A stretch of 42,172 bases of DNA from a virus. Positions 1-42,172 of this stretch are shown one piece after another. The first letter of the stretch is position 1. Each line of letters begins with the position of its first letter. The DNA lies in IMG/VR virus record IMGVR_UViG_3300042868_001307, positions 1 through 42,172 of that record, one strand, 5' to 3'. The notes beneath the pieces are model-generated. The model worked only from the letters and a program-made list of their open reading frames with translations, did not search any database and was not told the DNA's origin. The position numbers and the translations under genes are program-made.

Positions 1-560
1 AATGCTGTTACTACTGCAAAAATTACTGACCTAAACGTAACAACAGCAAAGATAGCCGATAGTGCTATTACCTCTGCTAAAATTGCTGACGGCACAATTG
101 CTACTGATGATATAGCAGACTCTGCTATTACTAGTGGTAAGATAGCAACTGGTGCAGTAGGCACAGTTAAAATTGATGACCTATCAATTACTACTGCTAA
201 GATTAATGATAGCGCAGTAACTGCTGCTAAGATTGGCACAGATGCTGTAACTACAGCCAAGATTCAAGATGGCGCAGTCACAACTGGTAAGATTGCAGAT
301 GGAACAATTGTCAACGCAGACATCAATGCTTCTGCAGCAATTGATAAGACTAAGATTTCAGGTACAGCAATTACTGCTGGTGATACAGGCACCGTTACTT
401 CAACAATGATTCTTGATGGAACGATTGCAAATGCTGATGTATCAGCAACTGCTGCTATTGCTAAGACCAAGTTAGACCTTGGTGGAACTATTACATCCGC
501 TGACATAGTAGATGGAACTATCGTTAATTCTGACATTAACGCATCTGCCGCTATTGCTCT
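1..560 (+). repeat. Degenerate coding repeats of the fibre shaft
   Basis: Imperfect tandem units of about 30-45 nt encode variants of 'ITSAKIADG' and 'TIVNADINA'. The units differ at synonymous sites, so this is an old, selected protein repeat and not a recent DNA expansion. The homologous array lies at 40660-41230. Confidence 0.75.
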
Positions 561-1947
561 ATCTAAGTTGGCAGTAGACCCACTAGCACGTGCTAACCAC
601 ACTGGTACACAGACAGCCTCAACTGTTTCAGATTTTGATACACAGGTAAGAACATCTCGCTTAGACCAAATGGCTGCACCTACCGCTTCAGTTGCATTAA
701 ATGCTCAGAAGATTACAGGTCTTGCTGACCCAACCAATGCTCAAGATGCAGTAACCCTTAACTATATTACAACTCAAAAGGGTGCTAATAATGGTATTGC
801 CTCCCTTGATGGTTCTGGATTAATTCCTACCAATCAGTTGCCTGCATTAGCAATTACCGAAACATCAGTAGTTGTTTCACAAGCAGCAATGCTTGCACTC
901 ACCGCACAGGTTGGTGACGTTGCAGTCCGCACAGATGTTAACAAATCATTTATTCTTACAGCATCTCCTGCTACCACATTGGGCAACTGGCAAGAGTTAT
1001 TAACTCCAACAGATGCAGTCCTATCTGTTGATGGTAATACTGGTGCTATTAGTCTTTCAGGTACATATTTAAATAGAACAACAGGTCAATTACTGGGTAA
1101 CCTAGATGCCAATAACTTTAAAGTAACTGGACTAGGAACTCCTACAAGTAATGCTGATGCCGCTACTAAAGTTTACGTAGACACTGTGGCTGGTTCTGCT
1201 ACTGCTGCTGCAGCCTCCGCTGCTGCCGCTGCTACAACCTATGATAACTTTGATGATAGATACTTAGGCGCTAAATCAACAGCCCCATCTGTAGATAATG
1301 ATGGTGATGCACTTCTTGAAGGTGCTATTTATTGGAACTCAGTAGATAATGCTATGTATGCTTGGACGGGTTCTGAGTGGGGTTCAATCTCTTCAACTGC
1401 AGAAATCTACCGCTTCCGCTTTACTGCTGCTGGCGGAGAAACAACAATCTCTGGTCTAGATGATAACGGACTAACACTGTCATACCTTCCAGGTAAAGAG
1501 CAGGTATACCTTAACGGTGTACTCCTAGTCCGTACTACAGACTACACAGCATCTAATGGTTCTAGCCTTACATCTCTTGCAGCCTTGGCTGCCAGCGACA
1601 TCCTAGAAGTAATTACATTTACATCTTTTGAAGTTGCAGATGCAATTGCTCGCACAGTCTTTGATGCTAAGGGTGACATACTAGTAGGAACTGCTGCAGA
1701 TACCGTTGGTAAGTTAACACTAGGAACAAATGGATATTTCCTCAAGGCTGACTCATCTACAGCAACAGGTTTAGCCTGGGGTGCGGTAGTAACTAATCCT
1801 TTAACTGGAACTGGTGGAGATGCTGGTGACACTATATTTACAGGAACAACAACTCCATCTTCTCCAACAACTGGAGATATTTGGTTTGATGCAGTTCCTT
1901 CAACTCAACCAGACTTAACAATTATGACAATAATGGGAGCGTACTAA
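1..1947 (+). CDS. Tail fibre protein, 5'-truncated (allele A)
   Basis: The reading frame is open from the first base, so the N-terminus is missing; 648 residues remain. Residues 1-185 are tandem TAKI/DG/IT-type repeats typical of phage fibre shafts. Next come a conserved stretch around VRTSRLDQMAAPT, a variable middle module (about nt 727-1169), an Ala-rich helix and a C-terminal region ending near PSTQPDL. It is homologous to the gene at 40237-42172: the flanks are similar and the middle differs. The 3' part after nt 1603 probably serves both versions. It is followed one base later by another fibre gene. Fibre identity rests on repeat style and neighbours; the receptor is unknown. Confidence 0.85.
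   Translation, partial: NAVTTAKITDLNVTTAKIADSAITSAKIADGTIATDDIADSAITSGKIATGAVGTVKIDDLSITTAKINDSAVTAAKIGTDAVTTAKIQDGAVTTGKIADGTIVNADINASAAIDKTKISGTAITAGDTGTVTSTMILDGTIANADVSATAAIAKTKLDLGGTITSADIVDGTIVNSDINASAAIALSKLAVDPLARANHTGTQTASTVSDFDTQVRTSRLDQMAAPTASVALNAQKITGLADPTNAQDAVTLNYITTQKGANNGIASLDGSGLIPTNQLPALAITETSVVVSQAAMLALTAQVGDVAVRTDVNKSFILTASPATTLGNWQELLTPTDAVLSVDGNTGAISLSGTYLNRTTGQLLGNLDANNFKVTGLGTPTSNADAATKVYVDTVAGSATAAAASAAAAATTYDNFDDRYLGAKSTAPSVDNDGDALLEGAIYWNSVDNAMYAWTGSEWGSISSTAEIYRFRFTAAGGETTISGLDDNGLTLSYLPGKEQVYLNGVLLVRTTDYTASNGSSLTSLAALAASDILEVITFTSFEVADAIARTVFDAKGDILVGTAADTVGKLTLGTNGYFLKADSSTATGLAWGAVVTNPLTGTGGDAGDTIFTGTTTPSSPTTGDIWFDAVPSTQPDLTIMTIMGAY
1603..1729 (+). repeat. 127-bp exact direct repeat with the window end
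   Basis: Every base matches 42046-42172, and both copies lie in the same codon frame. The base just before differs (C at 1602, A at 42045) and the window stops at the last matching base. The length of 127 suggests a de Bruijn k-mer overlap, that is, an assembly-graph junction and not a biological repeat. Confidence 0.9.
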
Positions 1948-1948
1948 T

Positions 1949-2542
1949 ATGCCAGTAAAAAGATATAATGGAACAGACTGGGAAGTAATTGCTGGTGATG
2001 GAGTAGTCGGAGCACAAGGTCCCGCTGGTACCAATGGTACTAATGGCACTAATGCTGGTATGGAACTATTGTCAACGACAACTCTATCAGGTGCAACAAC
2101 TACAATAAGTTCAATCAGCACATCATATAAACATTTAATGATACTAATTGAAAATGCTTACGCTGGTGGAAACATAGATTTAGGTATTCAATTTAATTCT
2201 GATACTAATTCTAATTACGCTTTCTGGGGTGTAGATACTATCAATGGAAGTTTGAATGGTCGTGGAAGTTTAAACACAACTGAAATAATTTTAAACAACT
2301 CTAACCCTTCAGGTAACCAAGGTAAAAATAATGGTTACGCTATAATTCATCTACCACGATATGCAGTCACAAGCGGAAATCAACTTATGACTGCTCAATA
2401 TATTGGTCGCTATGCTTCAGGTTATTCAGGTGGTAATTTTACTGCTACTTATGCTAAGTCAGCAGCCATAACATCAATCAGTCTGGATGCTGGTAACAAC
2501 ACCTGGACTGCTGGAACTGTCTATATCTACGGAGTAAACTAA
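1949..2542 (+). CDS. Fibre/receptor-binding protein with short collagen-like segment
   Basis: It encodes 197 aa. The N-terminus (MPVKRYNGTDWEVIAGDG) resembles fibre attachment heads. It is followed by a brief Gly-X-Y run (GPAGTNGTNGTN, about residues 26-37) that could trimerise. The remainder is Thr/Ser/Asn-rich and looks like a beta-structured tip domain. It starts one base after the upstream fibre stop and shares an ATG overlap with the next gene, so it belongs to the same fibre operon. No enzymatic motif is visible. A receptor-binding tip is inferred from composition and position. Confidence 0.7.
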   Translation: MPVKRYNGTDWEVIAGDGVVGAQGPAGTNGTNGTNAGMELLSTTTLSGATTTISSISTSYKHLMILIENAYAGGNIDLGIQFNSDTNSNYAFWGVDTINGSLNGRGSLNTTEIILNNSNPSGNQGKNNGYAIIHLPRYAVTSGNQLMTAQYIGRYASGYSGGNFTATYAKSAAITSISLDAGNNTWTAGTVYIYGVN

Positions 2543-2748
2543 TGACTAAACCAATGATAAGAATACACAACTCTGAAACTAACGAAATAATTGACCGTGA
2601 AATGACGGATGTTGAGTTTGATATTTATGAAGCAAGACAAGCAGAAATAACTGCAAGAGCAGAAGCAGAAGCAACAAAAGCAGCATCAAAGGCTGCCCTT
2701 TTATCACAACTTGGCATCACCGAAGAACAAGCAAGACTTTTATCCTAA
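2542..2748 (+). CDS. Small helical protein, possible fibre chaperone
   Basis: This 68-aa protein has an N-terminal stretch resembling 'hypothetical fibre-associated' proteins (IRIHNSETNEIIDREMTD). It is followed by an Ala/Glu/Lys-rich helix (residues 31-58) predicted to form a coiled coil, and an LGITEEQARLLS tail. The C-terminus is like those of small tail-fibre assembly proteins, but no defining motif is present. Its start overlaps the previous stop (TAATG), indicating translational coupling. Confidence 0.55.
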   Translation: MTKPMIRIHNSETNEIIDREMTDVEFDIYEARQAEITARAEAEATKAASKAALLSQLGITEEQARLLS

Positions 2749-2771
2749 CTAACAACGAAAGGTAGTAACTA

Positions 2772-3074
2772 ATGGCTACAACAACTAAGGCTCTGGTTCG
2801 TACAGCAGCAGCAACATCTGTTGCAACTCTATACACAGTCCCATCAGCAACAACTACAGTAATTACTAACATAGCAGTGGCTAATACCGCTGCTTCTGCT
2901 GGTACATTTACTCTACTTCTTGATGATGTTGACCTACATACAACTACTGCAATTGCAGCAAACTCAACTATATATATTGATTTAAAACAAGTTCTTGCAA
3001 CAACTAAGACTATTAAAGGGTTTGCATCAGCAACAACAATTGACTTTCACATTAGCGGAGTGGAGATAGCGTAA
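2772..3074 (+). CDS. Small beta-rich virion protein
   Basis: It encodes 100 aa, very rich in Thr, Ala and Val with regularly alternating hydrophobic residues, consistent with a small beta-sandwich. There is no Cys and no charged catalytic cluster. A GAAAGG sequence lies upstream of the ATG, and the stop overlaps the next ATG. Position between fibre genes suggests a tail-tip or capsid-decoration subunit. I do not recognise a named family with confidence. Confidence 0.6.
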   Translation: MATTTKALVRTAAATSVATLYTVPSATTTVITNIAVANTAASAGTFTLLLDDVDLHTTTAIAANSTIYIDLKQVLATTKTIKGFASATTIDFHISGVEIA

Positions 3075-3877
3075 TGGGTATAGCAGTAATTCCAGCCGCT
3101 GGTGGCGGCGTAACTCAAAAAGTACAAGAATTTACTTCATCAGGTAGTTGGACTGCTCCATCAAATGTAACAACAGTAGAGTTGTTTCTTATTGCTGGTG
3201 GCGGAGGTGGTTCAGGAAGTCGTTCAAGCGTTTACGCAGGAGGTGGCGGTGGTGGTGGTGGATTTGTAAAACAAGCCATTACAGTAACTCCTGGAACTAC
3301 ATACACTATTACTTTAGGTGCAGGTGGTGCAGGTGGTTCTGGAGGAACATCTTCAACCCCTGGAACCAATGGTTCCAACTCTACTTTTGGTGGGCTTGCT
3401 ACCGCAATTGGCGGCGGTGGTGGTGCAACAGGCTCCTCATCTGCAGCAGGTAAAACAGGTGGTTGTGGTGGTGGTGGTGGTGCTTACACTGGTGGCGCTG
3501 GCGGTGGCGGTGGCATAGGAGGACAAGGCGGAGACGCTGTTGTAAGGGTTAGTAGTGGTAATACTTCTACTGCTGAAAATGGTGGCAGAGGTCAACAAGG
3601 TGGAGCAGGTGGTTCTGGAAATCGTGGAACAAACGGTGATATTCAATCAGGTGCTGGTGGAATTGGAATAGAGGGTCGCGGCGGTGGCGGTGGTGGTGGT
3701 AATCAAAACACCATAAAAATTGGGGGTGGAAGTTCAGGCGGTGGTAGTGGTGGTACTGGCGATGGCTCTAATGGAGACTCTGCTACAGGCGGTGGCGGAG
3801 GTGGCGCTGGCGCTTCAGGAAACAATAATGGTGGTACTGGTGGTTCTGGTTATTGCCGTATTACTTATTGGTCATAA
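3074..3877 (+). CDS. Glycine-rich adhesin-like tail tip protein (copy 1)
   Basis: In this 267-aa protein, residues 1-50 form a conserved cap (KVQEFTSSGSWTAPSNVTTV, then LFLIAGGGGG). The rest is dominated by poly-Gly blocks separated by short variable loops, ending in GYCRITYWS. This matches the glycine-rich-domain proteins found at phage fibre tips. In T-even-type adhesins, such blocks pack as polyglycine II helices and the loops between them bind the receptor. A second protein of this type lies at 4686-5522. Reading frames opposite these GGN-rich codons are artefacts. Confidence 0.75.
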   Translation: MGIAVIPAAGGGVTQKVQEFTSSGSWTAPSNVTTVELFLIAGGGGGSGSRSSVYAGGGGGGGGFVKQAITVTPGTTYTITLGAGGAGGSGGTSSTPGTNGSNSTFGGLATAIGGGGGATGSSSAAGKTGGCGGGGGAYTGGAGGGGGIGGQGGDAVVRVSSGNTSTAENGGRGQQGGAGGSGNRGTNGDIQSGAGGIGIEGRGGGGGGGNQNTIKIGGGSSGGGSGGTGDGSNGDSATGGGGGGAGASGNNNGGTGGSGYCRITYWS

Positions 3878-3889
3878 GGAGAATATATA

Positions 3890-4138
3890 ATGGAAAAATA
3901 CTACGCGTTTCTTAAAGACAATCGTGTCCAACAGGTTGCAGTTTTTTCATCACAAGATGATAAGTTAGCAAACTTAGTAAAGCAAGAAATGGACTATGAT
4001 AACTTTATATTCCTAAATGAAAACCCTCCAGAAGTTTGGTCTACTTATGATGGCTCAGTATTTACTAAACCTACTGATGAGTATTTAGTATCTATTGGGG
4101 TTTTAACTTTATTAGAACCAGAGGCAACCGATGAGTAA
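3890..4138 (+). CDS. Small acidic fibre-cluster protein
   Basis: This 82-aa protein has a strong SD (AAGGAG, 8 nt upstream). The aromatic-rich start (MEKYYAFLKDNRVQQVAVF) and the later VWSTYDGSVFTKPTDE resemble small proteins accompanying tail fibres. I cannot assign a family. Its stop overlaps the next gene by 8 nt (ATGAGTAA), a coupling geometry seen repeatedly in this genome. Confidence 0.6.
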   Translation: MEKYYAFLKDNRVQQVAVFSSQDDKLANLVKQEMDYDNFIFLNENPPEVWSTYDGSVFTKPTDEYLVSIGVLTLLEPEATDE

Positions 4139-4676
4139 AGCAAGAGACCTAGCAAACGCAGGTACCGCTTTAACAACCGTATCAGCAACAGAACTTGGTT
4201 ACCTAGATGGTGTTACTTCTGCTGTTCAGACACAGATTAATACTAAGGCTCCATCTACTACACCTACACTTACAGCCCCATTAGTAGTCAGCCCAGAGGA
4301 ACGTATGACAGTATCTGCTACAGCAGCAACTGGAACTATTAACTTTGATGCTGACACACAGGGTGTCTTGTATTATACATCTAATGCTTCTGCTGACTGG
4401 ACTCTCAATGTTCGTGGCTCATCAAGTACAACCATTAACTCTAAGTTGGCTACAGGAGATTCAACGACTGTTGCGTTTTTGGTAACCAATGGTTCTACTG
4501 CATACAAGCACTCAGCCCTGACTATTGATGGTTCAGCACAAACGGTTAAGTGGTCTGGCGGAACAGCACCTGCTGCAGGTAACGCATCTGCTATTGATGC
4601 CTACTCATTTACAATTATTAAGACTGACTCAGCGACTTATACAGTCCTTGGTGCTGGTCCAATCAAATACTCTTAA
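4131..4676 (+). CDS. Fibre-like protein with LGYLDGVTS motif
   Basis: This 181-aa protein has the N-terminal 'VSATELGYLDGVTSAVQTQINTK', a coiled-coil-like motif widespread in phage tail fibres just before a beta-structured region. The remainder (residues 45-181) is Thr/Ser-rich beta-type sequence without catalytic motifs. It is translationally coupled to the upstream small gene and followed by the second Gly-rich adhesin. It is probably a trimeric fibre segment or virion-surface protein. Confidence 0.65.
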   Translation: MSKARDLANAGTALTTVSATELGYLDGVTSAVQTQINTKAPSTTPTLTAPLVVSPEERMTVSATAATGTINFDADTQGVLYYTSNASADWTLNVRGSSSTTINSKLATGDSTTVAFLVTNGSTAYKHSALTIDGSAQTVKWSGGTAPAAGNASAIDAYSFTIIKTDSATYTVLGAGPIKYS

Positions 4677-4685
4677 GGAGACATA

Positions 4686-5522
4686 ATGCCATTATTTAGT
4701 CCTGTATCTGCAGGAGGAATTGGTAAGGCTACGGTAACTGCTACTACTGGTTCACCTACAGTTGATACTACGTCTCGCCCAGGCAAAACTATCTATAAGT
4801 TTAACAGTTCTGGTTCTATTACTATTGGAACTGCTGGTACTGTAGAGTGTTTAGTTGTTGGCGGCGGCGGCGCGGGTGGAAGCATTACTAGTGGTGGATA
4901 TGGTGGTGGCGGTGGTGGTGCAGGGGGAGTCATTTACTCTGCTTCACAATATTTATCAAGTGGAAGCCAGACAATAACTGTTGGTGCTGGAGGAAATTCT
5001 AGCCCAGATAGCAATGGTATTGGCGAAAATGGTAATGCGAGTTCCATTGGTGCTGTAATAACAGCAGCAGGTGGGGGTGCTGGTGCGTGTGACTGGAATG
5101 GTGGCAACCTTTACAGGGGACGCAATGGCGGTAGCGGTGGTGGCGCTATGAATGTTGGTTATACAGCATTTGGAAGCGGTATTACTGGGCAAGGATTTAA
5201 TGGTGGCAGTGCTAATGCTAATCACGGTGGGGGCGGTGGCGGAGCATCCGCTGTTGGTGTAAACGCAACAAGTTCAAAAGCAGGTAATGGCGGAGCAGGA
5301 TACACAACATCAATTACTGGTTCATCTGTTACATATGGTGGAGGCGGAGGTGGTGGTGGTTTTACGGCACAAGGAACTGGTGGCTCTGGTGGCGGAGGCA
5401 ATGGTGGAGGTTCACCTACTGACGGTACTGCAAACACTGGTGGCGGTGGTGGTGGAAAAGGAACCGCAGCCAATATAGGCGCCAATGGTGGCTCTGGCGT
5501 AGTTATTATAGTAACTGGCTAA
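4686..5522 (+). CDS. Glycine-rich adhesin-like tail tip protein (copy 2)
   Basis: This 278-aa protein has a short N-terminal cap (about 55 residues, ending in GTVECLVVGGGGAGG). It is followed by poly-Gly blocks and variable loops, ending in GSGVVIIVTG, a terminus typical of glycine-rich domain proteins. It is similar in architecture to the gene at 3074 but not a recent duplicate, since caps and termini differ. Its SD is AAGGAG. It is the last fibre-cluster gene before the independent sulfotransferase unit. Confidence 0.75.
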   Translation: MPLFSPVSAGGIGKATVTATTGSPTVDTTSRPGKTIYKFNSSGSITIGTAGTVECLVVGGGGAGGSITSGGYGGGGGGAGGVIYSASQYLSSGSQTITVGAGGNSSPDSNGIGENGNASSIGAVITAAGGGAGACDWNGGNLYRGRNGGSGGGAMNVGYTAFGSGITGQGFNGGSANANHGGGGGGASAVGVNATSSKAGNGGAGYTTSITGSSVTYGGGGGGGGFTAQGTGGSGGGGNGGGSPTDGTANTGGGGGGKGTAANIGANGGSGVVIIVTG

Positions 5523-5523
5523 C

Positions 5524-5552
5524 TTACGAGTCTATTATAGGGGTGGTATAAT
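5524..5552 (+). promoter_or_regulatory. Extended -10 promoter giving a leaderless mRNA
   Basis: TGGTATAAT ends 5 bp before the sulfotransferase ATG, so transcription should start at or within a base of the start codon. The region 17 bp upstream (TTACGA) is a poor -35, but the TGn extension compensates. No SD precedes the gene. Leaderless transcripts with TAnnnT about 7 bp from the ATG are common in actinobacteria. Confidence 0.7.
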
Positions 5553-5557
5553 CCAGT

Positions 5558-6394
5558 ATGGATAAAACATATCATTTTCTAGCAGGACTACCACGAAGCG
5601 GTAACACACTTCTATCTTCAATACTTAATCAAAACCCAAATATTTATAGTAGTCCACTAAGTCCAGTTCCTGAGTTAATATGGAACTATAAAGGTTCATA
5701 TTATACTGAAGCAATAAATCGCAATAAAGACAATAAAATTAAAGCCGATATATTTTTATCTTCTTTTATAGATAACTTTTACAAAGATGTAAAGAAACCA
5801 ATAGTAATTGATAGAGAAAAAGCGTGGGGTACTCCTGCTAACTTGGCTTTAATAAAAGAATACATAACACCAACTCCTAAAATTATATTTACGGTACGTG
5901 ATATATTAGACATTCTTGCTTCTTTTGTTAAGATGGATGCTAATTATTTAAAAACAAATACTGCAAACAGTGGAAGTTTTCATCTTAACTATCGTTCAGA
6001 AAAAGACTCTGTAGTGGAACATTTAATGTCAGACTATGGAGATATAGACAAGGCTTTACTTTCTTTATCCTCTGCTTTTTTGCCAGAAAATAAAGGTGTG
6101 TTCCACATTGTGGAGTATAACGATTTAGTTCTTAAGCCAGAAGAAACAATGTCTGGTATCTACAAATTCTTAGAGTTACCTGAGTATGAGCATAACTTTA
6201 AGAAGATTGAAAAAGTAGAAGTAGATGATGATGAGTCAATGGGATTGCCAAAAAATCTACACGATGTAAGAAAAAGTATATCTAATTCTACAACAAGTAC
6301 AGACATATTATCAGATTACATAAAGCACAAGTATTCTAATATGGAGTTCTGGCGCAAAGATTCTTTAATGAAAGTTAAAGGAAAAGATTTTTAA
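5558..6394 (+). CDS. Sulfotransferase family protein
   Basis: It encodes 278 aa. It would transfer sulfate from PAPS to an acceptor that is not identifiable here. The 5'-phosphosulfate loop is GLPRSGNTLLSS (residues 10-21), and the 3'-phosphate motif includes R114 and S122 in VRDILDILAS. The length fits the single-domain family. No signal peptide is seen. The gene is more AT-rich (Ile/Asn/Lys-heavy, AAT/AAA codons) than the Gly/Thr-rich genes around it. It has its own leaderless-type promoter and terminator and lacks an SD, so it looks like a horizontally acquired moron. It might modify host surface glycans or virion components; that is inference. Confidence 0.85.
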   Translation: MDKTYHFLAGLPRSGNTLLSSILNQNPNIYSSPLSPVPELIWNYKGSYYTEAINRNKDNKIKADIFLSSFIDNFYKDVKKPIVIDREKAWGTPANLALIKEYITPTPKIIFTVRDILDILASFVKMDANYLKTNTANSGSFHLNYRSEKDSVVEHLMSDYGDIDKALLSLSSAFLPENKGVFHIVEYNDLVLKPEETMSGIYKFLELPEYEHNFKKIEKVEVDDDESMGLPKNLHDVRKSISNSTTSTDILSDYIKHKYSNMEFWRKDSLMKVKGKDF

Positions 6395-6415
6395 TAAAGA
6401 ATATAAACAACAAAG

Positions 6416-6438
6416 AACCCACTTCGGTGGGTTTTTTT
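6416..6438 (+). terminator. Rho-independent terminator after the sulfotransferase
   Basis: AACCCAC, a TTCG loop, and GTGGGTT are followed by a run of T. The 7-bp GC-rich stem with UUCG tetraloop is textbook. It lies immediately before the SD (TAGGAGG) of the next structural gene, so read-through or a separate promoter is needed for that gene. Confidence 0.92.
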
Positions 6439-6451
6439 ATTAGGAGGCATA

Positions 6452-8686
6452 GTGGCGTTTCGTGATATTACCGAAGGTGACGATAATGTATGGGCACTTG
6501 CTGGCGATGGGTTCCCTATTGCTCGTGGTATCGCAGACATTGGCGTTGCAACAACTGCTGGTCTCTGGCAAAACACTGATGTTGCCTACGATGTAGCCCT
6601 TGGTGGACTTCCATTTATTTATGCAATTAGTGATGCACGTCCCTACACACGTCAGACTGCACCCTTTCGTAAAGACCAGTTTGACAATGGAGCAGAACCA
6701 GGTGAGCAATCACTTACTGGTTGGTGGTTAAGAAGCCAGTCATCATTCCACTCTGGTCAAGGTATTAAGTTCTATGACCCATCTGCTGGTGAGACAGTTG
6801 CCCATAGGTATACAGATAGCAAGGGTGTCAACGTCTGGAGTAAAGGACAAGTAACCTTACTTAAAGATACTGCTACTACACACTTTACAACTGGTCCAAT
6901 ACAGGCAAATGGTAAACCATTTCAGATTGCTCGCTCTATTGAGTATGGTGGAACTAATGGCGTTCTATTATGGGATGAGTTTGATGTAGATAAAATTGCA
7001 GAAGACGGTTCTATTACACACTTTATTGATTACGCTTCTGGAAGTGAGTACCCTGTTCAGGCTATATGTGATGACGGCACCTATGCTTACTGGATTGTTA
7101 ATGTTTTAAACAGTGGAACTCCAAGATTACGTGTATACAAAAAACTATTAACTGGTGTTTCTGGTGCTGGTGATACGCTTATGATTAGCGATAATAGTAT
7201 TACTGTAACTACTGCAATAATGGAGTATGTAAAAGACCGTATTGTTATGTGTATTAACAATAAGATATATGAAATATCATCATCAGCAACTGCCCTTCCA
7301 ACTCCTGTATATACACATAGTGATACTGATATTGTATTCTCAAGCATTACTGCTTCTGGTCCAGCCATCTATGTATCAGGTTACAGTGGCACTCAGTCCA
7401 GCATATTCAAGTTTACTCTTAGTACTGCTGGTGTTATGCCAACTCTTACTACTGCTATTACTGCAGCAGAGATGCCAGTTGGTGAAATTGTCCACAGAAT
7501 TTTTTACTACCTAGGTTATATGATGATAGGTACTAATAAGGGAATCCGTGCAGCGGTAGTTTCAGACCAAGACGGTTCTATTAACTATGGTCCACTTATT
7601 GTGGAAACAACTCAACCTTGCTATGACTTTGCAGCACGAGACAGATTCGTATGGTGTGCAACTGGTGTAGACGGAGCACCTGGAGTTATCCGTATTGACC
7701 TTAGCAATGAGATAGAGCCTTTACGCTTTGCCTATGCCAATGACTTGTATGTCAGCGGAACTAGTGGATACAACACAACAACCTGTGCATTTGCTGGTAC
7801 AACAGAGCGATTAGTATTTGCTACCACAGCAGTTAATGCTGGCTCAGTGAGCAATAAAGCACTTACATCTGACGTAGCAACTCTTACTACATCTGCAGTA
7901 CACGGCTTAGCCATTGGAGATGAGGTATGGGTAGAAGGCGTTGACGCCACATTTAATGGCAAGTACACAGTTACTGGCGTCCCAACAACTACAACATTTA
8001 CCTATGCCAAAGTTAATGCTAACGTAACATCTGCTGCCGTATCACCTGTTGGTAAGGTTAACAAAGTAGGTAGCATTAACATTGAAGCAAGTGCAACACT
8101 GACTTCTACTGGATACTTAACTACAGGCTACATCCGATACGGAACTCTTGAGCCTAAGAACTTCAAGCGTCTTCTTGGACGCGGAGACTTTGCCTTTGGT
8201 TCTCTAATCTTAGAAACTGTAGACAAGAACGGTGTTGAGTACGACCACATTACCTATGACTCAGGCGTTGAAGGTGTTGAGGTTACAACTAACAACCCAC
8301 AGAGTGCACAGGAATATGTGGCTTACAAGTTTATATTAAATCGTGATGCAACAACTACCTCAAAGGGTCCAGTCTTCAAGGGATACCAAGTTAAAGCAAC
8401 GATTGCTACTCCACGCCAGCGTGTAATTCAATTCCCAGTTTATTGTTTTGATGTAGAAACTGACCGTTACAATGTGGTAACTGGTTATGAAGGACGTGCC
8501 TCAGAGCGCATCCTAAGACTAGAAGATATAGAAGAAGGTGGAGACGTAGTTAACTGGCAAGATTTATCTACCCAGGAAATTCGTCAAGCCGTAATTGAAC
8601 AAATCACATTTACTCGTATGACTCCGCCTGACAAAAGATTTGATGGCTTCGGAGGCATACTTACTATAACCGTCAGGACCGTGTAA
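6452..8686 (+). CDS. Large tail protein, nozzle/propeller-like
   Basis: It encodes 744 aa, with a GTG start after a strong TAGGAGG SD. The N-terminal WALAGDGFPIARG and repeated Trp/Tyr-Gly strands (residues 60-480, for example YAYWIVN and RFVWCATG) suggest a beta-propeller. At about residues 470-530 there is an inserted domain (ATLTTSAVHGLAIGDEV, then DATFNGKYTV) that recurs in many phage tail proteins. The C-terminus resembles tail-tube or nozzle-type beta domains. In a short-tailed phage this would be the nozzle; a fibre-associated role is the alternative. The stop overlaps the next ATG. Confidence 0.6.
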   Translation: MAFRDITEGDDNVWALAGDGFPIARGIADIGVATTAGLWQNTDVAYDVALGGLPFIYAISDARPYTRQTAPFRKDQFDNGAEPGEQSLTGWWLRSQSSFHSGQGIKFYDPSAGETVAHRYTDSKGVNVWSKGQVTLLKDTATTHFTTGPIQANGKPFQIARSIEYGGTNGVLLWDEFDVDKIAEDGSITHFIDYASGSEYPVQAICDDGTYAYWIVNVLNSGTPRLRVYKKLLTGVSGAGDTLMISDNSITVTTAIMEYVKDRIVMCINNKIYEISSSATALPTPVYTHSDTDIVFSSITASGPAIYVSGYSGTQSSIFKFTLSTAGVMPTLTTAITAAEMPVGEIVHRIFYYLGYMMIGTNKGIRAAVVSDQDGSINYGPLIVETTQPCYDFAARDRFVWCATGVDGAPGVIRIDLSNEIEPLRFAYANDLYVSGTSGYNTTTCAFAGTTERLVFATTAVNAGSVSNKALTSDVATLTTSAVHGLAIGDEVWVEGVDATFNGKYTVTGVPTTTTFTYAKVNANVTSAAVSPVGKVNKVGSINIEASATLTSTGYLTTGYIRYGTLEPKNFKRLLGRGDFAFGSLILETVDKNGVEYDHITYDSGVEGVEVTTNNPQSAQEYVAYKFILNRDATTTSKGPVFKGYQVKATIATPRQRVIQFPVYCFDVETDRYNVVTGYEGRASERILRLEDIEEGGDVVNWQDLSTQEIRQAVIEQITFTRMTPPDKRFDGFGGILTITVRTV

Positions 8687-8907
8687 TGACAGCAGCAGAT
8701 TGGGCTGGGCTTATTGTCTCAGTCGCAACAATAGTAATTAGTTTCGGTGCAGCAACTCGTTGGTTAGTTAAACATTACCTTGATGAGTTGAAGCCGAATG
8801 GGGGCAACAGTTTGAGGGACTCCGTGAACACCAACACCGAGAGGCTTAACCGAGTTGAACAAAGAGTTGACCAAATCTACGTCCTATTATGTGAGAGTAA
8901 GAAATAG
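8686..8907 (+). CDS. Small membrane protein with coiled coil (DUF2746-like)
   Basis: In this 73-aa protein, residues 5-28 form one transmembrane helix ([21 protein letters not shown]). A coiled-coil tail follows ([20 protein letters not shown]). This N-in single-TM arrangement is common in actinophage lysis cassettes. It starts the lysis block, so a holin-accessory or anchoring role is plausible but unproven. Confidence 0.65.
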
Positions 8908-10126
8908 TTTAGCAGCCTGTTTTATTGCTTTTAATTTATTATTTTTAGTACCCGCATCTTATGCTCAAGATGGATTAACTGCAGAGGTTTATGATGTAGT
9001 AGGTCAGAACAATGCGCCAGTATTACCAGAGGGGGCAATCCCTGTCTTGGTTACACAAGTTGACAATGTTGACTTTAACTGGGGTGGTGGTCAGATTCTT
9101 GGCTCTGGATTATCAGAGGATGTAATCGTTAAGTTGACTGGAGACTTTACTCCTATATCAACTGGCACTACATACATAACAGCACCCGCAGATGATGGAG
9201 TAAAACTTTATCTTGATGGTGTTGAGTATATCAATGACTGGTATGACAAAGGTGGAGGCGGTTCAACCGCAGATGTACCAACCACAGAAGGCACACCTAT
9301 GGTCATTGAAATGTGGTACTACGAAAATGGTGGCGGAGCCAATGTAAAACTTATGTGGTTTACTGACAATGGATGGGAAGTAATTCCTGCATCTGCATTT
9401 GTAGAACCTATTGCTCCAAGTCCCACTCCAGAGCCTGAACCTGTAGAACCAGAACCTACTCCTGTGGAGCCTATTCCTGAACCTGTTGAGTCTGAACCTG
9501 TGGAACCTGAGCCTGTTGTGCCAGAGCCAACTCCTGTTGAGCCTGAACCAACTCCTGTTCCTGTTGAGCCAACTCCAGTTGTAGTGCCACAACCATCTCC
9601 TGAGCCTGTGACACCCCCAGTGTATATCCCAGAACCAGAGATAGTAGAGACACCGATAGAAGAACCAGAAACTCAACCATTACCTACTCCAGAACCTGAG
9701 CCAGAGCCAGAACTTGAGCCTGTCCCAGTTGAACCTGAGCCTACGCCAGAACCTATTGAACCAGAACCTATCCAACCTGAACCTCCTGTAGAAGAAACCG
9801 AAGAACCAATAGTACAGGCAGATGAGATTGATTTGGAAACATTGGAACCAGACACGCCAGTTGAATTATCTAATGGTGTAGTGGTTACAGCAGAAGTAGC
9901 AATAGCAATTCAATTATTAGAAGACCCAGCAGCATTGCTTCAAGAATTATTCACAGACCCAGCAGCAGCCTTTGCTGCACTTGGTTCAGTAGGGGCGGAT
10001 ATGACTGAAGAAGAGCGAGAAGAATCTGAAAAGGTAATCATCGCAGCAGTCATTGCAGGAAACATAGCCACAACCGCATCTATCTCAGCAGCATCAGCAG
10101 GTGCTGTAACCAGGAGGAAACCATAA
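8891..10126 (+). CDS. Secreted PA14-like protein with Pro-Glu stalk
   Basis: It encodes 411 aa from GTG; an in-frame TTG at 8855 would add 12 residues. GTG is preferred because it gives a clean signal peptide ([19 protein letters not shown], cleavage after ASYA). Residues 30-155 look like a PA14 sugar-binding domain ([14 protein letters not shown], then [16 protein letters not shown]). About 130 residues of PEP/EPV/TPVE repeats follow as an extended rod. The C-terminus has an Ala-rich hydrophobic helix ([14 protein letters not shown]). It may act in the cell envelope during lysis or surface binding. It overlaps the upstream gene by 17 nt. Confidence 0.65.
9421..9800 (+). repeat. Coding Pro/Glu repeat tract
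   Basis: Imperfect units such as EPEPVEPEP and TPVEP, with varied Pro codons (CCT/CCA/CCC), form the rod of the PA14-like protein. This tract generates long spurious reading frames on the opposite strand. Confidence 0.85.
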
Positions 10127-10299
10127 TGAAGAAGTTCTTTTCAGATATTGCCAACCAACTCTGGACACTACTAGGAATGTTTATTGCCTGGGTAGTTCTT
10201 GAGGGGTCAGCCAAGACGGTGGTTGGTTATGCAATAGGTATCTCTCTAATTGTATGGAGCGTTACCTTCCCTCTAAGAAACCCGAAGGACGAAGAATGA
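10126..10299 (+). CDS. Small membrane protein, holin candidate
   Basis: This 57-aa protein has an AGGAGG-type SD (CAGGAGGAAACC) upstream, with the start overlapping the previous stop. Two hydrophobic helices (about residues 12-26, LWTLLGMFIAWVVLE, and 31-48, TVVGYAIGISLIVW) are joined by a short turn. The tail is charged (RNPKDEE). Size and topology fit a class II holin. It is directly upstream of another small membrane protein and the endolysin. Confidence 0.7.
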   Translation: MKKFFSDIANQLWTLLGMFIAWVVLEGSAKTVVGYAIGISLIVWSVTFPLRNPKDEE

Positions 10300-10538
10300 A
10301 AACACTTAAGCAAGTAATGATGAGAATTTTTGCTGTAATTGCAGCAGAGTCTCTTGGAGTAATTGGTGCTGGCTCATTAGTTGGTATTGAAGTATGGCAA
10401 GCAGCAACACTAGCAGGTGCACTAGGTGCAGCACGTGTACTTGAGGCTCTAGCCCGTTTCTATCTAGCAGACGGAAGCCTGACAGCAGAAGAAATCAACG
10501 AAGCCTTTGCTAAGGTAGATAAGAAAGCGAGTGCATAA
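10296..10538 (+). CDS. Holin-like membrane protein
   Basis: It encodes 80 aa. The ATG at 10296 overlaps the previous TGA (ATGA). An in-frame ATG at 10254 lies inside the previous gene and is disfavoured. Two weakly hydrophobic Ala/Gly-rich helices (residues 10-32 and 34-52) are followed by an acidic/basic tail (SLTAEEINEAFAKVDKK). It is coupled to the endolysin (stop/ATG overlap), as holins are. It cannot be told from the neighbouring candidate by sequence alone. Confidence 0.65.
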   Translation: MKTLKQVMMRIFAVIAAESLGVIGAGSLVGIEVWQAATLAGALGAARVLEALARFYLADGSLTAEEINEAFAKVDKKASA

Positions 10539-11050
10539 TGGGACAAAGAGCAGACTTTATTGCAGTAGCACAAGGTGAACTTGGTGTTATTGAAGGTCCT
10601 AAAGATAACGAAACAAAGTACGGCGCATTTACAAAGGCTAACTTTCAGCCTTGGTGCGGTTCATTTGTGAACTGGTGTGCCAATGAAGTTGGATTAAAGA
10701 TTCCTAACTGTGTGTATACACCAGGAGGGGCATCAGTATTTATGAAGAAGAACCAATGGGAAAAGGCAAGTGATACAGCACAACCACTGCCAGGAGACAT
10801 AGTGTTCTTTGACTTTCCTAACGATGGAGTTGACCGCATTTCCCACATTGGGATTGTTGTCAAAGACAACGGAGATGGAACAGTCACCTGTATTGAAGGC
10901 AACACTGCCCCAGATAAGAAGGGTGACCAGCGCAACGGAGGGCAAGTATGCCTAAAGGTGCGTGCGTTTAAGAAGAAGAATGGCTCCAAACTACGCAAGT
11001 CACAAGCAGTGACTATCGTTGGTTTTGGTAAGCCAGTATTCAAATCATAA
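10538..11050 (+). CDS. Endolysin, CHAP-type peptidase/amidase
   Basis: This 170-aa single-domain CHAP enzyme cleaves peptidoglycan peptide bonds. The catalytic Cys40 lies in PWCGSFVNW, His103 in RISHIGIV, and Glu120/Asn122 in IEGNT. GDIVFFDF (86-93) is the conserved core strand. There is no signal peptide, so export would rely on a holin. No separate wall-binding domain is present, only a basic C-terminus (KKKNGSKLRKS). It sits between two holin-like genes. A second muralytic enzyme is encoded far away on the minus strand (18695-19111). Confidence 0.88.
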   Translation: MGQRADFIAVAQGELGVIEGPKDNETKYGAFTKANFQPWCGSFVNWCANEVGLKIPNCVYTPGGASVFMKKNQWEKASDTAQPLPGDIVFFDFPNDGVDRISHIGIVVKDNGDGTVTCIEGNTAPDKKGDQRNGGQVCLKVRAFKKKNGSKLRKSQAVTIVGFGKPVFKS

Positions 11051-11060
11051 GGAGAAAAAA

Positions 11061-11249
11061 ATGAAGGCAAAACTAATCGCAATCGCTAGCACTTATTTTC
11101 GTGCAGCATTCGCAGCAGTGACAGCACTATACCTTGCAGGAGAGACAGACCCAAAGGCTCTGGCTTCAGCATTTGTAGCAGCAATCGCTGGTCCAGTACT
11201 TAAGGCTCTTGACACCAATAGCCCTGAGTTCGGACGTGGAAGTAAGTAA
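11061..11249 (+). CDS. Small membrane-associated protein
   Basis: This 62-aa protein has a strong AAGGAG SD 7-8 nt upstream of ATG. It has one or two Ala-rich hydrophobic segments (about residues 4-23 and 30-46) and a polar tail (TNSPEFGRGSK). It is the last gene of the lysis cassette, just before two terminators. It could be another holin or antiholin. Confidence 0.6.
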   Translation: MKAKLIAIASTYFRAAFAAVTALYLAGETDPKALASAFVAAIAGPVLKALDTNSPEFGRGSK

Positions 11250-11267
11250 CCTAGAGTACCGATTAAA

Positions 11268-11286
11268 CGCCTTCTGAGGCGCTTTT
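11268..11286 (+). terminator. Hairpin with short U-tract
   Basis: CGCCT, TCTG and AGGCG are followed by CTTTT. The 5-bp stem is modest. It is the first of two tandem hairpins closing the late transcription unit. Confidence 0.6.
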
Positions 11287-11296
11287 AAGACACTTA

Positions 11297-11338
11297 GACC
11301 CCTGTTTGTAGGCAATCCCTACAGATGGGGGTCTTTTT
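11297..11338. terminator. Strong terminator at convergent gene ends
   Basis: GACCCC pairs with GGGGTC and is followed by TTTTT. An inner stem, TGTAGG/CCTACA, extends it. It lies just before the 3' end of the minus-strand methyltransferase gene, so it separates convergent transcription units. Confidence 0.85.
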
Positions 11339-11339
11339 G

Positions 11340-11900
11340 TCATTTCTTCTGGAGCCAGACTTGGTAATCCTTGGACAATAATTCATACTCGCCAGTATAT
11401 TTGGCAAGGAAATCATCTATCGCTGGCTTAGGTGTTGTGTGTGGAGGTAGGTCTTCTCCCCATCTGTAATCATCAAAGGCTAAGATTCCATTGGGCTTAA
11501 GGATTGACCAACAAGCCTCAGCATCTTCTGCCACAACCTTGGCTGTGTGGTCTCCGTCTATGTAGATGAAGTCGTAGGAATCCCTGAGGTTAGGTAAAGC
11601 GTACTCAGACTTAGAACAGATAGATAACAAATTGTTATACTTTTCTGTGCGCTGGTTGTAGTAAGCCTGAACACCTGAGAATGAAATGAGTTTATGTTCA
11701 CGCTCATCTGAGCCTTCCCAAGTATCTATATCTGTAAGGGTAGATGATGGGTCGGTTAGAATATTATCAAGTAACCAGACAGAAGCATCACCTGTGTATG
11801 CACCAATCTGTAGGAACTTTAAGTTAGGTTGACCAGCCAGTTGGGTTAGATGATTCTCAAAATTGTACTGTTGACCTGCAAACCAATTAGGAAATGTCAT
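11340..11900 (-). CDS. SAM-dependent methyltransferase (Methyltransf_24-like)
   Basis: This 186-aa class I Rossmann methyltransferase has motif I LQIGAYTGDAS (30-40), acidic D59 after beta-2, and YIDGDHTAKVVAEDAE (113-128), which is characteristic of the Methyltransf_24/CmcI-like group. ILKPNGILAFDDY (133-145) follows. That group usually modifies sugars or small molecules, not DNA, and no DNA-methylase NPPY motif is present. The start overlaps the upstream gene (ATGA). The pair is the only leftward unit between the lysis and replication blocks. The substrate is unknown. Confidence 0.75.
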   Translation of the reverse strand: MTFPNWFAGQQYNFENHLTQLAGQPNLKFLQIGAYTGDASVWLLDNILTDPSSTLTDIDTWEGSDEREHKLISFSGVQAYYNQRTEKYNNLLSICSKSEYALPNLRDSYDFIYIDGDHTAKVVAEDAEACWSILKPNGILAFDDYRWGEDLPPHTTPKPAIDDFLAKYTGEYELLSKDYQVWLQKK

Positions 11901-12352
11901 TCTGTTATCACCGCATTCAGTAGGTAAGGTTCAAGTGCAGAGTAGTTTGCATCCACAACTAGGTCACGTTCCTGCGTATCTCCGCGTATGTGCCAGCGTG
12001 GTATCAAGTGAGCCAAGTCCTTGACTGGGATGATGGCTGAGTTGTCAGAGAAGCGGAATAGAATCCTGTGGAAAACTCCAAAGCCCTCTGTGTGTGGTGG
12101 AGCAATCATTAACTTCTGTAGTTTCTGAAATGGAAAGACTGCACCATTGGCTATCTCTGAGCGTAACCACTTGACCTCTAGGTCGCCAATGTAATTCTCC
12201 CTGCCGTTACCCCAGTCGTGGTTGATGTGGTAGTCGGAGAAGTAGAATCTTGGAGTTGAGTATAATTTCCACTCAGGTTTGATTTGTCTCAGGGCAGACT
12301 CAGTTGCCCGTTCTCTGTCGCCATCACCTGCGACTTGCCGAATAGGTTCCAA
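11897..12352 (-). CDS. Hypothetical protein, possible PD-(D/E)XK nuclease
   Basis: This 151-aa protein has a TTG start, chosen because GACAGGAG lies at the right distance upstream and no in-frame ATG exists there. E18 in an N-terminal helix, the core GDLEVK (E59, K61) with candidate acidic residues D40/D46/D57, and the following PFQKLQKL helix resemble a PD-(D/E)XK fold. The C-terminal half (IIPVKDLAHLIPRWHIRGD) could be a specificity region. It is coupled to the methyltransferase. Nuclease activity is inference; I do not recognise the family. Confidence 0.5.
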   Translation of the reverse strand: MEPIRQVAGDGDRERATESALRQIKPEWKLYSTPRFYFSDYHINHDWGNGRENYIGDLEVKWLRSEIANGAVFPFQKLQKLMIAPPHTEGFGVFHRILFRFSDNSAIIPVKDLAHLIPRWHIRGDTQERDLVVDANYSALEPYLLNAVITE

Positions 12353-12476
12353 TTTGCATTCTCCTGTCAGTCGTGTATAATTAATTATATAATAACATAA
12401 TTAATATATATAGGCGCTAAGGCGCCATATAATATATATAATAATTATATATTATATATATACATTCAACTGAATA
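12353..12476. other. AT-rich divergent intergenic region, possible origin/promoters
   Basis: It lies between divergent units and is almost pure A/T. It contains several TATAAT-like hexamers in both orientations. One GC island forms a hairpin (GGCGC, TAAG, GCGCC, about 12413-12426) flanked by alternating AT that can extend it. A perfect inverted repeat, ATTCA-AC-TGAAT, lies at 12464-12475. This suits bidirectional promoters with an operator, or an easily melted replication origin beside the replication genes. Confidence 0.55.
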
Positions 12477-12548
12477 TTAGATAGTTCTCTTGTGTTGAGT
12501 ACTCTCCTGTCCTCCACAGGAGGACTATCTAACATTATTAGACAGGAG
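12477..12548 (+). promoter_or_regulatory. Structured leader with loop complementary to the SD
   Basis: Arms 12477-12494 and 12515-12532 form an 18-bp helix with two G-U wobbles, which favours an RNA over a DNA structure. The apical loop carries CTCCTGTC (12504-12511), an exact 8-nt complement of the SD GACAGGAG at 12541-12548 for the next gene. A loop-SD pseudoknot would block translation. No U-tract follows, so it is not a terminator. Confidence 0.65.
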
Positions 12549-12553
12549 TAAAT

Positions 12554-12679
12554 ATGTTCAACAAAGAAATTAATGAATTAATTACTGAACTTACTGATGC
12601 AATCTATCTTCTGACAGAAAATATTGTTTCACTTAAAGAAGACATTGCTGAATTAACTTCGGAATTACTTGATGATTAA
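12554..12679 (+). CDS. 41-aa coiled-coil protein
   Basis: The whole protein is one acidic amphipathic helix with Leu/Ile heptads (INELITELTDAIYLLTENI, then LKEDIAELTSELL). It has a strong SD, GACAGGAG, 5 nt upstream, and lies directly behind the structured leader. It overlaps the next gene by 8 nt (ATGATTAA). It could be a small oligomerising regulator or a leader cistron whose translation controls the nuclease genes. Confidence 0.65.
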   Translation: MFNKEINELITELTDAIYLLTENIVSLKEDIAELTSELLDD

Positions 12680-12860
12680 ACTTGACTCATACGAATTACC
12701 AGCACACGTTTCATACTCAGCCTTCACTACATTTCTAACCTGCGGTTATCAGTATTACCTAGGTAGGTTACTTCAAGTACCTGAAGAACCTAGCATTTGG
12801 TCTGCAGGTGGACGAGCATTTCACTACGCAGCAGAATTGTATGACCTAGAAAATGAATGA
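12672..12860 (+). CDS. Cas4/RecB-like nuclease, N-terminal part
   Basis: This 62-aa protein contains the N-terminal signature of Cas4/AddB-like PD-(D/E)XK exonucleases: VSYSAFTTFLTCGYQYYL with C24 (first Fe-S cysteine) and GGRAFH (47-51). It ends at a TGA inside an ATGAATGA overlap with the next gene, which holds the rest of the enzyme in the +1 frame. It probably functions only together with that polypeptide. Alternatives are a frameshift or an assembly indel in a single gene. Confidence 0.75.
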   Translation: MIKLDSYELPAHVSYSAFTTFLTCGYQYYLGRLLQVPEEPSIWSAGGRAFHYAAELYDLENE

Positions 12861-13449
12861 ACTCTGGGAAAAGGCTTGGGCTAAAGAAACTGAAGGATTA
12901 GATTTAACTACTGCTCGCAGAGCAGGACGTGCTACTAAAGAAAATCCAAACAAAGAAGATGCTGTTTGGTGGAATACACAAGGTTCCAAGTGGGTAGATA
13001 ACTACATTGCTTGGCGCAAGAATAATCCTAACTGGAAAATCTGGACAACCCCACAAGGTGCACGTGCCATTGAGTTGGAGTTGAATCCAGTGATAGCGGG
13101 AGTTCCAGTTAAGATGTTCATTGATAGAATCTTTGAGGTTAACGGACAACTTGTGATTGTAGACCTCAAGACATCAGCACGTCGTCCTGCCTCTGACCTA
13201 CAACTTGGCTTCTACAAAGTGGGAGTTGAGATGATGTTGGGGGTAGAAGTCAATCTCGGAAACTACTGGATGTCTCGTGAATCTGGGACAGGAGAGATGA
13301 TTAACCTAAGTAGATATACCCAAGACACCCTTGAATATTTCGTGGATGGCTTTGATAAGGCTCGCAAGGCTGGTATATTTCTACCGAACCTACAATCGTG
13401 CAGTTACTGTGGACTCACAGAGCACTGCCAATTTACGAAGGATAAATAA
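12853..13449 (+). CDS. Cas4/RecB-like nuclease, catalytic C-terminal part
   Basis: In this 198-aa protein the catalytic residues are D91 (KMFIDRI), D104 and K106 (VIVDLKTS) and Q117 (DLQLGFY). The three remaining cluster cysteines are C183, C186 and C192 (CSYCGLTEHC). With C24 of the upstream protein they complete a 4Fe-4S set. The family resects DNA ends in recombination and replication. It lies beside a zinc protein, helicase and resolvase. The split between motif GRAFH and the catalytic core is unusual. Confidence 0.8.
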   Translation: MNELWEKAWAKETEGLDLTTARRAGRATKENPNKEDAVWWNTQGSKWVDNYIAWRKNNPNWKIWTTPQGARAIELELNPVIAGVPVKMFIDRIFEVNGQLVIVDLKTSARRPASDLQLGFYKVGVEMMLGVEVNLGNYWMSRESGTGEMINLSRYTQDTLEYFVDGFDKARKAGIFLPNLQSCSYCGLTEHCQFTKDK

Positions 13450-13847
13450 TGACAACAGAAAACTGGAAGTTACAAGTATCAGTTAAGTCACCTAATGGTG
13501 ATTTGATTAACGTCCGTGCTAATACTGCGGATGAACTAAGCGTTCTACTTGAGGGTCTAGCAGACTACTCAACACAGATTGCTGCAACATCTAAGGCGGT
13601 AGCAGCGGCATATACCGTACTCCCTTTATCAACTGGCGCTTCCACACAAGACACAACGCCAGCGCCATTCTCGTCAGCGCCCCAGGCGCCAACAGCATCA
13701 CCTACGGGTGGGTTGAGCAATCCAACTTGCGTGCACGGAGCACGAATCTTCCGCCAGGGAGTGAGCAAGACAACGGGGAAACCTTACGCATTCTGGGCGT
13801 GCCCAACACCACAGGGAACACCAGACCAATGCAAGCCAGCAAACTAG
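13449..13847 (+). CDS. Zinc-motif protein, possible ssDNA-binding accessory
   Basis: In this 132-aa protein, residues 1-55 are an alpha/beta region (WKLQVSVKSPNGDLINVRA). Residues 60-92 are a Pro/Thr/Ser linker. The C-terminus is a putative zinc ribbon: C94-x-H96, GKPYAFWAC118 and C128. The layout suggests nucleic-acid binding, and its place between the nuclease and helicase genes favours a replication/recombination partner. No OB-fold is evident. Confidence 0.55.
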   Translation: MTTENWKLQVSVKSPNGDLINVRANTADELSVLLEGLADYSTQIAATSKAVAAAYTVLPLSTGASTQDTTPAPFSSAPQAPTASPTGGLSNPTCVHGARIFRQGVSKTTGKPYAFWACPTPQGTPDQCKPAN

Positions 13848-13870
13848 TTCAACAAGAACTAGAATAAGAA

Positions 13871-13930
13871 TTGGTTGAGGGGTAGTTATTAGGGGAAGGT
13901 GATTACCCCTCTTCCAACTTAAGACAGGAG
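13871..13930 (+). promoter_or_regulatory. Leader hairpin and SD of the helicase gene
   Basis: TTGG-tt-GAGGGG (13871-13882) pairs with CCCCTC-tt-CCAA (13906-13917), giving 10 bp around a symmetric 2x2 internal loop. It is followed by GACAGGAG at 13923. It has no U-tract, so it is not a simple terminator. It is the second structured leader placed directly before a GACAGGAG signal. Confidence 0.5.
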
Positions 13931-13936
13931 ACGCAC

Positions 13937-14719
13937 GTGAAAACTTTAGTAAGAAGTATCGGAAGGTCAGACATAGGTGGAGAGCCTTTGCCCTCTGTCT
14001 TCAAAACATTTGATGCAAATAAAATTATATTTCGTAGAGCAGAAGTCTCTATGCTTGCAGGTGTACCAGGAGTAGGTAAGTCAACTCTTGCATTAGCGTT
14101 AGCATTAAAGATGAGAGTGCCTACTCTGTACATATCTGCAGATACCAATGCCCACACTATGGCTATGCGTATTGCTTCAATGATTTCAGGTAAGAATCAG
14201 ACAGATGTAGAACTACTAATGGCTAATGATGTTGGTTGGACTAAGGCTATTCTTGAGAAGAGTAACCACATTGTCTGGTCATTTGATTCAAGCCCTACAT
14301 TGCAGGATATTGACGAAGAAGTTCAAGCCTTTGAAGAACAATGGGGTTGTCCTCCTACTGCAATCTTTGTAGATAACCTAATGGATATTGCCACAGATGG
14401 TGGCGAAGAGTTCGCATCTATGCGTGCAATTATGAAGGAGTTAAAGTATCTTGCTCGTGCAACTAACGCTGCTATTATTATTCTTCATCATACTTCTGAG
14501 GGTGTTATGGGTAATCCTTGCCAACCCCGTTCTGCACTTCAAGGTAAGGTGGCACAACTACCTGCTCTCATTTGTACTCTGGGTGTTGTTGGTACTTCTA
14601 TGGCTGTTGCTCCTGTCAAGAATAGATACGGGCGTGCCGATGCCAATGCAAACCTAACTTGTTGGCTATCATTTAACCCTGAGTATATGTATATGGAAGA
14701 CATACCAGAGAATGGATAA
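13937..14719 (+). CDS. RecA-fold ATPase, DnaB/RepA-like helicase
   Basis: This 260-aa protein has a GTG start after GACAGGAG. Walker A is AGVPGVGKST (41-50), Walker B is AIFVDNLMD (142-150), and a sensor-like IIILHHTSEG follows, with RSALQGKVAQLP as the DnaB/RepA-type downstream loop. It lacks a DnaB N-terminal primase-binding domain, so it is a minimal single-domain helicase/loader. It lies upstream of the resolvase and primase. A recombination ATPase is the alternative. Confidence 0.82.
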   Translation: MKTLVRSIGRSDIGGEPLPSVFKTFDANKIIFRRAEVSMLAGVPGVGKSTLALALALKMRVPTLYISADTNAHTMAMRIASMISGKNQTDVELLMANDVGWTKAILEKSNHIVWSFDSSPTLQDIDEEVQAFEEQWGCPPTAIFVDNLMDIATDGGEEFASMRAIMKELKYLARATNAAIIILHHTSEGVMGNPCQPRSALQGKVAQLPALICTLGVVGTSMAVAPVKNRYGRADANANLTCWLSFNPEYMYMEDIPENG

Positions 14720-14722
14720 GAA

Positions 14723-14920
14723 ATGATAAGAGAAGAAGAAGACGATATGACGCAAGAGATGCGTGCATTTGTCCTACTTGAAATGAAACAAGAGACTGCT
14801 AAGTTGATTCAAAAGATTGAGTCAGCAAAGGTACCAGTTACTGATGAGTGGACTGAAGGCGTTAACGCTGGTTTAGGCTGGGCTGTTCGCATTCTAAGCA
14901 AGGACAAGAGTGCAACCTAG
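14723..14920 (+). CDS. Small hypothetical replication-region protein
   Basis: This 65-aa protein has an acidic start (MIREEEDD); an internal ATG at 14747 (MTQEM) is an alternative. It has a helical centre (MKQETAKLIQKIESAKV) and a short AGLGWAVRIL motif. It lies 3 nt behind the helicase gene, and its stop overlaps the next GTG. I do not recognise a family. Confidence 0.6.
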   Translation: MIREEEDDMTQEMRAFVLLEMKQETAKLIQKIESAKVPVTDEWTEGVNAGLGWAVRILSKDKSAT

Positions 14921-15285
14921 TGGCTAATCCTAATGGGCGCAAGGGCGCACAGTTTGAAACAGATGTAATGAAATGGCTCCGCAAGATGGGTGCTATGGCA
15001 GAGCGTCTGACTAAGGCTGGCGCAAAGGATGAAGGTGATATGGTTGTAATGATTGCAGGTCAGTCATACATCTTTGAACTTAAAAACCGTGCGACATTAT
15101 CTTTGCCAGAGTTTTGGCGAGAAGCAGAAGTAGAAGCAGTTAACTATGCTAAGGCTAGAGGAATTAAAGATGTTCCGTTGCACTATGTAATAGTTAAAAG
15201 AAGAAACTCTGGTATTGAAAACGCTTGGGTGATTCAAGATTTAAACCAATGGATGAAGGAGAAGACAGGAGATGTTAAAAATTGA
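14920..15285 (+). CDS. Holliday-junction-resolvase-like PD-(D/E)XK nuclease
   Basis: This 121-aa protein starts at GTG within a TAGTG overlap. E13 (GAQFETDV), D40 (DEGDMVV), and E53/K55 (YIFELKNR) form the Hjc/VRR-type catalytic set with the expected spacing. GRKGAQFE near the N-terminus is typical of archaeal-type resolvases. The size fits a homodimeric resolvase. It is probably used for debranching replication or packaging intermediates. It overlaps the primase gene by 14 nt. Confidence 0.75.
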   Translation: MANPNGRKGAQFETDVMKWLRKMGAMAERLTKAGAKDEGDMVVMIAGQSYIFELKNRATLSLPEFWREAEVEAVNYAKARGIKDVPLHYVIVKRRNSGIENAWVIQDLNQWMKEKTGDVKN

Positions 15286-15649
15286 CAATGACCTACCAAG
15301 TATCAGAGAAGTTCTTATCCACTACGGAGCAAGTGTACGACAAGGCAACGGGCAAGTTAATCTCAAGTGCCCTTTCCATTCCGACACGCACCAATCTGGA
15401 AGTGCGAATCTCAACGATAACATATTCATCTGCTTCGCCTGTGGAATGCAAGGTAACAGTTTACAAATTATCGCACAACGAGAAGGGGTAAACATCCGTG
15501 AAGCAAAGTCAATCGCAGAAGGATTTACTACGCAAGGCAACAACCAAGTACGCGGGAAACATCTTTCAGGCTCAAGATTACCTAGCAAGCAGGGGAATAC
15601 CAATAGAAGCAGCACGTCTGGCGCAATTAGGCGTAGTCGCGGAGCCTGA
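15272..15649 (+). CDS. DnaG-type primase zinc-binding protein
   Basis: This 125-aa protein carries a CHC2-type zinc finger, C33-P-F-H36 and C54-F-A-C57, followed by the LQIIAQREGVNIREAKSIAE helix that normally leads into the primase core. After about residue 80 the sequence turns Ser/Arg/Gly-rich and low-information because the same DNA encodes the next gene in another frame (152-nt overlap). It supplies template recognition for the TOPRIM protein encoded next. The GACAGGAG sequence directly abuts the ATG, unusually close. Confidence 0.75.
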   Translation: MLKIDNDLPSIREVLIHYGASVRQGNGQVNLKCPFHSDTHQSGSANLNDNIFICFACGMQGNSLQIIAQREGVNIREAKSIAEGFTTQGNNQVRGKHLSGSRLPSKQGNTNRSSTSGAIRRSRGA

Positions 15650-16118
15650 GATTGGTCACGAACAATATGCTGGAAGACTTTCAATCCCTTACATCACTAA
15701 GACTGGTGTTGTTGACTTAAGATTTCGTTCACTTAACCCTGCTGTTGAGCCTAAATATATGGGTTTGACAGGTGCTGAAACCAAGATGTACAACGTCCTA
15801 GATATTGATAGGGCTGGTGATTTCATTGGTGTATGTGAAGGTGAACTAGATACAATTACTATGTCTAGTTGTATTGGTATACCCTGCATTGGTGTACCTG
15901 GTGCCAACAGTTGGAAGAAGCATTACACAAGATTGCTTGCTGACTTTGAACGGGTATTTATATTTGCAGATGGTGACCAACCAGGCACAGAATTTGCACG
16001 TAGTTTGGCTAGAGAGTTACCAGTAACAATCGTCCAACTCCCCGAAGGCGAAGACGTAAACAGTATGTACGTGTCAAACGGGGCACACTACTTTAGGGAT
16101 AAGATTGAAGTAAAATAA
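15498..16118 (+). CDS. DnaG-type primase TOPRIM catalytic protein
   Basis: This 206-aa protein has a GTG start with GAAGGGG about 8 nt upstream. The N-terminal half resembles the primase RNAP-basic region (AGRLSIPYITKTGVVDLRFR). TOPRIM motifs are GVCEGELDTI (111-120, Glu114) and FIFADGDQPG (155-163, Asp158/Asp160). It makes RNA primers with the separate zinc protein upstream. In most phages both domains are in one chain. No helicase domain is fused. Confidence 0.82.
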   Translation: MKQSQSQKDLLRKATTKYAGNIFQAQDYLASRGIPIEAARLAQLGVVAEPEIGHEQYAGRLSIPYITKTGVVDLRFRSLNPAVEPKYMGLTGAETKMYNVLDIDRAGDFIGVCEGELDTITMSSCIGIPCIGVPGANSWKKHYTRLLADFERVFIFADGDQPGTEFARSLARELPVTIVQLPEGEDVNSMYVSNGAHYFRDKIEVK

Positions 16119-16490
16119 TTGGACTACGATTTTGGCGATGAGCCACACAATTACTGCAATGAATGCGACACCCAGTTTGACGATTCGTTTGAGTTAATAG
16201 ACCACTTGTTAGAAGATGATGAAGAGTTTGACCCTTACTACTTACTACCTAATGCATTTAAACTTCACTTAGGTTCTCTGCTAAGGTTTATGTATATTCA
16301 CGCAGATGAACCAGAACAGATTAGGATGATTACCCAGTCAACCTACGTGACTTTGTTTGCTGCGGAGAATGGCTATGACTTAGTAGATGAACTGGTTGAG
16401 GATATGATTGTCAAGTCTGCGGTGCAGAATATAGATGAAGAGATAAGAAAATTACTATCAAAGGACACTAATGAAGAAGGCGGAGAGTGA
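16119..16490 (+). CDS. Acidic protein with CxxC motif
   Basis: This 123-aa protein starts at TTG immediately after the primase stop. It has an N-terminal half zinc finger (YC13NEC16DTQF, then H28) inside a very acidic stretch (LLEDDEEFD). The rest is helical (LGSLLRFMYIHADEPEQI) and again acidic. No SD is evident, so translation is probably coupled. The family is not recognised. Confidence 0.6.
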   Translation: MDYDFGDEPHNYCNECDTQFDDSFELIDHLLEDDEEFDPYYLLPNAFKLHLGSLLRFMYIHADEPEQIRMITQSTYVTLFAAENGYDLVDELVEDMIVKSAVQNIDEEIRKLLSKDTNEEGGE

Positions 16491-16496
16491 AGAGAT

Positions 16497-16883
16497 ATGG
16501 CAGATTATAACCCATCTGGTAGGACAAGGCTTGAACGTCAAGACATACAAAGTGGAGGACAAAACCTTGGTTCTAACAATTCACGTTCCGATACTAACTG
16601 GGCAGAGTTTGAACTAAATGTAAGAGATGTGATGCTTGAACTGGGTGACTTGCTCATCAAAAAGCACAAGGATTATGGACCAAAGAACATCAGCAACTCT
16701 CCCTATGGTGCTACCAATGGTCTTGTTGTGCGTATGTGGGACAAGATTGCACGCATTGTAAACCTTACTAAAGACGGCAAGAAGATAAGTGCAGAGAATG
16801 AACCCCTTGAGGATTCCTTCAAAGACATAGCAAACTATGGTATAATTGGGTTACTCGTGCTTAGAGGGAAGTGGGATAATTGA
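16497..16883 (+). CDS. DUF1599/Nmad1-like protein
   Basis: In this 128-aa protein, residues 40-128 carry LLIKKHKDYGPKNI, GLVVRMWDKIARIVNL and LEDSFKDIANYGIIGL. This matches the DUF1599 family ('nucleotide modification associated domain 1'), which is distantly MazG-like and common in phages. The N-terminal 38 residues are a polar extension. It lies among replication genes. A role in nucleotide metabolism or modification is family-based; the substrate is unknown. Confidence 0.72.
   Translation: MADYNPSGRTRLERQDIQSGGQNLGSNNSRSDTNWAEFELNVRDVMLELGDLLIKKHKDYGPKNISNSPYGATNGLVVRMWDKIARIVNLTKDGKKISAENEPLEDSFKDIANYGIIGLLVLRGKWDN
16818..16846 (+). promoter_or_regulatory. Possible internal promoter
   Basis: TTCAAA, a 17-bp spacer and TATAAT with a TGG extension lie inside the 3' end of the DUF1599-like gene. 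The predicted start lies about 30 nt before the next gene's TTG. It uses the same TGGTATAAT core as the sulfotransferase promoter. It could be chance within the coding sequence. Confidence 0.4.
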
Positions 16884-17267
16884 TTGAAAGAACAAGAGTT
16901 ATTTGACTGGCTTAAGTCAGAACATTACTCGGATTTAGAGCACTCCCCCAATGAGTTTGATGCCTTTGATTGCACAACACACGAACATAAGATGTTCATT
17001 GAACTTAAATCACGCAAGACTCACTACCCATCCCTGCTTATAGAGAAAATAAAGTTTGACTTCTTGCTTGAGCAAGCACGCTTGCTACAATATGAACCAT
17101 ATTATATTAACTACACACCAGAAGGTGTCTTCTCTTTCCATCTTCACGCCATTGGAGAGATAGACTGGCAAGATAAATGGTTACCAATTACTACTGAGTT
17201 TGCTAATAAGAATAATAAGATGAAGATGGTTGGCTTTATTCCTATTGAAGTTGGGGTTAAACTCTGA
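16884..17267 (+). CDS. PD-(D/E)XK nuclease-like protein
   Basis: This 127-aa protein starts at TTG directly after the previous stop. D26/D29 (EFDAFDC), E40-L-K42 (MFIELKSRKTHYPS) and the following helix (LLIEKIKFDFLLEQAR) fit the PD-(D/E)XK core. The KTHYP-type extension after ELK is seen in phage nuclease-like proteins. The C-terminal half is beta-rich. It is coupled to the sigma-like gene. Its role (DNA processing, host DNA degradation or repair) is open. Confidence 0.65.
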   Translation: MKEQELFDWLKSEHYSDLEHSPNEFDAFDCTTHEHKMFIELKSRKTHYPSLLIEKIKFDFLLEQARLLQYEPYYINYTPEGVFSFHLHAIGEIDWQDKWLPITTEFANKNNKMKMVGFIPIEVGVKL

Positions 17268-17908
17268 TGGAATGGGAACGCATACAACGCTGGGAATATA
17301 TAGTTGATGCTGTTGCTTCTGAGTATCACAGGAAGTTTAACATTGACGCTGAGGATATACGCCAAATATTATTTCAATGGTTTGTTGAGCACCCAAATAA
17401 GTTAGATACTTGGGAGGCTATCGGTGAGAAGGATGCGAAGAACTTAATCTATCGTAGCCTACGCAATCAAGCATTAGATTATTGTCAGGCTTGGAAGGCT
17501 AAGTCTGGTGGGTATGAGACATCCGATTTGTTTTATTATGAAGGCGATATGGTTGAGGCTTTGTTGCCCTCTGTAATCAGAGGTGAAATGAGTATCACTC
17601 AGAAGTTAAACCTTGCTGGTGGTGGCAGACCCTCTGCTCCCTCTGAAGGTGGCAACCTTATGGCTATGATGATTGAGATTGATGCTGGCTATTGGAAGTT
17701 ACCTAAAGATGACAGGAAGTTATTATTCCTACGCTATGCAGAGACAATGGACTTCGGTGACATCGCAAGTGAAATGGAATTAGGTTCAGAAGATACTGCA
17801 CGTATGAGACACAAGCGTGCAATACGCAAATTAATCAATAAAATAGGGGGTTTTAAGCCCTATCGTGATGAAGACTTTGAGAGTAATAACCAAGAAGAAG
17901 ACAAATAA
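17267..17908 (+). CDS. Sigma-70-like transcription factor
   Basis: This 213-aa protein has an N-terminal helical domain (residues 5-80; IDAEDIRQILFQWF, then NLIYRSLRNQALDYCQ) like sigma region 2. A flexible Gly/Ser linker (115-135) follows. The C-terminal domain (145-190) is region-4-like: LPKDDRKLLFLRYAETMDFGDIA with a helix-turn-helix and RMRHKRAIRKL as the recognition end. It is the last gene of the replication unit, so it could direct RNA polymerase to late phage promoters. It is divergent, and an HTH regulator that is not a sigma is possible. Confidence 0.65.
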   Translation: MEWERIQRWEYIVDAVASEYHRKFNIDAEDIRQILFQWFVEHPNKLDTWEAIGEKDAKNLIYRSLRNQALDYCQAWKAKSGGYETSDLFYYEGDMVEALLPSVIRGEMSITQKLNLAGGGRPSAPSEGGNLMAMMIEIDAGYWKLPKDDRKLLFLRYAETMDFGDIASEMELGSEDTARMRHKRAIRKLINKIGGFKPYRDEDFESNNQEEDK

Positions 17909-17930
17909 AAACCCCCTCCGAAGAGGGGGC
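17906..17930. terminator. Bidirectional terminator between convergent operons
   Basis: CCCCCTC, CGAA and GAGGGGG form a 7-bp GC stem. Read leftward it has a TTCG loop and a TTTTT tail, giving an excellent terminator for the minus-strand operon. Rightward the tail is only CTTCTATCT, so it is weaker for the replication operon. Confidence 0.88.
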
Positions 17931-17944
17931 TTCTATCTATTAGA

Positions 17945-18091
17945 TTAATGACCACCGCAATCACAACATAACTTACAAAATTCTTTACGGTATTCACATT
18001 GGTCACTAACACCATCTCCATAATATTTGGAACCGACTAATGTTATTTGTTCCCAACAAGTTTCACATATTTCTATAACGTGCTTATCCAT
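17945..18091 (-). CDS. 48-aa Cys-rich zinc-like protein
   Basis: The start is MDKHVIEI, with GACAGGAG six nt upstream. Upstream in-frame codons lie over the promoter and are rejected. Cysteines are arranged as CETC and CKLCCDCGGH, with an additional Cys between, enough for one or two zinc sites. It is transcribed from its own near-consensus promoter and is the last gene before the terminator, so probably highly expressed. Function unknown. Confidence 0.7.
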   Translation of the reverse strand: MDKHVIEICETCWEQITLVGSKYYGDGVSDQCEYRKEFCKLCCDCGGH

Positions 18092-18122
18092 TTCAATCTC
18101 CTGTCTAGTGGATAGTAAAACC

Positions 18123-18151
18123 ATTATAGCACAATGACTTTCATTTGTCAA
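18123..18151 (-). promoter_or_regulatory. Consensus sigma-70 promoter (TTGACA-N17-TATAAT)
   Basis: On the minus strand, TTGACA at 18151-18146 and TATAAT at 18128-18123 are separated by exactly 17 bp, with an extended TGC before the -10. Transcription would begin near 18116, about 25 nt before the 48-aa gene's ATG. It lies inside the 3' end of the upstream gene. It is the strongest housekeeping-type promoter I found. Confidence 0.88.
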
Positions 18152-18350
18152 GTGTCGGTGTGTCGCCCTCTAATTCCATTTCTGCTGGGTCAACATACAT
18201 AGCCTCTGAATAATTATCGTAGAACTCTTCAATCTCTTTACCACTAGCAAACTGTAAGGTATTGTTTTGTGGGTCACAACCAGAACATCCACCATTATCG
18301 CATTCACATTTTGATTCTGGGTAGTGCGCTAAAGTAATAAACTCTTTCAT
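18141..18350 (-). CDS. 69-aa acidic protein with Cys cluster
   Basis: The start MKEFITLA is chosen for its perfect AGGAGG SD; an upstream ATG at 18383 lacks one and lies in the FmdB-like gene. A Cys cluster, CECDNGGCSGC (residues 15-25), is followed by an acidic helix (KEIEEFYDNYSEAMYVD). Its 3' end contains the strong promoter for the next gene. Family not recognised. Confidence 0.65.
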   Translation of the reverse strand: MKEFITLAHYPESKCECDNGGCSGCDPQNNTLQFASGKEIEEFYDNYSEAMYVDPAEMELEGDTPTLDK

Positions 18351-18351
18351 C

Positions 18352-18519
18352 TTATCCTCCTGTACTGTAAAAACCTGTGCCATTAAATTTAACTGCTGGT
18401 GCTGAGTATACTCTGCTCATTATTGTTTGACAACAACTTGGCTCTCTGTCTTCACCAAATCCGCGTTCAAACTCTATTGTGATTCCACATTTATCACACT
18501 TGTAATCATAAATTGGCAT
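18352..18519 (-). CDS. FmdB-like zinc ribbon protein
   Basis: This 55-aa protein has MPIYDYKCDKCG at the N-terminus, a central CC (29-30), and SRVYSAPAVKFNGTGFYSTGG at the end. The pattern is that of the FmdB/Zn-ribbon_8 family, small regulatory or nucleic-acid-binding ribbons. The second CxxC is replaced by CC, so metal binding may be altered. Starts and stops overlap both neighbours (TAATG upstream), showing operon coupling. Confidence 0.78.
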   Translation of the reverse strand: MPIYDYKCDKCGITIEFERGFGEDREPSCCQTIMSRVYSAPAVKFNGTGFYSTGG

Positions 18520-18695
18520 TAATCATCTCCGTCAATCGGTGTTGGTGCCGTACTAATTGCACCACAATCCTTGCATTTCTGTTTCAAATCATACCAAGCA
18601 ATCTCTCTATCCTCATCATCCCACATCACATTGATTGTAAAGACTTTACATCCACAGATACAGGCTGTTGTCGGTAGCCCTTGTAAGTCAAACAT
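18519..18695 (-). CDS. 58-aa zinc ribbon-like protein
   Basis: The start MFDLQGLP shares a base with the upstream stop. Two Cys pairs, CICGC (about residues 12-16) and CKDCG (41-45), flank a Trp/acidic middle (MWDDEDREIAWYDL) in a typical zinc-ribbon layout, probably for nucleic-acid or protein binding. Function unknown. Confidence 0.65.
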   Translation of the reverse strand: MFDLQGLPTTACICGCKVFTINVMWDDEDREIAWYDLKQKCKDCGAISTAPTPIDGDD

Positions 18696-19111
18696 CAATA
18701 CCAATTTCTGCGTAAACTGTGAGACCAAGCCTTGCAAGGTGTGCCATAGCGGTGCCCGATGTAGCGGTAAGCCCGTAGTATCTGTGTCGCTGGGTCTTTA
18801 GACTTCTCTTTTAGTACCTGCCCTATGCCGTATGCGGTGGACTTAGGGTTGTCTGCGAAATGGTCAAAGCGACTTTCTTTCGTGAACAATTTTACGATAC
18901 ACGCTTGCTGAGTTTTGTTCCAACCGTAGCCAACTTGGGCAAAGTTCATAGCCATTTTTTTATTGGCTCTCTTCTCTTCCATTGTTGCCTTGGTTCTATG
19001 TACTGGCTTCTCGTGCTTGCTTATCTTTATCTCCACATCAACTGTCTTGTTAATTGGGAATGAGATGAGGGCAATAACTAAAACGGATACCGCTAGTATT
19101 CTTGTTGTCAT
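18695..19111 (-). CDS. Lytic transglycosylase-like protein with membrane anchor
   Basis: In this 138-aa protein, residues 4-20 form a signal anchor (RILAVSVLVIALISFP), followed by a basic stalk. The catalytic domain has ACIVKLFTKESRFDHFADN with the SLT glutamate in KES, STAYGIGQVL, a QI..AYRYIGHRYG segment, PCKAWSHSL and RRNWY. This is the short soluble-lytic-transglycosylase-like set seen in actinobacterial and phage wall enzymes. It is encoded in the small-gene operon, not the lysis cassette, so a local wall-opening or pre-lysis role is possible. Its start overlaps the whiB stop (TGATG). Confidence 0.78.
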   Translation of the reverse strand: MTTRILAVSVLVIALISFPINKTVDVEIKISKHEKPVHRTKATMEEKRANKKMAMNFAQVGYGWNKTQQACIVKLFTKESRFDHFADNPKSTAYGIGQVLKEKSKDPATQILRAYRYIGHRYGTPCKAWSHSLRRNWY

Positions 19112-19455
19112 CAGGCTATTCTACCAAGAAGTGCTTGAACATTACCTCTATGTCTACTTTCTGCGGTAATAATCTCAGGATTATCTCTGTCTCTAAGCAA
19201 CTTATAGCGTTCTGACATCAACAAACCACCCCAAATACTGCCCCAACCACCCCAATACTGGATGTTCTCAGGCTCAAGCCCTTCTTCTAAGCACTTATTC
19301 TTTACTGGACAGGTATTACATAGGTGAATTGCTTCAACACTACGCAATACTTGCAAGCGTTGCTCGTCTGCAAACCTAGCATTTTCATAGTGCCATAGGT
19401 CAGGGTCTGGATGGTTGTTGCAACTACCCTCTGCGTGCCAACTTTTGTCTTTCAT
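19111..19455 (-). CDS. whiB: WhiB-family [4Fe-4S] transcriptional regulator
   Basis: This 114-aa protein has Fe-S ligands C12, C46, C49 and C55 (C...CxxC...C), then GWGSIWGGLL (70-79), the WhiB G(V/I)WGG turn. The C-terminus is basic (SRHRGNVQALLGRIA). WhiB proteins are confined to actinobacteria and their phages and act by binding the housekeeping sigma factor. It may redirect host transcription. An SD, GAGAGG, precedes ATG. It is the main evidence for host assignment. Confidence 0.93.
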   Translation of the reverse strand: MKDKSWHAEGSCNNHPDPDLWHYENARFADEQRLQVLRSVEAIHLCNTCPVKNKCLEEGLEPENIQYWGGWGSIWGGLLMSERYKLLRDRDNPEIITAESRHRGNVQALLGRIA

Positions 19456-19543
19456 TTTGATACCCTCTCCACGACTTCCAATAAGAAATCCATTTTCTAT
19501 GATAACGAATTGCCAGCATAGTTAATACAAATAAAGTAGCCAC
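19424..19543 (-). CDS. Possible 39-aa membrane peptide
   Basis: It has a GTG start overlapping the upstream stop region (TAGTAGTG) and one hydrophobic segment (VATLFVLTMLAI), then a Trp/Arg/Lys-rich tail. It overlaps the first 32 nt of whiB in another frame. It is plausible by coupling and topology, but short and without an SD, so it is uncertain. Confidence 0.35.
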   Translation of the reverse strand: MATLFVLTMLAIRYHRKWISYWKSWRGYQNERQKLARRG

Positions 19544-19545
19544 TA

Positions 19546-19782
19546 CTAGACAACCCGTAAGTGGCGAACCTGCAATACATTCTCCGCTTCTGAGTGGTGT
19601 ATGTCCTCATAACTAACTTCACTTCTTGCTTGGTGAGAGTAAAGCCATTCGTCTTGGTGTGCTGGTGTCATAGCATTCCAAATTGGTGGTAGTTCCACGC
19701 CCTCTGGCAACCAGACATTCATTACCCTAACGCCTTCTACTTTGTATGCAATCTGAAATTGCTTACCCGTTGTATCCGTCAT
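19546..19782 (-). CDS. 78-aa hypothetical protein
   Basis: The start MTDTTGKQF is chosen since upstream codons overlap the zinc protein in another frame; GAGG lies just upstream. Residues 10-40 are beta-like (FQIAYKVEGVRVMNVWLPEGVELP), then MTPAHQDEWLYSH. No cysteines. It overlaps the preceding gene by 20 nt. Unrecognised. Confidence 0.6.
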   Translation of the reverse strand: MTDTTGKQFQIAYKVEGVRVMNVWLPEGVELPPIWNAMTPAHQDEWLYSHQARSEVSYEDIHHSEAENVLQVRHLRVV

Positions 19783-19984
19783 CCTCAAACTCCGTTTCGC
19801 TAGTGTGTTCCTCTTGGCATTTTGGGCACTTCCATTCTGCAAATACATAGCAAACTCCGTGCTTGTATTCTTTGGTGCAAGGCACCTCTGCCTTCCAACC
19901 ACAATCGCAATCAAATTCCCACACATCATCATAGGTATTTGCGAAAGTGGCAGGGTCTCCCGTCATCCACATTGGCTCACTCAT
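19763..19984 (-). CDS. 73-aa zinc-binding-like protein
   Basis: Cysteines lie in EFDCDCGWKAEVPC and EWKCPKCQEEH, a two-knuckle ribbon separated by an aromatic strand (GVCYVFAEW). The tail is acidic (TSETEFEDDGYNG). The start MSEPMWM overlaps the upstream stop by 8 nt (ATGAGTGA). It is probably a nucleic-acid- or protein-binding ribbon. Confidence 0.65.
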   Translation of the reverse strand: MSEPMWMTGDPATFANTYDDVWEFDCDCGWKAEVPCTKEYKHGVCYVFAEWKCPKCQEEHTSETEFEDDGYNG

Positions 19985-20099
19985 TGGTCTCAATTTCTTT
20001 TAAGATTTCCTGTCTAACGATTGAAAGTTCAATCAACCTGTTAGCACTATCTATAATAGCCGTCCAACTTACCTCTTCTGTCTCCTGTTCATTACTCAT
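19977..20099 (-). CDS. 40-aa helical peptide
   Basis: It is an acidic N-terminus (MSNEQETEEVSW) followed by one amphipathic helix (IDSANRLIELSIVRQEILKE). It overlaps both neighbours by 8 nt (ATGAGTAA, ATGAGTGA), which supports real translation of such a short frame. The perfect inverted repeat at 20019-20034 lies inside it. Confidence 0.6.
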   Translation of the reverse strand: MSNEQETEEVSWTAIIDSANRLIELSIVRQEILKEIETNE

Positions 20100-20211
20100 T
20101 ACCTTCTCCTATCTTTTTTGCTAGTTTGTTGTACTCTTCCCAACCACAGTCAATACATCCCCATTCAGGGGTTGATAAAGACCACCCACATTTCTTGCAT
20201 ACTTTATCCAT
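20092..20211 (-). CDS. 39-aa zinc ribbon mini-protein
   Basis: CKKCGW and CIDCGW pairs, each followed by Gly-Trp, form a complete rubredoxin/ribbon-like metal site in a protein of only 39 residues. A short helix (EYNKLAKKIGEGNE) follows. GGAGAG lies upstream of the ATG, and the gene is linked to its neighbour by an 8-nt overlap. Confidence 0.7.
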   Translation of the reverse strand: MDKVCKKCGWSLSTPEWGCIDCGWEEYNKLAKKIGEGNE

Positions 20212-20214
20212 TCC

Positions 20215-20343
20215 TTAACTCTCCTTCTGCCAACTCATTTGTAAATCGTAGCAACAGTCCTCACAGTAGTCGCATTCGTGCTCAGTAGGGTCAATCTTTT
20301 CATCACAAGATTTGCATTTAACTAACTCTTTTATTGCGTTCAT
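20215..20343 (-). CDS. 42-aa Cys-rich mini-protein
   Basis: CKSC, then ECDYCEDCC, with intervening His (TEHECD), can bind one or two metals. The start MNAIKEL is chosen for the GGGAG SD and its overlap with the upstream stop (ATGA). It is one member of the string of metal-binding peptides. Confidence 0.65.
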   Translation of the reverse strand: MNAIKELVKCKSCDEKIDPTEHECDYCEDCCYDLQMSWQKES

Positions 20344-20420
20344 CTTTTTAACTCCCGTCCGTGTTCGCATTCGTTGATAGGGTACAGGCAATCGCCACAA
20401 TAAACAACCGTGTCGCTCAT
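20340..20420 (-). CDS. 26-aa Cys mini-protein
   Basis: MSDTVVYCGDCLYPINECEHG carries CGDC plus Cys/His (C-E-H), a complete potential four-ligand site. It overlaps the upstream stop (TAATG) and the downstream ATG (ATGA). Perfect coupling and composition support it despite the tiny size. Confidence 0.5.
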   Translation of the reverse strand: MSDTVVYCGDCLYPINECEHGRELKR

Positions 20421-20509
20421 TAGTCGCCACACCTTTCATCTTCTGTGTGTATCCACTCGCATTTATCGCAGGAATACTCCCACTCATCCATTACTCCTAC
20501 GCTTTTCAT
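20420..20509 (-). CDS. 29-aa Cys mini-protein
   Basis: It starts in an ATGA overlap with the upstream stop. An internal ATG at 20491, preceded by TAGGAG, would give 23 residues. YSCDKCEW, then His and a final Cys (IHTEDERCGD), give a C-C-H-C set. It resembles the N-terminal half of the neighbouring mini-proteins. Confidence 0.5.
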   Translation of the reverse strand: MKSVGVMDEWEYSCDKCEWIHTEDERCGD

Positions 20510-20643
20510 ACTTCACACTCCAACATAGTGCCCCAGCACCAACCATTACCAACCCACCACAGATGAGCCGATACTTCTAACAAGCCCCACAGGGCTAACG
20601 CAACCGCAATCCCTACTACTATCTTTCCTCTTGTGGTTAGCAT
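20506..20643 (-). CDS. 45-aa membrane peptide
   Basis: One transmembrane helix (IVVGIAVALALWGLLEV) is followed by a Trp/Gly/Cys-rich outer segment (HLWWVGNGWCWGTMLEC). The start and stop overlap both neighbours (TAATG, ATGA). No known family. Confidence 0.55.
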   Translation of the reverse strand: MLTTRGKIVVGIAVALALWGLLEVSAHLWWVGNGWCWGTMLECEV

Positions 20644-20942
20644 TACGCACCCACTAGCGTGTTTGCAATAGCCCGTCGCACTAGCCCTTGGTGCTTGCTT
20701 GTAGTAACGCTAAACTTCTGCGCCACACAATACCAACCGTCTTTTGTGTACCACGCGATAGGCGTTGAGTATGAATAGACCCAGTACATCACGGCATTTA
20801 AGTCTTGATTGTATCTCGCCGTTTCCTCTTCATTCAATCGTCCATTACCTACACCGTACGCTCTACCCTCTAGCGCACTTGCCCTAAACTCTTGGCGTGT
20901 TTCAATGTAGTGGATAGCGTCTCTCTGATTTAACTGTTTCAT
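20643..20942 (-). CDS. 99-aa hypothetical protein
   Basis: It is alpha/beta, with YIETRQEFRASALEGRAYG and a C-terminal WYTKDGWYCVAQKFSVTTSKHQ. The latter resembles small phage proteins that read 'W...DGWYV...YSVTTSKHQ'. No catalytic motif. It is coupled through ATGA to the upstream gene. Confidence 0.65.
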   Translation of the reverse strand: MKQLNQRDAIHYIETRQEFRASALEGRAYGVGNGRLNEEETARYNQDLNAVMYWVYSYSTPIAWYTKDGWYCVAQKFSVTTSKHQGLVRRAIANTLVGA

Positions 20943-21250
20943 TCTTCTTCCTCTTCCTCTTCTAATTCGGTTACGGCTTCGTTGAAGATGTCTGAGTAAT
21001 AAAGGTATAAGTCAAGGCTCATTAAGTTATAGATGTTGATTTCCCCACCCTGTCCCAATTCTGCGTGCCCTCTGTCGTTGTACTCGCTAGGCATTTCCTG
21101 CCACTCTTGCACAATCTTGTTGTAATAGACAGGAAGGTACCCGTCTATCCATTCCCCGCTATTGTCGCGAATGTCTTCTAAGGTTTCATCGTGCTCCTTA
21201 ATTGCATTTCTAAACTCTGACTTCATCGCTTCCTTAACTTTATGACTCAT
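20939..21250 (-). CDS. 103-aa acidic hypothetical protein
   Basis: It is mostly helical and ends with a run of seven Glu after TEL. MPSEYNDRGHAELGQGGEINIYNLM occupies the middle. Strong acidity could indicate DNA mimicry or a protein-sequestering role, but nothing specific shows. The start overlaps the upstream stop (TAATGA). Confidence 0.65.
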   Translation of the reverse strand: MSHKVKEAMKSEFRNAIKEHDETLEDIRDNSGEWIDGYLPVYYNKIVQEWQEMPSEYNDRGHAELGQGGEINIYNLMSLDLYLYYSDIFNEAVTELEEEEEEE

Positions 21251-21351
21251 TACTTAGCCCTCTCTCCATTTAGAATTTCAAGCCATACGCTTAAAATTTC
21301 ACGAGTAATCGGCCCACTTTCAAGCCACTCTTGCTCTGTCATTGTGTCCAT
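21250..21351 (-). CDS. 33-aa helical peptide
   Basis: MDTMTEQEWLESGPITREIL and VWLEILNGERAK form one or two amphipathic helices. GAGAGGGTGAAGTA precedes the ATG, giving an SD, and the stop overlaps the next ATG. Function unknown. Confidence 0.5.
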   Translation of the reverse strand: MDTMTEQEWLESGPITREILSVWLEILNGERAK

Positions 21352-21355
21352 TACT

Positions 21356-21541
21356 TCACCCTCTCCCGTCTAATAAAAACTCTGTGTAGTGTCCCGCCTT
21401 GATGTCGTTTTGAATCCATAACTCCGAGCTATGGCTCCACTTACTGATGTCTGTGGTGATTGCTACCCCGTCGCGGGTGACTGTGTAAGTCGTGCCCTCT
21501 GCCGTGATTGTGTCACCCTTACCGTTTTTCCATACTGTCAT
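21356..21541 (-). CDS. 61-aa beta-rich hypothetical protein
   Basis: MTVWKNGKGDTITAEGTTYTVTRDG suggests a small beta barrel. WSHSSELWIQNDIKAGHYTEFL follows. It is preceded by GACAGGAGCACAGA-ATG and by a structured leader closely related to the one before 21897-22088. No family recognised. Confidence 0.65.
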   Translation of the reverse strand: MTVWKNGKGDTITAEGTTYTVTRDGVAITTDISKWSHSSELWIQNDIKAGHYTEFLLDGRG

Positions 21542-21547
21542 TCTGTG

Positions 21548-21645
21548 CTCCTGTCGTAAATAGGTTTGGCGTATTTGCCTTACCTAGTGCCCCAGTATGC
21601 CGTGAACATTCGCCCTCTGTAAAGGGGCTGGGGCTGGTGTTGCTA
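21548..21645 (-). ncRNA. Structured leader, copy 1
   Basis: It starts at the upstream gene's stop codon with TAGCAACACC. It has a perfect 7-bp stem (21628-21634 with 21589-21595), a 32-nt interior that can form a second GC helix, and ends in GACAGGAG. Its relative at 22096-22189 has the same order and a compensated base pair. It is probably a cis-regulatory mRNA element of the following gene. Confidence 0.6.
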
Positions 21646-21897
21646 GCCTTCTAAGTTATAACACCAAGGGCACAAGGTTAGCCCGTTATCTTCGCGTTGC
21701 TTGTAATCTTCTGTCCAATTCTGGCAACTCTCGCACTCTTCCGCGTCCACTTCTTCAACATCTGGCACGATTGAAAGGCTTGCCGTGAACTCTTCGTAAA
21801 TCTCCTCGTCAGTCAATTTGTCGGCAGAATAGAACTCATAATTTAGATACTTACCACTAGTTTCGTGGATTATTTCCACCTTGTTTAGATACGCCAT
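21643..21897 (-). CDS. 84-aa protein with zinc ribbon C-terminus
   Basis: The start MAYLNKVEI overlaps the upstream TAA (TAATG). Residues 1-55 are alpha/beta and acidic. The C-terminus carries CESCQNW and LCPWCYN, a zinc ribbon. Its stop codon is the first base triplet of structured leader copy 1. Confidence 0.65.
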   Translation of the reverse strand: MAYLNKVEIIHETSGKYLNYEFYSADKLTDEEIYEEFTASLSIVPDVEEVDAEECESCQNWTEDYKQREDNGLTLCPWCYNLEG

Positions 21898-22088
21898 TAT
21901 TTCACCCCGCAAGCGTCTAGGAATAGTTCACGATTAAAGCGGGGATTTGTAGTGGCTAACATTGTTGCGAATGTGTGAGTGATTCCCTCAATCGCTTTTG
22001 CACCCTTGTCATTGTCGTTAAAGGTTGATTCGTAATTGTGGGCACCTTTCAAGATTCCCGCAATTAGTTCGTAGTCCTTGCGTGTCAT
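21897..22088 (-). CDS. 63-aa helical hypothetical protein
   Basis: MTRKDYELIAGILKGAHN, then FATMLATTNPRFNRELFLDACG, resembles small phage/plasmid proteins with a RELFLxACG ending. It is preceded by GACAGGAGACACAGA-ATG and structured leader copy 2. No enzymatic motif. Confidence 0.65.
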   Translation of the reverse strand: MTRKDYELIAGILKGAHNYESTFNDNDKGAKAIEGITHTFATMLATTNPRFNRELFLDACGVK

Positions 22089-22095
22089 TCTGTGT

Positions 22096-22189
22096 CTCCT
22101 GTCTAGATTGCTTAGAGAGTGGTTTCCCTAAGTCGTGCCCCCGTGAGAGTGTGAGTCTCGTAGCCCGTAGCGCGGGGGCGGTGTTGCTA
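22096..22189 (-). ncRNA. Structured leader, copy 2
   Basis: It begins TAGCAACACC at the previous stop codon. A 7-bp stem (22173-22179 with 22137-22143) encloses 29 nt with a further GAGA/TCTC helix, and GACAGGAG closes the element. Relative to copy 1 the sixth stem pair changes from A-U to C-G on both sides, which is compensatory. It is probably the same regulatory RNA class. Confidence 0.6.
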
Positions 22190-22348
22190 GTTTCTAGATT
22201 TCTTTACTTCAAGGGTTAGAGGTACAAGGCTTGAAGATAGGGCGGGAAGTACTGAGGTCTCTAGTAGGTCTTTCAAGAAGTACTCATAATTCAACATCGG
22301 TTCCCCGTCTTCTACTTCTACCTTGAAACTAATAGATAACTTCTTCAT
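22187..22348 (-). CDS. 53-aa hypothetical protein, first of the minus operon
   Basis: MKKLSISFKVEVEDGEPMLN, then YFLKDLLETSVLPALSSSL, form a beta strand pair and a helix. The SD GACAGGAG lies 6 nt upstream. It is the most promoter-proximal gene of the operon, downstream of the CRP-like site. Its stop codon initiates leader copy 2. Confidence 0.65.
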   Translation of the reverse strand: MKKLSISFKVEVEDGEPMLNYEYFLKDLLETSVLPALSSSLVPLTLEVKKSRN

Positions 22349-22421
22349 TTCAATCTCCTGTCTTTACTGGCTTGAGGTGATTCTCTTGCCTAGTGATGTA
22401 AGTCTAAGACCTACAAGGCAG

Positions 22422-22451
22422 AGCCTATGACCATTTCAAGGGGTGTGTCAA
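22422..22451 (-). promoter_or_regulatory. Promoter of the minus-strand operon
   Basis: TTGACA (22451-22446), an 18-bp spacer and TAGGCT (22427-22422) fit a consensus -35 with an actinobacterial TAnnnT -10. Transcription would start near 22415, about 67 nt before the first ATG. The weak -10 suggests an activator, and a CRP-type palindrome abuts the -35. Confidence 0.55.
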
Positions 22452-22469
22452 TGTGAGTTACATCACATT
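22450..22469. promoter_or_regulatory. CRP/GlxR-type operator
   Basis: AATGTGA, six bases and TCACATT form a perfect palindrome containing TGTGA-N6-TCACA, the consensus for CRP-family regulators including mycobacterial Crp and corynebacterial GlxR. Its centre lies about 44 bp upstream of the predicted start, close to class II activator spacing. Confidence 0.65.
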
Positions 22470-23034
22470 CTCGGACTCTGTCATTTATAGATTTATCTAC
22501 ATTTTGAATGGTTGAAAGTTCAATTACTTCCCCCGCATTTCATTATCTATTATGTATCTATAGCCCCCGTTAGATTCGCAAGGGGGATAGTCGCTCAACA
22601 TAAGTTCATAAGCAAAACAATTTATTTATTACCTAGCACTTCTCTTTATTAAACCCACCCCTACGGTGGGTATACATAACACTAGGTAAGTGTCTAAGTC
22701 TGTACATAAGGGTAAGATTTAGACATTTTGACCCCAGGGTGTTTAACTCTGGTGACTATCTATACTGTACTCTCACCCAATAATTTTCTGTTATATTAGG
22801 GGTCATATATATCTCTGACCAGCACTTTTGCCCCAGAGGGCAACTATTTTAAAAATATATTGAAACAAGTTGTTCGGTTTTACCCGTTCCAACGGGTTAT
22901 CTATATATGTAGTTTAAAACTATAGAGTTCTACGAACTCGTCGTTTTGGACTCCTCGTTCGTTATATATATTATATAAATATATAACCTACTACGTAGGA
23001 AACAGCCAGTAGTCTGCCGTTTAACAGGTAGCGT
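22470..23034. other. Non-coding hairpin-rich region before terminase
   Basis: No convincing gene is present. Inverted repeats include CTAT-CCCCC/GGGGG-ATAG (22558-22590), a nested pair TTACCTAG/CTAGGTAA (22629-22689) around ACCCACC/GGTGGGT, and GGTCA/TGACC (22801-22820). Others are TTGCCC/GGGCAA (22828-22843), ACCCGT/ACGGGT (22882-22897), GAGTTC/GAACTC (22925-22939), GTTATATA/TATATAAC (22961-22987) and CCTAC/GTAGG (22987-22999). The position suggests a packaging site, an origin or regulatory RNAs. Confidence 0.6.
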
Positions 23035-23040
23035 TATAAT
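23035..23040 (+). promoter_or_regulatory. -10 element of the late (terminase) operon
   Basis: TATAAT lies 21 bp before the TerL ATG, with AAGGGG as the SD between. No good -35 is found 16-19 bp upstream, so a phage sigma or an activator may be needed, consistent with late expression. Confidence 0.45.
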
Positions 23041-23061
23041 ACCGATTTAAGGGGCAAATTA

Positions 23062-24930
23062 ATGGGACGTAAACCAGGGATACAAAACATACCAAAGGGC
23101 GAAGCCCAAGAGAAAGTTCTTATCCAATTAGGTCAAGGTTCAACCATTACTGCTGCTATGGCATCTGTTGGACGTAACGATGTGACCTTCCGTCAGTGGT
23201 CAATGAACGACCCTGACTTCAAGGCTAGAGCAGATAAGGCTCGCCTGGCGGGTAAGGGAGTTATCGCTGACCTAGGCGACTTAAAGCAAATCTCCTACCC
23301 TGACTTCTCTCAGCAGTTCCTAGATACGACCCTGTTTCCACACCAACTCAACTGGTTGGATTTAATTGAAGGCAACGCCCCTAGGTGGCAGCCTCCAGGT
23401 ATGACCTACGAGCCAGGTGACCCAAAGCGTGTCCTAATCAACGTACCACCTGAACACGCTAAGTCCACTACTATTACAACCAACTATGTCCTCTACAACA
23501 TAGTCACCAACCCTAACTCCAGAGTCATCATTGTCTCTAAGACGCAAGGTATGGCTAGAAAATTTTTAGGTGCGATTAAGACTCGTCTTAGCCACCCCGC
23601 CTATATCAAACTCCAAACTGCGTTTGGTCCAAATGGCGGATACAAGGCTGATGCTACTCAATGGTCGGCAGATATGATTTATCTAGGTACAGGCCGCGAC
23701 TCTGGCGAGAAAGACCCTACGGTTCAAGCCCTGGGATTTGGTTCACAAATCTACGGAGCACGTGCCGACCTGATTGTCCTAGACGATGTTGTGATGAACT
23801 CAAATGCCCACGAGTGGGAGAAGCAACTTGAATGGCTTCAGAAGGAAGTTATCACACGTCTGGGGCGGCACGGAAAACTGCTTATAGTTGGAACCCGTGT
23901 CGCTTCCATTGACCTTTATAAAATGATACGAGATGGCGGACAATGGACTGGGGGCAAGACTCCCTTTACCTACTGCGCTATGCCAGCCGTATTAGAGTTT
24001 GATGAGAACCCTGAGAATTGGAAGACGCTGTGGTCTCGTACCAATATCCAGGAAAATGATATTGATGAAATGGGCGACGATGGACTTTATCCGAAATGGG
24101 ATGGACCCTCTTTATTTAAGAGACGCTCTGAAGTTGCACCATCTGTCTGGGCTATGGTCTACCAGCAAGAAGACGTCGTTGAGAACTCAATCTTCTCACC
24201 AACCTGTGTCGCAGGTTCCGTCAACGGAATGCGAAAACGGGGACCACTAAAACCAGGAGTACCTGGTCACCCTAAGCACGCAGAGTCCACCTATACGGTA
24301 ATCGGACTTGACCCTGCTATGGCTGGTGCCACAGGCGCGGTAGTAGCAACTTACAATCGCGCTGATGGCAAAATATATGTTTTAGATTGCGTCAATATGA
24401 CTGACCCAACTCCTTCCAAGATTTCAAATCTTATTGAAGAGTGGGTACCGAAATACAAGCCACAAGAACTACGTATTGAAATTAACGCCCATCAGAAGGC
24501 TTACGCCTTAGATGATGATTTAAGAAACTATCTAGCATCCTACGGATGTCAACTCAACTCACACTTTACTGGTAAGAACAAGTGGGATGTGGGATTCGGT
24601 GTTGCGTCAATGGCTTCGCTATTTGGCAATACCCGTGATGGTAGATTCCAAGATAACAACATTATTGAACTACCAAGCAATGAAGGTTCTGAAGGTCTTA
24701 AGACTTTAGTACAAGAACTCATTACCTGGAAACCAGATACTAAAAACCCTACAGACTGCGTTATGGCTTTATGGTTTGCGATTATTCGTATTCGTGAACT
24801 TATGCAAACATCTTCACGAGTAGGGCAATACCAACAAAACCGCTGGGCTACTAGAGCGCAGAAGGCAAGCAGAGGTTCACTAAACTTAGATGAAGCCTTT
24901 GCTGAACAATGGTCAGAAACTTACGGATAG
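23062..24930 (+). CDS. terL: Terminase large subunit
   Basis: This 622-aa DNA-packaging motor has an atypical Walker A, NVPPEHAKSTT (127-137), Walker B LIVLDDVV (237-244), a coupling-motif region near LLIVGTRV (273-280), and nuclease-domain D417 in VIGLDPAMAG plus the late acidic DCVMALW. Residues 15-65 look like a helix-turn-helix (ITAAMASVGRNDVTFRQW) normally found in small terminases. No separate TerS gene is seen, so DNA recognition may be fused here. The ATG follows AAGGGG. Confidence 0.92.
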   Translation: MGRKPGIQNIPKGEAQEKVLIQLGQGSTITAAMASVGRNDVTFRQWSMNDPDFKARADKARLAGKGVIADLGDLKQISYPDFSQQFLDTTLFPHQLNWLDLIEGNAPRWQPPGMTYEPGDPKRVLINVPPEHAKSTTITTNYVLYNIVTNPNSRVIIVSKTQGMARKFLGAIKTRLSHPAYIKLQTAFGPNGGYKADATQWSADMIYLGTGRDSGEKDPTVQALGFGSQIYGARADLIVLDDVVMNSNAHEWEKQLEWLQKEVITRLGRHGKLLIVGTRVASIDLYKMIRDGGQWTGGKTPFTYCAMPAVLEFDENPENWKTLWSRTNIQENDIDEMGDDGLYPKWDGPSLFKRRSEVAPSVWAMVYQQEDVVENSIFSPTCVAGSVNGMRKRGPLKPGVPGHPKHAESTYTVIGLDPAMAGATGAVVATYNRADGKIYVLDCVNMTDPTPSKISNLIEEWVPKYKPQELRIEINAHQKAYALDDDLRNYLASYGCQLNSHFTGKNKWDVGFGVASMASLFGNTRDGRFQDNNIIELPSNEGSEGLKTLVQELITWKPDTKNPTDCVMALWFAIIRIRELMQTSSRVGQYQQNRWATRAQKASRGSLNLDEAFAEQWSETYG

Positions 24931-24937
24931 GAACCCA

Positions 24938-26713
24938 ATGGCATTAACAATGGACCAGATTGCAGCACGAGTTCAATCTCTGCGCTATCGCAACAGCGAA
25001 CGTGATGCTCGCAACCTTGACGTCCTTGCAGTACGCAAGGGAAAGATTGCTGAAGTCTATCCAAACTTTTTCCCAGATGGCGTAGATGCCAACGTAGTAG
25101 CAAACTTTATTGACATTGTTGCCCGTGACTTATCTGAAGTTATGGCTCCACTGCCAGCAGTAAACTGCTCTGCAGCCAATGCCGTCAATGACCGTGCACG
25201 TTCTTTCGCTGACAAGCGCACACGTATTGCTTCAAACTACTTCCAGCACTCAGACCTTGCAGTACAGATGTACTCAGGTGCAGACTGGTACATAACATAT
25301 GGTTTCGTCCCTTTCATTATTGAATTAGACGAAGAAACAAAAATGCCGCGTATCCGCATAGAAAATCCGATTGGGGCTTACCCAGAGTTTGACCGCTATG
25401 GACGCTGTGTGGCATTTGCTAAAAGATATATGATGACCCTTGGTGAATTGGTTTCACAATTTCCTGAGTATGAGCGAGAACTGTTTGGTGCCCAAGGCTT
25501 CAAGCAGGACTTGAACGCTCAGATTGAATTGATTCGCTATTACGACAAAGACCAGTCAATCATTTATTTACCAACAAAAGACAACCTAATCCTATCTATC
25601 GCCAAAAATCCTCTTGGTAAGATGATGGTAGTTGTCGCACGTAAACCATCTGTTGATGGTGAACTACGTGGACAGTTTGACGATGTACTAGGAATCCAAC
25701 TTCTTCGCAACCGCTTTGCGTTGCTAGCAATGGAAGCAGCAGAGAAATCTGTACAGGCTCCTATTGTTCTTCCACAAGATGTTCAGGAACTCCAACTTGG
25801 TGGAGATGCGGTTATCCGTACAGCCAACCCAGCAGGTGTTCGCCGTGTAGAACTTTCTCTACCACAGGGTGCATTCCAAGAACAGGCACAACTTAATCAA
25901 GAACTTCGTGTAGGCACACGTTATCCTGAAGGACGTACAGGAAACATTGATGCATCTATCGTCACTGGACAAGGCGTACAGGCTCTTATGGGAGCCTTTG
26001 ATACACAGGTTAAATCTGCACAAGCAATCTTTGCTGCAGCACTTCGTGATGTTATTAGCATCTGCTTTGAAGTTGATGAAAGTATTTATCCAGAAGAAAA
26101 GACAATTCGTGGAGTAGATTCAGGTTCACCTTATGAAATTACATACAAGCCGACTAAAGACATCAAGGGTGACTATTCTGCTGATGTTCGTTACGGTATG
26201 TTGGCTGGTCTTAACCCAGCCCAAGGTCTTATCTTTATGCTACAAGCACTTGGCGGAGGATTAATCTCCAAGGATATGGCAATGCGTGAACTACCATTCA
26301 CAGTAAATGTCACACAAGAACTTGAGAAAATTGAAATTGAAAATATGCGCCAAGCATTACTTGGTGGAATTACAGCAATGGCTCAGGCTATTCCTGCGAT
26401 GGCGACACAGGGACAAGACCCATCAGATATGGTTAACAAGATTGCTGCGGTAATCAAGGCTCGTCAAAAGGGTGTCTCACTAGAAGATGCTATTGAAACG
26501 ACCTTCGCGCCACAGCAGCAAGTTCCTCCTGCTGGGGCAGCACCTATGGTTGAGCAACCGTCCCCTGCTCCCACCGCTTCTCCAGCAGGAGGCGCTCCTT
26601 CTCCAGAGGGCGTCGCTTTACCAGCACCAGAGCAAGCACCAGATATTCAAACAATTCTTTCAAGCCTTACCGCATCAGGTAAAGCAGGAGGACGAGTAGT
26701 CACAAGAGGCTAA
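24938..26713 (+). CDS. Portal protein
   Basis: It encodes 591 aa. The start MALTMDQIAARV is 7 nt after the TerL stop; an upstream in-frame ATG lies within terL and is rejected. The helical N-terminus, central beta region (MPRIRIENPIGAYPEFDRYG), LLRNRFALLAMEAAEKSVQAPIV wing-stem transition and long C-terminal helices fit SPP1-gp6-like portals. The C-terminus is Pro/Ala/Gln-rich and disordered. It would form the dodecameric DNA gate. Assignment rests on position, size and pattern. Confidence 0.85.
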   Translation: MALTMDQIAARVQSLRYRNSERDARNLDVLAVRKGKIAEVYPNFFPDGVDANVVANFIDIVARDLSEVMAPLPAVNCSAANAVNDRARSFADKRTRIASNYFQHSDLAVQMYSGADWYITYGFVPFIIELDEETKMPRIRIENPIGAYPEFDRYGRCVAFAKRYMMTLGELVSQFPEYERELFGAQGFKQDLNAQIELIRYYDKDQSIIYLPTKDNLILSIAKNPLGKMMVVVARKPSVDGELRGQFDDVLGIQLLRNRFALLAMEAAEKSVQAPIVLPQDVQELQLGGDAVIRTANPAGVRRVELSLPQGAFQEQAQLNQELRVGTRYPEGRTGNIDASIVTGQGVQALMGAFDTQVKSAQAIFAAALRDVISICFEVDESIYPEEKTIRGVDSGSPYEITYKPTKDIKGDYSADVRYGMLAGLNPAQGLIFMLQALGGGLISKDMAMRELPFTVNVTQELEKIEIENMRQALLGGITAMAQAIPAMATQGQDPSDMVNKIAAVIKARQKGVSLEDAIETTFAPQQQVPPAGAAPMVEQPSPAPTASPAGGAPSPEGVALPAPEQAPDIQTILSSLTASGKAGGRVVTRG

Positions 26714-26727
26714 TCAAGAAGGGGACA

Positions 26728-27270
26728 ATGACAACGATTATAGGGCTTGAATATAAAGACAGCGCAGTAATTGTTGCTGATAGCCAGACTACAGATGAGA
26801 GTGGAAGAATTTATTCTCATCCAGATATTAAAAAAATTGCCGAACGTGGTTCGTTTCTAGTTGCTGGCTCAGGTGAGGTTCTACCTTGCGATATAGCCCA
26901 ACACATATGGGAGCCACCTGCAGTAACTAAGTCTGATTATAAAGACTTGTATCACTTTATGATTGCTAAGGCTATGCCATCTCTACGCAAATGCTTATCA
27001 GAGAATGGTTACAACTTTGATGAAGACAATAAAGAAATGCGTTTTCAGTTTATCATTGCAGTCGGTGGAGAAATATTTGATGTAGACCAAGAGTGTTCAG
27101 TATCTAAAACTGACACAGGAGTTTACGCCGCAGGTTCAGGTGCAGCATATGCACTTGGTGCATTACACGCTGGAGCAGATGCTTACGAAGCAATGGAGAT
27201 TGCAAGTAAACTTACAGCCTTTACAGCAAAACCTTATTATTCAAAAACACAACCTAAACATATTAAGTAG
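26728..27270 (+). CDS. Proteasome-beta/HslV-like Ntn hydrolase
   Basis: It encodes 180 aa. After Met removal the chain starts TTIIGLEYKDSAVIVADSQT: nucleophile Thr1, Asp17 at the canonical position, and Lys34/35 near the expected Lys33. Later YAAGSGAAYALGALHAGADAYEA matches the GSG-x-A-xGAL-A turn and helix of proteasome beta subunits and HslV. There is no propeptide, as in HslV. No AAA partner is encoded. Located between portal and scaffold/capsid, it may be the maturation protease, or it may act on host proteins. Confidence 0.8.
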   Translation: MTTIIGLEYKDSAVIVADSQTTDESGRIYSHPDIKKIAERGSFLVAGSGEVLPCDIAQHIWEPPAVTKSDYKDLYHFMIAKAMPSLRKCLSENGYNFDEDNKEMRFQFIIAVGGEIFDVDQECSVSKTDTGVYAAGSGAAYALGALHAGADAYEAMEIASKLTAFTAKPYYSKTQPKHIK

Positions 27271-27278
27271 GAGGAACA

Positions 27279-27710
27279 ATGGCTGAGAATCGTGGGGGCT
27301 TTCGCCCAACAGCACCACAGAATAATCCAGCAAATGTTTCCGCAATGGGTGGAGCAGGACAAGCAGGAACTACACAACCTGCTCGTTACATTGCAGGGAT
27401 GCAATATGGTGAGGGACAAGAATTAATGACTCAGCAACAGAGTGCACCTATGGCTGGACCAAGCCAAATAGCATCATCACCTACTCCACTTGGTGCATCA
27501 ATGCCATCAGTAACACCTTTAACTGCTCCTACAGAGCGCCCTGACGAACCATTAACTGCTGGTATGGATTTTGGTGCAGGACCAGGAAGTGAGGCACTTA
27601 ACCTTCCTCGTGACCGTTCTCTTTCAGAAATTCTCGCTTCAATGATTGACATAGACCCAACTGGAGATGTACAGGAACTTTACGACTACGTGGCATCCAG
27701 AGGTCTTTAA
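27279..27710 (+). CDS. Disordered Pro/Gln/Gly-rich virion protein
   Basis: This 143-aa protein has a strong TAGGAGG SD. Residues 1-105 are Pro/Gln/Ala/Gly-rich and low complexity (APQNNPANVSAMGGAGQAG). Residues 110-143 form a helical, acidic end (SLSEILASMIDIDPTGDVQELYDYV). It is coupled to the giant virion gene (TAATG). It could be a head-assembly or cargo protein; unrecognised. Confidence 0.6.
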   Translation: MAENRGGFRPTAPQNNPANVSAMGGAGQAGTTQPARYIAGMQYGEGQELMTQQQSAPMAGPSQIASSPTPLGASMPSVTPLTAPTERPDEPLTAGMDFGAGPGSEALNLPRDRSLSEILASMIDIDPTGDVQELYDYVASRGL

Positions 27711-30700
27711 TGGCTGAAAAGACAAAACCATTAACCGATGTAGCAAGCAACCTGTCTCCAGGTATTGCCACTGCTGCCGCGCAAGCAAAATTAACTAAAT
27801 CAGAACAGCAGCAACTTGCCGCTTTTGGTGAACTTAAAAAAACTCACCAGTACCTTTTGTCACTTCCACAAAACGATGCTTACAAAAACTTTAAGTCACT
27901 TACTCCTAACTATCAAGAAGCACTGACGACTTACTTTAGTCCAAAGTATAGAATTGAAGATAAGGGTTTCTTTGGAAATATTCTAAGAAGCCTAAAGTCA
28001 TCAGCAGATTATGCTGGACAGACAGTTAAAGAATTTGGTATGCAGATTGCTGGTTTGCCAATTACGCCAACTACATCTGCTAACCCAGCAGAAGCACTTC
28101 TTACTCTTGCTACTGGTGCACCTGTTGCCGTAAATCAAGAAACTGGTGTTGCTCAAGGTGCAGGTAGAATACTTGGTGCTTTAGTTCGCCCACAAGAAAA
28201 ACTTGTTAAGCAGCCTTACGCTGCAACTCGCTTGGCTGAAGAAGAGGGATATAGCCCACTTGAGCAGTTCAGAGTTCTTGGGCAATCCATTATTACTGGA
28301 GCAACTGAACTTGCACCTGGTGGACAAGATGCCACGATAGATGATATTAAAAAATCTGATACTTGGATGAAGTTCTGGAAGCAAGCATCAGATAGAGAAA
28401 ATGTTTTTGATGCTAGTGAAATTGCTAGAATTGAATCAGGGTTAACACCAGATGTAGCCTATGTTGGAAAACTTCTTGCTGCACGAAAGAACTTTACTGA
28501 TGAGTATGAGGATATTCTAAAAAATCCTACTGCTCTTAATTTAATTAATCGCTACACTGCTGGTGAAAAAGATGCAATGGAGCAGGTTGGTAAAGCAGTA
28601 GTTCTATACGAACAGGCTAAAATAAGCCCAGGACGTGACATTGCTCGTGCGCTTGCTTCGGCATTTCCATTTGAGGCAGAGCGTGCTAAAAATGGTAACC
28701 CTATTGATAAAAAGTTTTTTAATACTGTATCTGGAGTAATTGACTTCGGTGTTACATTTGGGCTTGACCCATTAATTTTAACTGCCAAGGCTAAGAAAGC
28801 CTCAGATGTTGCTCGCTTTGGATTAATCAAGTTAGGTGAAAACCCAACTAATTTAGATAAGGCTTGGCAGAATCAAGCAGTACGTCGCTACTGGGACACA
28901 CTAGGTAAACTATTTGTTGCCTATGAAAAGGGCGATATTGCTACAAAGGGTCAAGTACTTACACGAATTGAGACTCGCTTTCCTGAAATCAATTTAGATG
29001 TAGCAAGATATATGGCTCCTAATATCAAGGATGCAGATACCGCTTTAGAATTTTTTAGAGGCGGAGATATTATTGATGACATCAGCAAGGGTAATGCAGG
29101 ATTACGCAGAGACCCACTCGTTCCACGATACACTCAAACTCGTTACATAAAAGACCAAATTCGTGATGCGGGATTAAAGACAATAGGTAGATTTGGCAAG
29201 ATGGAATCTATTGCCCTACCAGGAAATGTTGATGACATTGCTCGTCTTGCAGATGAGAACCCAGTAATCTGGGCAGAAAAAATTGGATTCAAAGAAGCAC
29301 CATCTGCTTCACGTCTTGCTGGCTCTGGAAAAACTATTGAAGGCGCTAAGACTGAAGGTCGTTTTGTTTCTAAAGACTCTTCAACAGCAGCAAAAATTGA
29401 CCGCTTTATGCGTCAGTTTGCCATTGCTCCATCACAAGAGCGTGCAATTTCTTTAAGTGACACTACAAGTGCAAATCAAGTTTATAGACTTATGCGTCTT
29501 GTTGTAGATAGAGGAACAGCATCTACATTTCGCGCTGCTTGGATTGCAGCCAATGAAGGTCAACGCCTTCTTATGTACAGAGGGCTTGTAAAGACTCTTG
29601 CCTACGGTATGGGACTAGACCACTCAGCGGCTGGTCGCTCATTTATTGCAAGCATTGATGAAACATCAAGAGAACTTTATTCAGTAAACCAAAGTGCACT
29701 TGACTTAGGTGAGTTTTCAAGAATCCTTGGAACAACAAAACCTGGAAATCTTCCAGTTCCAGAGGGCGTTCGTAAACTCGTAGCAGAGGCAACCGATAAA
29801 GTTGCAACTGACAGGAAGGCTCGTGGCATTCTTGCGTCAAGCGGCGCAGAGATGCAGAACCTTATGCAGCAAGTTACAGAACTTAAGGCTCTTAAAAAGG
29901 AACTTATTGCTAAGACTCCAGTATCTGCTGCAGAGGCTGACTCTATTAAAGATATTGTTTCTGACATTGACGGTTCTTTAAGGATTCTTGGTGGAACATT
30001 GGGCAAAATGAAAGTTGCCCGCAAAGATGTAAAGTCAATGATTGACGACCTTGACCCAATAGATACTGACATCTTTAATGCTGCAGAACTAGATGGAGCA
30101 CAACGAGGCGTTCGTGCATACCAAGCAAGTCAAATGCGGTATATGCCAAACCTTGTAGACCTACGTAAGTTTGAACTTCGTGGCAATGTGTTCTCTGCCG
30201 TAACTGGTAAAGTTGGAGAATCTGTTTACAACCAAAAGGCTACAGATATTTGGTCATACTTAAACCTATATCCACGTCTTGGTGTTCGTACCACTGTTGA
30301 AGAAGTTGGTACTAACATTCTTATGAATGGCATCCAGGGCGTTGCAAATTACTTTAAAGGTTTTGCAATGGGACAAGGAATACGAAAGTTTGCAGCACCG
30401 ACAACCAAGATTAGTGGTTTTAGAAAGATTGAAAAAGAGGTAAGTCCTCTTGGAGTTTTGGCTCGCAGTCTTTATAAAGTTACTGGCAAGTTCTATACTA
30501 AAGATGAAATCCTTGCTGCAAATCAAAGTCCAGAAACGCTTGGACGTGCGATTAGCACAGCAATTGCTAAGGATAGATTTAAGCCAGCATTTCTAAAAAC
30601 TCAACAGGGTCAAAAAGTAGCATCATATGCTGAAGACTGGGTTGTCAATGGCGGCGATACTGTTATGCAGGAAATCAATGGCGCTGTTCGTAATGCAGAG

Positions 30701-33046
30701 TTTAAAGAAGATGTAGCAGAATCAACTGCTAACTACTTGCGTCAATATGGTCCATCTGTAGCAATGAACGTTGATATTACAAAGGCTCTTAAGGATGTAA
30801 AGTTTGATAGAGTCTTTTCCCAGATTAACTATAATAACCCAGGCTTCTTGCTTAACTGGCACCTAGATTTACATAACACTATTGGCAGAAGAAATATCTT
30901 TGGTCAAATTGTATTTAGTAACATTAATAAAAAAGAAGAAGATGTTATTGAAGTCCTAGCCCAATACCTTGATGGTAAGGGTAACGAGTTGGCAAAGCGA
31001 TTTGCTATCTACAACTCTAAGGGTTCTTACGAGTTTGCTCGTCGCATTTACGCTGACTCTACAAGCACTCTACGTGATTACTCAGGACGTCTTAATAAGA
31101 ACCTGATTGAAGAAATCAAGGCTTCTGGCGGAATAGACAACTTTGAGTTCCAGCAACTTCATAAGTATAACCAAAATTTCCAGATGCCTAAGGCTGTTCT
31201 AGGACGCGAATTGATTCCTTTAATGGCAGGAGATGCTGTCGGAACAATTGACCGTATTATGAAGAATGGTTACGCCTGGATAGGAAAGCAAATTGCAATC
31301 CTAGACAGAGAGCCACTTACTTATGGTAACTATATTGCTTATCGTGGAAGACTAACTAAGTACGAGTCAAACATTAAAAATGGTTTAGTTGACTCTGGTA
31401 TTGACTTAGAGACAGCAGACAAACTGGCTCGCAAGCAAGCACACGAAGTTGGAATTGGTCTTGCTCGTCAAAGAACTTTAGGCTATGTAGATAACTCTGA
31501 TGTTCGTACCAACCTTGCATTTAATATCCGTAACTTTGGTCGCTACTACAGAGCGACTGAGGACTTCTATCGCCGCGCTATGCGCCTTGGTAAGTATGAA
31601 AAGCAAGCAATTGTAAGACTTGCTATTACTAATCAGACATTTGAGCACTCTGGCTTTATTCACGAAGACGCTAATGGGGAACTATACTTTACCTACCCAG
31701 GTGATGATGTTCTAAATTATGTGTTAGGTAACACAGTATTTCGTGCGCTAGGAATCCCAGGAGCACAGCCTTTGGCTGCAAACCTTGGTGGAAAAGTAAA
31801 GATGCTTACGCCTTCACTTGACCCTGAGTCTGCAGCACCACGTCTTGGTGGACCATTTGTTGGTATATCACTAGGGGTTCTCCAGAATCTTCCTGGTCTT
31901 GGTAACTGGATTAAAGACGTAGAACCTGTCATAACAGGTGGTTCTGCTAGCCAAGATTGGTGGAGAAAGATTACGCCGATTAACTTGCAGCGTGTAATTG
32001 ACTTAGGTTATGGCGGAAACAAGAGTTTGATGACAGAGCAGAAGGCTTCTGCAGCAGTACAGGCTATGCGTCTATTAATCTCTACTGGCAACGGTCCAAA
32101 AACTGGTGCTGATATTAATCCTTTCTTAACAAACTCAGTAATTCAGGCTACTAGTATTATGGCTTTCCGATTTGGACTTGGAGTTGGTGCTCCTGCATCA
32201 GTCCAAACATTTGCTACAAAAGACGTTCCTAAAGAAATGATTGATGCTGGATACTTTACTTGGGACTCAGAGTTTGCAAAGATTCTTAAGCGTTATGCTA
32301 ACGAAGACCAAGCATTTGAAAAGGCTTTCGTACAGTTTGCTACATTGTTCCCAAGCAAGACAGTTTATACTGTTGCTAAAACAACTGCTGCAACAGAGGC
32401 TTCTTTCCAGAAGTCATATGAGGCTGCGCGATTCGTAAAGAATAACCAAGAGTTAATTAAAAATAACAAACAGGCTGCGTCATTCTTTATTCCAATTACT
32501 GGGACTAGCGACCTTGAGGCATACTCATACCTTAAGTCACAGGGATTTATAAAGAATAAAGACCTTGAAGATTTCTTGCGTGAGGCTTCAACAGCAGATG
32601 CTCGTCAACAATACAATGCCCGTAAGGATTTGTATGACGCAGCAATTCTTGCAGCGCCAGAACCAGGAAAGCGTCAATATCTACGCGACCAATGGCAACT
32701 AGAGGCTAACTTCTTTAAGCAATCATACCCACTCCTGGGTGTTCAATTGGCACCTAGTGGCGAATACATTGCCCTAAAGAATGAAGCACTAGATGATTTA
32801 CGCAATGTTGTTTATAGCGGTAAAGCACCAAACAAAAAACTTGCTGAAATATTTGGCGCAATGATTCTTCAATACGATGAAGGAGTCAAGCAACTTTCCA
32901 GTGTAGACGGCAAGACGGACTACGATGTTGGATATAGAAAGGCTATTAGAGCAGACCTAAAGGATGTTCTAAGGCAAATCGCTGGAGATAATCCAAATGC
33001 TAAGTCCTTGTACTGGAATATATTTGAAACGTTGATTGGAGAATAA
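27710..33046 (+). CDS. Giant (1778-aa) internal virion/ejection protein
   Basis: It is the largest gene, 13% of the window. It is mostly helical with many Lys/Asp/Asn-rich segments, and no membrane-protein or polymerase motif was found. Notable parts are an N-terminal LTKSEQQQLAAFGELKK, a possible amphipathic membrane-active patch (VSGVIDFGVTFGLDPLILTA, about 345-365), a coiled coil near 735-765 (LMQQVTELKALKKELIAK), and a long C-terminal helical region. Position between portal and scaffold, together with the LysM protein downstream, fits proteins injected ahead of DNA by short-tailed phages. A tape-measure identity is disfavoured by its location before the capsid. Confidence 0.6.
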   Translation: MAEKTKPLTDVASNLSPGIATAAAQAKLTKSEQQQLAAFGELKKTHQYLLSLPQNDAYKNFKSLTPNYQEALTTYFSPKYRIEDKGFFGNILRSLKSSADYAGQTVKEFGMQIAGLPITPTTSANPAEALLTLATGAPVAVNQETGVAQGAGRILGALVRPQEKLVKQPYAATRLAEEEGYSPLEQFRVLGQSIITGATELAPGGQDATIDDIKKSDTWMKFWKQASDRENVFDASEIARIESGLTPDVAYVGKLLAARKNFTDEYEDILKNPTALNLINRYTAGEKDAMEQVGKAVVLYEQAKISPGRDIARALASAFPFEAERAKNGNPIDKKFFNTVSGVIDFGVTFGLDPLILTAKAKKASDVARFGLIKLGENPTNLDKAWQNQAVRRYWDTLGKLFVAYEKGDIATKGQVLTRIETRFPEINLDVARYMAPNIKDADTALEFFRGGDIIDDISKGNAGLRRDPLVPRYTQTRYIKDQIRDAGLKTIGRFGKMESIALPGNVDDIARLADENPVIWAEKIGFKEAPSASRLAGSGKTIEGAKTEGRFVSKDSSTAAKIDRFMRQFAIAPSQERAISLSDTTSANQVYRLMRLVVDRGTASTFRAAWIAANEGQRLLMYRGLVKTLAYGMGLDHSAAGRSFIASIDETSRELYSVNQSALDLGEFSRILGTTKPGNLPVPEGVRKLVAEATDKVATDRKARGILASSGAEMQNLMQQVTELKALKKELIAKTPVSAAEADSIKDIVSDIDGSLRILGGTLGKMKVARKDVKSMIDDLDPIDTDIFNAAELDGAQRGVRAYQASQMRYMPNLVDLRKFELRGNVFSAVTGKVGESVYNQKATDIWSYLNLYPRLGVRTTVEEVGTNILMNGIQGVANYFKGFAMGQGIRKFAAPTTKISGFRKIEKEVSPLGVLARSLYKVTGKFYTKDEILAANQSPETLGRAISTAIAKDRFKPAFLKTQQGQKVASYAEDWVVNGGDTVMQEINGAVRNAEFKEDVAESTANYLRQYGPSVAMNVDITKALKDVKFDRVFSQINYNNPGFLLNWHLDLHNTIGRRNIFGQIVFSNINKKEEDVIEVLAQYLDGKGNELAKRFAIYNSKGSYEFARRIYADSTSTLRDYSGRLNKNLIEEIKASGGIDNFEFQQLHKYNQNFQMPKAVLGRELIPLMAGDAVGTIDRIMKNGYAWIGKQIAILDREPLTYGNYIAYRGRLTKYESNIKNGLVDSGIDLETADKLARKQAHEVGIGLARQRTLGYVDNSDVRTNLAFNIRNFGRYYRATEDFYRRAMRLGKYEKQAIVRLAITNQTFEHSGFIHEDANGELYFTYPGDDVLNYVLGNTVFRALGIPGAQPLAANLGGKVKMLTPSLDPESAAPRLGGPFVGISLGVLQNLPGLGNWIKDVEPVITGGSASQDWWRKITPINLQRVIDLGYGGNKSLMTEQKASAAVQAMRLLISTGNGPKTGADINPFLTNSVIQATSIMAFRFGLGVGAPASVQTFATKDVPKEMIDAGYFTWDSEFAKILKRYANEDQAFEKAFVQFATLFPSKTVYTVAKTTAATEASFQKSYEAARFVKNNQELIKNNKQAASFFIPITGTSDLEAYSYLKSQGFIKNKDLEDFLREASTADARQQYNARKDLYDAAILAAPEPGKRQYLRDQWQLEANFFKQSYPLLGVQLAPSGEYIALKNEALDDLRNVVYSGKAPNKKLAEIFGAMILQYDEGVKQLSSVDGKTDYDVGYRKAIRADLKDVLRQIAGDNPNAKSLYWNIFETLIGE

Positions 33047-33940
33047 GTGGCTACAGATAAAGATAAAGATAAGTTCTTTGTTGGAGAAGGTGTACCACCA
33101 TCTCTGGTTGACCCAGATGACAACGACCCAAAAGTTACACCTCTTACAGTCAAACCTGACTTAGGTGCTGATTATCAAGGTAGCCAAACATTTAGACAGT
33201 CTATTTCTGTAACAACAAAGGCTGAAGCCACTGCAGATATGAATGCTGCTTTTATGGAGCAGTTCGGAACTAACGCACCTAAAGAAGTTATTGCTGCTTA
33301 TTACAATGAGTTGCGTGCTCTACAGTCAACACGAGTAAGTGGTGCTGAAAGCAAGGATAAGAAGACATCTATTAATATCCAAGGTGTCTCTGGCTCTGAA
33401 ATGAAGGCGCTTCAGAATAAGTACCTAACTGACAACGCAAATAAGTTAATCCAAGCGTCTCAGGCTGGGGATGTCAAGGCTACTGCTGCCCTACAGAGGG
33501 GCAATTTTGGCATTACATACACATCATTGAAGAATGCTTACGCAGAAAATGGATTGCCAATAAATATTAAGGCATTGGGTAAACTAACTGTTGAATCTGC
33601 TGTCAATCCTGCCCTACTTAAGTCAAATCTAAACTTGATTAATATGCAAGCCAAGACATACTTCCCAGCATTGGCAGATAAGATTGATAATGGCTATACG
33701 GTCAAGCAATTGCTTACGCCTTATATCAATACACGGGCTAATATCTTGGAAGAGGACCCTGATTCAATAGATATATCTACTTTGAAGTCAGTAGCATCTG
33801 ACCCAAAGAACCTAATGAATCTATATGAATACGAAATATCTTTACGTAAAGACCCTAAGTGGCGCTTTACTAAAAATGCTCAAGACTCTTTAAGCAATGT
33901 TGCTCGTGATATTGCTAAGACATTTGGATTGGTTGGATAA
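33047..33940 (+). CDS. Virion-associated hypothetical protein
   Basis: This 297-aa protein starts at GTG overlapping the upstream stop. It has a charged N-terminus (DKDKDKFFVGEG). Residues 60-290 are helical, with FMEQFGTNAPKEVIAAYYNEL and YTVKQLLTPYINTRANIL. This resembles internal proteins encoded next to ejection proteins in podovirus-like phages. No catalytic motif. Confidence 0.55.
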   Translation: MATDKDKDKFFVGEGVPPSLVDPDDNDPKVTPLTVKPDLGADYQGSQTFRQSISVTTKAEATADMNAAFMEQFGTNAPKEVIAAYYNELRALQSTRVSGAESKDKKTSINIQGVSGSEMKALQNKYLTDNANKLIQASQAGDVKATAALQRGNFGITYTSLKNAYAENGLPINIKALGKLTVESAVNPALLKSNLNLINMQAKTYFPALADKIDNGYTVKQLLTPYINTRANILEEDPDSIDISTLKSVASDPKNLMNLYEYEISLRKDPKWRFTKNAQDSLSNVARDIAKTFGLVG

Positions 33941-35130
33941 TGGCTGTCATTAAGAACGGTACTGCTACAGTACAAAAGGGTGACACACTTAGTGCTATTG
34001 CTGCAAAGGCAAAAACAACTGTTGCTGCTATTGCTAAAGCAAACAACATTACCAACGTAAACCTTATTAGACCAGGACAAGTATTTGTTCTTCCTGGCAA
34101 AAAAACTACTGGTGATAAAACTACTGGTGGAGGAACCGATACAGGTGGTGGAACTGATACTGGCGGGATGACACCTGAGCAAGTACAGGCAATGATTGAT
34201 GCTAGAGCAGCAACAGATAAAGCAGCAGCAGATGCCGTTGCTGCAGCAAATGAGAAGAAGCGTCAAGTTGACTCTATTGCTGCTATATCAGCCTTGCTTT
34301 CATCTTACGGAATTGGTGACTTAAGCACAGCAATCACAGACGCTGTTATTAAAGGGTACTCATCAGATACTATCCAATTAATAATGCAAGACCCAAAGGG
34401 CACAGACCCTTTAGCGGTTGCATTCCAGACAAGATTCCCAGCAAATAAAGCACGCCTTGCTGCAGGTAAATCAGTACTAAGTGCAGCAGAATACCTTGCT
34501 GCAGAGCGTTCTTACGCACAGGTACTACAGTCATATGGCGTTGCTAGTCTTGCAACTAAAGATAAGATGAATGCTTTTATTACTAATGACATATCTGCTG
34601 CTGAGGTTTCAGACAGAGTGGGTCTTGCTATTACTCGTGTAAAGAACGCTGATGCTGATACTAAAGCAGCACTTGCTCTTTACTACCCAATGCTTAACCA
34701 GGCAGATATTGTTGGTGCAGTTCTTGACCCAGCAGAAGGACTACCAGCACTACAGCGTAAGGTTCAAATGGCTGAAATTGGTGGAGCAGCGTTAGCACAG
34801 GGTCTAAAGACTGTAGATGCTGCAGGTAAGTTAACTGGTATTGATATTAAAATGGGACAAGAAGCACTTGCAAGTCTTGGTGTAACTAAAGAACAAGCAC
34901 GTGCAGGTTTCCAACAGGTGGCAGAAGTTACACCACGTGCAGAGTTCCTATCAAGTATTTCAACTGGAGAAGATTACAACCAACTCCAGGCTGAGCAAGA
35001 AGCATTCCAAGGACTTGCTTCTGCAAAACGTGCTCGTGTAGCACTAACAGAACAAGAGAAAGCACGCTTTGGTGGTTCTTCTGGAACTTCAAAGGCAAGC
35101 CTAGGTCAGACATCAAGAGGCGCTTTCTAA
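33940..35130 (+). CDS. LysM-domain virion protein
   Basis: In this 396-aa protein, residues 7-53 are a LysM domain (ATVQKGDTLSAIAAKAKTTV, then INLIRPGQVFVLPGK), which binds GlcNAc in peptidoglycan. A Thr/Gly linker (55-80) leads to a long helical domain with YGIGDLSTAITDAVIKGYS and a second repeat-like segment near 185. The end is Ser/Gly-rich. It is probably an ejected or capsid-internal protein that engages the wall during genome entry. No signal peptide. Confidence 0.75.
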   Translation: MAVIKNGTATVQKGDTLSAIAAKAKTTVAAIAKANNITNVNLIRPGQVFVLPGKKTTGDKTTGGGTDTGGGTDTGGMTPEQVQAMIDARAATDKAAADAVAAANEKKRQVDSIAAISALLSSYGIGDLSTAITDAVIKGYSSDTIQLIMQDPKGTDPLAVAFQTRFPANKARLAAGKSVLSAAEYLAAERSYAQVLQSYGVASLATKDKMNAFITNDISAAEVSDRVGLAITRVKNADADTKAALALYYPMLNQADIVGAVLDPAEGLPALQRKVQMAEIGGAALAQGLKTVDAAGKLTGIDIKMGQEALASLGVTKEQARAGFQQVAEVTPRAEFLSSISTGEDYNQLQAEQEAFQGLASAKRARVALTEQEKARFGGSSGTSKASLGQTSRGAF

Positions 35131-35249
35131 ACAAATAGAATCCTGAGCGGACCCACCAGCCCCGCCAGCGTAACAGACTGGTAGCAAGAGCCAGACCGAT
35201 TCCCCGATTGGAACCTGAGGCTTGCGAACTAACTAATAGAGAAGGGTGG

Positions 35250-35738
35250 ATGGTTGCTATGAGCAACAACTACTGGGATGAAGACGAAGACGACCTAGAT
35301 ACTGATGTATCTGAAACACAGATGGATGGCAGTGACCTTGTAAAGAAGTTACGAAAAGCCAAACGTAATGACGAGAAACGTATCAAAGAACTTACTGAGC
35401 AACTTGAGGGTTTAACCAAGTCGCAGCGTGAGCGTACCGTCAAAGAAGTCCTAGACAAGAAAGGTGTAAATCCTAAAGCACAACGCTTAATCCTGAAAGA
35501 CTTAGACGAAGTTACCGAAGAGTCAGTGAATAACTGGCTTGAAGATAATGGAGACTTATTCGGATTAACTGTGAATCAGGACGCACCTGCAGTAAGTGAT
35601 ACAGACCGTGCAGCATTGCGCCAGCAAGACTCTATCACGCAAGGTGCAATAACACCTGACAGAGCAGAGAACCTAGAACAGAGACTCAACAGTGCAGATT
35701 CTGCAGAAGAGATTCTTTCTATTCTTCGCTCACAATAA
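35250..35738 (+). CDS. Scaffolding protein
   Basis: It encodes 162 aa from ATG at 35250; ATG at 35259 (MSNNYWDED) is an alternative. An acidic N-terminus (DEDEDDLDTD) is followed by a long coiled coil (VKKLRKAKRNDEKRIKELTEQLEGL) and a helical C-terminus ending SAEEILSILRSQ. The acidic, coiled-coil layout directly before the capsid gene is characteristic of phage scaffolds. The preceding 119-nt gap (35131-35249) holds only a weak CTGG/CCAG hairpin. Confidence 0.75.
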   Translation: MVAMSNNYWDEDEDDLDTDVSETQMDGSDLVKKLRKAKRNDEKRIKELTEQLEGLTKSQRERTVKEVLDKKGVNPKAQRLILKDLDEVTEESVNNWLEDNGDLFGLTVNQDAPAVSDTDRAALRQQDSITQGAITPDRAENLEQRLNSADSAEEILSILRSQ

Positions 35739-35778
35739 TCAATCATAGTTTCTAACTACTAAAAAGGAAATAACCTAA

Positions 35779-36732
35779 ATGTCTAACGCATACGTATCAA
35801 CAGGTTCGTCGTCTCTCGGCGGTACCGCTGGTGGTGCTGGTTTAGTACAGAAGGCTTATGACCGTCTCTTGGAGTTCGCACTCCGTTCAGAGCCACTCAT
35901 TCGCTCAGTTGCTGACAAGCGCCCAACAAATCAATCAATCCCAGGTTCAACAGTTGTTCTACAACGCTACGTTGACTTGGCTGCTGCAACAACAGCATTA
36001 ACAGAAGATACAGACCCAGATGCAGTAGCAATGTCTACACCAACATCTGTGACAATCACACTAAACGAGTACGGTAACTCAGTACTTGTAACACGTGCAT
36101 TGGAACTCTTCTCACTTGCAGATGTTGACCCAGCAATTGCTAACATTATCGCATTCAACCTTGCAGATTCAATTGACGCCGTAGCAATGACAACATTGCG
36201 TGGCGGTTCAAACGTAATCTACTCAGGTTCAACTGCAACATCTACAGCAACAATCACTGCTGCTGCAACCATTTCGTCTGCAAACATCCGTCGCGCAGTT
36301 GCAAAACTTCGTGCGAATAAGACAACAGCACGCAAGGGTTCACTATACTGGGCTGGAATCCACCCAGAAGTTTCACACGACCTACGCGCTGAGACAGGTT
36401 CAGCAGGATGGTTGCTTCCAAACCAGTACGGTTCAGCACAGGACCGAATCTGGGCAGGAGAAATCGGAACATACGAAGGTGCATACTTCGTAGAGTCTCC
36501 ACGTCTATACAACGCAACAGATGGTTCATCATCTGCTCGCGTTTACCGCACAATCCTTGCAGGACAGCAAGCGTTGGCTGAGGCAGTTGCCGAAGAGCCA
36601 CACGTAGTTATCGGACCAGTAGTTGACAAGTTAATGCGTCACCGCCCAATGGGTTGGTACGGCGTACTAGGCTTTGCTCGCTACCGCGAAGAGGCACTAT
36701 TCCGCATTGAATCAGGTTCATCAATCGCTTAA
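35779..36732 (+). CDS. Major capsid protein, N4-gp56-like HK97 fold
   Basis: In this 317-aa protein the N-terminus (VQKAYDRLLEFALRSEPLIR, then PGSTVVLQRYVDL) and the TPTSVTITLNEYGNSVLVTR segment match the N4 gp56 family. HPEVSHDLRAE and a C-terminal GWYGVLGFARYREEALFRIE are also typical. The coding sequence uses a restricted, even codon set, unlike the fibre genes, suggesting strong translation. A hairpin and a new SD follow. Confidence 0.88.
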   Translation: MSNAYVSTGSSSLGGTAGGAGLVQKAYDRLLEFALRSEPLIRSVADKRPTNQSIPGSTVVLQRYVDLAAATTALTEDTDPDAVAMSTPTSVTITLNEYGNSVLVTRALELFSLADVDPAIANIIAFNLADSIDAVAMTTLRGGSNVIYSGSTATSTATITAAATISSANIRRAVAKLRANKTTARKGSLYWAGIHPEVSHDLRAETGSAGWLLPNQYGSAQDRIWAGEIGTYEGAYFVESPRLYNATDGSSSARVYRTILAGQQALAEAVAEEPHVVIGPVVDKLMRHRPMGWYGVLGFARYREEALFRIESGSSIA

Positions 36733-36745
36733 TTGATTGACGCTG

Positions 36746-36771
36746 GTACAGGGGTAGAAATATCCCTGTAC
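36746..36771 (+). other. Hairpin after the capsid gene
   Basis: GTACAGGG and CCCTGTAC form a perfect 8-bp stem with a 10-nt loop. No U-tract follows, so it may stabilise or process the capsid mRNA and attenuate read-through. It is not a classical terminator. Confidence 0.55.
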
Positions 36772-36796
36772 TGGAGTAAGTTCATTAAGGAGAACT

Positions 36797-37066
36797 ATGG
36801 CAAACTATACATTCACTACACCCTATGTACTTGAAGGTCCATCTGGTGGGCACCGCTTGTTTTACTTTGCCAATTTACGCAAAGGAATAACTATTGTAAA
36901 ATCTGGAGGAACATACTCACAGATTCGTTATCCAGTAGATGAAGACTTACTCAACTATCAAGAGGTTTATCGCGGTGGTTATCAACACACCGTAGATGAT
37001 GCAACAAAAGCAGCACTTATTGCTGGTGGAGTTGGAGTAACGGAAGCAAATTTCGTAGCACAATAA
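36797..37066 (+). CDS. 89-aa virion-region hypothetical protein
   Basis: It has a strong SD, AAGGAG. It is beta-rich with several Tyr/Gly strands (MANYTFTTPYVLEGPSGGHRL, FYFANLRKGITIVKSGG) and an Ala/Gly-rich end. It lies directly after the capsid gene, so it could be a head decoration or completion protein. No family recognised. Confidence 0.6.
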   Translation: MANYTFTTPYVLEGPSGGHRLFYFANLRKGITIVKSGGTYSQIRYPVDEDLLNYQEVYRGGYQHTVDDATKAALIAGGVGVTEANFVAQ

Positions 37067-37074
37067 AGGGACAT

Positions 37075-37389
37075 ATGAATATACATCAGAGACAGAAGCA
37101 CCCTGAGTATGTAGAGGGTTGTTTCGGTTGCAAGATAGGTACTCTTGAAATGGGAACTGGCGATGCCTCAAGAGACATCTCAGATAAGAAGTGGACCTCT
37201 GAGTTAAACGAATACAAGAAGGCTAGAGCCGAAGGTATTCAACCAGCAGGTACAACTAGAAGGCACGTAGAAGAAGCAAGAAAAGCGTCGGAGACATTAG
37301 GGAAAGCGTATGATGCTGACGTAATGCCTAAGACAAAAGATATAACCAAAGAATCCGTAGCAGTAATGAAACAGATTGGACAAATATAA
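37075..37389 (+). CDS. 104-aa hypothetical protein with CFGC motif
   Basis: The N-terminus has HQRQKHPEYVEGCFGCKIG (a possible half metal site), followed by a basic helical region (ELNEYKKARAEG, then TTRRHVEEARKASETLGKAY). It resembles small proteins near capsid genes in actinophages, but no function is clear. It is coupled to the Lys-rich gene (TAATG). Confidence 0.6.
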   Translation: MNIHQRQKHPEYVEGCFGCKIGTLEMGTGDASRDISDKKWTSELNEYKKARAEGIQPAGTTRRHVEEARKASETLGKAYDADVMPKTKDITKESVAVMKQIGQI

Positions 37390-37529
37390 TGCCAAAAGTA
37401 GGAATGAAAGAATTCGCATACACAGCAAAAGGTATGGCAATGGCTAAGGCTGAAGCAAAGAAGACAGGCAAGCCAATGAAGAAGGCTGCTAAGAAGGCTG
37501 TAGCAAAGAAAATGGGCAAGAAGAAGTAA
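37389..37529 (+). CDS. 46-aa Lys/Ala-rich basic protein
   Basis: The C-terminal half is KKTGKPMKKAAKKAVAKKMG, like histone-H1 or HU tails. It is the first of five consecutive small basic genes behind the capsid genes. It is probably DNA-binding and possibly packaged; that is inference from composition. Confidence 0.6.
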   Translation: MPKVGMKEFAYTAKGMAMAKAEAKKTGKPMKKAAKKAVAKKMGKKK

Positions 37530-37754
37530 ATGCCTAACTACCTAGAAAATTTAATGAAAGAAGCCAAGCAAACTGCAAAGGCTATGCAGAAATCTTACAA
37601 TGCTAGCGCAGATATTAAGCCTGGTGCTAATGCTCGTGCCCGCGCAGCAGACAAGGCTAGCGATAGTCAAGTAGGACAATTCATTGGTGCTCTCGTACAG
37701 GGTCGTCGTTACGATGACAAGACAGCCAAGCAAGTAAAGGGAAAGAAGAAATAA
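37530..37754 (+). CDS. 74-aa basic protein
   Basis: It starts directly after the previous stop (TAAATG). A helical start (LENLMKEAKQTAKAMQKSY), an Ala/Arg-rich middle (ANARARAADKASDSQ), a short hydrophobic segment (FIGALVQGRRYD) and a Lys tail. Same class as its neighbours. Confidence 0.6.
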   Translation: MPNYLENLMKEAKQTAKAMQKSYNASADIKPGANARARAADKASDSQVGQFIGALVQGRRYDDKTAKQVKGKKK

Positions 37755-37931
37755 ATGAAAGCAAAACATCCAGGATTTAAAAAAGTAGCATCAGGTATTG
37801 CTAAGAAGCAGGGAATTTCAATGGAACGTGCTTCTGCAATCGTTGCAGCAGGTGCTCGCAAGGCAAGCAAGGCTGCAGTCAAGGCTAACCCACGTTTGAA
37901 AAAAGTTTCAGGCGTAAAAAAGGGTAAGTAA
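37755..37931 (+). CDS. 58-aa Lys-rich basic protein
   Basis: MKAKHPGFKKVASGIAKKQG, then MERASAIVAAGARKASKAA. It resembles small phage proteins with a 'HPGFKxVxxxIAxKxGxSxxxAxAIxA' pattern. Basic and helical. Coupled to both neighbours. Confidence 0.6.
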   Translation: MKAKHPGFKKVASGIAKKQGISMERASAIVAAGARKASKAAVKANPRLKKVSGVKKGK

Positions 37932-38188
37932 TGCAAGACCCAAGACTAAAGCGAGCAGGAGTATCTGGCTTTAATAAGCCAAAGCGCACACCCAATCACC
38001 CAACTAAGTCACACGTTGTTGTGGCTAAATCAGGTGAGCAGGTAAAGACTATTCGCTTTGGTCAACAGGGTGTTACTGGCGATAAGAAGCCAACAGCACG
38101 CCAGGCTTCATTCAAAGCACGTCACGCAAAGAATATTGCTAAAGGTAAAATGAGTGCCGCATATTGGGCAGATAAGGTGAAATGGTAA
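37931..38188 (+). CDS. 85-aa basic protein (DUF6321-like)
   Basis: The C-terminus (ARQASFKARHAKNIAKGKMS followed by AAYWADKVKW) matches a conserved phage/environmental small-protein signature. The N-terminus is Pro/Lys-rich (GFNKPKRTPNHPTKSH). It shares start/stop overlaps with both neighbours. Function unknown; its position suggests a virion or DNA-binding role. Confidence 0.65.
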   Translation: MQDPRLKRAGVSGFNKPKRTPNHPTKSHVVVAKSGEQVKTIRFGQQGVTGDKKPTARQASFKARHAKNIAKGKMSAAYWADKVKW

Positions 38189-38343
38189 TGGCAAAGAAAG
38201 TAGCATTTTGGGATAAGAAGAATCCTAACAAGAAGTCAACACCGCTTACACCTGCTCAAAAGACTAAGGCTAAAGCAATGGCTAAGAAGGCAGGACGCCC
38301 TTATCCAAATCTAGTAGACAACGCTAGGGCAAAGAAGAAATAA
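38188..38343 (+). CDS. 51-aa Lys-rich basic protein
   Basis: MAKKVAFWDKKNPNKKSTPL, then KTKAKAMAKKAGRPYPNLVD. It is the last of the basic cluster. The WDKKNPNKKSTPLTPAQK start resembles small phage proteins of unknown function. Confidence 0.6.
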   Translation: MAKKVAFWDKKNPNKKSTPLTPAQKTKAKAMAKKAGRPYPNLVDNARAKKK

Positions 38344-38357
38344 GAAAGCAGGGGACA

Positions 38358-39038
38358 ATGCAAGAGACAGTATCGGTTGCTTGGTGCGATAACGGTATGG
38401 TAGATGGAAAGTTTATGCAAGGCGTAACCGATGTGTTACTTAAGTCTGGCATTAAATTTGAATCTACTCTACGCAGTCAAGGCAATCAAATTGCTAGACA
38501 GAGGGAAACTGTAATTACCTACTGGTATGAGCAGAACAAAGCAGACTGGCTACTATGGGTTGACTCAGATGTAGTTATCAGCCCAGAGGGTTTCTTGAAA
38601 CTTTGGAATCAAAAGGATAAAGACGAACGACCAATTATGACTGGCGTTTACTTTACTACTGATAATCCAGAAGAGCCTCTGATGATTCCAATGCCTACAG
38701 TGTTTAACTTTACTGAGAACAAAGATGGTGGCTTTGGACTATCTAGGGTTCACCCACTACCTGATAATAAGTTAATCAAGGTAGATGCTGCAGGTATGGG
38801 ATATGTCCTTATGCACCGCAGCGTGGTTGACCGTATTAGAAAAGAAATGCCCGATGCTCAGTTCTTTATGGAGATGGGCAGAGGAACTAAATTTATAGGT
38901 GAGGATATTTACTTTTTTGCTCTATGCGAAAAGGCTGGTATTCCACTCTACTGCGACACAAGTGTCTTGGCGCCGCATATGAAACGCTTCTCATTTGATG
39001 AGCATTATTACAGAGCAATGACTAAAGGGAGAAAATAA
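38358..39038 (+). CDS. GT-A fold glycosyltransferase-like protein
   Basis: This 226-aa protein has the metal-binding DSD in WLLWVDSDVVISPEGF (about 69-84), preceded by NQIARQRETVITYWYEQ, a typical GT2-like nucleotide-sugar region. GMGYVLMHRSVVDRI and FIGEDIYFFALCEKAGIPLY supply the acceptor-site ED motif. It has no membrane segment. Located among virion genes, it may glycosylate capsid or fibre proteins, or host glycans. Confidence 0.75.
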   Translation: MQETVSVAWCDNGMVDGKFMQGVTDVLLKSGIKFESTLRSQGNQIARQRETVITYWYEQNKADWLLWVDSDVVISPEGFLKLWNQKDKDERPIMTGVYFTTDNPEEPLMIPMPTVFNFTENKDGGFGLSRVHPLPDNKLIKVDAAGMGYVLMHRSVVDRIRKEMPDAQFFMEMGRGTKFIGEDIYFFALCEKAGIPLYCDTSVLAPHMKRFSFDEHYYRAMTKGRK

Positions 39039-39307
39039 TGGCTGGTACTGCAGGTAGTACTTTCTGTTCAGAACTTAATCGTCTGGCAAATGGTGGAACT
39101 TACCCGCTTCTTACTGCATATCTTGATGAACAAGGTGCAGCAAACAAGTGGGCTGGAACTACAGGACTTGCAGTACAGGGTGCATTAAATGCCAAACTGG
39201 GCATTACTGATAAAAAACTATTTAAAGGTATTAGAGCAGCGTGTAATGCACTGGCTAGTACAACTGACAAATCACCAACAGATGCTTTGAGAGGGATTGA
39301 CTCCTAA
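39038..39307 (+). CDS. 89-aa hypothetical protein
   Basis: It is an Ala/Gly/Thr-rich helical protein (FCSELNRLANGGTYPLLTAYL). It resembles small 'head or tail completion' genes that read 'WAGTTGLALQGALNxKxG'. It is coupled to both neighbours. Role unknown. Confidence 0.55.
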   Translation: MAGTAGSTFCSELNRLANGGTYPLLTAYLDEQGAANKWAGTTGLAVQGALNAKLGITDKKLFKGIRAACNALASTTDKSPTDALRGIDS

Positions 39308-40227
39308 TGACAACTCTTACAAATATGATTGATGAGGTTGCTGTTAATCTCTCTGGATATACATTCCAGCAGGATAGAGCAACATATCTTACTCACGCAG
39401 TGACTACAACTACATCATCTTCTGCTAGTCCTTTGGTTCTACAACTAGGTTCAACTGACTCTGTAGGTAAAGGTGTCATTGAAATTGATGAAGAGTTAAT
39501 GTGGGTAGACTCATTTGACCGTGTTGCTAACACTGCAACTGTAGCCCCATTTGGTCGTGGCTACCTAGGCACTACTGCTGCTACACACACTCTTGACACT
39601 AAGGTAACTATTAGCCCTACCTTCCCAAGATTTAATATCAAGCGAGCAATCAACGATACTATCCGCGCTCTTGGCGCCAACATATTTGCTGTAAAGACTA
39701 CAACCTTTACATTCAACTCTGCGGTTTCTACATACGCTTTTAACAACCTTAACATTAAGAATATACTTTCAGTAACCTGGCAGGACATTGGACCTTCTAG
39801 AGAGTGGGTTCCACTACGTCGCTGGGATTTTGATTCATTAGCATCTACAACAGCATTTGGTTCTGGTGCTCAGACAATTACATTAGGTGAGGCTCCAGTA
39901 TCTGGTCGCACAGTAAAGGTTGTTTATGCAACTGACCCTAACCCATTTACAACTAACTCAGAAGATTATGCAACAGTAACTGGTCTTCCAGAGTCAACAC
40001 GGGACGTAGTAGTTTTGGGCGCAGCCTACCGCTTGCTCTCATTCTTAGACCCTGCTCGTGCTTCACAGGTTAGCCCACAGGCTGATGAGACAGATTCAAA
40101 GCGTCCATACGGTGCTTCTCAAACAGCAACCAAGCAACTTTATGCTCTTTATACACAACGCTTGGATGAAGAGACAAAATCACAGCAACAGAATTATCCC
40201 GTCAAAGTTCACTACTCCCGCCGATAA
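39307..40227 (+). CDS. Head-tail adaptor / tail protein
   Basis: It encodes 306 aa. A helical N-terminus is followed by a beta domain (IDEELMWVDSFDRVANTATVAPFGRGYLGT, then HTLDTKVTISPTFPRFNIK) that is typical of phage adaptor/tail proteins. There is a central IDDTIRALG-like helix and a C-terminal helical hairpin (RDVVVLGAAYRLLSFLDPAR). It precedes the fibre gene. It is likely the adaptor linking portal to tail or fibres. Confidence 0.55.
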   Translation: MTTLTNMIDEVAVNLSGYTFQQDRATYLTHAVTTTTSSSASPLVLQLGSTDSVGKGVIEIDEELMWVDSFDRVANTATVAPFGRGYLGTTAATHTLDTKVTISPTFPRFNIKRAINDTIRALGANIFAVKTTTFTFNSAVSTYAFNNLNIKNILSVTWQDIGPSREWVPLRRWDFDSLASTTAFGSGAQTITLGEAPVSGRTVKVVYATDPNPFTTNSEDYATVTGLPESTRDVVVLGAAYRLLSFLDPARASQVSPQADETDSKRPYGASQTATKQLYALYTQRLDEETKSQQQNYPVKVHYSRR

Positions 40228-40236
40228 GGAACATCA

Positions 40237-42172
40237 ATGCCAACAGTTAGAAAATATTCCTCACGCTCACAGCAGACAACGCTGTCAAGCGCAGTTACAT
40301 CTAGTGGTACATCAATCACAGTTGTCTCTGCAGCATCCCTTCTTGGTGGAGTTACTGTAGCCGCTAACGAAGTATTTACGATTGTCATTGACCCAGATAC
40401 GGCTCTTGAAGAAATTGTAGATGTAGTTTCCGCAGGAGGTAACCCTGTCTCTGGAAACACAATTACTATTGTTCGTGGTCGTGATGGCTCTACTGGCACA
40501 GCACACTCTGCTGGTGCCGTTGTTCGTCATATGGCTATCGGTAGAGATTACCGTGAGGCAAATGACCACATCAATGAGGAAACAACTGCACACGGTTTAA
40601 CTATTGCTAATGTCCTTGAGACAACAGATACAAATATGATTACCACAGCAATGCTTCAGTCTAACGCTGTTACTACTGCAAAGATTACTGATGCAAATGT
40701 TACAACTGCCAAGATTGCCGATAGTGCAATTACTTCTGCCAAGATTGCAGACTTAGGTATTGCTACTGGAGATATTGCAGACTCTGCTATCACAAGCGGT
40801 AAGATTGCAACAGGTGCCGTAGGCACAACTAAGATTGATGACCTATCGGTTACAGAAGGTAAGTTAGCACCTAACTCAGTAACCTCAGCAAAGATTGTTG
40901 ACGGAACTATTGTTGCTGGAGACCTAGCCGATGGCGCAGTAACTTCTGCAAAGATACTAGATGGAACTATTGTCAACGCAGATATAAATGCCTCTGCTGC
41001 TATTGAAGCAACAAAGATTTCAGGTACAGCAATTACTGCTGCTGACACAGGCACTGTTACTTCCACAATGATTGCCAATGGCACAATCGTAGATGCTGAT
41101 GTTAATGCATCCGCTGCTATCGCTAAGACTAAATTAAACCTTGGTGGAACTATTACTTCTGCTGACCTTGTTGACGGAACTATTGTAGCCACAGATATTG
41201 CAGATGGAACTATTACTGCAGCCAAGTTAGTCTCTGACCCATATGCTCGTGCTAACCACACTGGTACACAATTAGCAGCAACTGTCTCAGACTTTGATAT
41301 ACAGGTTCGCACATCTCGTTTAGACCAGATGGCTGCACCTACTGCTTCAGTTGCGTTAAACGCACAGAAGATTACTGGTCTTGCTACACCTACAGATAAT
41401 ACAGATGCCTCAACTAAAGCATATGTTGATGCTCAGGTTAACGCTCTTGTAGATGGTGCTCCTGGAACACTTAATACTCTTAATGAAATTGCTACTGCAA
41501 TCTCTAGTGGTGGTTCATTTGAATCTACAGTAGTACTCAAGTCAGGTTCTACTATGACTGGTGCTCTTACCCTGTCAGGTGCTCCTACAGTAGACCTACA
41601 CGCTGCTACAAAGGCGTATGTAGATACTGTGGCTGGTTCTGCTACTGCTGCTGCAGCAAGTGCAACGGCTGCTGCTAACTCATACGATTCTTTTGATGAC
41701 CGCTACTTAGGTAGCAAGTCATCTGCTCCTTCTGTAGACAATGATGGCAATGCACTTATTGAAGGTGCTCTTTACTGGAACTCAGTAGACAATGCTATGT
41801 ACGCTTGGACAGGTTCTGAGTGGGGTTCAATCTCATCTACTGCAGAAATCTACCGCTTCCGCTTTACTGCTGCTGGCGGAGAAACAACAATCTCTGGTCT
41901 AGATGATAACGGACTAACGCTGTCATACCTTCCAGGTAAGGAGCAGGTATACCTCAATGGTGTACTCCTAGTTCGCACTACAGACTACACAGCATCCAAT
42001 GGAACAAGCCTTACATCTCTTGCAGCCTTGGCTGCTAGCGACATACTAGAAGTAATTACATTTACATCTTTTGAAGTTGCAGATGCAATTGCTCGCACAG
42101 TCTTTGATGCTAAGGGTGACATACTAGTAGGAACTGCTGCAGATACCGTTGGTAAGTTAACACTAGGAACAA
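40237..42172 (+). CDS. Tail fibre protein, 3'-truncated (allele B)
   Basis: ATG follows AAGGA; 645 codons run to the window end. An N-terminal attachment domain (residues 1-140, MPTVRKYSSRSQQTTLSSAV, then IVRGRDGSTGTAHSAG) is missing from the copy at the window start. It is followed by TAKI-type shaft repeats, the conserved VRTSRLDQMAAPT stretch, a different middle module (about 41388-41615) and the shared downstream region. Joining its last codon in frame to position 1730 would give a 717-aa fibre. It is probably the same locus as 1-1947. Confidence 0.88.
   Translation, partial: MPTVRKYSSRSQQTTLSSAVTSSGTSITVVSAASLLGGVTVAANEVFTIVIDPDTALEEIVDVVSAGGNPVSGNTITIVRGRDGSTGTAHSAGAVVRHMAIGRDYREANDHINEETTAHGLTIANVLETTDTNMITTAMLQSNAVTTAKITDANVTTAKIADSAITSAKIADLGIATGDIADSAITSGKIATGAVGTTKIDDLSVTEGKLAPNSVTSAKIVDGTIVAGDLADGAVTSAKILDGTIVNADINASAAIEATKISGTAITAADTGTVTSTMIANGTIVDADVNASAAIAKTKLNLGGTITSADLVDGTIVATDIADGTITAAKLVSDPYARANHTGTQLAATVSDFDIQVRTSRLDQMAAPTASVALNAQKITGLATPTDNTDASTKAYVDAQVNALVDGAPGTLNTLNEIATAISSGGSFESTVVLKSGSTMTGALTLSGAPTVDLHAATKAYVDTVAGSATAAAASATAAANSYDSFDDRYLGSKSSAPSVDNDGNALIEGALYWNSVDNAMYAWTGSEWGSISSTAEIYRFRFTAAGGETTISGLDDNGLTLSYLPGKEQVYLNGVLLVRTTDYTASNGTSLTSLAALAASDILEVITFTSFEVADAIARTVFDAKGDILVGTAADTVGKLTLGT
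40660..41230 (+). repeat. Fibre-shaft coding repeats, allele B
   Basis: These are TAKI/DG/IT repeats homologous to those at 1-560. The order of units is mostly preserved, but several units are substituted and many synonymous changes are present, so the two arrays diverged well before assembly. Confidence 0.7.
42046..42172 (+). repeat. Terminal copy of the 127-bp direct repeat
   Basis: It is identical to 1603-1729 and marks the true join of the circular map. The window ends on its last base. Confidence 0.9.

Follow-up and report, generated by a model that had tools for sequence, protein, structure and literature searches.

We identified a gene for an Ntn (proteasome/HslV/BPH-like) threonine peptidase directly after the portal gene of an uncultured podovirus-like phage whose lineage is related to the Beephvirinae. 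The protein encoded in the window, by which we mean the whole stretch of 42,172 nucleotides analysed here, belongs to a new and abundant branch of phage-borne proteasome homologues that occupies an unusual place in the genome. We consider it probable that this protein, hereafter the window Ntn, is a catalytically competent threonine peptidase related to HslV and to BPH (beta-proteobacterial proteasome homologue), carried as exchangeable accessory cargo, which would act on host proteins or on surplus phage proteins. The initial annotation had proposed a protease for capsid maturation, a role that sequence comparison with relatives lacking the gene makes unlikely.

The open reading frame (ORF) lies exactly where the initial annotation had placed it, and has a Shine-Dalgarno sequence that was rated good on inspection (Table 1). 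The protein starts Met-Thr-Thr (opening sequence MTTIIGLEYKDSAVIVADSQ); since the threonine is residue 2, it would become residue 1 after removal of the Met. The other active-site features that had been read from the sequence were also confirmed by residue counts in 49 diverged representatives of the family. The Asp at mature position 17 is Asp18 of the ORF, the Lys expected near position 33 is Lys36 (mature position 35, with a two-residue insertion before it), and the GSG turn is formed by residues 136–138. The column corresponding to Gly47 of the oxyanion hole, where the donor is the backbone NH, has Gly in the window protein and in 33 of the 49 representatives, with Val or Ala in the others. 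Comparison of the window gene with its relatives gave dN/dS values of 0.06–0.15 (nine pairs), indicating purifying selection; because of these values, we regard the window Ntn as a conserved and probably active enzyme.

Structure prediction followed by a search against proteasome and HslV structures, which the initial annotation had suggested as a check, yielded the alpha-beta-beta-alpha Ntn fold. The AlphaFold2 model, for which the input was 26 sequences from the window and IMG/VR, had a pLDDT of 93.4 and a pTM of 0.89. The top Foldseek match was BPH (1.9e-11, TM 0.70–0.75), and HslV and 20S beta subunits came next, the matches to the three kinds spanning E values from 1e-11 to 1e-8; 40 viral structures were also matched, several of them already named HslV, proteasome or Ntn. 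At the sequence level, the window Ntn matched Pfam PF00227 (Proteasome) with 25.3 bits against a cut-off of 22.4, and PHROG 1040 ('peptidase HslV family') with an E value of 4.5e-28 over residues 1–170. When a profile of the family was run against PDB sequences, it matched BPH (1.5e-9) and placed Thr2 opposite residue 1 of that protein; models of archaeal proteasome beta subunits and HslV matched weakly. Together with the conserved triad, these results, which lie well outside what chance would give, bear out the proposed Ntn fold and active site, and we conclude that both are genuine and have been kept intact.

A phage threonine protease is not novel as such. Phage-borne group-I proteasome homologues, named PPH, AAH and CPH, have been described (Fuchs, Alva and Lupas, 2021; PMC8665760), and RefSeq labels such phage genes 'peptidase HslV family'. 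These proteins and PHROG 1040 share with the window Ntn the fold, the Thr/Asp/Lys triad, the lack of a propeptide, a phage-borne gene and the lack of a dedicated unfoldase. However, PPH has ~140 amino acids and no helix H2 (PMC8665760), whereas the window Ntn has 180 amino acids, both H1 and H2 are present in its model (helices 51–60 and 74–92), and its gene lies inside a structural operon. Size and helix content therefore exclude PPH; the window Ntn may belong to AAH, to CPH or to a new group. BPH, the best structural and profile match (5ovs, 5ovu), is 22–23% identical to the window Ntn but is a cellular protein. HslV has the same fold, Thr1/Asp17/Lys33 residues and GSG turn, but NCBIfam HslV models gave 19–20 bits, far under their cut-offs of 137–158, which places the window protein outside HslV proper, and no match to an HslU/ClpX-like partner was found among the window ORFs scanned.

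We next consider the genomic neighbourhood. The gene order in the window is terminase, portal, Ntn, g143, a giant protein, a 297-aa protein, a LysM protein, scaffold and major capsid protein (MCP). The initial annotation had placed the gene between portal and scaffold/capsid, and it does lie between them; it is not, however, adjacent to scaffold or capsid, with the 143-aa, 1778-aa, 297-aa and LysM ORFs intervening. The scaffold matched PHROG 648 (0.0012) and, weakly by HMM, its Streptomyces phage counterparts; its positional counterpart in Streptomyces phage Dennebes carries the annotation scaffolding protein. The window also encodes, where the early region ends, a sigma-factor-like protein (17267–17908) that is a possible late-gene regulator, as well as a sulfotransferase-family protein (5558–6394) and a glycosyltransferase-like protein (38358–39038).

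Table 1. Coordinates of the Ntn gene, its active-site codons and neighbouring genes in the window.
Feature	Position	Strand	Evidence or remark
Terminase large subunit	23062..24930	+	PHROG 38, 3.7e-66
Portal protein, 5' border of exchangeable slot	24890..26713	+	PHROG 104, 9.2e-31
Shine-Dalgarno of Ntn gene, AAGAAGGGG	26716..26724	+	Sequence; relatives have similar GGGGACA
Ntn (proteasome/HslV/BPH-like) threonine peptidase gene, 180 aa	26728..27270	+	Pfam, PHROG, AlphaFold2, Foldseek, PDB-sequence profile
Thr2 codon, catalytic Thr1 once Met is removed	26731..26733	+	Invariant, 49/49
Asp18 codon, Asp17 of proteasome triad	26779..26781	+	Asp in 47, Glu in 2 of 49
Lys36 codon, Lys33 of proteasome triad	26833..26835	+	Invariant, 49/49
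GSG turn, residues 136–138, Ser129-like position	27133..27141	+	Both Gly 49/49; Ser/Thr/Cys between
g143 (143 aa), 3' border of slot; Beephvirinae gp07 homologue	27279..27710	+	HMM 1e-16 to 1e-20, five Streptomyces phages
Giant protein, 1778 aa	27710..33046	+	No Pfam or PHROG match; virion role suggested by position
Scaffold protein	35250..35738	+	Probable start at 35250 (ORF opens at 35208); acidic, coiled-coil-like, before MCP
Major capsid protein, 317 aa, without N-terminal delta domain	35779..36732	+	PF13252 1.6e-12, PHROG 1357 1.4e-81

The nearest isolates are Streptomyces podoviruses of the Beephvirinae, with MCPs ~55% and terminases ~45% identical to those of the window. FlowerPower, Manuel, Immanuel3, Dennebes and Abafar share with the window the order terminase-portal-g143-giant, followed further downstream by scaffold and MCP. 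Unlike the window, these phages have two or three small ORFs between portal and g143 and lack an Ntn gene; no Ntn match was found in the Streptomyces Beephvirinae relatives even at an E value of 10 without filters. Judging from the isolated relatives only, the hosts of the window phage are probably Actinobacteria. We found no cellular or prophage relatives in the GTDB genome contigs scanned.

Loci gathered by the Ntn gene itself are a biased sample, in which all have the Ntn gene after portal and, where the contig is long enough, before g143. Loci gathered by portal are a fairer sample, with most comparisons made on metagenomic fragments. In this second sample, Ntn follows portal in 52 loci and is absent from 22, and three loci are too short to call. 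The 22 loci without Ntn comprise 12 Streptomyces-like loci (all the testable ones) and 10 close relatives of the window phage; locus L077, which had scored as lacking Ntn because of a broken portal ORF, was excluded. Of the 62 close relatives, 52 have an Ntn gene, which belongs to one or another of several diverged types, whereas in the remaining 10 its place is taken by one unrelated ORF of ~75 (74–86) amino acids. The portals of these 10 reach 94% identity to portals of phages with Ntn. For 11 phages lacking Ntn, the gene is absent throughout the available record, several of these records being fragments. In a portal tree made by a quick search, presence or absence of Ntn requires seven changes, six of which are forced by supported branches, and Ntn type requires 20 changes. 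Pairwise comparisons show the same exchange: DNA identity between loci L135 and L045 is 70–91% up to the portal stop codon, ~33–55% between portal and g143, and mostly 67–88% from the g143 start; similarly, terminase, portal and MCP of ct2KA10 are 83%, 86% and ~80% identical to those of the window, but Ntn just 39%. We conclude from these alignments and trees that portal and g143 flank a slot whose content is exchangeable.

Two small ORFs are associated with the slot. The ORF that replaces Ntn, which we call partB (L108:10763–10996 and other loci lacking Ntn), is conserved; its N-terminus is basic, its C-terminus is acidic and DEEDE-like, and it had no family match. A second ORF, partA (75–88 aa, with the motif 'SEWADYEG'; L107:4870–5097, L122:4679–4933 and 21 other loci), either overlaps the Ntn gene at its 3' end or directly adjoins it there. 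The 23 loci that have partA represent three Ntn types, and partA was never seen without Ntn; it is possibly a partner of Ntn. PartA had no family match, and its model was of low confidence (pLDDT 61). Alignments A4 and A1 were too varied for pattern searches.

If Ntn matured the capsid, phages lacking it would be expected to have a different capsid or scaffold, or a substitute. By contrast, relatives without Ntn have the same scaffold and MCP N-terminus. Relatives whose portals are >90% identical to those of Ntn-bearing phages have in the slot the unrelated 75-aa ORF, which is likely too small for a protease. The MCP of one phage lacking Ntn (locus L167, with its MCP in L238) has 314 amino acids, is 75.5% identical to the window MCP and has the same N-terminus; the MCP of an Ntn-bearing phage (L025) is 72.6% identical. 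A long cleavable N-terminal domain, such as a delta domain, is not visible in any MCP compared, and neither MCP nor scaffold showed such a domain tracking the protease. Ntn is thus neither required by nor conserved with the head module, being absent from 10 of 62 close relatives and from all testable Streptomyces relatives, whose MCPs are 55% identical; for one of the latter, Abafar, podovirus particles have been observed (PMC11536984). Homologues elsewhere also lie outside head modules. Position after portal in the structural operon and active-site conservation are in keeping with a prohead protease that cuts scaffold and/or capsid N-termini in place of the usual serine protease, as is the finding that Pfam and PHROG scans of the window revealed no other protease between portal and MCP. 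Nevertheless, given the relatives described above, we consider this role very unlikely. Prohead proteases of the HK97, T4 and lambda types are serine proteases that have other folds and go together with a capsid or scaffold that is cleaved. Their likeness to the window Ntn is limited to a rough position near portal, whereas the window protein has an Ntn fold, is dispensable and is accompanied by no visible cleavage domain. Our search of the open-licence literature found no paper giving an Ntn or HslV-like protease a role in phage capsid maturation. No sequence relative of the window MCP was found in the PDB. Separately, we observed in some relatives MCPs of 388–400 amino acids with an extra insert of ~75 residues near the C-terminus (L082:17567–18766, L237, L239 and L240) that is absent from the 317-aa window MCP.

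Because the position of Ntn in the structural operon is constant, an optional role in the virion keeps some probability. The enzyme might be packaged or ejected with the DNA, or might trim g143 or the giant protein, while being optional for infectivity; its constant place among portal, g143 and giant protein, its strong conservation and the co-linear structural genes fit such a role. On the other hand, Ntn and the giant protein are exchanged independently: one locus (L001) has an Ntn 99% identical to that of the window and a giant protein of 1721 amino acids without a BLAST match, and L009/L010 have Ntn at 94% and giant protein at 42% identity. We therefore rejected co-evolution of the two proteins, and judge a virion-associated protease to be unlikely. 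We also observed that the giant protein is swapped even among phages whose portal and MCP are ~98% identical. It is distinctly unlikely that, in the phages that carry it, Ntn has taken on an optional step in the virion in which, packaged or in the prohead, it trims a portal- or ejection-linked protein or, like the related connectase, ligates one; if so, it would be the first proteasome-type enzyme working on virus particles.

The Ntn subfamily is also found outside the slot, in unrelated large contigs of up to 136 kb. In one of these (L200) the gene lies 1.9 kb upstream of terminase; in another (L207), genes for exonuclease and tRNA-guanine transglycosylase lie nearby. In isolated phages, homologues adjoin thymidylate synthase and RNase H in AAS21 and phiR2-01, lie near thymidine kinase in Vibrio 3.058.O and beside WhiB in DSL-LC01, and are found within small-gene arrays in Hum25 and D'Alembert, the latter with a head maturation protease annotated separately. 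In VpV262, ORFE, which adjoins terminase, was rejected as a homologue; the true homologue is ORF47, outside the block of terminase and structural genes. Slot and non-slot genes interleave in the Ntn tree (four changes, two of them forced). The Pantoea homologue was matched by 171 phage records, and carriers include phages of Salmonella, Escherichia and Vibrio.

Many actinobacteria possess a 20S proteasome, and the initial annotation had offered interference with the host proteasome as an alternative. A role as decoy or inhibitor, in which the protein would join the host 20S proteasome as a subunit or compete with it, would fit the beta-subunit fold, the Streptomyces hosts of the closest isolated relatives, and the rise of host proteasome genes during infection of Rhodococcus by phage WC1 (PMC10986025). 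However, in fold and sequence the protein stands closer to BPH and HslV, the model of bacterial 20S beta subunits (TIGR03690) giving an E value of only 0.014, and the intact triad argues for catalysis. Moreover, homologues occur in the phages of Salmonella, Escherichia and Vibrio mentioned above, hosts that are not known for a 20S proteasome. We consider a decoy highly improbable.

Exchangeable cargo acting on cell proteins is the most likely explanation because close relatives with the same capsid lack Ntn. Under our preferred explanation, removal of Met would expose Thr1, with no propeptide to be processed, and the subunits would probably form, as in BPH, a small ring that is self-compartmentalised. 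The ring would work without a phage-encoded unfoldase, and late in infection would degrade unfolded or specific host proteins, or surplus phage proteins. Set against an accessory role is the constant location of Ntn directly after portal, inside the structural operon, in most members of the lineage; an early gene directed purely at the host would hardly be expected there, which leaves room for a virion-related role.

Overall, our analysis corrects a tempting prohead-protease call, and the phage-borne proteasome homologues gain a branch that is large and well conserved. Fuchs et al. found no genomic context hinting at the function of such proteins (PMC8665760), whereas the slot between portal and g143 is a clear, recurrent context. 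Matched sister phages with and without Ntn provide a natural comparison by which the role of such homologues in phages becomes testable.
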